Positions 1 to 34,125 of a stretch of 34,125 nt of DNA are shown here, in pieces; position 1 is the first letter of the stretch; each line of letters begins with the position of its first letter. Made by a program: the position numbers and the translations under genes. Source of the DNA: a virus; IMG/VR virus record IMGVR_UViG_3300045612_000059, positions 1 through 34,125 of that record. The stretch is one strand, 5' to 3'. A model generated the notes under the pieces. That model saw nothing but the letters and a program-made list of their open reading frames with translations, made no database searches and was not told the origin of the DNA.

Positions 1-228
1 CATAACTGTTGGGGCTGGCGGTACTGGCGGAAATAACTCTACAAATTCAACGAACGGTAGCAACTCTGTTTTCTCAACGATTACTTCTGCCGGTGGTGGC
101 GCGGGCGGGGATTTTCAGCCGGGTCGCAACCCTTTGCCCGGCGGTTCTGGCGGTGGTGGCTCTCGTGACTATGTAGGTACCACTGGTACTGTTCTCGGCG
201 CGGCAGGGAATACCCCATCCGTAAGTCC
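1..228. repeat. Terminal direct repeat, left copy
   Basis: Bases 1-228 recur at 33898-34125. By eye the copies differ at one position, A at 128 and G at 34025, which changes an Asn codon to Asp in the glycine-rich tail protein. The repeat lies inside a reading frame that continues across the junction, so it looks like an assembly overlap of a circular or circularly permuted genome. A physical terminal redundancy remains possible. Confidence 0.93.
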
Positions 229-691
229 CTCTCAGGGCAATAACGGCGGAAACGGTCGCGCGTTTAGTGGGACTAATAACGCCGGAGGTGGTGGCGGAGG
301 CGCTTCTGCGGTCGGCGGAAATGCCGCTTCTGGCCCAATTGGTGGTAACGGAGGCGCCGGAACTGCATCCACAATTTCTGGTTCCAGTGTTACCTACGCC
401 GGTGGCGGGGGAGGGGGGGCGGAAGGTGGAACTGCCGGAACTGGCGGCTCTGGCGGTGGCGGCAATGGAACCAACAACGGAAACACGGGCGGCTCAGGCA
501 CAGCCAACACTGGTGGTGGAGGCGGTGCAGGTGGCGCGGTGCCTCATGGGCCAGGTGGGGCAGGCGGCTCTGGCGTAGTTATCATTTCCGCAACTAGAGC
601 TGCCGTATCCACTACTGGGTCACCGACCGTCACTACATCTGGCGGCCGCACCATTTACACGTTCACCGGTTCCGGTTCAATTAGATTCTAA
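1..691 (+). CDS. Glycine-rich tail fibre/adhesin, C-terminal part (5' end at window end)
   Basis: This is the distal part of a gene that begins at 33713. Joined across the repeat, the product is 291 residues. It is mostly Gly with Ala, Ser, Asn and Thr in GGSGGGG, GGNGGAG and GGGGGAGG runs, and ends in a short non-glycine segment with a VVIISAT strand and a TIYTFTGSGSIRF tail. This is the layout of glycine-rich phage tail adhesin domains, whose polyglycine loops pack as a tip and bind the host surface. It lies just downstream of another fibre gene and upstream of small tail-associated genes, in one rightward operon. The frame is open from base 2; the ATG at 134 is internal and is not the start. 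The family call rests on composition and the YLVVAGGGGGG opening seen in the other fragment. Confidence 0.85.
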   Translation, partial: ITVGAGGTGGNNSTNSTNGSNSVFSTITSAGGGAGGDFQPGRNPLPGGSGGGGSRDYVGTTGTVLGAAGNTPSVSPSQGNNGGNGRAFSGTNNAGGGGGGASAVGGNAASGPIGGNGGAGTASTISGSSVTYAGGGGGGAEGGTAGTGGSGGGGNGTNNGNTGGSGTANTGGGGGAGGAVPHGPGGAGGSGVVIISATRAAVSTTGSPTVTTSGGRTIYTFTGSGSIRF

Positions 692-698
692 GGATGAT

Positions 699-1013
699 AT
701 GGCACACTTCGCTCAACTTGATGAAAACAACACAGTCATGCAAGTAATTGTTGTAGCTAATGACGAGTTAATGGATAACGGTGTTGAATCCGAACAAAAG
801 GGCATTTTGTTCTGTCAAAGCCTATTTCCGGAAACTGTTTGGAAACAAACATCTTATAACGGAAAAATCCGCAAAAATTATGCGGGGATTGGTATGTATT
901 ATGACGCCGACAAGGATATGTTTTTGTTTCCAAAGCAGCAGGAAACAAATGTCGAGCAGGAGATTGTTGTTGTCACTGAAACCGCCACCGCAACAGTTGC
1001 TATAGAGGTGTGA
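699..1013 (+). CDS. Conserved phage protein, tail-associated, with divergent C-terminus
   Basis: The product has 104 residues and opens with MAHFAQLDENNTVMQVIVV. It continues with a GVESEQKGILFCQSLF block and a TSYNGKIRKNYAGIG block. This pattern recurs in many tailed phages of aquatic bacteria next to tail-fibre genes, and its function is not known to me. In the homologues I recall, the end is a Pro/Trp-rich segment. Here, after about residue 85, it becomes a Val/Thr/Glu stretch (VVVTETATATVAIEV), so the C-terminus looks replaced. The ATG is preceded by AAGGA, and the gene follows the glycine-rich fibre gene by 7 bases. Confidence 0.8.
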   Translation: MAHFAQLDENNTVMQVIVVANDELMDNGVESEQKGILFCQSLFPETVWKQTSYNGKIRKNYAGIGMYYDADKDMFLFPKQQETNVEQEIVVVTETATATVAIEV

Positions 1014-1014
1014 T

Positions 1015-1344
1015 ATGGGTATTCAGGCGTTTACTAAAACTGGCAACACGGTGACATTCTTGGCAGCAACTACTGCGCCCACTCCTGTGCAGGCGGCGTC
1101 TAGCACTTTGGGTGGCAATCAGTATCGGATCATCAACTCTGGCAACGTGACCGTATTCCTTGGGTACGGGGTCAACGCCTCTGATGCAACCAATAGCGCA
1201 GTAGTAGTTAGCAACACAGCGCCTAGCTTCCCGCTGCTTGCTGGAACAGATGAAATCCTGACGTTTGCCCCCAATGCCTACTTTACTGGTGTTACTGGAT
1301 CGGGAAGCGCCACGATCTACATTACGCCTGGTGATGGGATGTAA
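1015..1344 (+). CDS. Small beta-rich virion/tail accessory protein
   Basis: The product has 109 residues, no signal peptide or membrane segment, and is rich in Thr, Ala, Val and Gly. It is predicted to be mostly beta strands and ends in YITPGDGM. The protein at 11291 has a similar length, a similar N-terminus (AFxxxGxT) and the ending YFTPGEGF, so the two are probably distant paralogues. It starts one base after the previous stop in the tail-fibre operon. A virion decoration or fibre accessory role is inferred from position and composition only. Confidence 0.72.
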   Translation: MGIQAFTKTGNTVTFLAATTAPTPVQAASSTLGGNQYRIINSGNVTVFLGYGVNASDATNSAVVVSNTAPSFPLLAGTDEILTFAPNAYFTGVTGSGSATIYITPGDGM

Positions 1345-1346
1345 TC

Positions 1347-2000
1347 ATGCTCAAGACGGTAGCCATTACAGCGGGTGGCGGTGGTAGCGGAACTGTTACC
1401 AATGTAGCCACAGGCACTGGACTGATTGGTGGTCCGATCACGACCTCTGGAACAATTAGCATTGCCAACACCGCCGTGACTGCTGCCAGTTATGGCAACG
1501 CTACTACTGTAGCTTCATTCACGGTCAATGGTCAGGGTCAGCTAACGGCTGCTGCCAATACATCGATCCTGCTGCCTAACTCTGGATTGGTTAACAATAG
1601 CGTCACCATAGGCAACACAAGTGTTGCGTTGGGCGCTACAGCCACAACGTTTGGCAATCTGACGCTACAGAACGCCAATATCACGTCTGTAGCCGCAACG
1701 TTCCCTAACTCTTATCTGACCAACAGCGCCGTAACCATCGGCAATACGTCGGTCAGTCTTGGCGGGACGGTTACGAGTTTTGGAAACGTCACGCTAACCA
1801 ATGCCACCTTCTCTAGCGGCAACATCACTGCTACAAACGTCAGCGCAAGCAACGTTACCGTCACTGCAAACCTTTACGCTAACCTCACAACTAACGCTAA
1901 TGCCACTTTTGCCACTTCAAGTCTTCCGTTGGTTCCAGAAGGGTACGTTGTTATCGTAATCAATGGCACCCAGAAGAAGATTCCTTATTACGGTATGTAA
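1347..2000 (+). CDS. Tail fibre protein with beta repeats
   Basis: The product has 217 residues and is very rich in Thr, Ser, Asn, Ala and Val. It opens with a Gly-rich turn and a GTVTNVATGTGLIGGPITTSG segment typical of phage fibre shafts. Two repeats of about 30 residues with the pattern NS(L/A)VTIGNTSVxLG-T-T-FGN-TL start near residues 83 and 127. The last 20 residues (EGYVVIVINGTQKKIPYYGM) differ in composition and may form a conserved tip. It lies in the same operon as the glycine-rich adhesin and the fibre at 32685, whose text also contains GTVTNVS. A receptor-binding or shaft role is an inference from family resemblance. Confidence 0.78.
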   Translation: MLKTVAITAGGGGSGTVTNVATGTGLIGGPITTSGTISIANTAVTAASYGNATTVASFTVNGQGQLTAAANTSILLPNSGLVNNSVTIGNTSVALGATATTFGNLTLQNANITSVAATFPNSYLTNSAVTIGNTSVSLGGTVTSFGNVTLTNATFSSGNITATNVSASNVTVTANLYANLTTNANATFATSSLPLVPEGYVVIVINGTQKKIPYYGM

Positions 2001-2237
2001 ATGGACACTCAAAATCTGATCAACATTGCTTTCACTTGCATTGGAACCCTTATTGGATGGGTCGTAAAGAACATTTGGGACGCCGTAAGCGAGTTGAGAT
2101 CAGATATCAAGGAAATCGAGCGCGATCTGCATGAAGATTACGTTCGTAAAGATGATTTTAGGGCGGCTATTGACCGCATAGAAGCTATTTGCAACAGAAT
2201 TGTAGATAAATTGGACGCTAAAGCAGATAAATCATGA
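2001..2237 (+). CDS. Membrane-anchored coiled-coil protein (holin/spanin-like candidate)
   Basis: The product has 78 residues. Positions 5-24 (NLINIAFTCIGTLIGWVVKN) form one hydrophobic helix, followed by a charged heptad-like stretch (residues 30-74) ending in Lys-rich KLDAKADKS. One N-terminal membrane helix followed by a coiled coil recurs in small phage proteins placed after fibre genes. Some are annotated as holin-like or inner-membrane spanin-like. No lipobox partner was found beside it, and the lysis genes I can recognise are about 9 kb away, so the lysis assignment is weak. It abuts the previous gene and overlaps the next by ATGA. Confidence 0.7.
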   Translation: MDTQNLINIAFTCIGTLIGWVVKNIWDAVSELRSDIKEIERDLHEDYVRKDDFRAAIDRIEAICNRIVDKLDAKADKS

Positions 2238-2581
2238 ACATGGACACCCTATCTATTGTTGAATGGGGAGATGAAGAGTCGTTGCGTGAGTTCATGTTTG
2301 AAAACGGCGTACAACACAAACTTTTTTGGGAAACACTGACGGATTTGGGGGTAGTTATCCCTCATGCGCCACTTTTTGATCTTGACATAGCCAACATTGA
2401 CGATTGGCTACAAGTTCATCAATTAGAACATCAAGCGTTTGCTACTGCGCTTGATTTGGACAATCCATTCAATATGTTAGATACTGATTGGCGTATCGAA
2501 TCTGACTTCTATGATTGGATTGCAAACCATTTGTCGATTCACCAGCGGATTGCGTCTGCGTTAAACCTTTCTACCACATAG
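2234..2581 (+). CDS. Hypothetical acidic phage protein
   Basis: The product has 115 residues, is acidic, and is rich in Trp, Asp and His. It is predicted to be helical, with a DDWLQVHQLEHQAFATAL helix in the middle and a similar DWIANHLSIHQRIASAL helix at the end. The paired W/H-x-x-H pattern suggests an internal duplication. I do not recognise a family. It overlaps the preceding membrane protein gene by four bases (ATGA), so the two are probably translationally coupled. No signal peptide or membrane segment was seen. Confidence 0.68.
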   Translation: MNMDTLSIVEWGDEESLREFMFENGVQHKLFWETLTDLGVVIPHAPLFDLDIANIDDWLQVHQLEHQAFATALDLDNPFNMLDTDWRIESDFYDWIANHLSIHQRIASALNLSTT

Positions 2582-2619
2582 AAAAACTGAATTGCTGCAC
2601 CGCACAATAGGATAAACGT

Positions 2620-5600
2620 ATGCCCGCAGAACAATTTTTGAGATATGACGATGAGGGTAATTCCCAGTACGGGTATACCTCTGGGAACTCTATCTATGTG
2701 ACTAGCGTGCGCCCTCCGGGCGATGCCCCACCGAGTGCAAACGGTACATTTCAGGATGTGCAGACTCCCGCGCCTGCGGAGACATTAAATCTTCCTGCCG
2801 CCGCTCCGGCTCCTGTAGCGGTCCCTGCTCAAGCGCCAGTTGAACAAATGACTGGATTGCAGCTATTGGAAGAAACCAAAACGGTACCTGCAAATAAAGA
2901 ATCTTTGGCTACGTTGCAAAAGTCGCAAGCGGATGAGATCAAGTTATTAAAAGCGAAGGCAAAAGCGGCGGGGCTGTCTTCAAAAGAAATTACTGCGCTA
3001 GTCAACCAGATTGAAGCCGAGAACAAGGCAGAGCTTGCTGCGGCCAAGAGCAATGGCGTTATCAATACGGTAGATGGGAGAATTACTTCTCTTATTTCTG
3101 TGCCTCCGGCGGCTAATGATAAGCAAGCCTCTGTTGTTCAATCAGTTGTAAGCGCAACTCAACAGGGCATCAATTTTGCCAAAAAAGAGAACTACACCAT
3201 CAACTCCGGCAACTCTGTGCAGGGTGCTTACACGTTGTCTGTGGTTGCGGATGCTCTTGATTCAGGCAAAAGCGACGAAGAAGCTAAACAGCTTGCTGCT
3301 GATCTTTTGGCCAAGCGCCCAAGCGAAGTAGTCAAGATTGTCAAGGAGCTTGTTACTACTGCCCCAGGTGAAGGTGAAAAGCTAAAAGATGTTCCCGGCG
3401 GTTCTTTTTCTCTTGTACAGGCAAAATTAGACCCAGAAAAAAATCAACTACTTTACACAACAACCAAAGTTGGTGACGGACGCACTCTGACCACAATTTA
3501 TCTAAAAGATGAAAGTGGAAATTATAGAGAATTAGGCAACACCTATAAGTCTGTTAATACCAAAGAAGGTATTGGCGTAGTTGGTCAAATATTGCTTGGT
3601 GCTTTAGGTACGGCTGCTTTTGGTCCTTTGTCTACTGTTTTTGGCGGTGGCGTAGGTGGCGGTGTTGGCGCTGGCGCAATTATTGGTGGTGCATCAGCCG
3701 GTTTGACTGGCGGTGACATTTTGAAAGGCGCTGGTTTCGGCGCAATATCTGGAGCATTTAGCCCCCAAATTCCTGGCAGCGTCGGCAATTCTATGGTCAA
3801 GACTTTGCAGGCAGAGCTTACTTCTGTTTTGGGGCCGAAAATAGCAAACATCGCAGCGCGATCAATTACGTCTAGTGCGCTAGGTGCGGCGCAATCGGTT
3901 GTTGCTGGAACAGATGTTTTAACTGGCGCAGCGCTAAGCGCTCTTGGATCAGCGGTGCAAAGCACGGTATCTAATGAACTCATAAAACTAGGTTTGGACA
4001 AAGGCCCAAGTCTCAAACTAGGTGACGCCGCGTCTAATGCTGTGGCGGCTGGCGCGGTGGCTGCTCTTCAAGGCCAAGACGTTGGAGCGGCAGTAGGCTC
4101 TTCTTTAATTAGTTCTGGAATTAGCGAAATTGCAGAAACAGCTTATGCTGGCATGAAATCAGTTTTTGGCGGCAGCAATACCTCAGCGCCCGGCAGTGGT
4201 GGCGAAGACAGGGTGATATCGGCTGCATCTCAAGACGAGTCTGGTTTTATCAAGACGGGGGGCTTGCTAAGCATCGAATCTGACTTCGATGATACGCTTT
4301 TGCCTCCTGGTTTGTACAGTAATGTTACCGCTCAAGAGGCCATCGAGTTGTTGTCTCGTGGGGTGGTTCCTTTAGGAACCGCTACGCCAGAAATGGAGGC
4401 TACAACCACTCAGTCGGTTTTAGTAGACGAGTATACTTACAAATTCTTAAAGGTAATTGCTCGCCATGCAGAGTTAGACGGTGTGCGTTTGGCTTTTCGA
4501 ATTGATCCTAGACTTGAGATTGTTTACATCGATCAAAACCAACCGAACGCGCCACAAGTATTAAAAGCAGTTCAAAACCTGAACCGCGAGGTTGTACGAG
4601 AAATTGTTAATCCTACTGTTACGGCTAACAACATTGTCGATCTTTCAGGGGTGACCAATGTTTCGCCCCCACCCGTCCTGCCACCTGTCGATCTTTCAGG
4701 GGTGACCAATGTTTCGCCCCCACCCGTCCTTTCACCTAATGCAAGCGCAACTTCGATTTCTGGCGCTCTTAGCGGTGTCACTGGAAACGCTGGCGGTGGC
4801 GGTGGCGGAGGTGGGGGAGGAGGCGGTGGCGGAGGTGGGGGAGGAGGCGGTGGCGGAGGTTGGGGAGGAGGCGGTGGCGGAGGTGGGGGCGGTGGCGGAG
4901 GTGGAGGAGGAGGCGGAGGTGGTGTTGGTAGTTTGGGCGGCAATTTGTTTGTGGCTTCACCTTCTGTTTCAAGGACGCCTTCTGATGTTCTCAACCTGAC
5001 CGATATTATTTCTTTGTTACGTCAAGCCAATGTTGCTATTGGTTCGCCTGGTGATGGGAATATTGCTGTTTCTTCGGAAGGTGCTGGAGCCGGTAATGTG
5101 GTTATCGGTAGTGGTGGTGTTGCAAACGCAGTCTTATCTGCCGGTGGAACAGGCGTTACGGACGCAGGTACAGGCGGCGGCACAGGCACAGGTACTGGCA
5201 CAGGTACAGGCACTGGTACAGGCACTGGCGATGTTACTGATCAGCAGATTCTGAATGTTATAGCTGGCGGAAGCGCTGGCACAGGCACAGGTACTGGCAC
5301 AGGCGATGGCGCTGGCACAGGCACAGGTACTGGCACAGGCGATGGCGCTGGCACAGGCACAGGTACTGGCACAGGCGATGGCGCTGGCACAGGCACAGGT
5401 ACTGGCACAGGCGCTGGTACAGGTGAGGGTACTGGCGTAGGTACTGGTGGTGGTACAGGTGAGGGTACTGGCGTAGGTACTGGTGGTGGTACAGGTGAGG
5501 GTACTGGCGTAGGTACTGGTGGTGGTACAGGTGAGGGTACTGGCGTAGGTACTGGTGGTGGTACAGGTGAGGGTACTGGCGTAGGTACTGGTGGTGGTAC

Positions 5601-5838
5601 AGGTGCAGGCGGCGGCGGTGGTGAAGAACAAAAAAAAATAGATACTCAGTTGATTACATTCTTAGGTTTGGCTCCTCCTCCTACGCCAAAGAGACCACCA
5701 CCGCGTACTGCACAACCTAGTCTGATTGCGACTAGCGATGAAGCGGATTTGAGTGCATTATTCGGCGGTAAGCCGGAGGAATTACAGGACGTTTGGAACC
5801 AAGCATCTTTGCGCTTGAGAAGCGCGTTAGGAATTTGA
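2620..5838 (+). CDS. Large low-complexity virion protein (1072 aa) with Ala/Gly-zipper core, polyglycine and Gly-Thr repeats
   Basis: The N-terminus (residues 1-80) is Pro/Ala-rich and is followed by a helical Lys/Ala/Glu segment (about 85-150). Residues about 317-385 and 400-510 are small-residue hydrophobic (Gly, Ala, Ser, Ile) and resemble membrane-inserting glycine-zipper segments. A conventional globular part follows (about 560-660). Then come two 17-residue Pro-rich repeats (from 673), a nearly pure glycine tract of about 45 residues with one Trp (about 725-768), and Gly-Thr arrays to about residue 995. The last 75 residues are normal sequence. It heads a run of four long genes placed where podoviruses carry internal or ejection proteins. 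A DNA-ejection or membrane-channel role is inferred; a surface adhesin is the alternative. The ATG has an AGGATAAACGT leader. Confidence 0.8.
4636..4737 (+). repeat. Two tandem 51-base in-frame repeats
   Basis: Units at 4636-4686 and 4687-4737 encode [17 protein letters not shown] and then [17 protein letters not shown]. The two copies are almost base-identical, which points to a recent duplication inside the large virion gene. Confidence 0.9.
4790..4924 (+). repeat. Polyglycine-coding tract
   Basis: Roughly 130 bases of GGN codons are built from repeated ggtggcggagg/ggaggaggc blocks, encoding about 45 glycines broken by a single Trp. The G-rich tract is strand-asymmetric and could form G-quadruplexes on the coding strand. 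The opposite strand reads as polyproline but is not a gene. Confidence 0.9.
5275..5595 (+). repeat. Two 36-base minisatellites (Gly-Thr arrays)
   Basis: Four 36-base units from 5275 encode [12 protein letters not shown], the last one variant. Five near-identical 36-base units at 5416-5595 encode [13 protein letters not shown] related shorter Gly-Thr run precedes them at about 5165-5228. All are in frame, so gain or loss of units would change protein length without a frameshift. Confidence 0.9.
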
Positions 5839-5839
5839 C

Positions 5840-5923
5840 ATGGCCCTTACTGGCAAGACTACTTACTTCGGTGAACCTGACATGGCCCTTACTGGCAAGA
5901 CTACTTACTTCGGTGGACCTGAA
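5840..5923 (+). repeat. 42-base tandem duplication spanning the start codon
   Basis: The units are 5840-5881 and 5882-5923, with only a few differences. Each begins with ATG and encodes MALTGKTTYFG plus a GP/EP end. The duplication copies the start codon but not the AGGA upstream of the first ATG. Confidence 0.92.
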
Positions 5924-6862
5924 GAATCTTTGTCTACACCTCAGGTTACTAAATATTACACCCCACCGGTCGATTACTCTGGTTTCAATTTTGGGGTTCT
6001 TGGCGCTCCAGGTGTAGCGTACATGCCGCAAGACTTGGCGGGGTACACGCCGCCAAATTTTGGAAACACATCTGGAGGAACGGGAATCGATGGATTCACA
6101 TCTGGAGGAACGGGAATCGGTGGATTGATGGGGGCGCTGGCCCCTTATCCAACAGGTGATTCCATGCCACTTCCGCTTGCGATGATTACGCCAACAAACA
6201 GGAATGTAGGTGCTTTAACCCCATCAGATTATTCAGGCACGACTACTTACTTTGGCGGGGCAAGTGAACAACCTACAACGCAAACAACCGACACAGAACC
6301 CGGTTTTTTTAAGAGAGCCGTCAGTGGTATTGAAAAGGCTGGTGAAACTCTTGACAAGAACAAATTACTTGCTCGACTGCTTGGTGGTGGCCTGACGGCA
6401 GGTGTTGGCGCAATCATGGGTAATCGTGGTCAACAAGCCGCCACTCGACTGCAAAGTGATTTAGCCAAGCTAGGCGCTACGCAACGCCAAGAGGGGCAGG
6501 CATTGGTTGCTGCTGCTCAACGCGGCGAGTTGACTGCGCCTCAAATGCAACAGCTAGAAGCATTCCGCGCACGACAGGCGCAAGCATTGGCTAGTCGTGG
6601 TCTCAGCGGTGGCACAGCGGAGCAACAGCTTGCCGGTCAAGTTGAAAATATGCGTCAGCAATTCTTGCAACAGAACTTGCAACAAGGCTTCAGTCTTCTT
6701 CAGATTGGCGATCAGTACACGCAGCAAGCCATCACTGCTGGATATAACGCTAGTCAAGCGGCGCAGGATGCGTCTGGCCGATTCTATTCGGCAGCATTGC
6801 AAGCATTGGGAGCTATGCCTTCTCAACAGCCTGTCACTAATTCTGCACAAGGCGCGCGGTAA
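5840..6862 (+). CDS. Internal virion protein, gp14-like (inferred)
   Basis: The product has 340 residues. The first 28 contain a duplicated MALTGKTTYFG(E/G)P block with two in-frame ATGs, and a third TTTYFGG copy occurs near residue 134. A Gly/Thr linker with a 10-residue tandem repeat follows (about 77-96). The second half (about 150-325) has an Ala/Gly hydrophobic segment (ARLLGGGLTAGVGAIMG) and then Gln/Ala-rich helices with many QQ pairs, ending in ASQAAQDASGRFYSAALQALGAM. That helical Gln/Ala half resembles small podovirus internal core proteins that enter the host envelope at ejection. The first ATG has AGGA 10 bases upstream; the duplicate ATG at 5882 is an alternative start. It is translationally coupled to the next gene (TAATG). 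Confidence 0.75.
   Translation: MALTGKTTYFGEPDMALTGKTTYFGGPEESLSTPQVTKYYTPPVDYSGFNFGVLGAPGVAYMPQDLAGYTPPNFGNTSGGTGIDGFTSGGTGIGGLMGALAPYPTGDSMPLPLAMITPTNRNVGALTPSDYSGTTTYFGGASEQPTTQTTDTEPGFFKRAVSGIEKAGETLDKNKLLARLLGGGLTAGVGAIMGNRGQQAATRLQSDLAKLGATQRQEGQALVAAAQRGELTAPQMQQLEAFRARQAQALASRGLSGGTAEQQLAGQVENMRQQFLQQNLQQGFSLLQIGDQYTQQAITAGYNASQAAQDASGRFYSAALQALGAMPSQQPVTNSAQGAR
6068..6127 (+). repeat. Two tandem 30-base in-frame repeats
   Basis: Units at 6068-6097 and 6098-6127 encode TSGGTGIDGF and TSGGTGIGGL, differing at only a couple of bases. They extend the flexible linker of the 340-residue virion protein. Confidence 0.88.
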
Positions 6863-8274
6863 TGGCTTTGCGTGTCGGCATGACTGATCCTTTCAAAGGT
6901 TTGATGTCGCAACCTTCTGAGGTGACGGCGGCGCAAACTCGCGCGGATGAGGCTCGCTCGGAAATTAAAGAACGCGAAGAAGAGCGCTTAGCCGGAGAAA
7001 AAACGTATTTGGAAGAGCGCGGAAAGATAGTCAAAGATATTGCCGAACGTACTAGCAATATCGGTCAAGACTATGCAAAAGCGTATAAAGACATGTTGCA
7101 AGACCCTCAATTCAAAGACGTAGAGATTGGTCAATTTACTCCGTCCAAAACCAGTGGACAAGATTTGATTGGCTTGTTTGCTGGCTTGACTGCTCTAACA
7201 TTTTTGTCTGGCGGCAAGGGACGTTACTCTGGCTCTGCAAGCATGAACAACTTGGCTAATGCTATGGAGGGTTGGAACAAAGGCCGTCAAGATTTGTTCA
7301 AGCAAGAACTGCAAGAGTTTGACAAGAACATCAAAGCCACCTCAGAACACAATCGTGCAGTGCAGAAACGGTTGCAAGAGGCTTTGTCGATGCTTACAGT
7401 CAACAGGGATGCTGCGCTTGGCGAATTGAAGTCGCTCGAAGCAGAGCTTGGTGAAAGTGAGCTTGGATATCAAATTCGGTCTGGCCGGTTAGATCGCGCA
7501 GATAAGATCGCGCGAGAATCAATTGTTGCTGCTGATAAGGTGGTGGAGAAATGGGAACAAACGCTGCGTGACCGCGAGAACAAGTCTGCCGATTTGGAGG
7601 CTCGCACTCAACTTTCGTTGCTGCTGGCGCAGATGAGGTTTGACGCCAAGGCGCAAAACCCAGGCCGTGCTACACAGCAACAGTTCATCGCTCAACGCGC
7701 AGTGACTGCTTTGCGTGGTGCTGCGTCTGCTGTTGAGTCAGTAATGAAATTGCCAGCTACATCTACTGTTGGAATGTTGCCGTTTTTGAGTAACAAGCCT
7801 GGTCTGCTCAACTATTTGCAAACATCTGCCGTTAGAGAAATCACGGGGTCAGAGGCCAAAGCCCTAGAAGTGCTTTTTACTGGTGTGAGCCGATATCTGG
7901 CAACCATTGAAGCGTCTGGCACTGCTACTGGTTTGGTTTCTCTCAGCAATCAATTGGACAAGCTCCGTCCGATGGTTGGGGACAAGGTTCAAGATGTGGC
8001 GTTGAAAGTTGCCGATATCCGACGTATCTCGACAGAGGCAATTCAAGCAATGATTGACTCTGGCCTTTTACCAGACAAACAAGCAACTGCTGCACAAGAA
8101 CAAGTGAAACGTATGGAACGTGCCATTCCGTTTACAACTGACGATGTGGTTACTGCGATTACTCGTGGTAGGCCTGCTCTTGGTCCTGCCGCTGCTGCTG
8201 CTGTTGTTGGACCCCTCACTCCTGAAGAACAACAAGAACTAAATGAATTAAGGAAAAAACATGGTCGCAAGTGA
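6862..8274 (+). CDS. Internal virion protein candidate (470 aa)
   Basis: Residues about 20-75 form a charged coiled coil rich in Glu, Arg and Lys. Residues about 95-115 (DLIGLFAGLTALTFLSGGKG) form a hydrophobic, glycine-ended helix that could enter a membrane. A second helical region (about 140-260) is followed by an Ala/Leu-rich C-terminal half without recognisable catalytic motifs. The order (small Gln/Ala-rich protein, this protein, 810-residue coiled-coil protein) copies the three-gene internal core organisation of T7-type podoviruses, which is the basis of the call. Sequence identity to a named family is not visible to me. The start overlaps the previous stop (TAATG). Confidence 0.72.
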   Translation: MALRVGMTDPFKGLMSQPSEVTAAQTRADEARSEIKEREEERLAGEKTYLEERGKIVKDIAERTSNIGQDYAKAYKDMLQDPQFKDVEIGQFTPSKTSGQDLIGLFAGLTALTFLSGGKGRYSGSASMNNLANAMEGWNKGRQDLFKQELQEFDKNIKATSEHNRAVQKRLQEALSMLTVNRDAALGELKSLEAELGESELGYQIRSGRLDRADKIARESIVAADKVVEKWEQTLRDRENKSADLEARTQLSLLLAQMRFDAKAQNPGRATQQQFIAQRAVTALRGAASAVESVMKLPATSTVGMLPFLSNKPGLLNYLQTSAVREITGSEAKALEVLFTGVSRYLATIEASGTATGLVSLSNQLDKLRPMVGDKVQDVALKVADIRRISTEAIQAMIDSGLLPDKQATAAQEQVKRMERAIPFTTDDVVTAITRGRPALGPAAAAAVVGPLTPEEQQELNELRKKHGRK

Positions 8275-10693
8275 GCGTTCTGAACTTGAAGAACTTAGAC
8301 GTTTGGATGAGTTAGAACAAAAATTGTCCGGTTCTTCCGTTGAAACTTTCTATCCCTCTACTAGCCAAACCAAACCTGCTAGCGAAGGAACTCGCGTAGC
8401 GCAGGACTTGTTGCTTGGTAAGCAAGCAGAAAAAACTCTCGGGCAGCGTGGCGCACAGATTGGAGAGACGGCTGGATTTGGTGCTGCCGCTAGTCTTGCT
8501 TTGCCCAGGTTGTTGCAAATTTATCCTCTCACTCGTCCGCTGGGACAAGCCTTAGGTACTGTGAGGCCGGTTGCAAGAACTGTTTTGGGTGGCGTTGCCG
8601 GCGCCGGTAGCGAAACTGCTGGTCAAACCGCAGAGATGCTTGGTGCGCCTCCTATTGTGTCTGAGGCTGCTCGTCTTGCGCCACTCCCATTGCAAGCAGG
8701 TGCAGAAAAAATGGGTGGTGTAATCGGCGGCAGGGCAGGACAAGCATTGCGGGGTATCGCAAAAATGGGCGAACCGGATCGGTTGACGGGGGCAACTCGA
8801 GATGCCATTCGTAAGCTAGAAGGTGCTGGCGGCGTTGATGCGCCTAAGAGAATCATGTCTGTTTTGGAGCAACGGGCGTCTGAAATTGAACAACAGATTG
8901 CTCAGTTTCGTTCTATACCTGTTGGGCGAGAAAGTGAGATTGATGGCATTAGGCAACGCGCAGAGGAAGAGTTGGCTGGATTGAGGGCAGAAATTGCTGC
9001 CAGAAAACAACGCATGGTCAAAACTGGTGTTGAAGCCACTCGCCGGTCTGAACAAGAACTGAGCAAAGCACTAGGCACAAAGTTTGGTTTGCTGGGATTA
9101 ATTCCCAAAGCAGAGCAACGCGCTGAAGTGGCGCTGTCTGAAGCGGCAGGCATTCGTCGCTTGATTGGCGAGCCGACCGACCCCACCAACATTGGCGCTC
9201 CGTTGCGTCAACGCATCGTGCAAGCGAATGAGTCAGAACTAGCACAACGCAAAACAAACTATCAACGCGATATGGCGGCGCGGGATCAAGCCGTTGCTGC
9301 GAAGGAAGGCAATGGTGAGTTTGTCATTGACCTGCCTGAGTACAAGTCAATGCTTCAAGACTTGCGTGATAAGTTGTTGATTGGTCTATCGGCACAAAAA
9401 CAAACAGTTGCTCCAGTGACTGAATCTGGAGTGGCATCTGCATATCAAAAACTTTATGACGCATTGAGCGTTCAACGGAAGCAAGTCGGCGTTAATGCTG
9501 CAGGCAACCCTGTATACAAGTCTTTCCCGCCATCGTTTCAGGCGATTGATGATGTGCGCCGCAAGATGGGCGACATTGCTTTTGGCAAAGAGGTTACGGG
9601 ATACGAAGGCATTGGGGCTGAAATTGCTCGCACCATGTATGGCAAGTTGTCTGACATCCAGCGCAAGTTTGCTGGAGAAGCCCAAGACGTTCTGCAAGGC
9701 AACTATGAAGCTGCTAGCACTTTGCTAGATCGCTTCAGAGGTCAGCGTGGTCGGCGCGCATTGGCAATCGACAAGTACAACGATTCTGAATTTGCCACCG
9801 ATCCATCTCGTTTGCCCGAGACTTACTTCTCTACCAAAGGTGGTGTCCAAGACTTGATTGCTATGACTGGTGACAAGGAGCTGGTAACCAAGGCGGGGCG
9901 TGAGTTTGCTGCGTCTCAGATTGTTGGCATGAACAGCAAGCAATTAAATGATTGGGTTCGTAAGTCTGAGTGGGTGCGTGAGTTGCCTATTCTTGAATCT
10001 GATATCAACAGATATCGCATTGCTCTAGAAAAAGCAGAACAAACCGCTGCTCGTAGCACGAAGACTATTCAAGGTCTGAGGAAGAGAGTTGGCAGAGCAG
10101 CAACTACTGGCGAACAACGTCAGGCCGCAATAGAGGCGCAATTGCGCGGAGAGCGCGAAGCAACTCGCAAATACATATCTGGTGTTGAAAAAAGAGTGGA
10201 ACAGGTTCCCAAAGAGGCAGAAAAGAACATTTCTGGTATTGAACAAGAAGCAAAACAGTTGCGCGGTGAACGTGAGAAGCAACTGTCTGCCATACAGAAA
10301 CAAGCTGATTTGATTCGTGGCGACTCTCGTCCTGCTGAACGTATGCAAAGTCTGTTGTTGGGAGCGCAAGCACCAGAAGAAATTGCTTTGGTGGCAAATG
10401 CAATCAAGGCCAATCCAGAAGCGATGAAAGCAATGCCTCAAGTAGTCAGGACTTTGATTGCCAACAAAGTATCTCCGCAGCGCATGGACTATGAGTGGAG
10501 GCAAAGCATCCGTCCATTGTTGTCACAAGCTGGAATTGTTGAAGAAAAAACATTGCAGGCAATTGACAGAGATGTTGAACGAGTCATGCGTACTTTGGAC
10601 GTAAACCAACGCTTGACTTGGTTGCAGAACACTATTGGCAAGGTGTTGGCAGTTGCGCCTGGGTCAGCGGTCCAGCAGGCAGTGAATCAATAA
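8261..10693 (+). CDS. Large internal virion/ejection protein candidate (810 aa)
   Basis: The start has AAGGAAAAAAC before the ATG and overlaps the preceding gene by 14 bases. Residues about 65-165 are Ala/Gly/Leu-rich and hydrophobic (amphipathic or membrane-active). The rest is strongly helical and rich in Gln, Glu, Arg and Ala. Residues about 588-690 have long Arg/Glu heptads (RGERE, EKRVEQ, QEAKQLRGEREKQ) typical of an extended coiled coil. No lytic transglycosylase or peptidase motif was found, unlike T7 gp16. As the third and largest of the presumed core proteins, it probably lines the ejection channel. The alternative is an unrelated structural protein. Confidence 0.75.
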   Translation: MVASERSELEELRRLDELEQKLSGSSVETFYPSTSQTKPASEGTRVAQDLLLGKQAEKTLGQRGAQIGETAGFGAAASLALPRLLQIYPLTRPLGQALGTVRPVARTVLGGVAGAGSETAGQTAEMLGAPPIVSEAARLAPLPLQAGAEKMGGVIGGRAGQALRGIAKMGEPDRLTGATRDAIRKLEGAGGVDAPKRIMSVLEQRASEIEQQIAQFRSIPVGRESEIDGIRQRAEEELAGLRAEIAARKQRMVKTGVEATRRSEQELSKALGTKFGLLGLIPKAEQRAEVALSEAAGIRRLIGEPTDPTNIGAPLRQRIVQANESELAQRKTNYQRDMAARDQAVAAKEGNGEFVIDLPEYKSMLQDLRDKLLIGLSAQKQTVAPVTESGVASAYQKLYDALSVQRKQVGVNAAGNPVYKSFPPSFQAIDDVRRKMGDIAFGKEVTGYEGIGAEIARTMYGKLSDIQRKFAGEAQDVLQGNYEAASTLLDRFRGQRGRRALAIDKYNDSEFATDPSRLPETYFSTKGGVQDLIAMTGDKELVTKAGREFAASQIVGMNSKQLNDWVRKSEWVRELPILESDINRYRIALEKAEQTAARSTKTIQGLRKRVGRAATTGEQRQAAIEAQLRGEREATRKYISGVEKRVEQVPKEAEKNISGIEQEAKQLRGEREKQLSAIQKQADLIRGDSRPAERMQSLLLGAQAPEEIALVANAIKANPEAMKAMPQVVRTLIANKVSPQRMDYEWRQSIRPLLSQAGIVEEKTLQAIDRDVERVMRTLDVNQRLTWLQNTIGKVLAVAPGSAVQQAVNQ

Positions 10694-10706
10694 CTAAAGA
10701 GATGAC

Positions 10707-10913
10707 ATGAGAAAGAAAGCCAAGGGCATCAACCCCGCGCTTGAGCAAGCGATTAGCCAGTTGCTCGCCGAGGTTATGGCCGATCCGACTGCGACCTTGA
10801 CCGACAAGAGCAAGGTTCTAGACCGTGCGTTGAAACTTGAAGCAATCAAGCAAAAGGCTGATTTTGATGATTGGGGCGCAGCGTTTGCAGATGATGAGGA
10901 AGACGAGAAGTGA
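10707..10913 (+). CDS. Small hypothetical protein
   Basis: The product has 68 residues. A Lys-rich start (MRKKAKGINP) is followed by a helical middle and a strongly acidic end (DDWGAAFADDEEDEK). There are no membrane or Cys motifs. The overall plan, an HTH-like helical region (ALEQAISQLLAEVMADPTATLTDKSKVLDRALKLEAIK) plus an acidic tail, recalls small DNA-binding or terminase-accessory proteins of phages, but this is only a resemblance. It is 13 bases after the previous gene and has AAAGAG upstream. Confidence 0.65.
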   Translation: MRKKAKGINPALEQAISQLLAEVMADPTATLTDKSKVLDRALKLEAIKQKADFDDWGAAFADDEEDEK

Positions 10914-10949
10914 AGTATCATGTAAGTCCCAATAATGGAGGGCTATTAC

Positions 10950-11168
10950 ATGGACGCACTCAAGGTGCTTCGTCTCGCGCTCACGGTTTTGACGGACCGT
11001 TTGTTGACCATGCTTTCGTTGTTGATGACGTTCGCACTCTCGGTGTGGGTGATGCAAGACCCGTTGTGGGAGAGAATGGCGATGTGTGCGTTCTTTGCGG
11101 TGGCGGTATTCCTGCCCTGCTTAACCAAGGAGAGAAAAAGTGAAGATAGAGATAATCAAGAAAGCTAG
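10950..11168 (+). CDS. Small two-helix membrane protein, holin candidate
   Basis: The product has 72 residues from the ATG at 10950, chosen over ATG 10935 because GGAGGG lies seven bases upstream. Two hydrophobic segments (about residues 13-36 and 43-57) are joined by a short polar turn, and the C-terminus is charged (TKERKSEDRDNQES). Size, topology and position in front of the endolysin region fit a class II-type holin. Another membrane protein at 11635 is a second holin candidate, so this one could also be an antiholin. It overlaps the following GTG gene by 29 bases. Confidence 0.68.
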   Translation: MDALKVLRLALTVLTDRLLTMLSLLMTFALSVWVMQDPLWERMAMCAFFAVAVFLPCLTKERKSEDRDNQES

Positions 11169-11298
11169 TGTGATCGCTATCCCTAAGCCGGCAGCGCAGA
11201 AGGGCAGCGAACAAACTAACACGCGTTTTGTATGGTCATTTGATGACAAGCCTTGCAATGCAGCGCCGACGAGCAAGCCGGAGAGGGGTCGTGGCTAA
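11140..11298 (+). CDS. Small GTG-start hypothetical protein (52 aa)
   Basis: The GTG at 11140 has AAGGAG seven bases upstream, an ideal ribosome site, and opens a frame of 52 residues starting MKIEIIKKASVIAIPKP. It is Lys/Pro-rich with a TRFVWSFDDKPC core and a GRG end. No family is recognised. It fills the gap between the holin candidate and the next structural-type gene, overlapping both (29 and 8 bases), as expected for a compact phage operon. Confidence 0.62.
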   Translation: MKIEIIKKASVIAIPKPAAQKGSEQTNTRFVWSFDDKPCNAAPTSKPERGRG

Positions 11299-11635
11299 CA
11301 ACATTGCATTTCAGGCCAAGGGTAAAACCTACCAAGCTAATGCGACCACTACTAGCCAGCGCATCAATATCTTGGCCGATGGGCCGTGTAATCAATTGTT
11401 GGTAGCTAATCACGAAACCGCCACCAAAGCTGTTTACTTCCGTATTGGTGATGCCAATGTGACGGTAGCGGCTCCAACAGCGGGCAATGCTCAATATGCA
11501 TTGTTGTCACTGCCTGGGCAATATAAGGTCTTCACGGTGCCGCAACAATTTACTGTTACTGGTGGTTTGTGGATTGCGTTCATTTGTGAAGTTGGCACTG
11601 CTGAGTGTTATTTCACTCCCGGCGAGGGTTTTTGA
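11291..11635 (+). CDS. Small beta-rich virion accessory protein, paralogue of 1015 gene
   Basis: The product has 114 residues from the GTG at 11291, which follows GGAGAGGGGTC. An upstream in-frame ATG at 11228 would overlap the preceding gene deeply and lacks a ribosome site. The sequence is beta-strand-like with alternating Val/Thr/Ala and ends CYFTPGEGF. The protein at 1015 has the same length class, start pattern and ending (YITPGDGM), suggesting an old duplication. The role is unknown; a virion decoration or fibre-associated protein is plausible. The stop overlaps the next ATG (TGATG). Confidence 0.7.
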   Translation: MANNIAFQAKGKTYQANATTTSQRINILADGPCNQLLVANHETATKAVYFRIGDANVTVAAPTAGNAQYALLSLPGQYKVFTVPQQFTVTGGLWIAFICEVGTAECYFTPGEGF

Positions 11636-12006
11636 TGGACCCAGTGACGATTCTTGCTGCGCTCGGCCCTCTTGCCGTTGACTTGGGCAAGAGCCTGATA
11701 TCTCGTTTCGTCGCGCCCGACACGTTCAAGCCTGCGACGATTGAGCAGTACACGCAGATGCGTCAACTTGATCTGGAGATGTTTAGGGCGATGAATGACG
11801 CTGGTGGCAGTAATGCGTCATATCCTTGGGTAGAAGCGATTGTGCGCCTCCAGAGGCCCACTGTGGTGGCCATGGTGCTAGCGACGTGGGCGTGGTTGAT
11901 GTTGTCGGGGCAGACGAGCGAGTCGGTCAATAATTTTGCCGCGGCCATCGGATTTTATTTGTTTGGTGATCGAACTTTGTTTTACACCAAGAAGATGGTC
12001 AAATGA
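11635..12006 (+). CDS. Holin-like membrane protein (GTA 3TM holin type)
   Basis: The product has 123 residues. After an N-terminal helix (VTILAALGPLAVDLGKSL) comes a polar middle with YTQMRQLDLEMFRAMND. Two hydrophobic helices follow, near residues 80-98 (RPTVVAMVLATWAWLMLS) and 105-117 (NFAAAIGFYLFG). The pattern matches the small family of three-helix holins first named from gene transfer agents, which form the inner-membrane lesion that lets the endolysin out. It overlaps the M15 endolysin gene by ATGA, which strengthens the lysis reading. The family name is from memory of the pattern, not a search. Confidence 0.75.
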   Translation: MDPVTILAALGPLAVDLGKSLISRFVAPDTFKPATIEQYTQMRQLDLEMFRAMNDAGGSNASYPWVEAIVRLQRPTVVAMVLATWAWLMLSGQTSESVNNFAAAIGFYLFGDRTLFYTKKMVK

Positions 12007-12437
12007 ACCTATCTCCGCATTTCACGCTTGAAGAAATGACGCGCTCTGAATACGCTGCGCGTCGTGGTTGGCCTAATGACCCCGAACCTGCTCAGATGGC
12101 TAACCTCAGGCGTACTTGTGCGTTACTAGAGAAGGTGCGGGAGGTTGCAGAACGTCCGATCATAGTTACATCTGGTTATCGTTCTGGCAACGTCAATAGC
12201 GCGATTGGTGGTTCCAAGAATAGCCAGCATTGCTTGGGGTGCGCGGCAGACATTCGTGCGTTGGGTTTGACCGCCGATGACTTGATGCTGTTGATTGTTG
12301 GCAGCAACATCAAGTATGATCAGTTAATTCGAGAGTTCGATTCCTGGGTGCATATCAGTGTGCCTAATGAATCCACAGGCAAGCCGCGTATGCAGCGGCT
12401 GATTATTGACAAGGAAGGTACTCGTGCCTTCCCGTAA
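12003..12437 (+). CDS. Endolysin, M15A-family zinc D,D-peptidase
   Basis: The product has 144 residues and begins MNLSPHFTLEEMTRSEYA, the usual opening of phage M15A peptidases. Residues 57-83 carry SGYRSxxVNxxIGGSxxSQHxxGxAADI, with zinc ligands His76 and Asp83 visible, and WVHIS gives the third ligand, His117. The enzyme cuts peptide crosslinks of peptidoglycan at the end of infection. There is no signal peptide, so it should rely on the holin encoded directly upstream (four-base overlap). Length is normal for the family and all key residues are present. Confidence 0.93.
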   Translation: MNLSPHFTLEEMTRSEYAARRGWPNDPEPAQMANLRRTCALLEKVREVAERPIIVTSGYRSGNVNSAIGGSKNSQHCLGCAADIRALGLTADDLMLLIVGSNIKYDQLIREFDSWVHISVPNESTGKPRMQRLIIDKEGTRAFP

Positions 12438-12654
12438 TAAATTCCCTAACCTATCCGTAGGTAGGGGTGAGAAGCTACCCGTTAGTCGTGGTGCTGGCTT
12501 GACCGCCAAGGGCAGGGCCAAAGCCAAGGCTGCTGGTAGCAATCTGAAGGCTCCCACTAAGTCAGGTCCGCGTCACAAGTCTTTCTGTGCGCGGAGCAAA
12601 AATTGGAAGGGAGAAAGAGGCAGGGCCGCTAGAAGGAGATGGGGATGTCGGTAG
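12424..12654 (+). CDS. Small basic conserved phage protein (DUF6321-like)
   Basis: The product has 76 residues from the GTG at 12424, placed five bases after AGGAAGG; the first residues overlap the endolysin end. It is rich in Lys, Arg and Gly, with a GLTAKGRAKAKAAGSNLKAP block and an SFCARSKNWKGERGRAARRRWGC end. The G-L-x-x-K-G-R-A-K...G-S-N-L-K-x-P and S-F-C-A-R...W-x-C pattern matches a small conserved family known from cyanophages and other marine phages, of unknown role. A virion DNA-contacting role is only a guess from the charge. Confidence 0.75.
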   Translation: MPSRNKFPNLSVGRGEKLPVSRGAGLTAKGRAKAKAAGSNLKAPTKSGPRHKSFCARSKNWKGERGRAARRRWGCR

Positions 12655-13058
12655 AACAACCCACATCTACAAAACTTGCACCTCACGAAGAGCAGCAGTT
12701 TCAAGATTGGATCAAAGGTACTGGTTGGTACAAAGAATTCCAAAAGCAGTACAACGAACAACCCAACCTTGACGACCCGCAGTATGACTATCGTGCTGCG
12801 TGGAAGGCCGGACTGCAACCAGAACGCGATCCTCACGACAAAAACCGCTATCACTGGCCTTCTTCATTACCGTCTGGTAAGATGCTCAAAGGCAAGGAAC
12901 ATCCGACTGCATGGATGGAATACTTCATGCGGGATACCGGCGTCAATCCAGAAGCACTTGGCTTAAAAACGCCTCAGGAAGCAGAACCCATCCGTCAGAA
13001 ATTGATGCAACAACGCAGTCTTTTGGATATGCTTAGACGCTACGGGGTGTTGAAATGA
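12645..13058 (+). CDS. Conserved phage protein of unknown function (137 aa)
   Basis: The start at ATG 12645 is six bases after AAGGAG; ATG 12639 touches the Shine-Dalgarno and is unlikely. The sequence has a QFQDWIKGTGWYKEF segment, then DDPQYDYRAAWKAGLQP, YHWPSSLPSGKMLKG and HPTAWMEYFM. This DYDYRAA...WPSxxPxGxMLK layout recurs in phages of Proteobacteria near lysis or structural genes without a known function. It is soluble and polar, with no Cys. It overlaps the preceding gene by ten bases and the next by ATGA. Confidence 0.78.
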   Translation: MSVEQPTSTKLAPHEEQQFQDWIKGTGWYKEFQKQYNEQPNLDDPQYDYRAAWKAGLQPERDPHDKNRYHWPSSLPSGKMLKGKEHPTAWMEYFMRDTGVNPEALGLKTPQEAEPIRQKLMQQRSLLDMLRRYGVLK

Positions 13059-13183
13059 ATAAAGGTCTCTACTACAACATCAACAAGCGTCGCAAGATGG
13101 GCTTGCCAGCTAAACGCCCCGGTCAGCGGGGATATCCCACCGCCGAAGCGTTCAAGCGTTCTGCGCGTACTGCCAAACGCTAG
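13055..13183 (+). CDS. Very small basic phage protein (42 aa)
   Basis: The frame opens with ATG overlapping the previous stop (ATGA) and ends with TAG at 13181. The product begins MNKGLYYNINKRRKMG and ends KRSARTAKR, with 12 Lys/Arg among 42 residues. Proteins starting KKGLYxNINKRxK are common in podovirus and siphovirus genomes and are usually left as hypothetical. Its stop lies inside the palindrome CTAG, whose other strand supplies the stop of the convergent glycosyltransferase gene, so the two genes overlap by four bases. Confidence 0.78.
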   Translation: MNKGLYYNINKRRKMGLPAKRPGQRGYPTAEAFKRSARTAKR

Positions 13184-13947
13184 TCTTGGGTGCAGGGCGC
13201 ATCTGTTGACAGCAGCTTACCGTCGAACAGATACGAACCCAAATGTCCTAGCTGCACCCAGGGTGCAGCATAGATCTTGATATCGTGCTTACGGCACAAT
13301 TGGCAAAAGTGGTAATCCTCTGACAGCAGGCGATTGGTGTCTTTCTCGATGCTGGTCGTGAAGAACTCTGCAATGTCCGCGCCCATCTGCATATTGCCGG
13401 AAACGTCCACTACGTCATTGCTGTAGTGCGGAACTTTGTCTGCGAGTTGCTCGAAGACTTCCCGCTTGATCAACATAAACCCTGTGCCGCCATTCCAGAT
13501 CTCTGCTGGCTTGTCTCCAGCGACCACTACGTCACCTGTGTAGTTCTTGAGGTTGACCACAAAGCTGCCGGTGTGCTGCGACAGTTCTAGTCCTTCCACA
13601 CCGTTGCCAATGGCTTGCTTGACCGAGTGCCAGTTGATTTCCTTCTTTGGGTAAATGCCACAGATCACAGGGACATCTGCCTCTATCATCATCGGCACTT
13701 CGTTGGCGTTGAACTTGATGTCAGCATCGATGAAGAACAGATGCGTGAAGTCACTTTTTAGGAAGTTATGGGCAAGCAGGTTTCTAGCGCGAGTGATGAG
13801 CGACTCATTAAACAGGAAAGAGCAAGCCGATGCGTATCCTGTCACGCCTAATGTGCCTACTAGGCTGATGACAGACTGGGTGTAGTAGCCAGCGCACATG
13901 CCTCCATACATAGGTGTGGCGATGAAAATCTTAGCTTTAGGTGTCAT
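13180..13947 (-). CDS. Glycosyltransferase-like protein (GT-A fold)
   Basis: The product has 255 residues. It opens with KIFIATPMYGG, the beta strand and loop that begin many GT-A nucleotide-sugar domains. The FFIDADIKFN segment supplies a DxD-type metal site (Asp74, Asp76), and a later WNGGTGFMLIKREVFEQL block resembles the acceptor side. This family is frequent in phages of aquatic bacteria and may modify phage or host glycans, or phage DNA; the substrate cannot be read from sequence. It is the last gene of the leftward cassette and overlaps its upstream neighbour by 11 bases. There is no room for a terminator before the convergent gene. Confidence 0.78.
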   Translation of the reverse strand: MTPKAKIFIATPMYGGMCAGYYTQSVISLVGTLGVTGYASACSFLFNESLITRARNLLAHNFLKSDFTHLFFIDADIKFNANEVPMMIEADVPVICGIYPKKEINWHSVKQAIGNGVEGLELSQHTGSFVVNLKNYTGDVVVAGDKPAEIWNGGTGFMLIKREVFEQLADKVPHYSNDVVDVSGNMQMGADIAEFFTTSIEKDTNRLLSEDYHFCQLCRKHDIKIYAAPWVQLGHLGSYLFDGKLLSTDAPCTQD

Positions 13948-14107
13948 CGATGTTCTCCTTGATCCATCTTTGGCAAAGGCTCAGCTCGTCTTCAATTGCA
14001 GACAACAAAAGAAAAGCGTAGACATAGTCGTTTTTGTTTAACTCCAAAGTCACCTGACGCAACAGCTTTTCTGCCCGTATCAGATACGGCGACCAATCAA
14101 TTTCCAT
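13937..14107 (-). CDS. Small helical hypothetical protein (56 aa)
   Basis: The start is set at the ATG at 14107, preceded by AAGAGGAAAC; the frame is open further upstream, but there it runs through two hairpins. The product MEIDWSPYLIRAEKLL... is all-helical, with a Leu-rich first half and an acidic end (SLCQRWIKENIDDT). No family is recognised. It overlaps the glycosyltransferase start by 11 bases and is probably translated with it. Confidence 0.6.
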   Translation of the reverse strand: MEIDWSPYLIRAEKLLRQVTLELNKNDYVYAFLLLSAIEDELSLCQRWIKENIDDT

Positions 14108-14142
14108 GTTTCCTCTTCTTTGTAGGTGGGCGGTTGTGCATC

Positions 14143-14194
14143 CGTTGCCGCCCGGCAACGCCCTAACCGACCGCCCCTTGGAGGAAGGGCGGTC
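14143..14194 (-). promoter_or_regulatory. Two adjacent hairpins in a leftward intergenic gap
   Basis: CGTTGCCG at 14143-14150 pairs with CGGCAACG at 14153-14160 (8 bp, two-base centre). GACCGCCC at 14169-14176 pairs with GGGCGGTC at 14187-14194 (8 bp, ten-base loop). They fill most of the 98-base gap between the resolvase gene and the small gene below it. No T-run follows on the leftward strand, so they are not standard intrinsic terminators. RNA processing, attenuation or transcript stabilisation are possible. Confidence 0.5.
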
Positions 14195-14205
14195 TCCCTC
14201 ATGCA

Positions 14206-14529
14206 CTAAGGGTGGGAGACCTCTTCCCGTATCAGTTTCATGAACTCGCGCAAGTCCATCACAACCAGTGGTTTTTTTCTGTCAGCCTTGACAATGAGGA
14301 TGGGCACCCTTTTCTTGGCTTCTGCTGAATCACATGCTTGGTGCCACCAGTCGTAAATTGCAATTGTCGCTCTGCGCTTGCATTCGATGCTGTAGGGCGG
14401 AAGGTCGATGTCGTCACCACCTGATCGCCATTGCTCTAGGTTGCGCTTGCAATCAACCCCAAGGAACTCCTTGAAGGCGTTGATGATGTCGCGCTCAAAC
14501 CCCGCGCCCTTGTTCCGTGAATTGACCAT
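14206..14529 (-). CDS. PDDEXK nuclease, Holliday-junction resolvase-like
   Basis: The product has 107 residues and opens MVNSRNKGAGFERDIINAF. Glu12 in GFERD, the Asp cluster at 39-42 (GGDDIDL) and Glu49-Cys-Lys51 (IECKRR) form the GxxxE...D...ExK core of archaeal-type and phage resolvases. It should cut branched DNA created by recombination and replication, clearing concatemers for packaging. The length is normal for minimal resolvases. It starts one base into the stop of the SSB-like gene (TGATG) and is part of the leftward recombination cassette. A VRR-NUC-type or restriction-like nuclease is the alternative. Confidence 0.82.
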   Translation of the reverse strand: MVNSRNKGAGFERDIINAFKEFLGVDCKRNLEQWRSGGDDIDLPPYSIECKRRATIAIYDWWHQACDSAEAKKRVPILIVKADRKKPLVVMDLREFMKLIREEVSHP

Positions 14530-14780
14530 CAGAACGGAATCGAGTCGTCGTCCTTAGGCGATACTTCTTTCGGATAGGTTTGTCCCGTGGCAGCGTATGT
14601 GTCAATTGCGAGGCTGATGAACTTTGAACCATTGGACGATTCTTTCAGCCACGCGCTGACTTTATGCTGCGTACCGTCAATTTTGAAATGTCCTTTGAAC
14701 CCTGGAGCTTTAGGGTGCTTGGCATAGTCGTTCGTAAACAAAACGCCCCTGCCCTCTTCCAACTCAATTCTCGTGGCCAC
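14529..14780 (-). CDS. SSB-like small protein with acidic C-terminal tail
   Basis: The core reads RGVLFTND...GFKGHFKIDGTQHKVSAWLKESSNGSKFISLAID, a small beta-barrel type found in many phages. The product ends in DDDSIPF, matching the acidic tip with terminal Phe that bacterial SSB proteins use to recruit partners. This suggests a single-strand DNA-binding or recombination accessory protein. I chose the GTG at 14780 because GGAG lies eight bases before it. The ATG at 14825 would add 15 residues (98 in all) and overlap the upstream gene by 62 bases. It is flanked by the HTH and resolvase genes. Confidence 0.75.
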   Translation of the reverse strand: MATRIELEEGRGVLFTNDYAKHPKAPGFKGHFKIDGTQHKVSAWLKESSNGSKFISLAIDTYAATGQTYPKEVSPKDDDSIPF

Positions 14781-14979
14781 GAATGTTTCTCCTTGCCAAG
14801 TGATAGCGAGCAAAATCTTTGCCATTCTCGCTGATGATTTCTGTGTAAATCTGATGCCCTTTTGCCCTGAGGTCTGAAATCCTTGCGGCCAATCTCATGC
14901 AGCCAAATTCTCTGAGTGCGTCTGCTGGCGTGATTGGATCATGCTGCAACCAATGCAAAATCGCGTCGGCCTGAGTCAT
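14764..14979 (-). CDS. Helix-turn-helix protein (71 aa)
   Basis: The start ATG at 14979 overlaps the annealing-protein stop by ATGA; the longer frame open to 15114 lies inside that gene. The product begins MTQADAILHWLQHDPITPADALREFGCMRLAARISDLRAKGHQI. This is the standard small winged-helix pattern of phage proteins in which the recognition helix lies at CMRLAARISDLR, followed by a YTEIISENGKDFARYHL wing. It is likely a DNA-binding accessory of the recombination operon or a transcription factor. A similar domain often sits beside recombination genes in phages. Confidence 0.8.
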   Translation of the reverse strand: MTQADAILHWLQHDPITPADALREFGCMRLAARISDLRAKGHQIYTEIISENGKDFARYHLARRNIRGHEN

Positions 14980-15830
14980 TCCGAGGCCGATTCCACGAAA
15001 TGATCCGGTGCCGTAATCGATTGGCCTGAAATTTTTGGGGACAGATTTTCCGGTTCTGTCTTGGCTGACGCGGCCATCAATTTCACCTTTGCAACCGGAT
15101 TCAGCCTGCCCCACGTCTCTGCGTTCAAGTGCTTGAACAAGTCGGTCTTGTTAATCTTCTCATCGTCCGACAACTTCTTGCTGTTCTTGATGTTGACGAT
15201 AATTTTCTCGTAATGATCGGACCAATCCTCAAGCGTAGGATGTCGGCTGTAAGGTTCTTCTTGACCAGGAATGAACAGGTTGAAGGGATGATCTAGGTCA
15301 TCGTCTTTGAATCCAACCAAAGGCGCTACAGGCGGTTTGATGTCCATTGGCTCTCTGACTGCTCCTAAGATACTCTCTGTCTCAGTTTCATCCAACATGC
15401 CGAGTCCACAATGAGCGAGAACAGTCCTGCGAATAGCCTTGGTAGTAGCTTTCATCATTGCATTAGCCAAGGAATCTCCCTTCAATCCACCGATACTTAC
15501 AGCCCCAGTGTTTTCGGTAGTCCGATTTGCTTGGTCCGTGACCCTAGCGCTAACGACGTATATATCCTCTACTTTTTCTCGGGCCGTTATCTGCACTGAG
15601 AGTCCGCGAGTGCCGCACAACTGCTGAGTCGCAGATGCGTTCGCGTACAAAATCTGCTTGCCGTTGAGCGTGAGCAGATCGAAAGGCTTGGCGGCTGCAT
15701 CAAGTCCTGCCTGTTGGCAGCGATAATTGTAATAGGCGACTCGCTGTTCGTTGGTCAGCCCCTTCAGGTCGCCGTTGATGACCAGACTGCTGATGACTGT
15801 AGGATCAAGCGTTGCAAGTGCGGCAGTCAT
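14976..15830 (-). CDS. Candidate single-strand DNA annealing protein/recombinase
   Basis: The product has 284 residues. Residues about 20-150 hold the conserved-looking part: LTNEQRVAYYNYRCQQAGLD, PFDLLTLNGKQILYANASATQQL, SVQITAREKVEDIYVVSARVTD, then GAVSIGG and NAMMKATTKAIRRTVL with a CGLGMLDETE end. This pattern recurs in phage proteins next to YqaJ exonucleases, where an annealing partner (RecT/Erf/Rad52-like role) is expected. I cannot assign one annealing superfamily by eye. The C-terminal third is charged and probably flexible. The ATG has GGGGTGAG upstream. With the exonuclease it would form a two-component recombination system. Confidence 0.68.
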   Translation of the reverse strand: MTAALATLDPTVISSLVINGDLKGLTNEQRVAYYNYRCQQAGLDAAAKPFDLLTLNGKQILYANASATQQLCGTRGLSVQITAREKVEDIYVVSARVTDQANRTTENTGAVSIGGLKGDSLANAMMKATTKAIRRTVLAHCGLGMLDETETESILGAVREPMDIKPPVAPLVGFKDDDLDHPFNLFIPGQEEPYSRHPTLEDWSDHYEKIIVNIKNSKKLSDDEKINKTDLFKHLNAETWGRLNPVAKVKLMAASAKTEPENLSPKISGQSITAPDHFVESASE

Positions 15831-15833
15831 GTC

Positions 15834-16322
15834 TCACCCCTTCAATGACATGGCAGCAATCAATTTTCGCAGTTGACCACTTTCTTCAAGAACAACCAGC
15901 CTTTCCAGACTTTCTGCCAAACGAGCTGCATCATCTGCAATCTTTGAAAGATTGGCGGAAGTGGCAATGTTGGAAAACTTCTGCATCGCAACACCGACTT
16001 TTTCTGTGTTGTCTCGCATCTTTCTTCCAGACTCAACCATGTCGTTGTTTGCTTTATTGCAAGCCTCCACTAAGGCATGTGAAGCAACGCGAATGGCCTC
16101 AGTAGACTGCTGGAGTTCTTGTCTGCTTTGTTCAAGTGTGCTCATGAATTTCCCCCACGGTTCATTTTTTTGAGTGATATCACCAATGAATCGTTTGCTT
16201 CGGATGTAGTTGTCCAATTTGTCTGATGAAATCAATCCCGATTGCGACACCCCAAATTTTTGAATTTCTTTGAGTTCTCCGCCCGTGACATTCTTGATAT
16301 GGGATGGAAAGATGATTGCCAT
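15834..16322 (-). CDS. Coiled-coil hypothetical protein in recombination cassette
   Basis: The product has 162 residues. The N-terminal part (1-55) is mixed. The rest is a long helix with heptads: SRQELQQSTEAIRVASHALVEACNK, then KVGVAMQKFSNIATSANLSKIADDAARLAESLERL. There are no catalytic motifs and no membrane segment. It lies one base after the exonuclease gene and three bases before the annealing-protein gene, so it is likely made with them and could be a partner or scaffold of the recombination complex. The function is unknown. Confidence 0.65.
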   Translation of the reverse strand: MAIIFPSHIKNVTGGELKEIQKFGVSQSGLISSDKLDNYIRSKRFIGDITQKNEPWGKFMSTLEQSRQELQQSTEAIRVASHALVEACNKANNDMVESGRKMRDNTEKVGVAMQKFSNIATSANLSKIADDAARLAESLERLVVLEESGQLRKLIAAMSLKG

Positions 16323-16323
16323 A

Positions 16324-17232
16324 TCAACCCTTCACCAGAAAACGACGAGAACCCGGCATATCCACGACAAAGCGCTCGTAGATGTCAGGCATCGCTGACT
16401 TGAACAGATCGGCTACGAACCGCTTGCTGGCCTTCGCTGTCTTCCATGTGGCCAATACCCTGCCCTCATAGGTGACCAGTTCTGCCGACTCTTTCATGAA
16501 CGCCTGAATGGCAGCGGCAAGTTCTTCTTCCTGCGACTCAAGTGCCTTAATCTGTGCCTTGATGGTGTTCAGTTGAGCGCAAGCTGTCTCAAGCTGACCT
16601 GTCGCCACAACCTTGTCGGCGTTGTCTTTGGGGAACAACTTGCGGAGATCGTCGGTGTTACCGGCCTCCGGCGGATTGCCTTCCTTGATGCGCCCCCAAA
16701 GTTCTGCCTCCACCCTGATCAGGTGTTCTTTTTCTGCGTCATCAAACGTCAACGGAAACGTGCAGAACTCATTGCCACCAAACAGCACCGCCAAGATGAC
16801 GGTGTTGACACCGAGGACAGTCGCTTCGTGGAGACACTGGTAGTAGTCAGCGTTGGGAACTTGATTGCTGCCGTTGTCCCCGAACTTGTTGCGCGTTATA
16901 GCGTTGTAATTCTTGGCCTCCACCAAGGTATTGCCGTCAGCGCTTATAAAGTCGAAGTGCGACCACATCCAGTCTTCGGTCTGATGACGCACCGCTGCGG
17001 GAAGGTCTTTTAGGGTGATGCCGAGACGATCCTCAGTCAGCCTCCCGATAACGGGCTGCATGACATGGCCCATTTGCACTGCCTCAACTTGAGACAGGTC
17101 AGGAGGTTCTGCTTCCCCTCTCTTCTCCAGGTAAACTTGTATTGCTCTGCCGTCTGCGATTTTGCGAGCATCGCTAGCCCAAATAGCCGTGCGCCGCTCT
17201 TCGGGGCTAAACCCGACTTGTACTTGTTGCAT
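16324..17232 (-). CDS. YqaJ-type viral exonuclease
   Basis: The start is the ATG at 17232 after GAGGGCAAA; the frame is open to 17286 but lacks a ribosome site there. In the 302-residue product, IWASDARKIADGRAIQVYLEKRGE is the typical SDA motif I. VQMGHVMQPVI is the V-x-x-G-x-x-x-E/Q-P-type helix, and SHFDFISADGNTLVEAKNYN carries the D94...E105-x-K107 catalytic core. It should degrade one strand from DNA ends and load the annealing protein encoded two genes downstream. A coiled segment follows (about 210-260), with a DMPGSRRFLVKG tail. The family usually works with RecT/Bet-like partners. Confidence 0.88.
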   Translation of the reverse strand: MQQVQVGFSPEERRTAIWASDARKIADGRAIQVYLEKRGEAEPPDLSQVEAVQMGHVMQPVIGRLTEDRLGITLKDLPAAVRHQTEDWMWSHFDFISADGNTLVEAKNYNAITRNKFGDNGSNQVPNADYYQCLHEATVLGVNTVILAVLFGGNEFCTFPLTFDDAEKEHLIRVEAELWGRIKEGNPPEAGNTDDLRKLFPKDNADKVVATGQLETACAQLNTIKAQIKALESQEEELAAAIQAFMKESAELVTYEGRVLATWKTAKASKRFVADLFKSAMPDIYERFVVDMPGSRRFLVKG

Positions 17233-17239
17233 TTTGCCC

Positions 17240-17326
17240 TCACTGGTTAGGTTGCTGCTTCTGCTGCTGTTGCTTGCGCTTCTCAATAGCCTGTTTCAAC
17301 GCATCCTCAAAGGTTCCTGACATCAT
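17240..17326 (-). CDS. Gln-rich microprotein (27-28 aa)
   Basis: ATGATG at 17326-17321 overlaps the stop of the upstream winged-helix gene. The short frame MSGTFEDALKQAIEKRKQQQQKQQPNQ ends at 17240, seven bases before the exonuclease ATG. It has a single charged helix with a Gln run. Its 3' end is the 16-base sequence also found upstream of the gene at 20872, so it may be a leader with translational coupling rather than a functional protein. Confidence 0.45.
   Translation of the reverse strand: MMSGTFEDALKQAIEKRKQQQQKQQPNQ
17243..17258 (-). repeat. 16-base leader sequence shared with 20884-20899
   Basis: CTGGTTAGGTTGCTGC occurs identically at 17243-17258 and 20884-20899. On the leftward strand it reads GCAGCAACCTAACCAG, in each case immediately before a GAGGG Shine-Dalgarno and a start codon (17232 and 20872). 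A shorter CCTAACC also precedes the start at 18023. Confidence 0.8.
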
Positions 17327-17781
17327 TCTCCCTTCAGCATCCACAACTGCGGAGAACTGTTGTTGGTGCGCGATCCCCACGCTTTTATGATGCCAGTGTC
17401 GTGCAGTTTTCGCACCGCATCTCGGATCGCGCTGGTTGACGCACCAATTTCAGCCGCCATGTCCGCCACAGACCACGGGCCGCCATTGACAGACATCAAT
17501 TTCACCACGTCGTCAAAGGCGAATCTGTTCGGACGGCGAGGGGCGGCCTTTTTTGCCTTTTGCCACTGCCGAGGCCACAGAAACGCAGTCCTTGCAACAG
17601 CGCCCATTTGCAGCAAGACGTTTTCAGCAATGCGCCGACCTCCAGGCGCGACGAATACACCATCATCTACGTAGTGCGGCAGAAAAGGACAGTCGCCAAC
17701 GAAATACATCGTCGCGTGGTCGCGCTCTGCTGGCTCATGCTCGTCTGCGTCATTGCGTTCGTCCAAAACATGATCAACCAT
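17323..17781 (-). CDS. Winged-helix DNA-binding protein
   Basis: The start ATG at 17781 overlaps the stop of the gene above it (TGATG). The product has 152 residues. The first 60 are acidic and His-rich (DERNDADEHEPAERDHATMYF). Residues about 80-150 hold a DNA-binding wing: FAFDDVVKLMSVNGGPWSVADMAAEIGASTSAIRDAVRKLHDTGIIKAWG, where the helix pair and recognition helix (STSAIRDAVRKLHDTG) are clear. It ends in a beta wing (SPQLWMLKGE). The role is likely transcriptional control or recombination accessory; it heads the exonuclease part of the leftward operon. Confidence 0.78.
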   Translation of the reverse strand: MVDHVLDERNDADEHEPAERDHATMYFVGDCPFLPHYVDDGVFVAPGGRRIAENVLLQMGAVARTAFLWPRQWQKAKKAAPRRPNRFAFDDVVKLMSVNGGPWSVADMAAEIGASTSAIRDAVRKLHDTGIIKAWGSRTNNSSPQLWMLKGE

Positions 17782-18023
17782 CACTCTCGCTCCTCCAACA
17801 ACTCCTCCAGATGCTGCATTGTGCTCATTGTCATCGCATGGACATCGGGCCACGGCTCGAAGAAGCGGCCCTCAGCCCCACACGGCCAGGTCCGCATCTG
17901 CATCGAACTGAAGCGGAACTCGCGCCCCGTCACCAGATCAACCTGCCTGGCCCGATCGTGCAGACAGTCCAGCGAGTCTGGGTCGTGATACGTGCAGTCT
18001 CGGCAAATTTTTGTCGGCATCAT
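17781..18023 (-). CDS. Cysteine-containing small phage protein
   Basis: Four consecutive ATGs (18029-18018) follow GGAG at 18030-18033. The third (18023) has six-base spacing, and 18020 is the other good choice. The product has 80 residues and begins MMPTKICRDCTYHDPDSLDCLHD. Its CxxC...C...C...FFEP pattern with VTGREFRFSS in the middle matches a widespread small phage family with Cys residues, probably a zinc knuckle, of unknown role. It is the first gene of the leftward operon, directly below the divergent control region. Confidence 0.76.
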   Translation of the reverse strand: MMPTKICRDCTYHDPDSLDCLHDRARQVDLVTGREFRFSSMQMRTWPCGAEGRFFEPWPDVHAMTMSTMQHLEELLEERE

Positions 18024-18058
18024 CATCATCTCCTTTTAGGTTAGGCACTGCAATCTGC

Positions 18059-18087
18059 ACACTACGACCAGGTGAGTAGGTTGTCAA
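18059..18087 (-). promoter_or_regulatory. Candidate leftward promoter
   Basis: On the leftward strand, TTGACA (18087-18082) is followed by 17 bases and TAGTGT (18064-18059). The -35 is perfect and the -10 is weak (three of six). It lies about 40 bases upstream of the first gene of the leftward recombination operon, the right place for its promoter. Confidence 0.45.
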
Positions 18088-18104
18088 CATTTTTGTGGGC
18101 GCGG

Positions 18105-18174
18105 GGCGAAACTTTTCATTTCGCCGTCACAATTGGCCGCTAAGGTGCTGATTGCACAGTTTTTGTGCGGCCAA
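18105..18174 (+). promoter_or_regulatory. Inverted repeats in divergent control region and leader
   Basis: GGCGAAA (18105-18111) pairs with TTTCGCC (18119-18125). TTGGCCGC (18133-18140) pairs perfectly with GCGGCCAA (18167-18174), and GCACA (18154-18158) with TGTGC (18164-18168) as an alternative inner hairpin. The outer stem ends exactly before the GGAG of the gene at 18187, so folding could mask or present its ribosome site, or the elements may be operators. Confidence 0.55.
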
Positions 18175-18186
18175 CGGAGACTAAAA

Positions 18187-18381
18187 ATGGGACTGTGGAA
18201 TGTGACAAATGTGATCAAATTTGAATATTTTGTGGAAAGTGACAATGCATCTGAGGCGATCAAAGAGGCGATGGACCAGGACATCGACGAGACCAGCGAG
18301 TCGTGGTTTGCCACTCAAGTGGACGATCAAGACGAGACCGAGGATGACGGCGCGGACGAGGACACTGGGTCGGCACACTGA
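18187..18381 (+). CDS. Small acidic-tail hypothetical protein (64 aa)
   Basis: The start ATG is at 18187, eight bases after GGAG; the open frame upstream has no ribosome site. Residues 1-20 (MGLWNVTNVIKFEYFVESDN) look like a beta strand pair. A helix (ASEAIKEAMDQDI) follows, and then a very acidic end (DDQDETEDDGADEDTGS). It resembles small phage early proteins that bind host factors or mimic nucleic acid charge, but I know of no family. It is the first rightward gene after the divergent region and is followed at once by a terminator. Confidence 0.62.
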   Translation: MGLWNVTNVIKFEYFVESDNASEAIKEAMDQDIDETSESWFATQVDDQDETEDDGADEDTGSAH

Positions 18382-18383
18382 TT

Positions 18384-18417
18384 GACAGCGCCCCCACATG
18401 GGGGCGTGTCTCTTTTT
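18384..18417 (+). terminator. Intrinsic terminator
   Basis: CGCCCCC (18389-18395), loop ACAT, GGGGGCG (18400-18406), with an outer GACA/TGTC extension, then TGTCTCTTTTT. This is a classic rho-independent structure directly after the stop of the 64-residue gene and 12 bases before the metallophosphoesterase start. Confidence 0.8.
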
Positions 18418-18428
18418 GAGGGGCAATC

Positions 18429-19403
18429 ATGGCAAACATTCGCGCAATCGCCCTGGACGTTGCGGAGCGGATCAGGGACGCATGGCCGTCTGCAACCAGC
18501 GTGATGGATGCGATGCATCGGGCCGGTCTCGACATCTCAGACATCCGCACTGCCTATCGCTACCGGCGTTTAGCCGAAGAAAAGTTAAATATCCAACTCC
18601 CCACCCTGCAGCCGCAATTTGTTGGGGACTGGCGCATCCGCGAGGGGCGAGACAGGCCGCACACGGTCTTCTTTGACCACCCCTACACGATGGTCATTTT
18701 CAGTGACGCGCATTTCTGGCCTGGACACACGAGTCCCGCGTTCTGGATTCTGTTGCAGATCATCGAGGAGCTGGAGCCTGACATCGTTATCGACAATGGA
18801 GACTCATGGGACGGGGCCAGCATCAGCCGCCACCCATCGAATCTGTGGGAGACCAAGCCGACGTTGCGCCAGGAGCTGGACTGTGTGCGCGACCATTTGC
18901 AATTGATCGAGGATGTAGCTAGGGATGCGTATCTTTTGCGACACATCGGCAACCATGACATTCGTCTGGAGGCATTGCTGTCGCAGCGCGTTCCTGAGAT
19001 CCAAGATATGCCCGGCACTAAGGTGTCTGACCTGTTCGAGACTTGGGATCATAAAGTCTCCACCATCTTCAACGAACACTTGATTGTCAAACACCGCTAC
19101 CGCAGCGGGATGCACTCGGCCTATAACAACGTGTTGCACTCGGGCCTGTCCATCATCACTGGACACACTCACAAGCTAGGAGTGCGGGCGCACACCGATC
19201 TACGCGGGACACGATACGGCATTGAGACCGGGACGCTGGCTGACCCTTGGGGGCCACAGTTCAGGTATGTCGAGCAGAACACTCGCGACTGGCGCATGGG
19301 TTTTGCTGTCATCACGGTCAACGGTCCGCACATCTACCCTGAGTTGGTCGAGGTGCATGAAGACGGTCACGCATGGTTCAGAGGGAAGGTCTACAAGGCC
19401 TAA
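18429..19403 (+). CDS. Metallophosphoesterase (calcineurin-like)
   Basis: The product has 324 residues. The N-terminal 60 are helical and look like a DNA-binding or accessory segment (AERIRDAWPSATSVMDAMHRAGLDISDIRTAYRYRRL). The catalytic domain carries all signature motifs: Asp93-Ala-His95 (FSDAHF), Gly-Asp 124-125 (DNGDSWDG), GNHD 174-177 and GHTH 245-248. It should bind two metals and cleave phosphoesters; in phages such enzymes act as nucleases or nucleotide phosphatases. Its start follows GAGGGGCAATC. The gene stands alone between a terminator just upstream and a long hairpin downstream, and is convergent with the regulator genes. The substrate cannot be stated. Confidence 0.88.
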   Translation: MANIRAIALDVAERIRDAWPSATSVMDAMHRAGLDISDIRTAYRYRRLAEEKLNIQLPTLQPQFVGDWRIREGRDRPHTVFFDHPYTMVIFSDAHFWPGHTSPAFWILLQIIEELEPDIVIDNGDSWDGASISRHPSNLWETKPTLRQELDCVRDHLQLIEDVARDAYLLRHIGNHDIRLEALLSQRVPEIQDMPGTKVSDLFETWDHKVSTIFNEHLIVKHRYRSGMHSAYNNVLHSGLSIITGHTHKLGVRAHTDLRGTRYGIETGTLADPWGPQFRYVEQNTRDWRMGFAVITVNGPHIYPELVEVHEDGHAWFRGKVYKA

Positions 19404-19416
19404 AGTGGGCTGTGGA

Positions 19417-19480
19417 TAACGCTGGGCATCAGCCGACCACGGAACCGGAGGCGTAGTGGGTCGGCTGGATGCCCTTGTTA
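19417..19480. terminator. Long hairpin between convergent genes, bidirectional terminator candidate
   Basis: GGGCATCAGCCGACC (19424-19438) pairs with GGTCGGCTGGATGCCC (19459-19474), with one extra G in the right arm, and TAAC/GTTA flanks can extend the stem. It fills the gap between the convergent phosphoesterase and regulator genes. No strong T-run follows on either strand. A TGTGGATAA DnaA-type box at 19411-19419 touches its left edge. Confidence 0.55.
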
Positions 19481-19699
19481 TGGCAGCGCCGCGCGCAACC
19501 TTGGAGCCAGCGCGTCGAGCGTCGCGGCGCGCTCCTGCGTTAAGCGGAGCAAGTCGGTGTAGACCCCCGAGGGCATGTCCGCACCCGCTGCCCAGCGGCG
19601 CACAGTGCGGTCAGATACACCTAGATCGCGCGCAAGCGCCGATTGCCAGTGAGGCCCATATAGGGCCTCACCAGAATCAGACAGGACCCTGCGGCTCAC
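19478..19699 (-). CDS. HTH transcriptional regulator-like protein (73 aa)
   Basis: The product includes GEALYGPHWQSALARDLGVSDRTVRRWAAGADMPSGVYTDLLRLTQERAATLDAL. LARDLGVSDRTVRRWAAG is a clear helix-turn-helix of the XRE/Cro type with little else attached. Small proteins with the YGPRWQSALARDLGVSDRTVRRW pattern are common in phages and prophages. It follows the 85-residue gene with an ATGA overlap and shares its promoter. An operator overlapping that promoter suggests it represses its own operon. Confidence 0.85.
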   Translation of the reverse strand: MSRRVLSDSGEALYGPHWQSALARDLGVSDRTVRRWAAGADMPSGVYTDLLRLTQERAATLDALAPRLRAALP

Positions 19700-19953
19700 G
19701 CCACGACCGGCGCGGCGACGGTGGCGACGTAGCCGCCGTAGCCGTTGATCCAGCGCTCAACTTGACCGCTCATGTCCACGCTGTAGCTGTAGCGACCGGT
19801 GCTGTAGCCGTCGAGCTTGAGTCGCTTGGCCTCGCCTTGGGTCAGCCAAGCGACAAAGCCGGTAACGGTGTTGCAAGTGCGCGGGCTGACCGTGGTCTTG
19901 CGTCCCGTCGAGAGGATTACGGCGGCGCCTGTGCTGATGGTGTTGTTGCTCAT
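19696..19953 (-). CDS. Small hypothetical protein upstream of regulator
   Basis: The start is the ATG at 19953 with GGAGG seven bases upstream; the frame is open to 20004 but those residues lie in the promoter region. The product has 85 residues, beginning MSNNTISTGAAVILSTGRKT and followed by TGFVAWLTQGEAKRLKLDGYSTGRYSYSVD, a mixed beta/alpha pattern. A Gly/Tyr-rich end (WINGYGGYVATVAAPVVA) is seen. No family is recognised. It is the first gene of a two-gene leftward unit with the HTH regulator. Confidence 0.66.
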   Translation of the reverse strand: MSNNTISTGAAVILSTGRKTTVSPRTCNTVTGFVAWLTQGEAKRLKLDGYSTGRYSYSVDMSGQVERWINGYGGYVATVAAPVVA

Positions 19954-20002
19954 GATGTGGCCTCCAATATTGCCAACTTGGACGGGCCGGATTGCCCTGT
20001 CC

Positions 20003-20039
20003 ATGTCCTAATACTAGGACATCATCTGCGCCCTGTCAA
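20003..20039 (-). promoter_or_regulatory. Leftward promoter with overlapping operator
   Basis: On the leftward strand, TTGACA (20039-20034), a 17-base spacer and TAGTAT (20016-20011) make a near-consensus promoter. A perfect inverted repeat, ATGTCCTA (20003-20010), ATAC, TAGGACAT (20015-20022), covers the -10 element. It lies about 50 bases above the start at 19953 and is a likely binding site for the HTH protein encoded in the same unit. Confidence 0.75.
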
Positions 20040-20061
20040 GCGCCATAACGCTAGTCTAACT

Positions 20062-20157
20062 TGTAGATAACCTGTGTACAACCCTGTGGATAACCTGTGG
20101 ACAAAAATCCCCCCTTACGTAGACATACAGTATCTTATCCCTTCTATAGAAGGGATA
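20062..20157 (+). other. Candidate replication origin: phased DnaA-like boxes and palindrome
   Basis: Four nonamers lie at nearly helical spacing: TGTAGATAA (20062), TGTGTACAA (20073), TGTGGATAA (20085, perfect DnaA box in reverse sense) and TGTGGACAA (20096). After a C-run, a 22-base perfect palindrome spans 20136-20157 (arms TATCCCTTCTA/TAGAAGGGATA). An AT-rich stretch follows to 20215. The layout resembles an initiator-binding cluster beside an unwinding region. A fifth perfect box is at 19411-19419. This is inference from motif layout. Confidence 0.5.
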
Positions 20158-20219
20158 TGTGTACACGTAATAAATCCCCCCTATATGTATAAGATAACTT
20201 ATAGTATGAGTCTAAACGC

Positions 20220-20417
20220 TCACAGACATCCGTAGGCGTACCAGACGACCAGTCCGATGGCGATCGCCCAGACAGTCAGCCCTGCCCACCAGAGGGCGTC
20301 ATGGTCGTTGTCCTGCTGCACCCATAGGACCGGCTCGTGTCCGTATGCCTCACGCATCGAGCGGGGCAGACGGTAGTCGTGTGGGCGATACTCGGAAAAG
20401 TAATGATGCTCACGCAT
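20220..20417 (-). CDS. Small single-pass membrane protein (65 aa)
   Basis: The start ATG at 20417 has GAGAGG eight bases upstream; a TTG at 20423 is too close to it. The first 40 residues are polar and rich in His, Tyr and Arg (REHHYFSEYRPHDYRLPRSMREAYGHEP). Residues about 45-63 form a membrane helix (ALWWAGLTVWAIAIGLVVWYAYGCL), placing the N-terminus in the cytoplasm or outside as a tail-anchored protein. It sits beside the candidate origin and is transcribed leftwards. The function is unknown. Confidence 0.6.
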   Translation of the reverse strand: MREHHYFSEYRPHDYRLPRSMREAYGHEPVLWVQQDNDHDALWWAGLTVWAIAIGLVVWYAYGCL

Positions 20418-20484
20418 AGCCAATGCCTCTCTGACGCGCTGTGAGGGCCGCTGTTGAGTTCTGGGGCGTTAGGTAATGGGTAGG

Positions 20485-20511
20485 CTAGGGCGCGGTGTTT
20501 TGCGCCCCTAG
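20485..20511 (-). terminator. Hairpin after the 117-residue gene
   Basis: CTAGGGCGC (20485-20493) pairs with GCGCCCCTAG (20502-20511), with one extra C and an eight-base loop. It lies just below the stop at 20519 on the leftward strand. There is no U-run, so its termination strength is doubtful. Confidence 0.4.
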
Positions 20512-20518
20512 AATCGAG

Positions 20519-20872
20519 TCACGCCGCGTCGGCGTATTGGTTAATCAAGTACTCGGCGATTTCACGCCAGTTGACGTCAATGAGGAACGCCAGCTCGTAA
20601 TAGCGCGCGATGCCCTCGGTGGTGTCAACAATGTAGTCCTCGATATGGTCGAGCACCTCGTTCGACAACTCGTACGCGGCCATGTGATAGCGCGTGATGC
20701 CCTCGTGGGTGGTGTCAAGAATGTATTCCTTTTGATGGTCGCGCAGCGCGTTCGACAACTCGTACGCGGTCATCGGCCATTCCATGTCGTGCGGATTGAT
20801 GCCGTCTATACACTCCACAAAAATGCGCCATGTGGCGTAGTTTGTCCATCCGTTGTAGGTGGTGTCGTTCAT
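20519..20872 (-). CDS. Repeat-containing hypothetical protein (117 aa)
   Basis: The product begins MNDTTYNGWTNYATWRIFVECIDG, a GW-x-NYATW opening seen in small phage proteins of unknown role. Two copies of a 30-residue unit follow: AYELSNALRDHQKEYILDTTHEGITRYHM and AYELSNEVLDHIEDYIVDTTEGIARYYE. At DNA level, a 21-base identical block recurs at 20659-20679 and 20749-20769 (period 90). A third partial copy follows (ELAFLI...WREIAEYLI). The ATG has GAGGG seven bases upstream. It is acidic and helical with no membrane segment. Confidence 0.72.
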   Translation of the reverse strand: MNDTTYNGWTNYATWRIFVECIDGINPHDMEWPMTAYELSNALRDHQKEYILDTTHEGITRYHMAAYELSNEVLDHIEDYIVDTTEGIARYYELAFLIDVNWREIAEYLINQYADAA

Positions 20873-21353
20873 GATGTTTCCCTCTGGTTAGGTTGCTGCG
20901 TACACAGTTAGATGTCATGTGCGGTAGATGCACAGTCACATCATGCACCATACACTACTCTCGTGCTTGAATTATTTGTTACATACGCGCGCGCGATACT
21001 CTACATAAGACATATGTCTATAGACATACATTCATAAAACCACTTATGTCTAATGACTAACGTCTATAGATACATATGGATTGTGTGTAAGACATACTAC
21101 CGTCCGCCCCTGACGTCGAATTTGGGGCTGGGGCCGGGACTGGTCGGCGAGGCTGTCGTGTCGTCGTCGTGCAGCTTGTCGCGCTGTGTCAATTGGGTTT
21201 GGGACGGTCGAAAGCGTGGCACGGATCGGTTCTGGCAGGTCGGCCCAGTCAAATTGGGTTTGAGATTTTTGCGCGCGCGCCCCCCGACCTTCATCCCCCC
21301 AAGGAAAAATACGTTTTCTGGTATTCTTGTTTCACTTGAGTAGGGGATTAGTG
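20873..21353. other. 481-base region without a convincing gene; motif-rich control region
   Basis: The left part (20941-21100) is AT-rich and holds AGACATA or its complement at 21008, 21013, 21022, 21045 and 21090, including the palindromes AGACATATGTCT (21008-21019) and GTCTATAGAC (21016-21025). Another copy is at 20121 and one at 21362. The right part (21100-21290) is GC-rich, with AATTGGGTTTG repeated at 21191 and 21252. A leftward 65-residue frame there lacks support. The region separates leftward from rightward genes, so it should hold promoters or operators. Confidence 0.6.
20884..20899 (-). repeat. Second copy of 16-base leader sequence
   Basis: Identical to 17243-17258. It lies immediately before the GAGGG ribosome site of the gene starting at 20872. 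Confidence 0.8.
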
Positions 21354-21572
21354 ATGCAGATAGACATAGACAAGGGTGTGCCGATGCCTAGTGACACTCG
21401 GGTTCGGAATCGTTACCCGTATAAGTTGTTGAGGGTGGGTGAGTCGTTTTTTGTGAAGGGTATTGCGTTGCAGTCGATGTACAACACGAACTTTCGGTGG
21501 GGCAGAAAGTTATCTCGGCGGTTTATTGCTCGCTCTGAGGATGGTGGGGTGCGCGTATGGAGGGTTGAATGA
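21354..21572 (+). CDS. Small conserved phage protein (72 aa)
   Basis: The start ATG at 21354 is seven bases after AGGGG; a TTG at 21327 is the only earlier option and lacks a ribosome site. The sequence reads IDKGVPMP...RYPYKLLRVGESFFVKG...RKLSRRFIARSEDGGVRVWRVE. The pattern (YP-x-x-x-L-x-V-G-x-S-F-F-V...R-x-F...G-x-R-V-W-R) matches many small phage proteins of unknown role. It opens the rightward operon leading to terminase and overlaps the FkbM gene by ATGA. Confidence 0.78.
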   Translation: MQIDIDKGVPMPSDTRVRNRYPYKLLRVGESFFVKGIALQSMYNTNFRWGRKLSRRFIARSEDGGVRVWRVE

Positions 21573-22159
21573 ACATTCCTGACGACATGGTGTTTCATGT
21601 CGGTAAGATTTTTGGTGGTGAGTACGAGTGTGATTGGGTGAAGGGTGCGCCGATCATTCTGGACATTGGTGCGAATGTTGGTGGTTTTGCGGTGTGGGCT
21701 TCGTATCGCTGGCCTCATGCTCAATTGCGTTGCTACGAGCCGGTCTTGAGCAACTATGACCTGTTGTTGCACAACACGAAGGCGTTTGTGGACCGAGTGG
21801 ATTGTTATAACGTGGGTGTTGGTAAGCCTGGCTTGCGAGATATTTATTACGGCAAGCACAACCGTGGTGAGTGCAGCCTGTACAAGGGCGTTGAACAGAG
21901 AGATGCTGGCGAACAAGTTCAGATCATTGACCCGCAGAAGTTGCCTGAGTCGCACTTGGTCAAGATTGACACTGAGGGTGCGGAGATTGAGATTCTTGAG
22001 GGAATGGCGTATCTACCCTTTGCGTATGCTATCGAATATCACTCGGATGCAAACCGGAGAAAGATTGACCGGATTTTGGATGGCTATACGCTGATGGAAA
22101 TGCAGAGCACTAGCCCCAACTATGGAATTGTCAAATATGTCAGGACCGATCTTCTCTGA
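21569..22159 (+). CDS. FkbM-family SAM-dependent methyltransferase
   Basis: The product has 196 residues. DIGANVGG (32-39) is the SAM-binding motif I, Glu57-Pro58 lies at the end of strand 2, and VKIDTEGAEIEILEG (131-145) is the FkbM signature block. A C-terminal strand region (YAIEYHSD) completes the Rossmann-type fold. Family members O-methylate sugars or other small hydroxylated groups. In a phage this may modify host surface glycans or phage DNA or virion; the substrate is unknown. It is shorter than many bacterial FkbM proteins but complete for the core. It overlaps neighbours on both sides, so it is part of the early/packaging transcript. Confidence 0.87.
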   Translation: MNIPDDMVFHVGKIFGGEYECDWVKGAPIILDIGANVGGFAVWASYRWPHAQLRCYEPVLSNYDLLLHNTKAFVDRVDCYNVGVGKPGLRDIYYGKHNRGECSLYKGVEQRDAGEQVQIIDPQKLPESHLVKIDTEGAEIEILEGMAYLPFAYAIEYHSDANRRKIDRILDGYTLMEMQSTSPNYGIVKYVRTDLL

Positions 22160-22391
22160 GGACTGCCTTGGTTGTCAGCGTTGCGAGGATGCCCCGATGG
22201 TGAAGTTGTGGGATGGAAGGTCAGTGTGCAATACCTGTGATGATTGGCGGTGTGAGTGTGAAGCGCGCAGGCTGCTCAAGATTGGCTCGATGAAGAAAAT
22301 CAAACAGGAGTTGGAATGGCGTGAGCAATTGCACGGCAGGGACAATACAAAACTCAAGCGTTACATGCGCGGGATTTACGACAAGAAATGA
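22137..22391 (+). CDS. Zinc-ribbon small protein (84 aa)
   Basis: I chose the ATG at 22137, which limits the overlap with the methyltransferase to 23 bases; ATG 22122 would add five residues. The product carries CLGCQRC, CNTC and CEC clusters (CxxCxxC...CxxC) in the first 40 residues, then a basic helical tail (KKIKQELEWREQLHGRDNTKLKRYMRG). This suggests a zinc-binding nucleic-acid or packaging accessory. It directly precedes TerL and overlaps it by ATGA. A small-terminase role is possible but not supported by motif. Confidence 0.7.
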   Translation: MSGPIFSEDCLGCQRCEDAPMVKLWDGRSVCNTCDDWRCECEARRLLKIGSMKKIKQELEWREQLHGRDNTKLKRYMRGIYDKK

Positions 22392-24148
22392 AGTTCAACC
22401 TTGAACACTTCTGGCGGTTCTGCTCGCAACTTTCTGTGGAAACCAAGGAGCAGGGCATCATTAAACTTGGCACACAACTGCTTGGCACACAGCGATATGT
22501 AATGCAGGAAATCGCCAAGGGACTAGAGAACGACATCCACCACTTTGTCATTTTGAAGGGTAGGCAGCTTGGCATCACCACTGTCAGTCTTGCGCTTGAT
22601 CTCTACTGGCAGTTTAAGAACCCCGGCTTTGCCGGGACGCTGGTGACGCATGATGAAGAATCACGAAACATGTTCCGAACTACGTTGGACATGTACATGC
22701 AGAACCTTCCGCTTGAATACCGCATCCCAGTGACCGCGCATAACCGCACACAGTTGATTCTAAAGAACCGTAGTAGGTTGTATTACCAAGTTGCTGGAAC
22801 GCGCTCTAACGGTTCTCTAGGGCGCGGCAAGGCTATTACCTACCTGCACTCTACCGAGACTAGCTCGTATGGTGACGAAGAAGGTCTTGCTTCCTTGCTC
22901 GCCTCTCTTGCGGAAACCAATCCGCTGCGTCTGTACTTGTGGGAGTCCACTGCTCGCGGGTTCAATCTGTTCCACGACATGTACACCACAGCTAAGAGAG
23001 CGCGCAGTCAACACGCTATCTTTTGCGGTTGGTGGCGTAATGAATTTTACTCTGCTGACGCGAAAAGCGAAATTTATAAAGTGTATTGGGACGGGAAACT
23101 AAGCCCAGAAGAGAGGGAATGGACAAAGGAGATCAAGAAGTTATACAACGTCGAGATAAATAGCCGACAGATGGCATGGTGGCGGTGGAAAATGTACGAA
23201 GGCATCAAGGATGAGAGCTTGATGTACCAAGAGTTCCCGCCGACAGAAGACTATGCTTTTGTAATGACCGGCACCTCGTTCTTCTCGACTGCCAGATGCA
23301 CGGAGGCAGCAAAGCAGGCGAAGAAGCAACACCCGGATTACTACCGTTTTAACATGGGCGCAAACTTTGAAGACACAATACTTATACGCTCGACAGAGCG
23401 GCTTGCGACGCTTACCCTCTGGGAAGAGCCTGTGGACGGTGCTTATTACGTTATTGGCGCTGATCCTGCCTATGGCTCTAGCGATTGGGCTGACCGTTTT
23501 TGTATCCAAGTCTATCGGTGCTATGCCGATGGTTTGGATCAGGTAGCAGAGTTTGCTACATCAGAACTTAACACCTATCAGTTTGCCTGGGTCATCTGCT
23601 ATATCGCCGGAGCTTACAAGAACTCTACGCTCAACCTAGAGGTCAATGGTCCTGGGCAGGCCGTCATCAACGAGATGCGTAATCTCAAACGCGTCGCTGC
23701 AAACATGGGTACTCAGCGCGGCAATGACTTGTTCAACGTGCTGTCACACATGCAAACGTATCTGTGGCGGCGTAATGACAGTCTTGGCGGCGTGACCAAC
23801 AGCATCGGTTGGATCACCACCTCTGCCACCAAAGAGCGGATGCTCAACTATTTCAAAGACTACTTCGAGCGTGGGATGCTCAACGTCTACTCGATGGAGT
23901 TGCTAGACGAAATGAAGTCGGTGGTCCGAGACGGCGGGTCAATTGCCGCCTATGGGCGCAACAAAGATGATCGCGTGATGGCTACCGGCCTAGCCTGTGC
24001 CGCCTATGCCGAACAAGTACAACCGCGTTTGATACAAGCCCGAGTAACGCGCTCTCAACAAGAAACAGAAGAACGGATTATCGCAAGCGGCAATCCAGTC
24101 AATCAAAACGTCTCTAACTACTTAAAACGGATTGGCATCAATGGATAA
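22388..24148 (+). CDS. terL: Terminase large subunit
   Basis: The product has 586 residues. The ATPase domain has a Walker-A-like KGRQLGITT (57-65), typical of TerL (K-x-R-Q-x-G-x-T-T), and an AITYLHSTE segment near 150-160 in the Walker B position. A YLWESTARGFNLF motif near 200 fits the coupling region. The nuclease domain follows, with IGADPAYGSSDWADRF near 358-373 (first acid), LNLEVNGPGQAVI (second acid) and KDDRVMATGLACAAY (third). It packages DNA into the procapsid through the portal and cuts the concatemer. The length is normal. It overlaps the zinc-ribbon gene (ATGA) and the HTH gene (8 bases). Confidence 0.93.
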   Translation: MKFNLEHFWRFCSQLSVETKEQGIIKLGTQLLGTQRYVMQEIAKGLENDIHHFVILKGRQLGITTVSLALDLYWQFKNPGFAGTLVTHDEESRNMFRTTLDMYMQNLPLEYRIPVTAHNRTQLILKNRSRLYYQVAGTRSNGSLGRGKAITYLHSTETSSYGDEEGLASLLASLAETNPLRLYLWESTARGFNLFHDMYTTAKRARSQHAIFCGWWRNEFYSADAKSEIYKVYWDGKLSPEEREWTKEIKKLYNVEINSRQMAWWRWKMYEGIKDESLMYQEFPPTEDYAFVMTGTSFFSTARCTEAAKQAKKQHPDYYRFNMGANFEDTILIRSTERLATLTLWEEPVDGAYYVIGADPAYGSSDWADRFCIQVYRCYADGLDQVAEFATSELNTYQFAWVICYIAGAYKNSTLNLEVNGPGQAVINEMRNLKRVAANMGTQRGNDLFNVLSHMQTYLWRRNDSLGGVTNSIGWITTSATKERMLNYFKDYFERGMLNVYSMELLDEMKSVVRDGGSIAAYGRNKDDRVMATGLACAAYAEQVQPRLIQARVTRSQQETEERIIASGNPVNQNVSNYLKRIGING

Positions 24149-24545
24149 AGTTACGCCAAAGAAAGAACTGCTGCGTCAGTTGCAGATGTTCAAAGATGAC
24201 AAAAAGAGAGGCATCTCTATGGCGCACTTTGCAGAACTAGCAGGAGTCAACCATCTGCACATTTTGGACATATTGAGGGGCAAGTATGAGTTGACCGAGT
24301 ACATGCAACGCAGACTAGACAAGGCACTGCGAGAATTTCGTGAAGGCAAGGTTGTGGTTATGCAAAAGCGAAACCACGAAAGATATGTAGAATACAGGCA
24401 AAATCCCAAACCTGTAGCCAAGCGTTATTATGGAGTGACATTGCATAATGGCGAATTGAAGTTGCAGATAGGTCTCCGGCAGCGCGGCGACTACTCTGCA
24501 CCAACTTTGGGTGAACTTTTGAATCGAGGGCGCAATGGTTCTTAA
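24141..24545 (+). CDS. HTH-containing protein, candidate small terminase
   Basis: The start ATG at 24141 overlaps the end of TerL by eight bases. In the 134-residue product, residues about 20-50 form an HTH-like unit (MAHFAELAGVNHLHILDILRGKYELTEYMQRRLDKALREF). The C-terminal half is basic and contains YRQNPKPVAKRYYGVTL, with a polar end. No other gene in the window looks like a small terminase, and small terminases have N-terminal HTH domains. Here the order is inverted (after TerL), so the assignment is only a candidate; a regulator is the alternative. Confidence 0.72.
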   Translation: MDKVTPKKELLRQLQMFKDDKKRGISMAHFAELAGVNHLHILDILRGKYELTEYMQRRLDKALREFREGKVVVMQKRNHERYVEYRQNPKPVAKRYYGVTLHNGELKLQIGLRQRGDYSAPTLGELLNRGRNGS

Positions 24546-24942
24546 CGACTACAAATGCGAAGTACACGGTTTTTTTGAAAGCGACATGCCAATTTGTCCA
24601 CAGGGTTGCGATACCGTGCAGAAAGTTTTTTTGCAACCAGTTGGCACTATTGGCGACAAAACCAGGTTCAATGACAATACTTTGCGCGGCCTGGCCGCTG
24701 ATTACGGCATGAGCGATATCAAAAGCGTTAAAGAAGGAGAGTCTCAGCCACTAAGATACGCTCCTCCACAAAACAATCCTTTTGCAGTACAGTGGGGCAG
24801 TCCTAGCCAGATCAGCAATTTCAATACCAAGAGCATTGCCGGTGAGAATCCCAATGGTCTTGCATCTGCTGGTGGCAAGTTCAGGGCACCAACTACGGCG
24901 TCTTATATTGGCGACCATCAAAATTTGAAACTGGATAACTGA
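24535..24942 (+). CDS. Hypothetical protein with N-terminal zinc-ribbon-like motif
   Basis: The product has 135 residues. The first 30 carry YKCEVHGFFESDMPICPQGCDTVQK, a C-x-x-H...C-x-x-x-C pattern like short FmdB-type zinc ribbons. The remainder is polar and rich in Asn, Gly, Pro and Ser, ending in a GDHQNLKLDN tail, and looks partly disordered. It lies between the HTH gene and portal with overlaps on both sides (11 bases and TGATG). A packaging- or portal-associated role is suggested by position only. Confidence 0.7.
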   Translation: MVLNDYKCEVHGFFESDMPICPQGCDTVQKVFLQPVGTIGDKTRFNDNTLRGLAADYGMSDIKSVKEGESQPLRYAPPQNNPFAVQWGSPSQISNFNTKSIAGENPNGLASAGGKFRAPTTASYIGDHQNLKLDN

Positions 24943-26567
24943 TGCGAATCCCGAGTGACCCGCTTGCTAGAGAGGCGTTTTACATAGACGTTGCTCATAA
25001 GTGCATGGTAAGCGTTGAAGAGCGCAAGTCAGACTATCAGGTGTTGCGCTCTTACTTTTTGTTTGGTTCTCAGCCAGAAGAGCCGCCTGCTCACTTCAAC
25101 AAAATTTATCCGCATATCGATCAGCTGAGCTCATTTCTATACTCAGCGGAGACTACGCGCTTTAGTATCGATTTGGGCGCAGCTGTGCCAGAACCTGAAT
25201 ACATGAAGGTTCCGGTGTTGACCAAGGCGCTCAATGACCAGTGGTTGAATAGCAACACAGACAACGTGTTTTCAATGGCCCTAACTTGGTCGTTGGTGTA
25301 CAACACGACATTTGTAAAATTGACGTACAGGAACGGCATTCACCCGTACATGATTGAACCTGGAAGTGTTGGTGTGTTGCGCGAAGATACGCCCTACACT
25401 GATCGCCAGGAAGCATTGGTGCAGACGTACTACATCACAAAGTCTGAGCTGTACAATCGTTTGTACACGCATCCCAAGCGCGAAGAACTCATCAGGCGTA
25501 TTTCCGCTTCTCACCACGAGATCAGCCGAGTTCCAGAGGCTATTGACAGAATTATTACGAGTCAGGTCAATCCCAATATTTTTGGCAACATCAACCTAGA
25601 CCTGTCAGGTTATGCCAGATACAAAGCGCGTGTTGCAGAAGAAACTGTAGAAATGCAAGAGCTTTGGCTTTGGAATGATGAAACACAAGACTATCAATGC
25701 GTCACAATAGCTGACCCAAATGTAATCATTTACGACCGAGGGGGTGGCCAATTATTTGTCAAGGGCGAGCTTCCTTTTGTTCAAATTTGCCCCAACCCGC
25801 AGTATGACTACTATTGGGGTCAATCTGAAGTACAGCGCTTGATCTTCCTGCAAGAGATGCGGAACAAGCGCATGTCCGAGATTCTAGATCTGCTATCTAA
25901 GCAAGTGTCGCCTCCAACTGCGCTGGTTGGCTTTACCGGCATTTTGGACGAAAAGAACTTTGCTTTGAATCGCGCTGGCGGCTTGTTTGCCACTGACATG
26001 CCTAATGCCAAAGTAGAGCGTATGGCACCCAACATTCCTGATGACGCTTTCCGCGAGATTGCTGAAATAGATCGCATGTTTGAGGAAATGAGCGGCATCA
26101 CCAATGTGTTGTCTGGCAGAGGAGAATCTGGAGTTCGTTCTACGGGACACGCAAGCCAGCTTGCTCGTTTGGGTTCGTCTCGCGCCAAGAAACGCGCCTT
26201 GGTTGTTGAAGACTCGCTAGAAAAGCTAGCAACGCTGTTTATGAAAGTAATACAGGAATACGACGACACACACTACACCTCTGACGATGGCTTGCGCTTT
26301 ATTCCTGAACAGTTTACGAACGACTATGTTGTAAAAGTGGACGCGCATAGCAATAGCCCCATTTTCATGGAAGACAGCAGGCAGCTTGCGTTCAACCTGC
26401 TAAAAGTTGGGGCTATCAGCAGGGAGCGTCTCATAGATTTAGTTGATGCACCAATGAAACAGCTGTTGAAACAAGACTTGAAGACAATTGAATTGCAGCA
26501 GGCGCAACAAGCGTTAGCACAAGCGCAACAAGGAGAACAAGGTGGATCAGTCGAAACCAGTGAATAG
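24942..26567 (+). CDS. Portal protein
   Basis: The product has 541 residues and directly follows the packaging genes, as expected for the portal. It has many Tyr, Asp and Glu residues in the N-terminal clip and wing region (IYPHIDQLSSFLYSAETTRFSIDL). A TWSLVYNTTFVKL strand with a YMIEPGSVGVL follow-up is typical of podovirus portals. A long helical stem lies at about 300-430 (QEMRNKRMSEILDLLSK, EIAEIDRMFEEMSGITNVLSGRG). The C-terminus is a Gln/Ala-rich tail. Twelve copies should form the DNA entry channel. The identity is from position and fold-like pattern; no closer family is named. Confidence 0.87.
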   Translation: MRIPSDPLAREAFYIDVAHKCMVSVEERKSDYQVLRSYFLFGSQPEEPPAHFNKIYPHIDQLSSFLYSAETTRFSIDLGAAVPEPEYMKVPVLTKALNDQWLNSNTDNVFSMALTWSLVYNTTFVKLTYRNGIHPYMIEPGSVGVLREDTPYTDRQEALVQTYYITKSELYNRLYTHPKREELIRRISASHHEISRVPEAIDRIITSQVNPNIFGNINLDLSGYARYKARVAEETVEMQELWLWNDETQDYQCVTIADPNVIIYDRGGGQLFVKGELPFVQICPNPQYDYYWGQSEVQRLIFLQEMRNKRMSEILDLLSKQVSPPTALVGFTGILDEKNFALNRAGGLFATDMPNAKVERMAPNIPDDAFREIAEIDRMFEEMSGITNVLSGRGESGVRSTGHASQLARLGSSRAKKRALVVEDSLEKLATLFMKVIQEYDDTHYTSDDGLRFIPEQFTNDYVVKVDAHSNSPIFMEDSRQLAFNLLKVGAISRERLIDLVDAPMKQLLKQDLKTIELQQAQQALAQAQQGEQGGSVETSE

Positions 26568-26703
26568 AGCAGATCAGCCGCGTGTCAGTGAAAAACAAGT
26601 GACCGACATGCGTTCGATTGCAAAGTTACCTAATATCACGTTTAATAGAAACGCGATTCGTACCACCACGTCTCGCGGAAACCGCAACTATGGAAGGGGA
26701 TAA
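26542..26703 (+). CDS. Small GTG-start gene after portal (53 aa)
   Basis: The GTG at 26542 has AAGGAG six bases upstream and opens a frame ending at 26703. The product begins MDQSKPVNRADQPRVSEKQ and ends TTTSRGNRNYGRG; it is rich in Asn, Arg and Ser and probably disordered. It overlaps the portal end by 26 bases. Basic disordered peptides near portal and capsid genes in phages may act in assembly, but this is unproved. Its coding status rests on the ribosome site and the complete open frame. Confidence 0.6.
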   Translation: MDQSKPVNRADQPRVSEKQVTDMRSIAKLPNITFNRNAIRTTTSRGNRNYGRG

Positions 26704-26706
26704 CCT

Positions 26707-26778
26707 ATGTATGACGTACCAATGAAAATGGGCAAATTTCGCAATCTGGTGAAGAAGGGCCGCAAGGCTCGTCGATAA
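26707..26778 (+). CDS. Basic microprotein, 23 aa
   Basis: ATG TAT GAC GTA CCA opens a 23-residue frame (MYDVPMKMGKFRN...KKGRKARR), three bases after the previous stop and with AGGGG about eight bases upstream. Nine of 23 residues are Lys or Arg. It shares the RKAR motif with the next microgene. The function is unknown. Confidence 0.5.
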   Translation: MYDVPMKMGKFRNLVKKGRKARR

Positions 26779-26848
26779 TTTTTCCCAAAAGGGATGGGGT
26801 ATGGCTGCTTGCCCCTATTTAAGTGGCCGCTTCTTTTAGGAGGCTGCT

Positions 26849-26890
26849 ATGGCTCGCAAGGCTCGTAAGGCTCGCAAAGCGAAGCGCTAA
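26849..26890 (+). CDS. Basic microprotein, 13 aa
   Basis: The frame encodes MARKARKARKAKR: an initiator Met, then a Lys/Arg-Ala repeat, with eight of 13 residues basic. It has the near-ideal ribosome site AGGAGG at five bases before the ATG, which is hard to explain without translation. A leader-peptide or RNA-structure function is the alternative to a functional peptide. Confidence 0.5.
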   Translation: MARKARKARKAKR

Positions 26891-26926
26891 GCGCTCAAGT
26901 GGGGGGCGGGGAAACTTGACCCCCCC

Positions 26927-26955
26927 TTGACAAATTGATTTTTTAGTAATATACC
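26927..26955 (+). promoter_or_regulatory. Promoter of the capsid operon
   Basis: A perfect TTGACA (26927-26932) is followed by 17 bases and TATACC (26950-26955); TAATAT at 26947 is an alternative -10. It stands in a gene-poor gap directly upstream of the genes at 26984-29980, the expected site for a strong late promoter. A TCAAGT...ACTTGA inverted repeat (26895-26919) precedes it. Confidence 0.65.
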
Positions 26956-26983
26956 GCCGCTAAGTTCTTAACCAGGAACAAAA

Positions 26984-27418
26984 ATGGTTGATGCAAATGA
27001 AAGTGTAATGAACCTTATTAAGGGTTCTGCTGGAGCAAGTAATCTTGCGCCCAGTCCCACTGTTATGCCAGACCAGCCTGACGAAGCGCCGCCAATGGCT
27101 TCTCCTATGTCTACGCCTGAGCCCAAGGCGGGTAACAAAGAAGGCGCTCGTATCAATGTCCAAATGGCAATGGACTTGCTTCAACAATCTTTGCCAGCTT
27201 TTGGTTTTGACTCAATAGAAGGCAAAGCCATTCTTGAAATTGTAAAAAAAATGGGTAGCACTTTTGGTATGCGTGAGGCCCAAACCCGCGAGCTAGTTCC
27301 CGCCGAGATTCTCCAAATGATTCAGACTTTGCCGCAGGCGGGAGGCGCATCGCCCGAGCAAAGAGTCGCTGCATCCGCGCCAACCCCCGGCCTGCAACAA
27401 CGGCCTCAACCAATGTAA
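26984..27418 (+). CDS. Hypothetical protein of capsid operon (144 aa)
   Basis: This is the first gene after the capsid promoter, with AGGA upstream of its ATG. Residues 1-55 are Pro/Ser/Ala-rich and probably disordered. The middle (GARINVQMAMDLLQQSLPAFGFDSIEGKAILEIVKKMGSTF) is helical, and the end is again Pro/Gln-rich (APTPGLQQRPQPM). This plan, helical core with flexible arms, is common in small phage scaffolding or assembly factors, but nothing more specific can be read. Confidence 0.7.
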   Translation: MVDANESVMNLIKGSAGASNLAPSPTVMPDQPDEAPPMASPMSTPEPKAGNKEGARINVQMAMDLLQQSLPAFGFDSIEGKAILEIVKKMGSTFGMREAQTRELVPAEILQMIQTLPQAGGASPEQRVAASAPTPGLQQRPQPM

Positions 27419-27429
27419 GGAGAATCCAA

Positions 27430-27615
27430 ATGGATTTGTTTAAGCCGCGTGGCGCTGCATCGATTCGTCGCCCGCTTGATGATAAACAAGATAACGGTCA
27501 GATCAACAACCCGCCTCGGTTTGCTAGGTTTGGCGGCCTTGATGCAGCTTCCAAAATCGGCCCCAAGAACAAGATGACTCTTGGCAAACCTGGTGATGGC
27601 AAGAAAGTTATCTAA
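27430..27615 (+). CDS. Small basic hypothetical protein (61 aa)
   Basis: The start ATG follows TAAGGAGAATCCAA, a strong site. The product is Lys/Arg/Gly/Pro-rich without hydrophobic segments (MDLFKPRGAASIRRPLDDKQ... KPGDGKKVI). No family is recognised. It stands between the 144-residue gene and the scaffold-like gene in the capsid operon. Confidence 0.66.
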   Translation: MDLFKPRGAASIRRPLDDKQDNGQINNPPRFARFGGLDAASKIGPKNKMTLGKPGDGKKVI

Positions 27616-27636
27616 TTTATTTGTGAGGGCCAAATT

Positions 27637-28167
27637 ATGTCACTTGAAGACCTGACACCGGAAGCGCGAGACGAACTGGCTTTGCTTGCCAAGCAATTGG
27701 CAGAAAACCCGAAGACTCGCAAAAACTTTTTGCGGCTGACCCGTGAAGCGCGGCCTGATATGCCGATTCCAGAAATCGAAATCGAAGACCGTACAACGCA
27801 GGCTTTTCAACAGGCAGATCAGCGGGTTCAATCGCTAGAAGCAAAACTTCACCAGCAAGATGCGCTCAATGAGCTTGAGCGTCGTCGGCGCGCATTGTTG
27901 AAAAAGGGTCTTGTTGATAGTGAAGAAGAAATTTCTCAAGTTGAGAAAGTGATGCTTGATAAAGGCATTACCAATCACGAGTCTGCTGCTGAGTATTGGA
28001 AATGGATGCGGCAATCTGCCGAACCCACTCCTATTGGATACAACAGCAATCCCCTTAATGGGTTTGACCTTAACAAGTATTGGAAAAACCCAGTTAAGGC
28101 TGCTCGTGACAATGCGGTACAAGCACTCTCTGAGTTGCGGAAAACACCGCGACCCATAGGGTTGTAA
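27637..28167 (+). CDS. Scaffolding protein candidate
   Basis: The product has 176 residues, is charged and helical, with a coiled stretch about 50-110 (TTQAFQQADQRVQSLEAKLHQQDALNELERRRRALLKKGLVDSEEEISQVEKVMLD). It ends in a more ordered segment (NPLNGFDLNKYWKNPVKAARDNAVQALSELRKTP). It lies immediately upstream of the major capsid gene, the usual scaffold position in short-tailed phages, and its size and charge fit. GAGGG precedes the ATG. No protease motif was found, so it is not a fused maturation protease. Confidence 0.72.
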   Translation: MSLEDLTPEARDELALLAKQLAENPKTRKNFLRLTREARPDMPIPEIEIEDRTTQAFQQADQRVQSLEAKLHQQDALNELERRRRALLKKGLVDSEEEISQVEKVMLDKGITNHESAAEYWKWMRQSAEPTPIGYNSNPLNGFDLNKYWKNPVKAARDNAVQALSELRKTPRPIGL

Positions 28168-28199
28168 GTAGAGGGCTAACTTTTTTTCGGAGATGAACC

Positions 28200-29213
28200 A
28201 TGCCTATCGGCGGCGGTATTCTTCCGGCTTCGGGTACTAATCAGTACAACGAGTTGACGTATGTCACTCGTCGGGCGTTCATCCCGAAGCTGGTTGTTCA
28301 GCTTTATAACTCCACTCCGCTTATGGCGGCTCTGCTGGCTAATAGTCAACAAGCCTCTGGCGGTGTGTCCTCGGTAACTGCTCCGGTCCAGGGCGCTCAG
28401 TTTGTTAACGCGCAATGGTCGGACTACAGCGGCTCCTTCACTCAGCCTGCCGTTCAACAAGGCGCGTATAACGCCGAGTGGAACCTCAAGCTGATGATCG
28501 CTCCGGTTCCCTTCCTTGGTATGGAAGGTGTTGTGCAGCAAGACTTTGCTATCGTCCCGTTGATTGAGGCGCGGATGAATGACGCAACCAACGTCATGTT
28601 GGATGCTATGTCTTATTCGCTGTATAACAACATCAGCAATGCCCAACAATTCACCGGCCTTCCCTTGGCGGTGGACGATGGCACTTCGGGTACAAACACC
28701 TACGGCAATATTGACCGTTCGGCTTACACCTGGTGGAAGTCAAAAGTCTACAACGCCGGCAACGTCAACCCGACCCGCCAGAACATGCTCCAGTACATTA
28801 GCGGCACGGTTAAAAACTGCGGTGAAATTCCGTCGTTCGGCGTGTGCGGTATGGGTACTTGGACGCTGCTGGCTCAAGACTACGTTGGTCAAGAGCAATA
28901 CGTTATTACACCGGGTTCCGGTTTTAATAATGAGGGTGATGGTCCGCAAGCTGCCTTCCGCGCTCTGATGGTTGCTGGTGTGCCTATCTATCCGGACCCG
29001 TATTGCCCGGAAGGAAAAATCTACTTCCTAAACTGCAACTATCTCTCTCTGTACGTTCACGAGCAGGGTTCGTTTGTGTTCACCGGCTTTGAATCGACTC
29101 TTCCTAACTGGCAGATCGGTTACGTCGGTGCAGTTCTGACCATTGCTGAATTGGTTAGCACTAAGCCGAAGTCGATGACCCAAGTCTATAACCTTAACTC
29201 AATCACTTTGTAA
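28200..29213 (+). CDS. Major capsid protein
   Basis: The product has 337 residues with GGAG and seven bases before the ATG. It is rich in aromatic and small residues, without Cys-rich or membrane regions. It has an N-terminal arm (ITGGGILPASG-like), a long helix region with LIEARMNDATNVMLDAMSYSLYNNIS, and a C-terminal strand-rich part ending TQVYNLNSITL. Position after a scaffold-like gene and before decoration-like genes and the tail adaptor strongly indicates the coat protein. I cannot assign it to one named coat family by eye, although the HK97 fold is universal in tailed phages. Confidence 0.87.
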   Translation: MPIGGGILPASGTNQYNELTYVTRRAFIPKLVVQLYNSTPLMAALLANSQQASGGVSSVTAPVQGAQFVNAQWSDYSGSFTQPAVQQGAYNAEWNLKLMIAPVPFLGMEGVVQQDFAIVPLIEARMNDATNVMLDAMSYSLYNNISNAQQFTGLPLAVDDGTSGTNTYGNIDRSAYTWWKSKVYNAGNVNPTRQNMLQYISGTVKNCGEIPSFGVCGMGTWTLLAQDYVGQEQYVITPGSGFNNEGDGPQAAFRALMVAGVPIYPDPYCPEGKIYFLNCNYLSLYVHEQGSFVFTGFESTLPNWQIGYVGAVLTIAELVSTKPKSMTQVYNLNSITL

Positions 29214-29224
29214 GGAGACTGGAC

Positions 29225-29557
29225 ATGGCACTCGCACTCAATAAGATTCTGATTGCTGGCGCGGTAGATAACACTGCTGGCGCTTACACTCAGAATCAAA
29301 CGGTTAACATCGCCGCCAACAGCAGCACGGTTCTTACGGCTGGTTTGTATTTGATTCCTCCTACGGTCAACGTGCGGATTCAGATGCAAACTGCCTATAA
29401 CACTTGGGCAAACGTAACTACTTCCAACGTCGGGGGTCTTATGATTTCTGACGGTGTTAACGTGCGTCTGGTGAACGGTGATGTGAACAATGCTCAAAGC
29501 ATCACCACCTTGACAGTTAATGGCGGTCAAGCTGCTACCGGTCAATTCAACTCTTAA
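29225..29557 (+). CDS. Capsid decoration-type protein (110 aa)
   Basis: The product is almost all beta-strand-forming (ILIAGAVDNTAGAYTQNQTVNIAANSSTVLTAGLYLIPPTVNVRIQM...) and rich in Asn, Thr, Val and Ala. It lies 11 bases after the coat gene with GGAGACTGGAC upstream of the ATG. Its size, strand content and position match head-decoration or head-fibre proteins, which bind the outer capsid. No family is recognised. Confidence 0.7.
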   Translation: MALALNKILIAGAVDNTAGAYTQNQTVNIAANSSTVLTAGLYLIPPTVNVRIQMQTAYNTWANVTTSNVGGLMISDGVNVRLVNGDVNNAQSITTLTVNGGQAATGQFNS

Positions 29558-29566
29558 GGTGATACC

Positions 29567-29980
29567 ATGATTGCGGATCATGTAGGAGCAGAATATCCCA
29601 ACGGATTTGGAAACAAGCGTATTGCTCAGGCTCAAGCCGTCAGCCTCGCGAATGTCACCAATACTGCGGCAGTCCTATCCGTTACAGATGGCACGAAGTA
29701 CATTATCCGCCGTATCACGGTAGCCAACGCTAATACTAGCGTCACTTCTGCAAACATTGCCATCTGCACAAGCAACGATGGCAATGCTAGCAACCTTGTG
29801 GCTGCTAATACGGCGTTGTCTAACATCTCTAGCAATTCCACTTGGCAAGATTTGACTTTGGCGGCAGGCACAGCCACGAATGTTTATTCGTCTGGCGGTT
29901 TGTTTGTCATTGTCAACTCTGGTGGAAATGTAGCCGCTACTGTTGATGTTTCCGTGTACGGTGATGTGGTTGCGTTGTGA
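29567..29980 (+). CDS. Capsid decoration or fibre-like protein (137 aa)
   Basis: The product has a short N-terminal segment (MIADHVGAEYPNGFGNK) and then a Thr/Asn/Ala/Val-rich beta-like region with alternating polar residues to the C-terminus (VDVSVYGDVVAL). Together with the 110-residue protein upstream it looks like a second surface protein. Neither shows a lectin or enzymatic motif. It overlaps the following gene's ATG by TGATG. Confidence 0.68.
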   Translation: MIADHVGAEYPNGFGNKRIAQAQAVSLANVTNTAAVLSVTDGTKYIIRRITVANANTSVTSANIAICTSNDGNASNLVAANTALSNISSNSTWQDLTLAAGTATNVYSSGGLFVIVNSGGNVAATVDVSVYGDVVAL

Positions 29981-30315
29981 TGGGTACGGTTTGGGTTACT
30001 AATAGAGGCGAAGAAGAGTTTTGGGATTACCACCACGGATTTAAGTATGAGTTCCGTCCAGGTGTTCCGGTTGCTCTGCCGATTGCAGCGGCTCAACATA
30101 TTTTTGGATATGGAGTGCAAGATAAAACCCCATATCTGATTCGACTTGGTTGGTTAAAGTACAGCAACGAAATGGAAGCGGCGATTGCCAAACTTCATGA
30201 GTTTATGTTCTCGACCAATCAACCGGAGATGAACCACGAACTGCCCTCCGTGGTTGGCGAAGTAACCCCGTTGCCCCGTCGTGGGCGCGGGGCGAAACGT
30301 CTCCATGTGGCATGA
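29980..30315 (+). CDS. Small hypothetical protein before tail adaptor (111 aa)
   Basis: The ATG at 29980 overlaps the previous stop (TGATG); a GTG at 29977 is the other in-frame option. The product begins MGTVWVTNRGEEEFWDYHHGFKYEFRPGVPVALPIAAAQHIFGYGVQDKTPYLIRLGW. This resembles a widespread phage protein in which a short beta domain precedes a basic tail (PLPRRGRGAKRLHVA). Its role is unknown; it lies between decoration genes and the tail adaptor. Confidence 0.72.
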   Translation: MGTVWVTNRGEEEFWDYHHGFKYEFRPGVPVALPIAAAQHIFGYGVQDKTPYLIRLGWLKYSNEMEAAIAKLHEFMFSTNQPEMNHELPSVVGEVTPLPRRGRGAKRLHVA

Positions 30316-30329
30316 CTTATGGATCGTAA

Positions 30330-30965
30330 ATGGCAACCTTGTCAGACTACATCACGGAAGTCAGAAGGCTTCTGCATGATGCAAACGGAAATTTCTATTC
30401 TGACTCAGAACTGACGGATTACATTAATGCAGCCCGACAACGGGTTGTGCGTGATACGGGTTGTTTGCGCGAACTTCAAGATTTTACATTGACTACTGGG
30501 CAAGAGGCATATTCTTTTGCCGTTCTACCAGAAGGCCAACAGACGCTTGATGTTCTTAACATCAATGTGTATTGGGGCAATAGCAGAACGCCTCTCAAAT
30601 ATCTGCCGTGGACGGACTTTAACGCGCAACTGCGTTATTGGCAGAACTACAACGGCTTGCCAATTGCATACAGCATATACGGACAGAACACTATTTACTT
30701 TGGTCCTATACCAGATCAAAACTATGAGTGTGAGCTTGATACGGTTGTGTTGCCTAACGCTTTGCAGTCTAGTTCTACTGTTGAGCAACTACAAGACCCA
30801 TACACAACGCCAGTGGCCTACTACGCCGCTTATAAGGCGAAGTTCAAAGAACAGTCTTATGGCGAATCGGAAATTTTTAAGCAACAATACGAATCGCAAG
30901 TTCGTAACGTATTGAGCACAGTTTTCACGCGCCGACTGCCCACTCCTTACTCATTGCCGTATTGA
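30330..30965 (+). CDS. Tail adaptor/head-completion protein (P22 gp4-like)
   Basis: The product has 211 residues. It opens with ATLSDYITEVRRLLHDANGNFYSDSELTDYINAARQRVVRDTGC, the helical start of gp4-type adaptor proteins that dock below the portal. Then come YSFAVLPEGQQTLDVLNINVYWGNSRTPLKYLPW and a strand-rich centre (YGQNTIYFGPIPDQNYECELDTVVLP). The C-terminus has a second helical part (YYAAYKAKFKEQSYGESEIFKQQYESQ). It should connect the portal to the tail tube. The length is normal, and its place between capsid and tail genes supports the call. Confidence 0.83.
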   Translation: MATLSDYITEVRRLLHDANGNFYSDSELTDYINAARQRVVRDTGCLRELQDFTLTTGQEAYSFAVLPEGQQTLDVLNINVYWGNSRTPLKYLPWTDFNAQLRYWQNYNGLPIAYSIYGQNTIYFGPIPDQNYECELDTVVLPNALQSSSTVEQLQDPYTTPVAYYAAYKAKFKEQSYGESEIFKQQYESQVRNVLSTVFTRRLPTPYSLPY

Positions 30966-30966
30966 T

Positions 30967-32685
30967 ATGGCCGAGAAAGGCGAACAGCGGAAATCTTATG
31001 AGGTCATCAAAGACTTCAAGGGGCTAAACACCAAGTCCAATCGCACGACAATCGACAAAAACGAGTTTGCGTGGATTGAAAATGCCATGCCCATCGGTTT
31101 GGGCAATGTCAAGATTGTGCCTAATGTATCGAATGTTGGCAATGTAACATTTGCCAATACGGTAATTTATTTATCTAGTGGCGTTATTGGAACGACAGAC
31201 TACTTAATAGCAGTAGAGGCAAACGGTCGTTGCGAATACGTCGACTTAACTAACAATTCTGTTGGCAACGTAGCTCCGGCAGGTACGTTTAGCAATGCTG
31301 GTGTGCAGATTAGTCAATGGAAAAACGAGCGCCTCTTATTTATTGATCCAATCAACGGGTACAGCACCTGGGATGGTACTAATCTTGTAAGCGTTGGTTC
31401 TGTAGGCAACATTAACATTACCGCAGGCGGCTCTGGGTATACATCAAACCCGAATGTCACAATCGGTGCGCCCAACCAAACGGGGGGCATACAAGCTGTA
31501 GCCACAGCCACTAGAACGGGCAACACAGTCACTGGCATCACTATTACAGAGCGCGGCACAGGTTACACAAGTGCGCCTAATGTCACCATTAGTGGTGGAG
31601 GCGGCAATGGTGCAACAGCCAACGCCACCTTGTTTACGCAAGTTGGCACAGGCATACAGTCATTCTCTGGGCGAGTTTGGATTGCTAATGATCGGACAGT
31701 TTTTTATTCCGCTGCCGATTCGTACAACGACTTTACAAGCGTATCAGCAGGAAACATCACACTGACTGATGCTACCTTGCACGGCAAGATTGTGCAGATT
31801 TTGTCTGCTAACAACTTTCTGTACATTTTTGGTGATGACAGCATCAACGTGTTTTCTGACGTGAGAGTTACCGAACTCGGGACCACGTTGTTTACCAATA
31901 CCAACGTGAGTGCGTCTGTTGGAACTCGTCTTAAATACGCAATTTTTCCATACTTCCGATCCGTGTTGTTCATGAACGAGTATGGGGTCTATGCGCTTGT
32001 TGGTTCTACGACTAGCAAGCTGTCTGACCCGTTGGACGGGATATTCCCGTATATCGACTTTACGCAGAACGTCACTGCCGGTCAGGTCTTGTTAAACAAC
32101 ATTTTGTGCGCTGCGTTTAACTTTACTTACAACGATCCAGAGAGTGCGCCTAGGGTTGTACAGGCGGTGTTCTTTGAGAAGAAGTGGTTTATCACTTCGC
32201 AGGGAACATTGATTTGGATTGATTCTACCCAGTTTGGCGGCAAAGTTAATTTGTACGCGACTAGTGGAACTGATTTGAAAAGATTGTACGCTGATACGTC
32301 AGCTAACATTACTAGTACTTTGACGACTGCTTTGCTCCCGATGGGCGATCCAATCCGAGACAAGCAAGCGTTGAAGTTTGCATTTGAAGCAACAAATCCA
32401 CCAGATGTGCCTGCTACGTTCAATGTAACGGTGGATAGTGAACGTGGCGCAAGTCCATCGTATACTGTCTACAACTCTGTAAGTTGGATAAATAACAACT
32501 TACAGACGATTGGATGGGTTAACAATTCTAGCGCGAATGTGGTTTGGGTGGCGACTGGATATCAGTTGTACAAGAATGACGCGCAACAATGGGGCAAGTA
32601 TTTGGGTCTGACAATCACCGCAACATCACCACAGTGGGTATTGCACGGTATCGAATTTGAGCAAGAGTTAAGAGCGAGGTTCTAA
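30967..32685 (+). CDS. Tail tube/stabilisation protein with inserted repeat domain (P22 gp10-like)
   Basis: The product has 572 residues. Residues 1-140 carry KGLNTKSNRTTIDKNEFAWIENAMP, a strong signature of the gp10-type short-tail stabilisation protein. At about residues 146-225 an inserted segment contains two GSGYTSNPNVTI / GTGYTSAPNVTI repeats separated by GNTVTGITITERG, typical of fibre-like beta-solenoid modules. The rest is strand-rich and ends in HGIEFEQELRARF. The core plugs or stabilises the portal-adaptor stack and contacts fibres. The stop overlaps the next ATG. Confidence 0.8.
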   Translation: MAEKGEQRKSYEVIKDFKGLNTKSNRTTIDKNEFAWIENAMPIGLGNVKIVPNVSNVGNVTFANTVIYLSSGVIGTTDYLIAVEANGRCEYVDLTNNSVGNVAPAGTFSNAGVQISQWKNERLLFIDPINGYSTWDGTNLVSVGSVGNINITAGGSGYTSNPNVTIGAPNQTGGIQAVATATRTGNTVTGITITERGTGYTSAPNVTISGGGGNGATANATLFTQVGTGIQSFSGRVWIANDRTVFYSAADSYNDFTSVSAGNITLTDATLHGKIVQILSANNFLYIFGDDSINVFSDVRVTELGTTLFTNTNVSASVGTRLKYAIFPYFRSVLFMNEYGVYALVGSTTSKLSDPLDGIFPYIDFTQNVTAGQVLLNNILCAAFNFTYNDPESAPRVVQAVFFEKKWFITSQGTLIWIDSTQFGGKVNLYATSGTDLKRLYADTSANITSTLTTALLPMGDPIRDKQALKFAFEATNPPDVPATFNVTVDSERGASPSYTVYNSVSWINNNLQTIGWVNNSSANVVWVATGYQLYKNDAQQWGKYLGLTITATSPQWVLHGIEFEQELRARF

Positions 32686-33710
32686 TGGCAAAGCCAATCA
32701 CAATTCCGAATACATTTGCGAATGCGACAACTGCCATTCCTCTGTCGCAACTCGACAACAACTATAGCGTAATCACGGCGTCAATCAATGACGCTAACAC
32801 CTATAGCAACTATGCGGCAGATGGCGGTTCTGCCAATGCTTATGTGGTTGCGTTAGCAAACGTCAGTACAACCTACACGGCTGGTCTGCGTATCCAGTTC
32901 AAGGCCGCTAACACAAATTCTGGCGCATCGACGTTGAACGTCAATAGCCAAGGAACAAAAAACATTTTTTTCAACGGTTCCGCTTTGTCAGCGAATGTCA
33001 TACAGGCCAATGCTGTTGTTGATGTGATCTATGACGGTACTCAGTTTCAGATGTTGAGTATCAACGGCACAACTCCGTCTTCGTACGGGACTGTCACCAA
33101 TGTCAGCGTATCGTCAAGCAATGGGTTTGCAGGAACGGTTGCGAATAGCACTACCGCTGCAAACATCACTATCAACACTACGGTAACTGGTGTGTTGAAG
33201 GGCAATGGCACGGCAATTAGCGCAGCAACAGCAGGCACAGACTATGTTGCTCCTAACACAGCCACTACTTTCACGGCGACGCAGACGTTTACTGGATCGA
33301 CTAGCAACATTGCTATCTCGATGACCAATGCGACCGAGCCTGCAACGGTGAGTGCCACTGCTGCAACCGGCAACATCACTTACGACATTGCCAATCAGTC
33401 GGTGTTGTATTACACCACAAACGCTTCTGCTAATTGGAACGTGTTGTTCCGCTATAGCTCTGGCACCACGTTGAACACTGCTATGTCCGCTAACACGGCA
33501 ATCACGACAGCGTTCTTGGTGACCCAAGGCTCGACAGCCTACTACAACGCTAATGTATTCATTGATGGCACCCAGGTGACACCTAAGTGGCAGGGCGGCA
33601 CTGCCCCAACATCCGGCAATGCAAACGGGGTTGACGCTTACACCTATACGATTGTTAAGACAGCAGCAAATGCTTATACCGTTTTTGCCACTCAAAATAG
33701 GTTTGCATAA
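32685..33710 (+). CDS. Tail fibre protein
   Basis: The product has 341 residues and is extremely rich in Thr, Asn, Ala, Ser and Val. It has an N-terminal anchoring segment (residues 1-45: ITIPNTFANATTAIPLSQLDNNYSVITASIND) and then a strand-rich shaft. GVLKGNGTAISAATAGTDYVAPNTATTFTATQTF in the middle is a classic fibre-shaft segment. The C-terminal third (YSSGTTLNTAMSANTAITTAFLVTQGSTAYYNANVFIDGTQVTPKW) is a probable receptor-binding or trimerisation tip seen in cyanophage-like fibres. It starts one base into the preceding stop and is followed within three bases by the glycine-rich adhesin gene. Confidence 0.8.
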   Translation: MAKPITIPNTFANATTAIPLSQLDNNYSVITASINDANTYSNYAADGGSANAYVVALANVSTTYTAGLRIQFKAANTNSGASTLNVNSQGTKNIFFNGSALSANVIQANAVVDVIYDGTQFQMLSINGTTPSSYGTVTNVSVSSSNGFAGTVANSTTAANITINTTVTGVLKGNGTAISAATAGTDYVAPNTATTFTATQTFTGSTSNIAISMTNATEPATVSATAATGNITYDIANQSVLYYTTNASANWNVLFRYSSGTTLNTAMSANTAITTAFLVTQGSTAYYNANVFIDGTQVTPKWQGGTAPTSGNANGVDAYTYTIVKTAANAYTVFATQNRFA

Positions 33711-33712
33711 TC

Positions 33713-34125
33713 ATGCCATTGCCAATCACATTAGGCGCTGCTTCTGCTCGTGGTTTTGGCCTATTTACCCAACCAATTCTCGTTGACTACTTGGTAGTTG
33801 CTGGTGGTGGTGGTGGCGGAAACTTTGGTGGTGGAGGCGGGGCTGGTGGTTTTAGAGCTGGCTTTGGTTTTTTGCTTACTGCTGGCACAAGTTATTCCAT
33901 AACTGTTGGGGCTGGCGGTACTGGCGGAAATAACTCTACAAATTCAACGAACGGTAGCAACTCTGTTTTCTCAACGATTACTTCTGCCGGTGGTGGCGCG
34001 GGCGGGGATTTTCAGCCGGGTCGCGACCCTTTGCCCGGCGGTTCTGGCGGTGGTGGCTCTCGTGACTATGTAGGTACCACTGGTACTGTTCTCGGCGCGG
34101 CAGGGAATACCCCATCCGTAAGTCC
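33713..34125 (+). CDS. Glycine-rich tail fibre/adhesin, N-terminal part
   Basis: This is the 5' part of the gene that continues at base 229 of the window. The product starts MPLPITLGAASARGFGLFTQP, a short N-terminal arm, followed by VDYLVVAGGGGGGNFGGGGGAGG, the classic opening of glycine-rich phage adhesin domains, and a FLLTAGTSYSITVGAGG turn. The total protein is 291 residues when joined. It should be distal in the tail and contribute to receptor recognition. It is the last fibre gene before the small tail-associated genes. It is cut only by the window edge, not by a mutation. Confidence 0.86.
   Translation, partial: MPLPITLGAASARGFGLFTQPILVDYLVVAGGGGGGNFGGGGGAGGFRAGFGFLLTAGTSYSITVGAGGTGGNNSTNSTNGSNSVFSTITSAGGGAGGDFQPGRDPLPGGSGGGGSRDYVGTTGTVLGAAGNTPSVS
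33898..34125. repeat. Terminal direct repeat, right copy
   Basis: This is the second copy of bases 1-228, with G at 34025 where the left copy has A at 128. The repeat unit (33897 bases) is a multiple of three, so the gene crossing the junction keeps its frame. Confidence 0.93.

Follow-up and report, generated by a model that had tools for sequence, protein, structure and literature searches.

How do small tailed phages start replication if they encode no polymerase, helicase, or initiator? This is largely obscure. The question arises for a freshwater-type phage, IMG/VR record IMGVR_UViG_3300045612_000059, whose full 34,125 nucleotides we analyzed ("the window"). The record begins and ends with a 228-base repeat (227/228 identical), which makes a complete genome probable. 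(This terminal repeat, with its one mismatch, sits inside such a gene as those at 2620-5838 and 1-691, which encode structural proteins that are rich in glycine and contain long repeats of low complexity.) An initial annotation proposed that a cluster of DnaA-like boxes, beside a palindrome and an AT-rich stretch, is an origin that depends on the host's DnaA, and that recombination genes complete the concatemers. We put the probability at roughly 60% that the unit at 20062-20219 serves as an origin of replication by recruiting host DnaA, with recombination taking over afterwards. The features that we will discuss are listed in Table 1.

Table 1. The DnaA-box array, its surroundings, and the recombination genes, with coordinates in the window.
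Feature	Coordinates	Strand	Details
RusA-like Holliday junction resolvase / PDDEXK nuclease	14206-14529	-	Family searches (Pfam, PHROG)
SSB-like protein	14529-14825	-	PHROG 7364, 7.2e-9
Rad52-fold single-strand annealing protein	14976-15830	-	Predicted structure, pLDDT 74; best PDB matches all RAD52
RecE/YqaJ-like recombination exonuclease	16324-17286	-	Pfam YqaJ, 1.2e-6; PHROG 434, 8.4e-50
Isolated perfect DnaA box	19411-19419	+	Directly past the metallophosphoesterase stop codon; corresponds to the first box of the G001 array
Segment missing from G001	19425-20061	-	HTH gene (19478-19699), 102-aa gene (19696-20004), and their promoter
Sigma70-like promoter	20011-20039	-	TTGACA-17-TAGTAT, leftward; 10/12 match
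DnaA-like box 1	20062-20070	+	TGTAGATAA, 1 mismatch; G001 has the consensus TGTGGATAA
DnaA-like box 2	20073-20081	+	TGTGTACAA, 2 mismatches; G001 has TGTGGACAA
DnaA box 3	20085-20093	+	TGTGGATAA, perfect consensus, 0 mismatches
DnaA box 4	20096-20104	+	TGTGGACAA, 1 mismatch
AT-rich, easily melted stretch (candidate duplex unwinding element, DUE)	20105-20219		Nearest-neighbor stability
Direct repeat, left copy, flanking the palindrome	20105-20114	+	AAATCCCCCC; present in G001
Perfect 22-bp palindrome	20136-20157		TATCCCTTCTATAGAAGGGATA; center ~42 bp from the array end
Direct repeat, right copy	20172-20181	+	AAATCCCCCC; present in G001
Second inverted repeat	20188-20203		TATAAG-ATAA-CTTATA; G001 has TATAAGATTACTTATA

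The four nonamers that had been reported are present on the + strand, at spacings of 11, 12, and 11 bp. Counting mismatches against TGTGGATAA, box 3 alone matches the DnaA consensus perfectly. Taken singly, boxes with no more than two mismatches are not enriched in the window (89 sites, with 87 expected). The phased chain of four boxes far exceeds chance: across 300 dinucleotide shuffles, the longest chain was one box in 299 shuffles and two boxes in the remaining one. A search for repeats in 19500-20700 turned up the DnaA-box repeat only and no direct repeats of 17-22 bp (iterons), and this region of the window has no match to the IHF consensus. We also looked for DnaA-trios within about 16 bp of a box. 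On every flank and on both strands, the trio runs did not exceed those of shuffled sequences in length.

The AT-rich character of the DNA to the right of the array is borne out by nearest-neighbor energies. In the 33.9-kb genome, it ranks second for low stability, whether 40, 60, or 100 bp are considered at a time; the gap at 20996-21096 is its chief competitor. The palindrome within it is exact, as had been claimed, and its single-strand fold has a z score of -3.4. In G001, a relative whose exonuclease is 89% identical to the window's, two base pairs of the palindrome are altered on both sides, which preserves the pairing (compensatory changes). We rejected the idea that the palindrome is an intrinsic terminator, as no terminator-like site was found in 19400-21100.

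As far as our tests reach, the phage has no recognizable polymerase, helicase, or primase. DnaB helicase, PolA (family A polymerase), and the DnaC/IstB loader were not detected in the window phage or in 12 related near-complete genomes. For 48 unannotated proteins from four array-bearing genomes, we compared the best 25 of 30 PHROG families and the best 25 of 26 Pfam families. Among these listed matches, there were no replisome families, no plasmid-type Rep initiator, and no O/P-type initiator or helicase loader as in lambda. It is possible that the phage encodes an initiator of an undescribed kind, since the wHTH-like protein at 17323-17853, found in the window and G001 but in none of the other 11 genomes, gave just a low-confidence structural model. 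We left that model out as evidence. A small cysteine-rich, zinc-finger-like protein at 17781-18029 has no match in PHROG, but relatives of it are found near the exonuclease gene in 11 of 13 family genomes.

The recombination cassette is genuine: the exonuclease, the annealase, the SSB-like protein, and the resolvase are leftward early genes that lie together. Searches of Pfam and PHROG gave no family match for the annealase, and the top structural match for its model is Rad52 (E = 1.6e-4, probability 1.00). In most of the relatives that we tested, a RecT-family protein occupies this position.

To examine conservation, we gathered relatives by searching viral contigs with the window's exonuclease, and we added loci from pattern searches, for 96 loci overall. 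Arrays are present in 29 of these, 360-2818 bases upstream of the exonuclease gene and, as in the window, on the strand opposite to it. Most of the arrays consist of 3-4 perfect TGTGGATAA boxes at 11/12 bp spacing. In an earlier scan, 22 of 83 loci had chains (the one in MW202753 is weak), as compared to 0 of 83 reversed sequences.

The setting of these arrays is conserved as well. In 19 of the 19 array loci compared, stability is lower on the right side of TGTGGATAA than on its left, although these loci are related and are not independent trials. The median stability rank in these loci is within the top 0.15% of the locus for the right flank and 4% for the left flank. A right-side palindrome with arms of at least 9 occurs at 14 of 18 family loci, as compared to 4 of the 85 arrays from outside the family. 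The family's palindromes are 20-27 bp long, with centers mostly 46 to 54 bp past the array end and usually at about 50 (as against ~42 in the window). Their sequence varies among subgroups while the pairing is retained.

Because related phages keep the array beside easily opened DNA, it is probably an origin that runs on host equipment. Specifically, host DnaA would occupy the four phased boxes in a row, all on the same helical face, and the assembly would melt the AT-rich stretch to its right or hold it open. The host's DnaB helicase, primase, and polymerase III could then be loaded there. The palindrome, some 42-50 bp on, would probably form a hairpin once melted, or else it might be a dyad for a small phage protein; either way, it could help to position the loading. 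Early rounds of theta replication would come first, and the exonuclease, Rad52-type annealase, SSB, and resolvase would then build concatemers for packaging. An origin is likely because it accounts for the phasing, the unstable flank, the distance to the palindrome, the conserved right side, and the lack of recognizable replisome genes.

Conservation supports the initial proposal only in part, since most relatives lack the boxes. Of the 42 family loci whose upstream sequence extends to 3 kb or more, 11 carry an array. On a tree of the exonucleases, the array label switches at least seven times, but this count is rough because L124 and L190 were scored as array-less and yet have variant arrays. 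No replisome genes were detected in the array-less relatives either, so these phages must initiate replication differently. We rejected the possibility that replication genes replace the array in them: the two extra genes of G007 match an uncharacterized family and amidoligase families. And since most of the replisome-less relatives (including L247) lack the boxes, DnaA boxes are not the sole route to starting replication in this family. We found no cultured close relatives, just two uncultured genomes from Manatee Spring, both without a consensus array. When we sought the host via genome contigs, we arrived at only five metagenome bins of mixed lineages, with no phased arrays.

The left side of the array is less constant, as can be seen from G001. 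G001 is collinear with the window across 17841-19424 and 20062-20462, and the 637 bases in between are missing. Its array, whose boxes are nearer to the consensus than the window's, lies immediately past the end of a rightward gene, at the metallophosphoesterase stop codon. The window retains a stray box at that place (19411), which the 637-base segment separates from the array. This segment may be mobile or may be deletable through the repeated boxes that flank it. Of its two genes, the HTH gene is YdaS/Cro-like, and a search for relatives of the other (102 amino acids) gave none.

The same segment bears on whether the array is instead a DnaA-responsive regulatory site, through which the leftward early promoter (20039-20011) would be controlled. 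The promoter is a good match to sigma70 (10/12) and begins about 23 bp to the left of the array; also, its -10 element lies within a perfect inverted repeat, ATGTCCTAATACTAGGACAT (20003-20022), which resembles an operator. Such regulation has precedent, since DnaA serves as a transcription factor for some promoters in bacteria (PMC6015884). However, one promoter match in the region is what shuffled sequences give (mean 1.0), and the promoter belongs to the segment that G001 does not have; there, the array comes right after the 3' end of a gene that reads rightward. The array can thus occur without this promoter. The conserved neighbor is the side with the AT-rich stretch and the palindrome, and we think that a regulatory role is quite unlikely.

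Another pair of relatives shows that the array and the AT-rich element can be separated. L247 is 84% identical to L227, and it lacks the array cassette alone; the AT-rich element is retained. This implies that the array is a detachable module, and the two sisters, with and without it, are a natural experiment. As the array is detachable and the AT-rich element can exist by itself, DnaA may assist initiation without being indispensable. L247 could also be explained if the AT-rich palindromic element were the origin or control site for a DNA-binding protein of the phage, with the DnaA boxes as accessories. The palindromes change in sequence and keep their pairing, as co-evolving sites do, and there are small DNA-binding candidates (the wHTH-like protein and the HTH protein encoded at 19478-19699). 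But no initiator family was found among the listed matches to PHROG and Pfam, and the wHTH-like protein is confined to two of the 13 genomes. We consider this explanation to be very improbable.

Phased arrays are not confined to the exonuclease family. At least 120 viral contigs (L082-L201) contain three phased TGTGNAYAA boxes, versus 15 that match a scrambled control of equal composition, and the arrays fall in several unrelated gene neighborhoods. (In one group, the array adjoins the terminase gene.) Among 19 long array-bearing contigs, one of which is from the window's family (L124), 9 encode a DnaB-type helicase and 6 encode a family A polymerase. Arrays are therefore not tied to the lack of a replisome. 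Boxes of this kind are also found in two cultured phages, the T7-like Berlinvirus P483 (8 boxes) and the T5-like Epseptimavirus polluks (records KP090453 and MT074456). In both, as in the window, they have 11-12 bp spacing and lie in noncoding DNA. T5-like and T7-like phages are known to encode their own replisomes, in contrast to the window, where none was detected.

Given phased arrays in phages that encode a replisome, DnaA titration or regulation is possible. As phage copies accumulate, an array could act as a sink for host DnaA and block new rounds of host replication, without being an origin. This would explain why many unrelated phages have arrays even when they carry their own helicase and polymerase, as well as why unstable DNA favors neither side of the arrays outside the family and how L247 could lose its array cleanly. 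A sink does not need unstable DNA or a palindrome, though, and the family's array always adjoins very unstable DNA and usually has a palindrome at a set distance. Also, there are just 3-4 boxes per genome. The titration/hydrolysis site datA is likewise a cluster of DnaA boxes, but the window differs from it in lacking an IHF site and in adjoining a candidate DUE. We view a sink as unlikely for this family. Among the groups that we compared, the origin-like setting is distinctive of the window's family, and DnaA boxes may serve phages in more ways than one.

How does the proposed origin compare to known ones? Like E. coli oriC and the basal unwinding system of B. subtilis, it has clustered DnaA boxes that adjoin an easily melted AT-rich element. 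Origins of the oriC type have boxes of mixed affinity, whereas the family's arrays have 3-4 mostly strong boxes plus a palindrome whose structure is conserved. In oriC, the boxes nearest to the DUE are oriented so that they read TTATCCACA in its direction (R1). In the window, the AT-rich stretch is on the other side, so the boxes point away from it. Polarity matters in B. subtilis, where reversing the trio-proximal boxes inactivates the unwinding region (PMC6669920); that system has DnaA-trios, and the window has none. The iteron plasmid origins (RK2 oriV, P1 oriR, pSC101, and R1) also have a small group of DnaA boxes beside a DUE. In RK2, DnaB is delivered to four boxes, and in R1, DnaA raises the efficiency of replication but is not required (PMC4980987). 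These plasmids rely on a Rep protein and iterons, neither of which was found in the window. Lambda-type origins are AT-rich phage origins as well, and use the host's helicase and polymerase (general knowledge; PMC5043065), but no O- or P-like initiator was found in the window.

The global minimum of the detrended cumulative GC skew, which had been suggested as a check, is at 3507 and not at the array. There is a local minimum at 20358 (within 14-26 kb), near the array, but it coincides with a switch in gene direction, so GC skew is confounded as evidence for an origin. Besides the GC skew, several of the observations above count against an origin: the low frequency of the array (11/42), its loss from L247, the reversed polarity, the lack of trios or an IHF site, and the arrays in phages with replisomes. 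What stands of the original proposal is the conserved origin-like setting in a phage with a real recombination cassette and no recognizable replisome; the skew minimum and the box-less relatives without replisomes speak against it.

More broadly, we suggest, at somewhat less than even odds, that there are double-stranded DNA phages whose initiation apparatus has been reduced to a swappable cassette in cis. The cassette would comprise DnaA boxes, an unwinding element of reversed polarity, and a palindrome that is maintained by structure; it would let a phage without a replisome start copying with the host's DnaA, and it would be gained and lost as a module. The parts are known and the arrangement is uncommon. 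We found no report of DnaA-box arrays as the origins of replisome-less phages in the open literature (subscription journals were outside our search). If the unit is an origin, then it is a concrete and portable sequence to test, and it explains how such phages couple replication to the physiology of the host. The architecture of the boxes might also be a clue to the host range of uncultured phages. The recurrence of arrays in unrelated phages raises the question of whether phages commonly exploit or sequester DnaA, which is possible.

Two other sequence elements were seen in these relatives. L074, whose terminase is 90% identical to the window's over the part that is available, has four boxes with at most one mismatch each within 45 bp, about 4.0 kb upstream of terL. 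These boxes are in mixed orientation, while the other arrays are on one strand. Also, a dyad, TGCYTA-N-TARGCA, lies beyond the AT-rich stretch and upstream of the exonuclease gene in L227, L247, L214, L218, and L269; it occurs both with and without the DnaA array.
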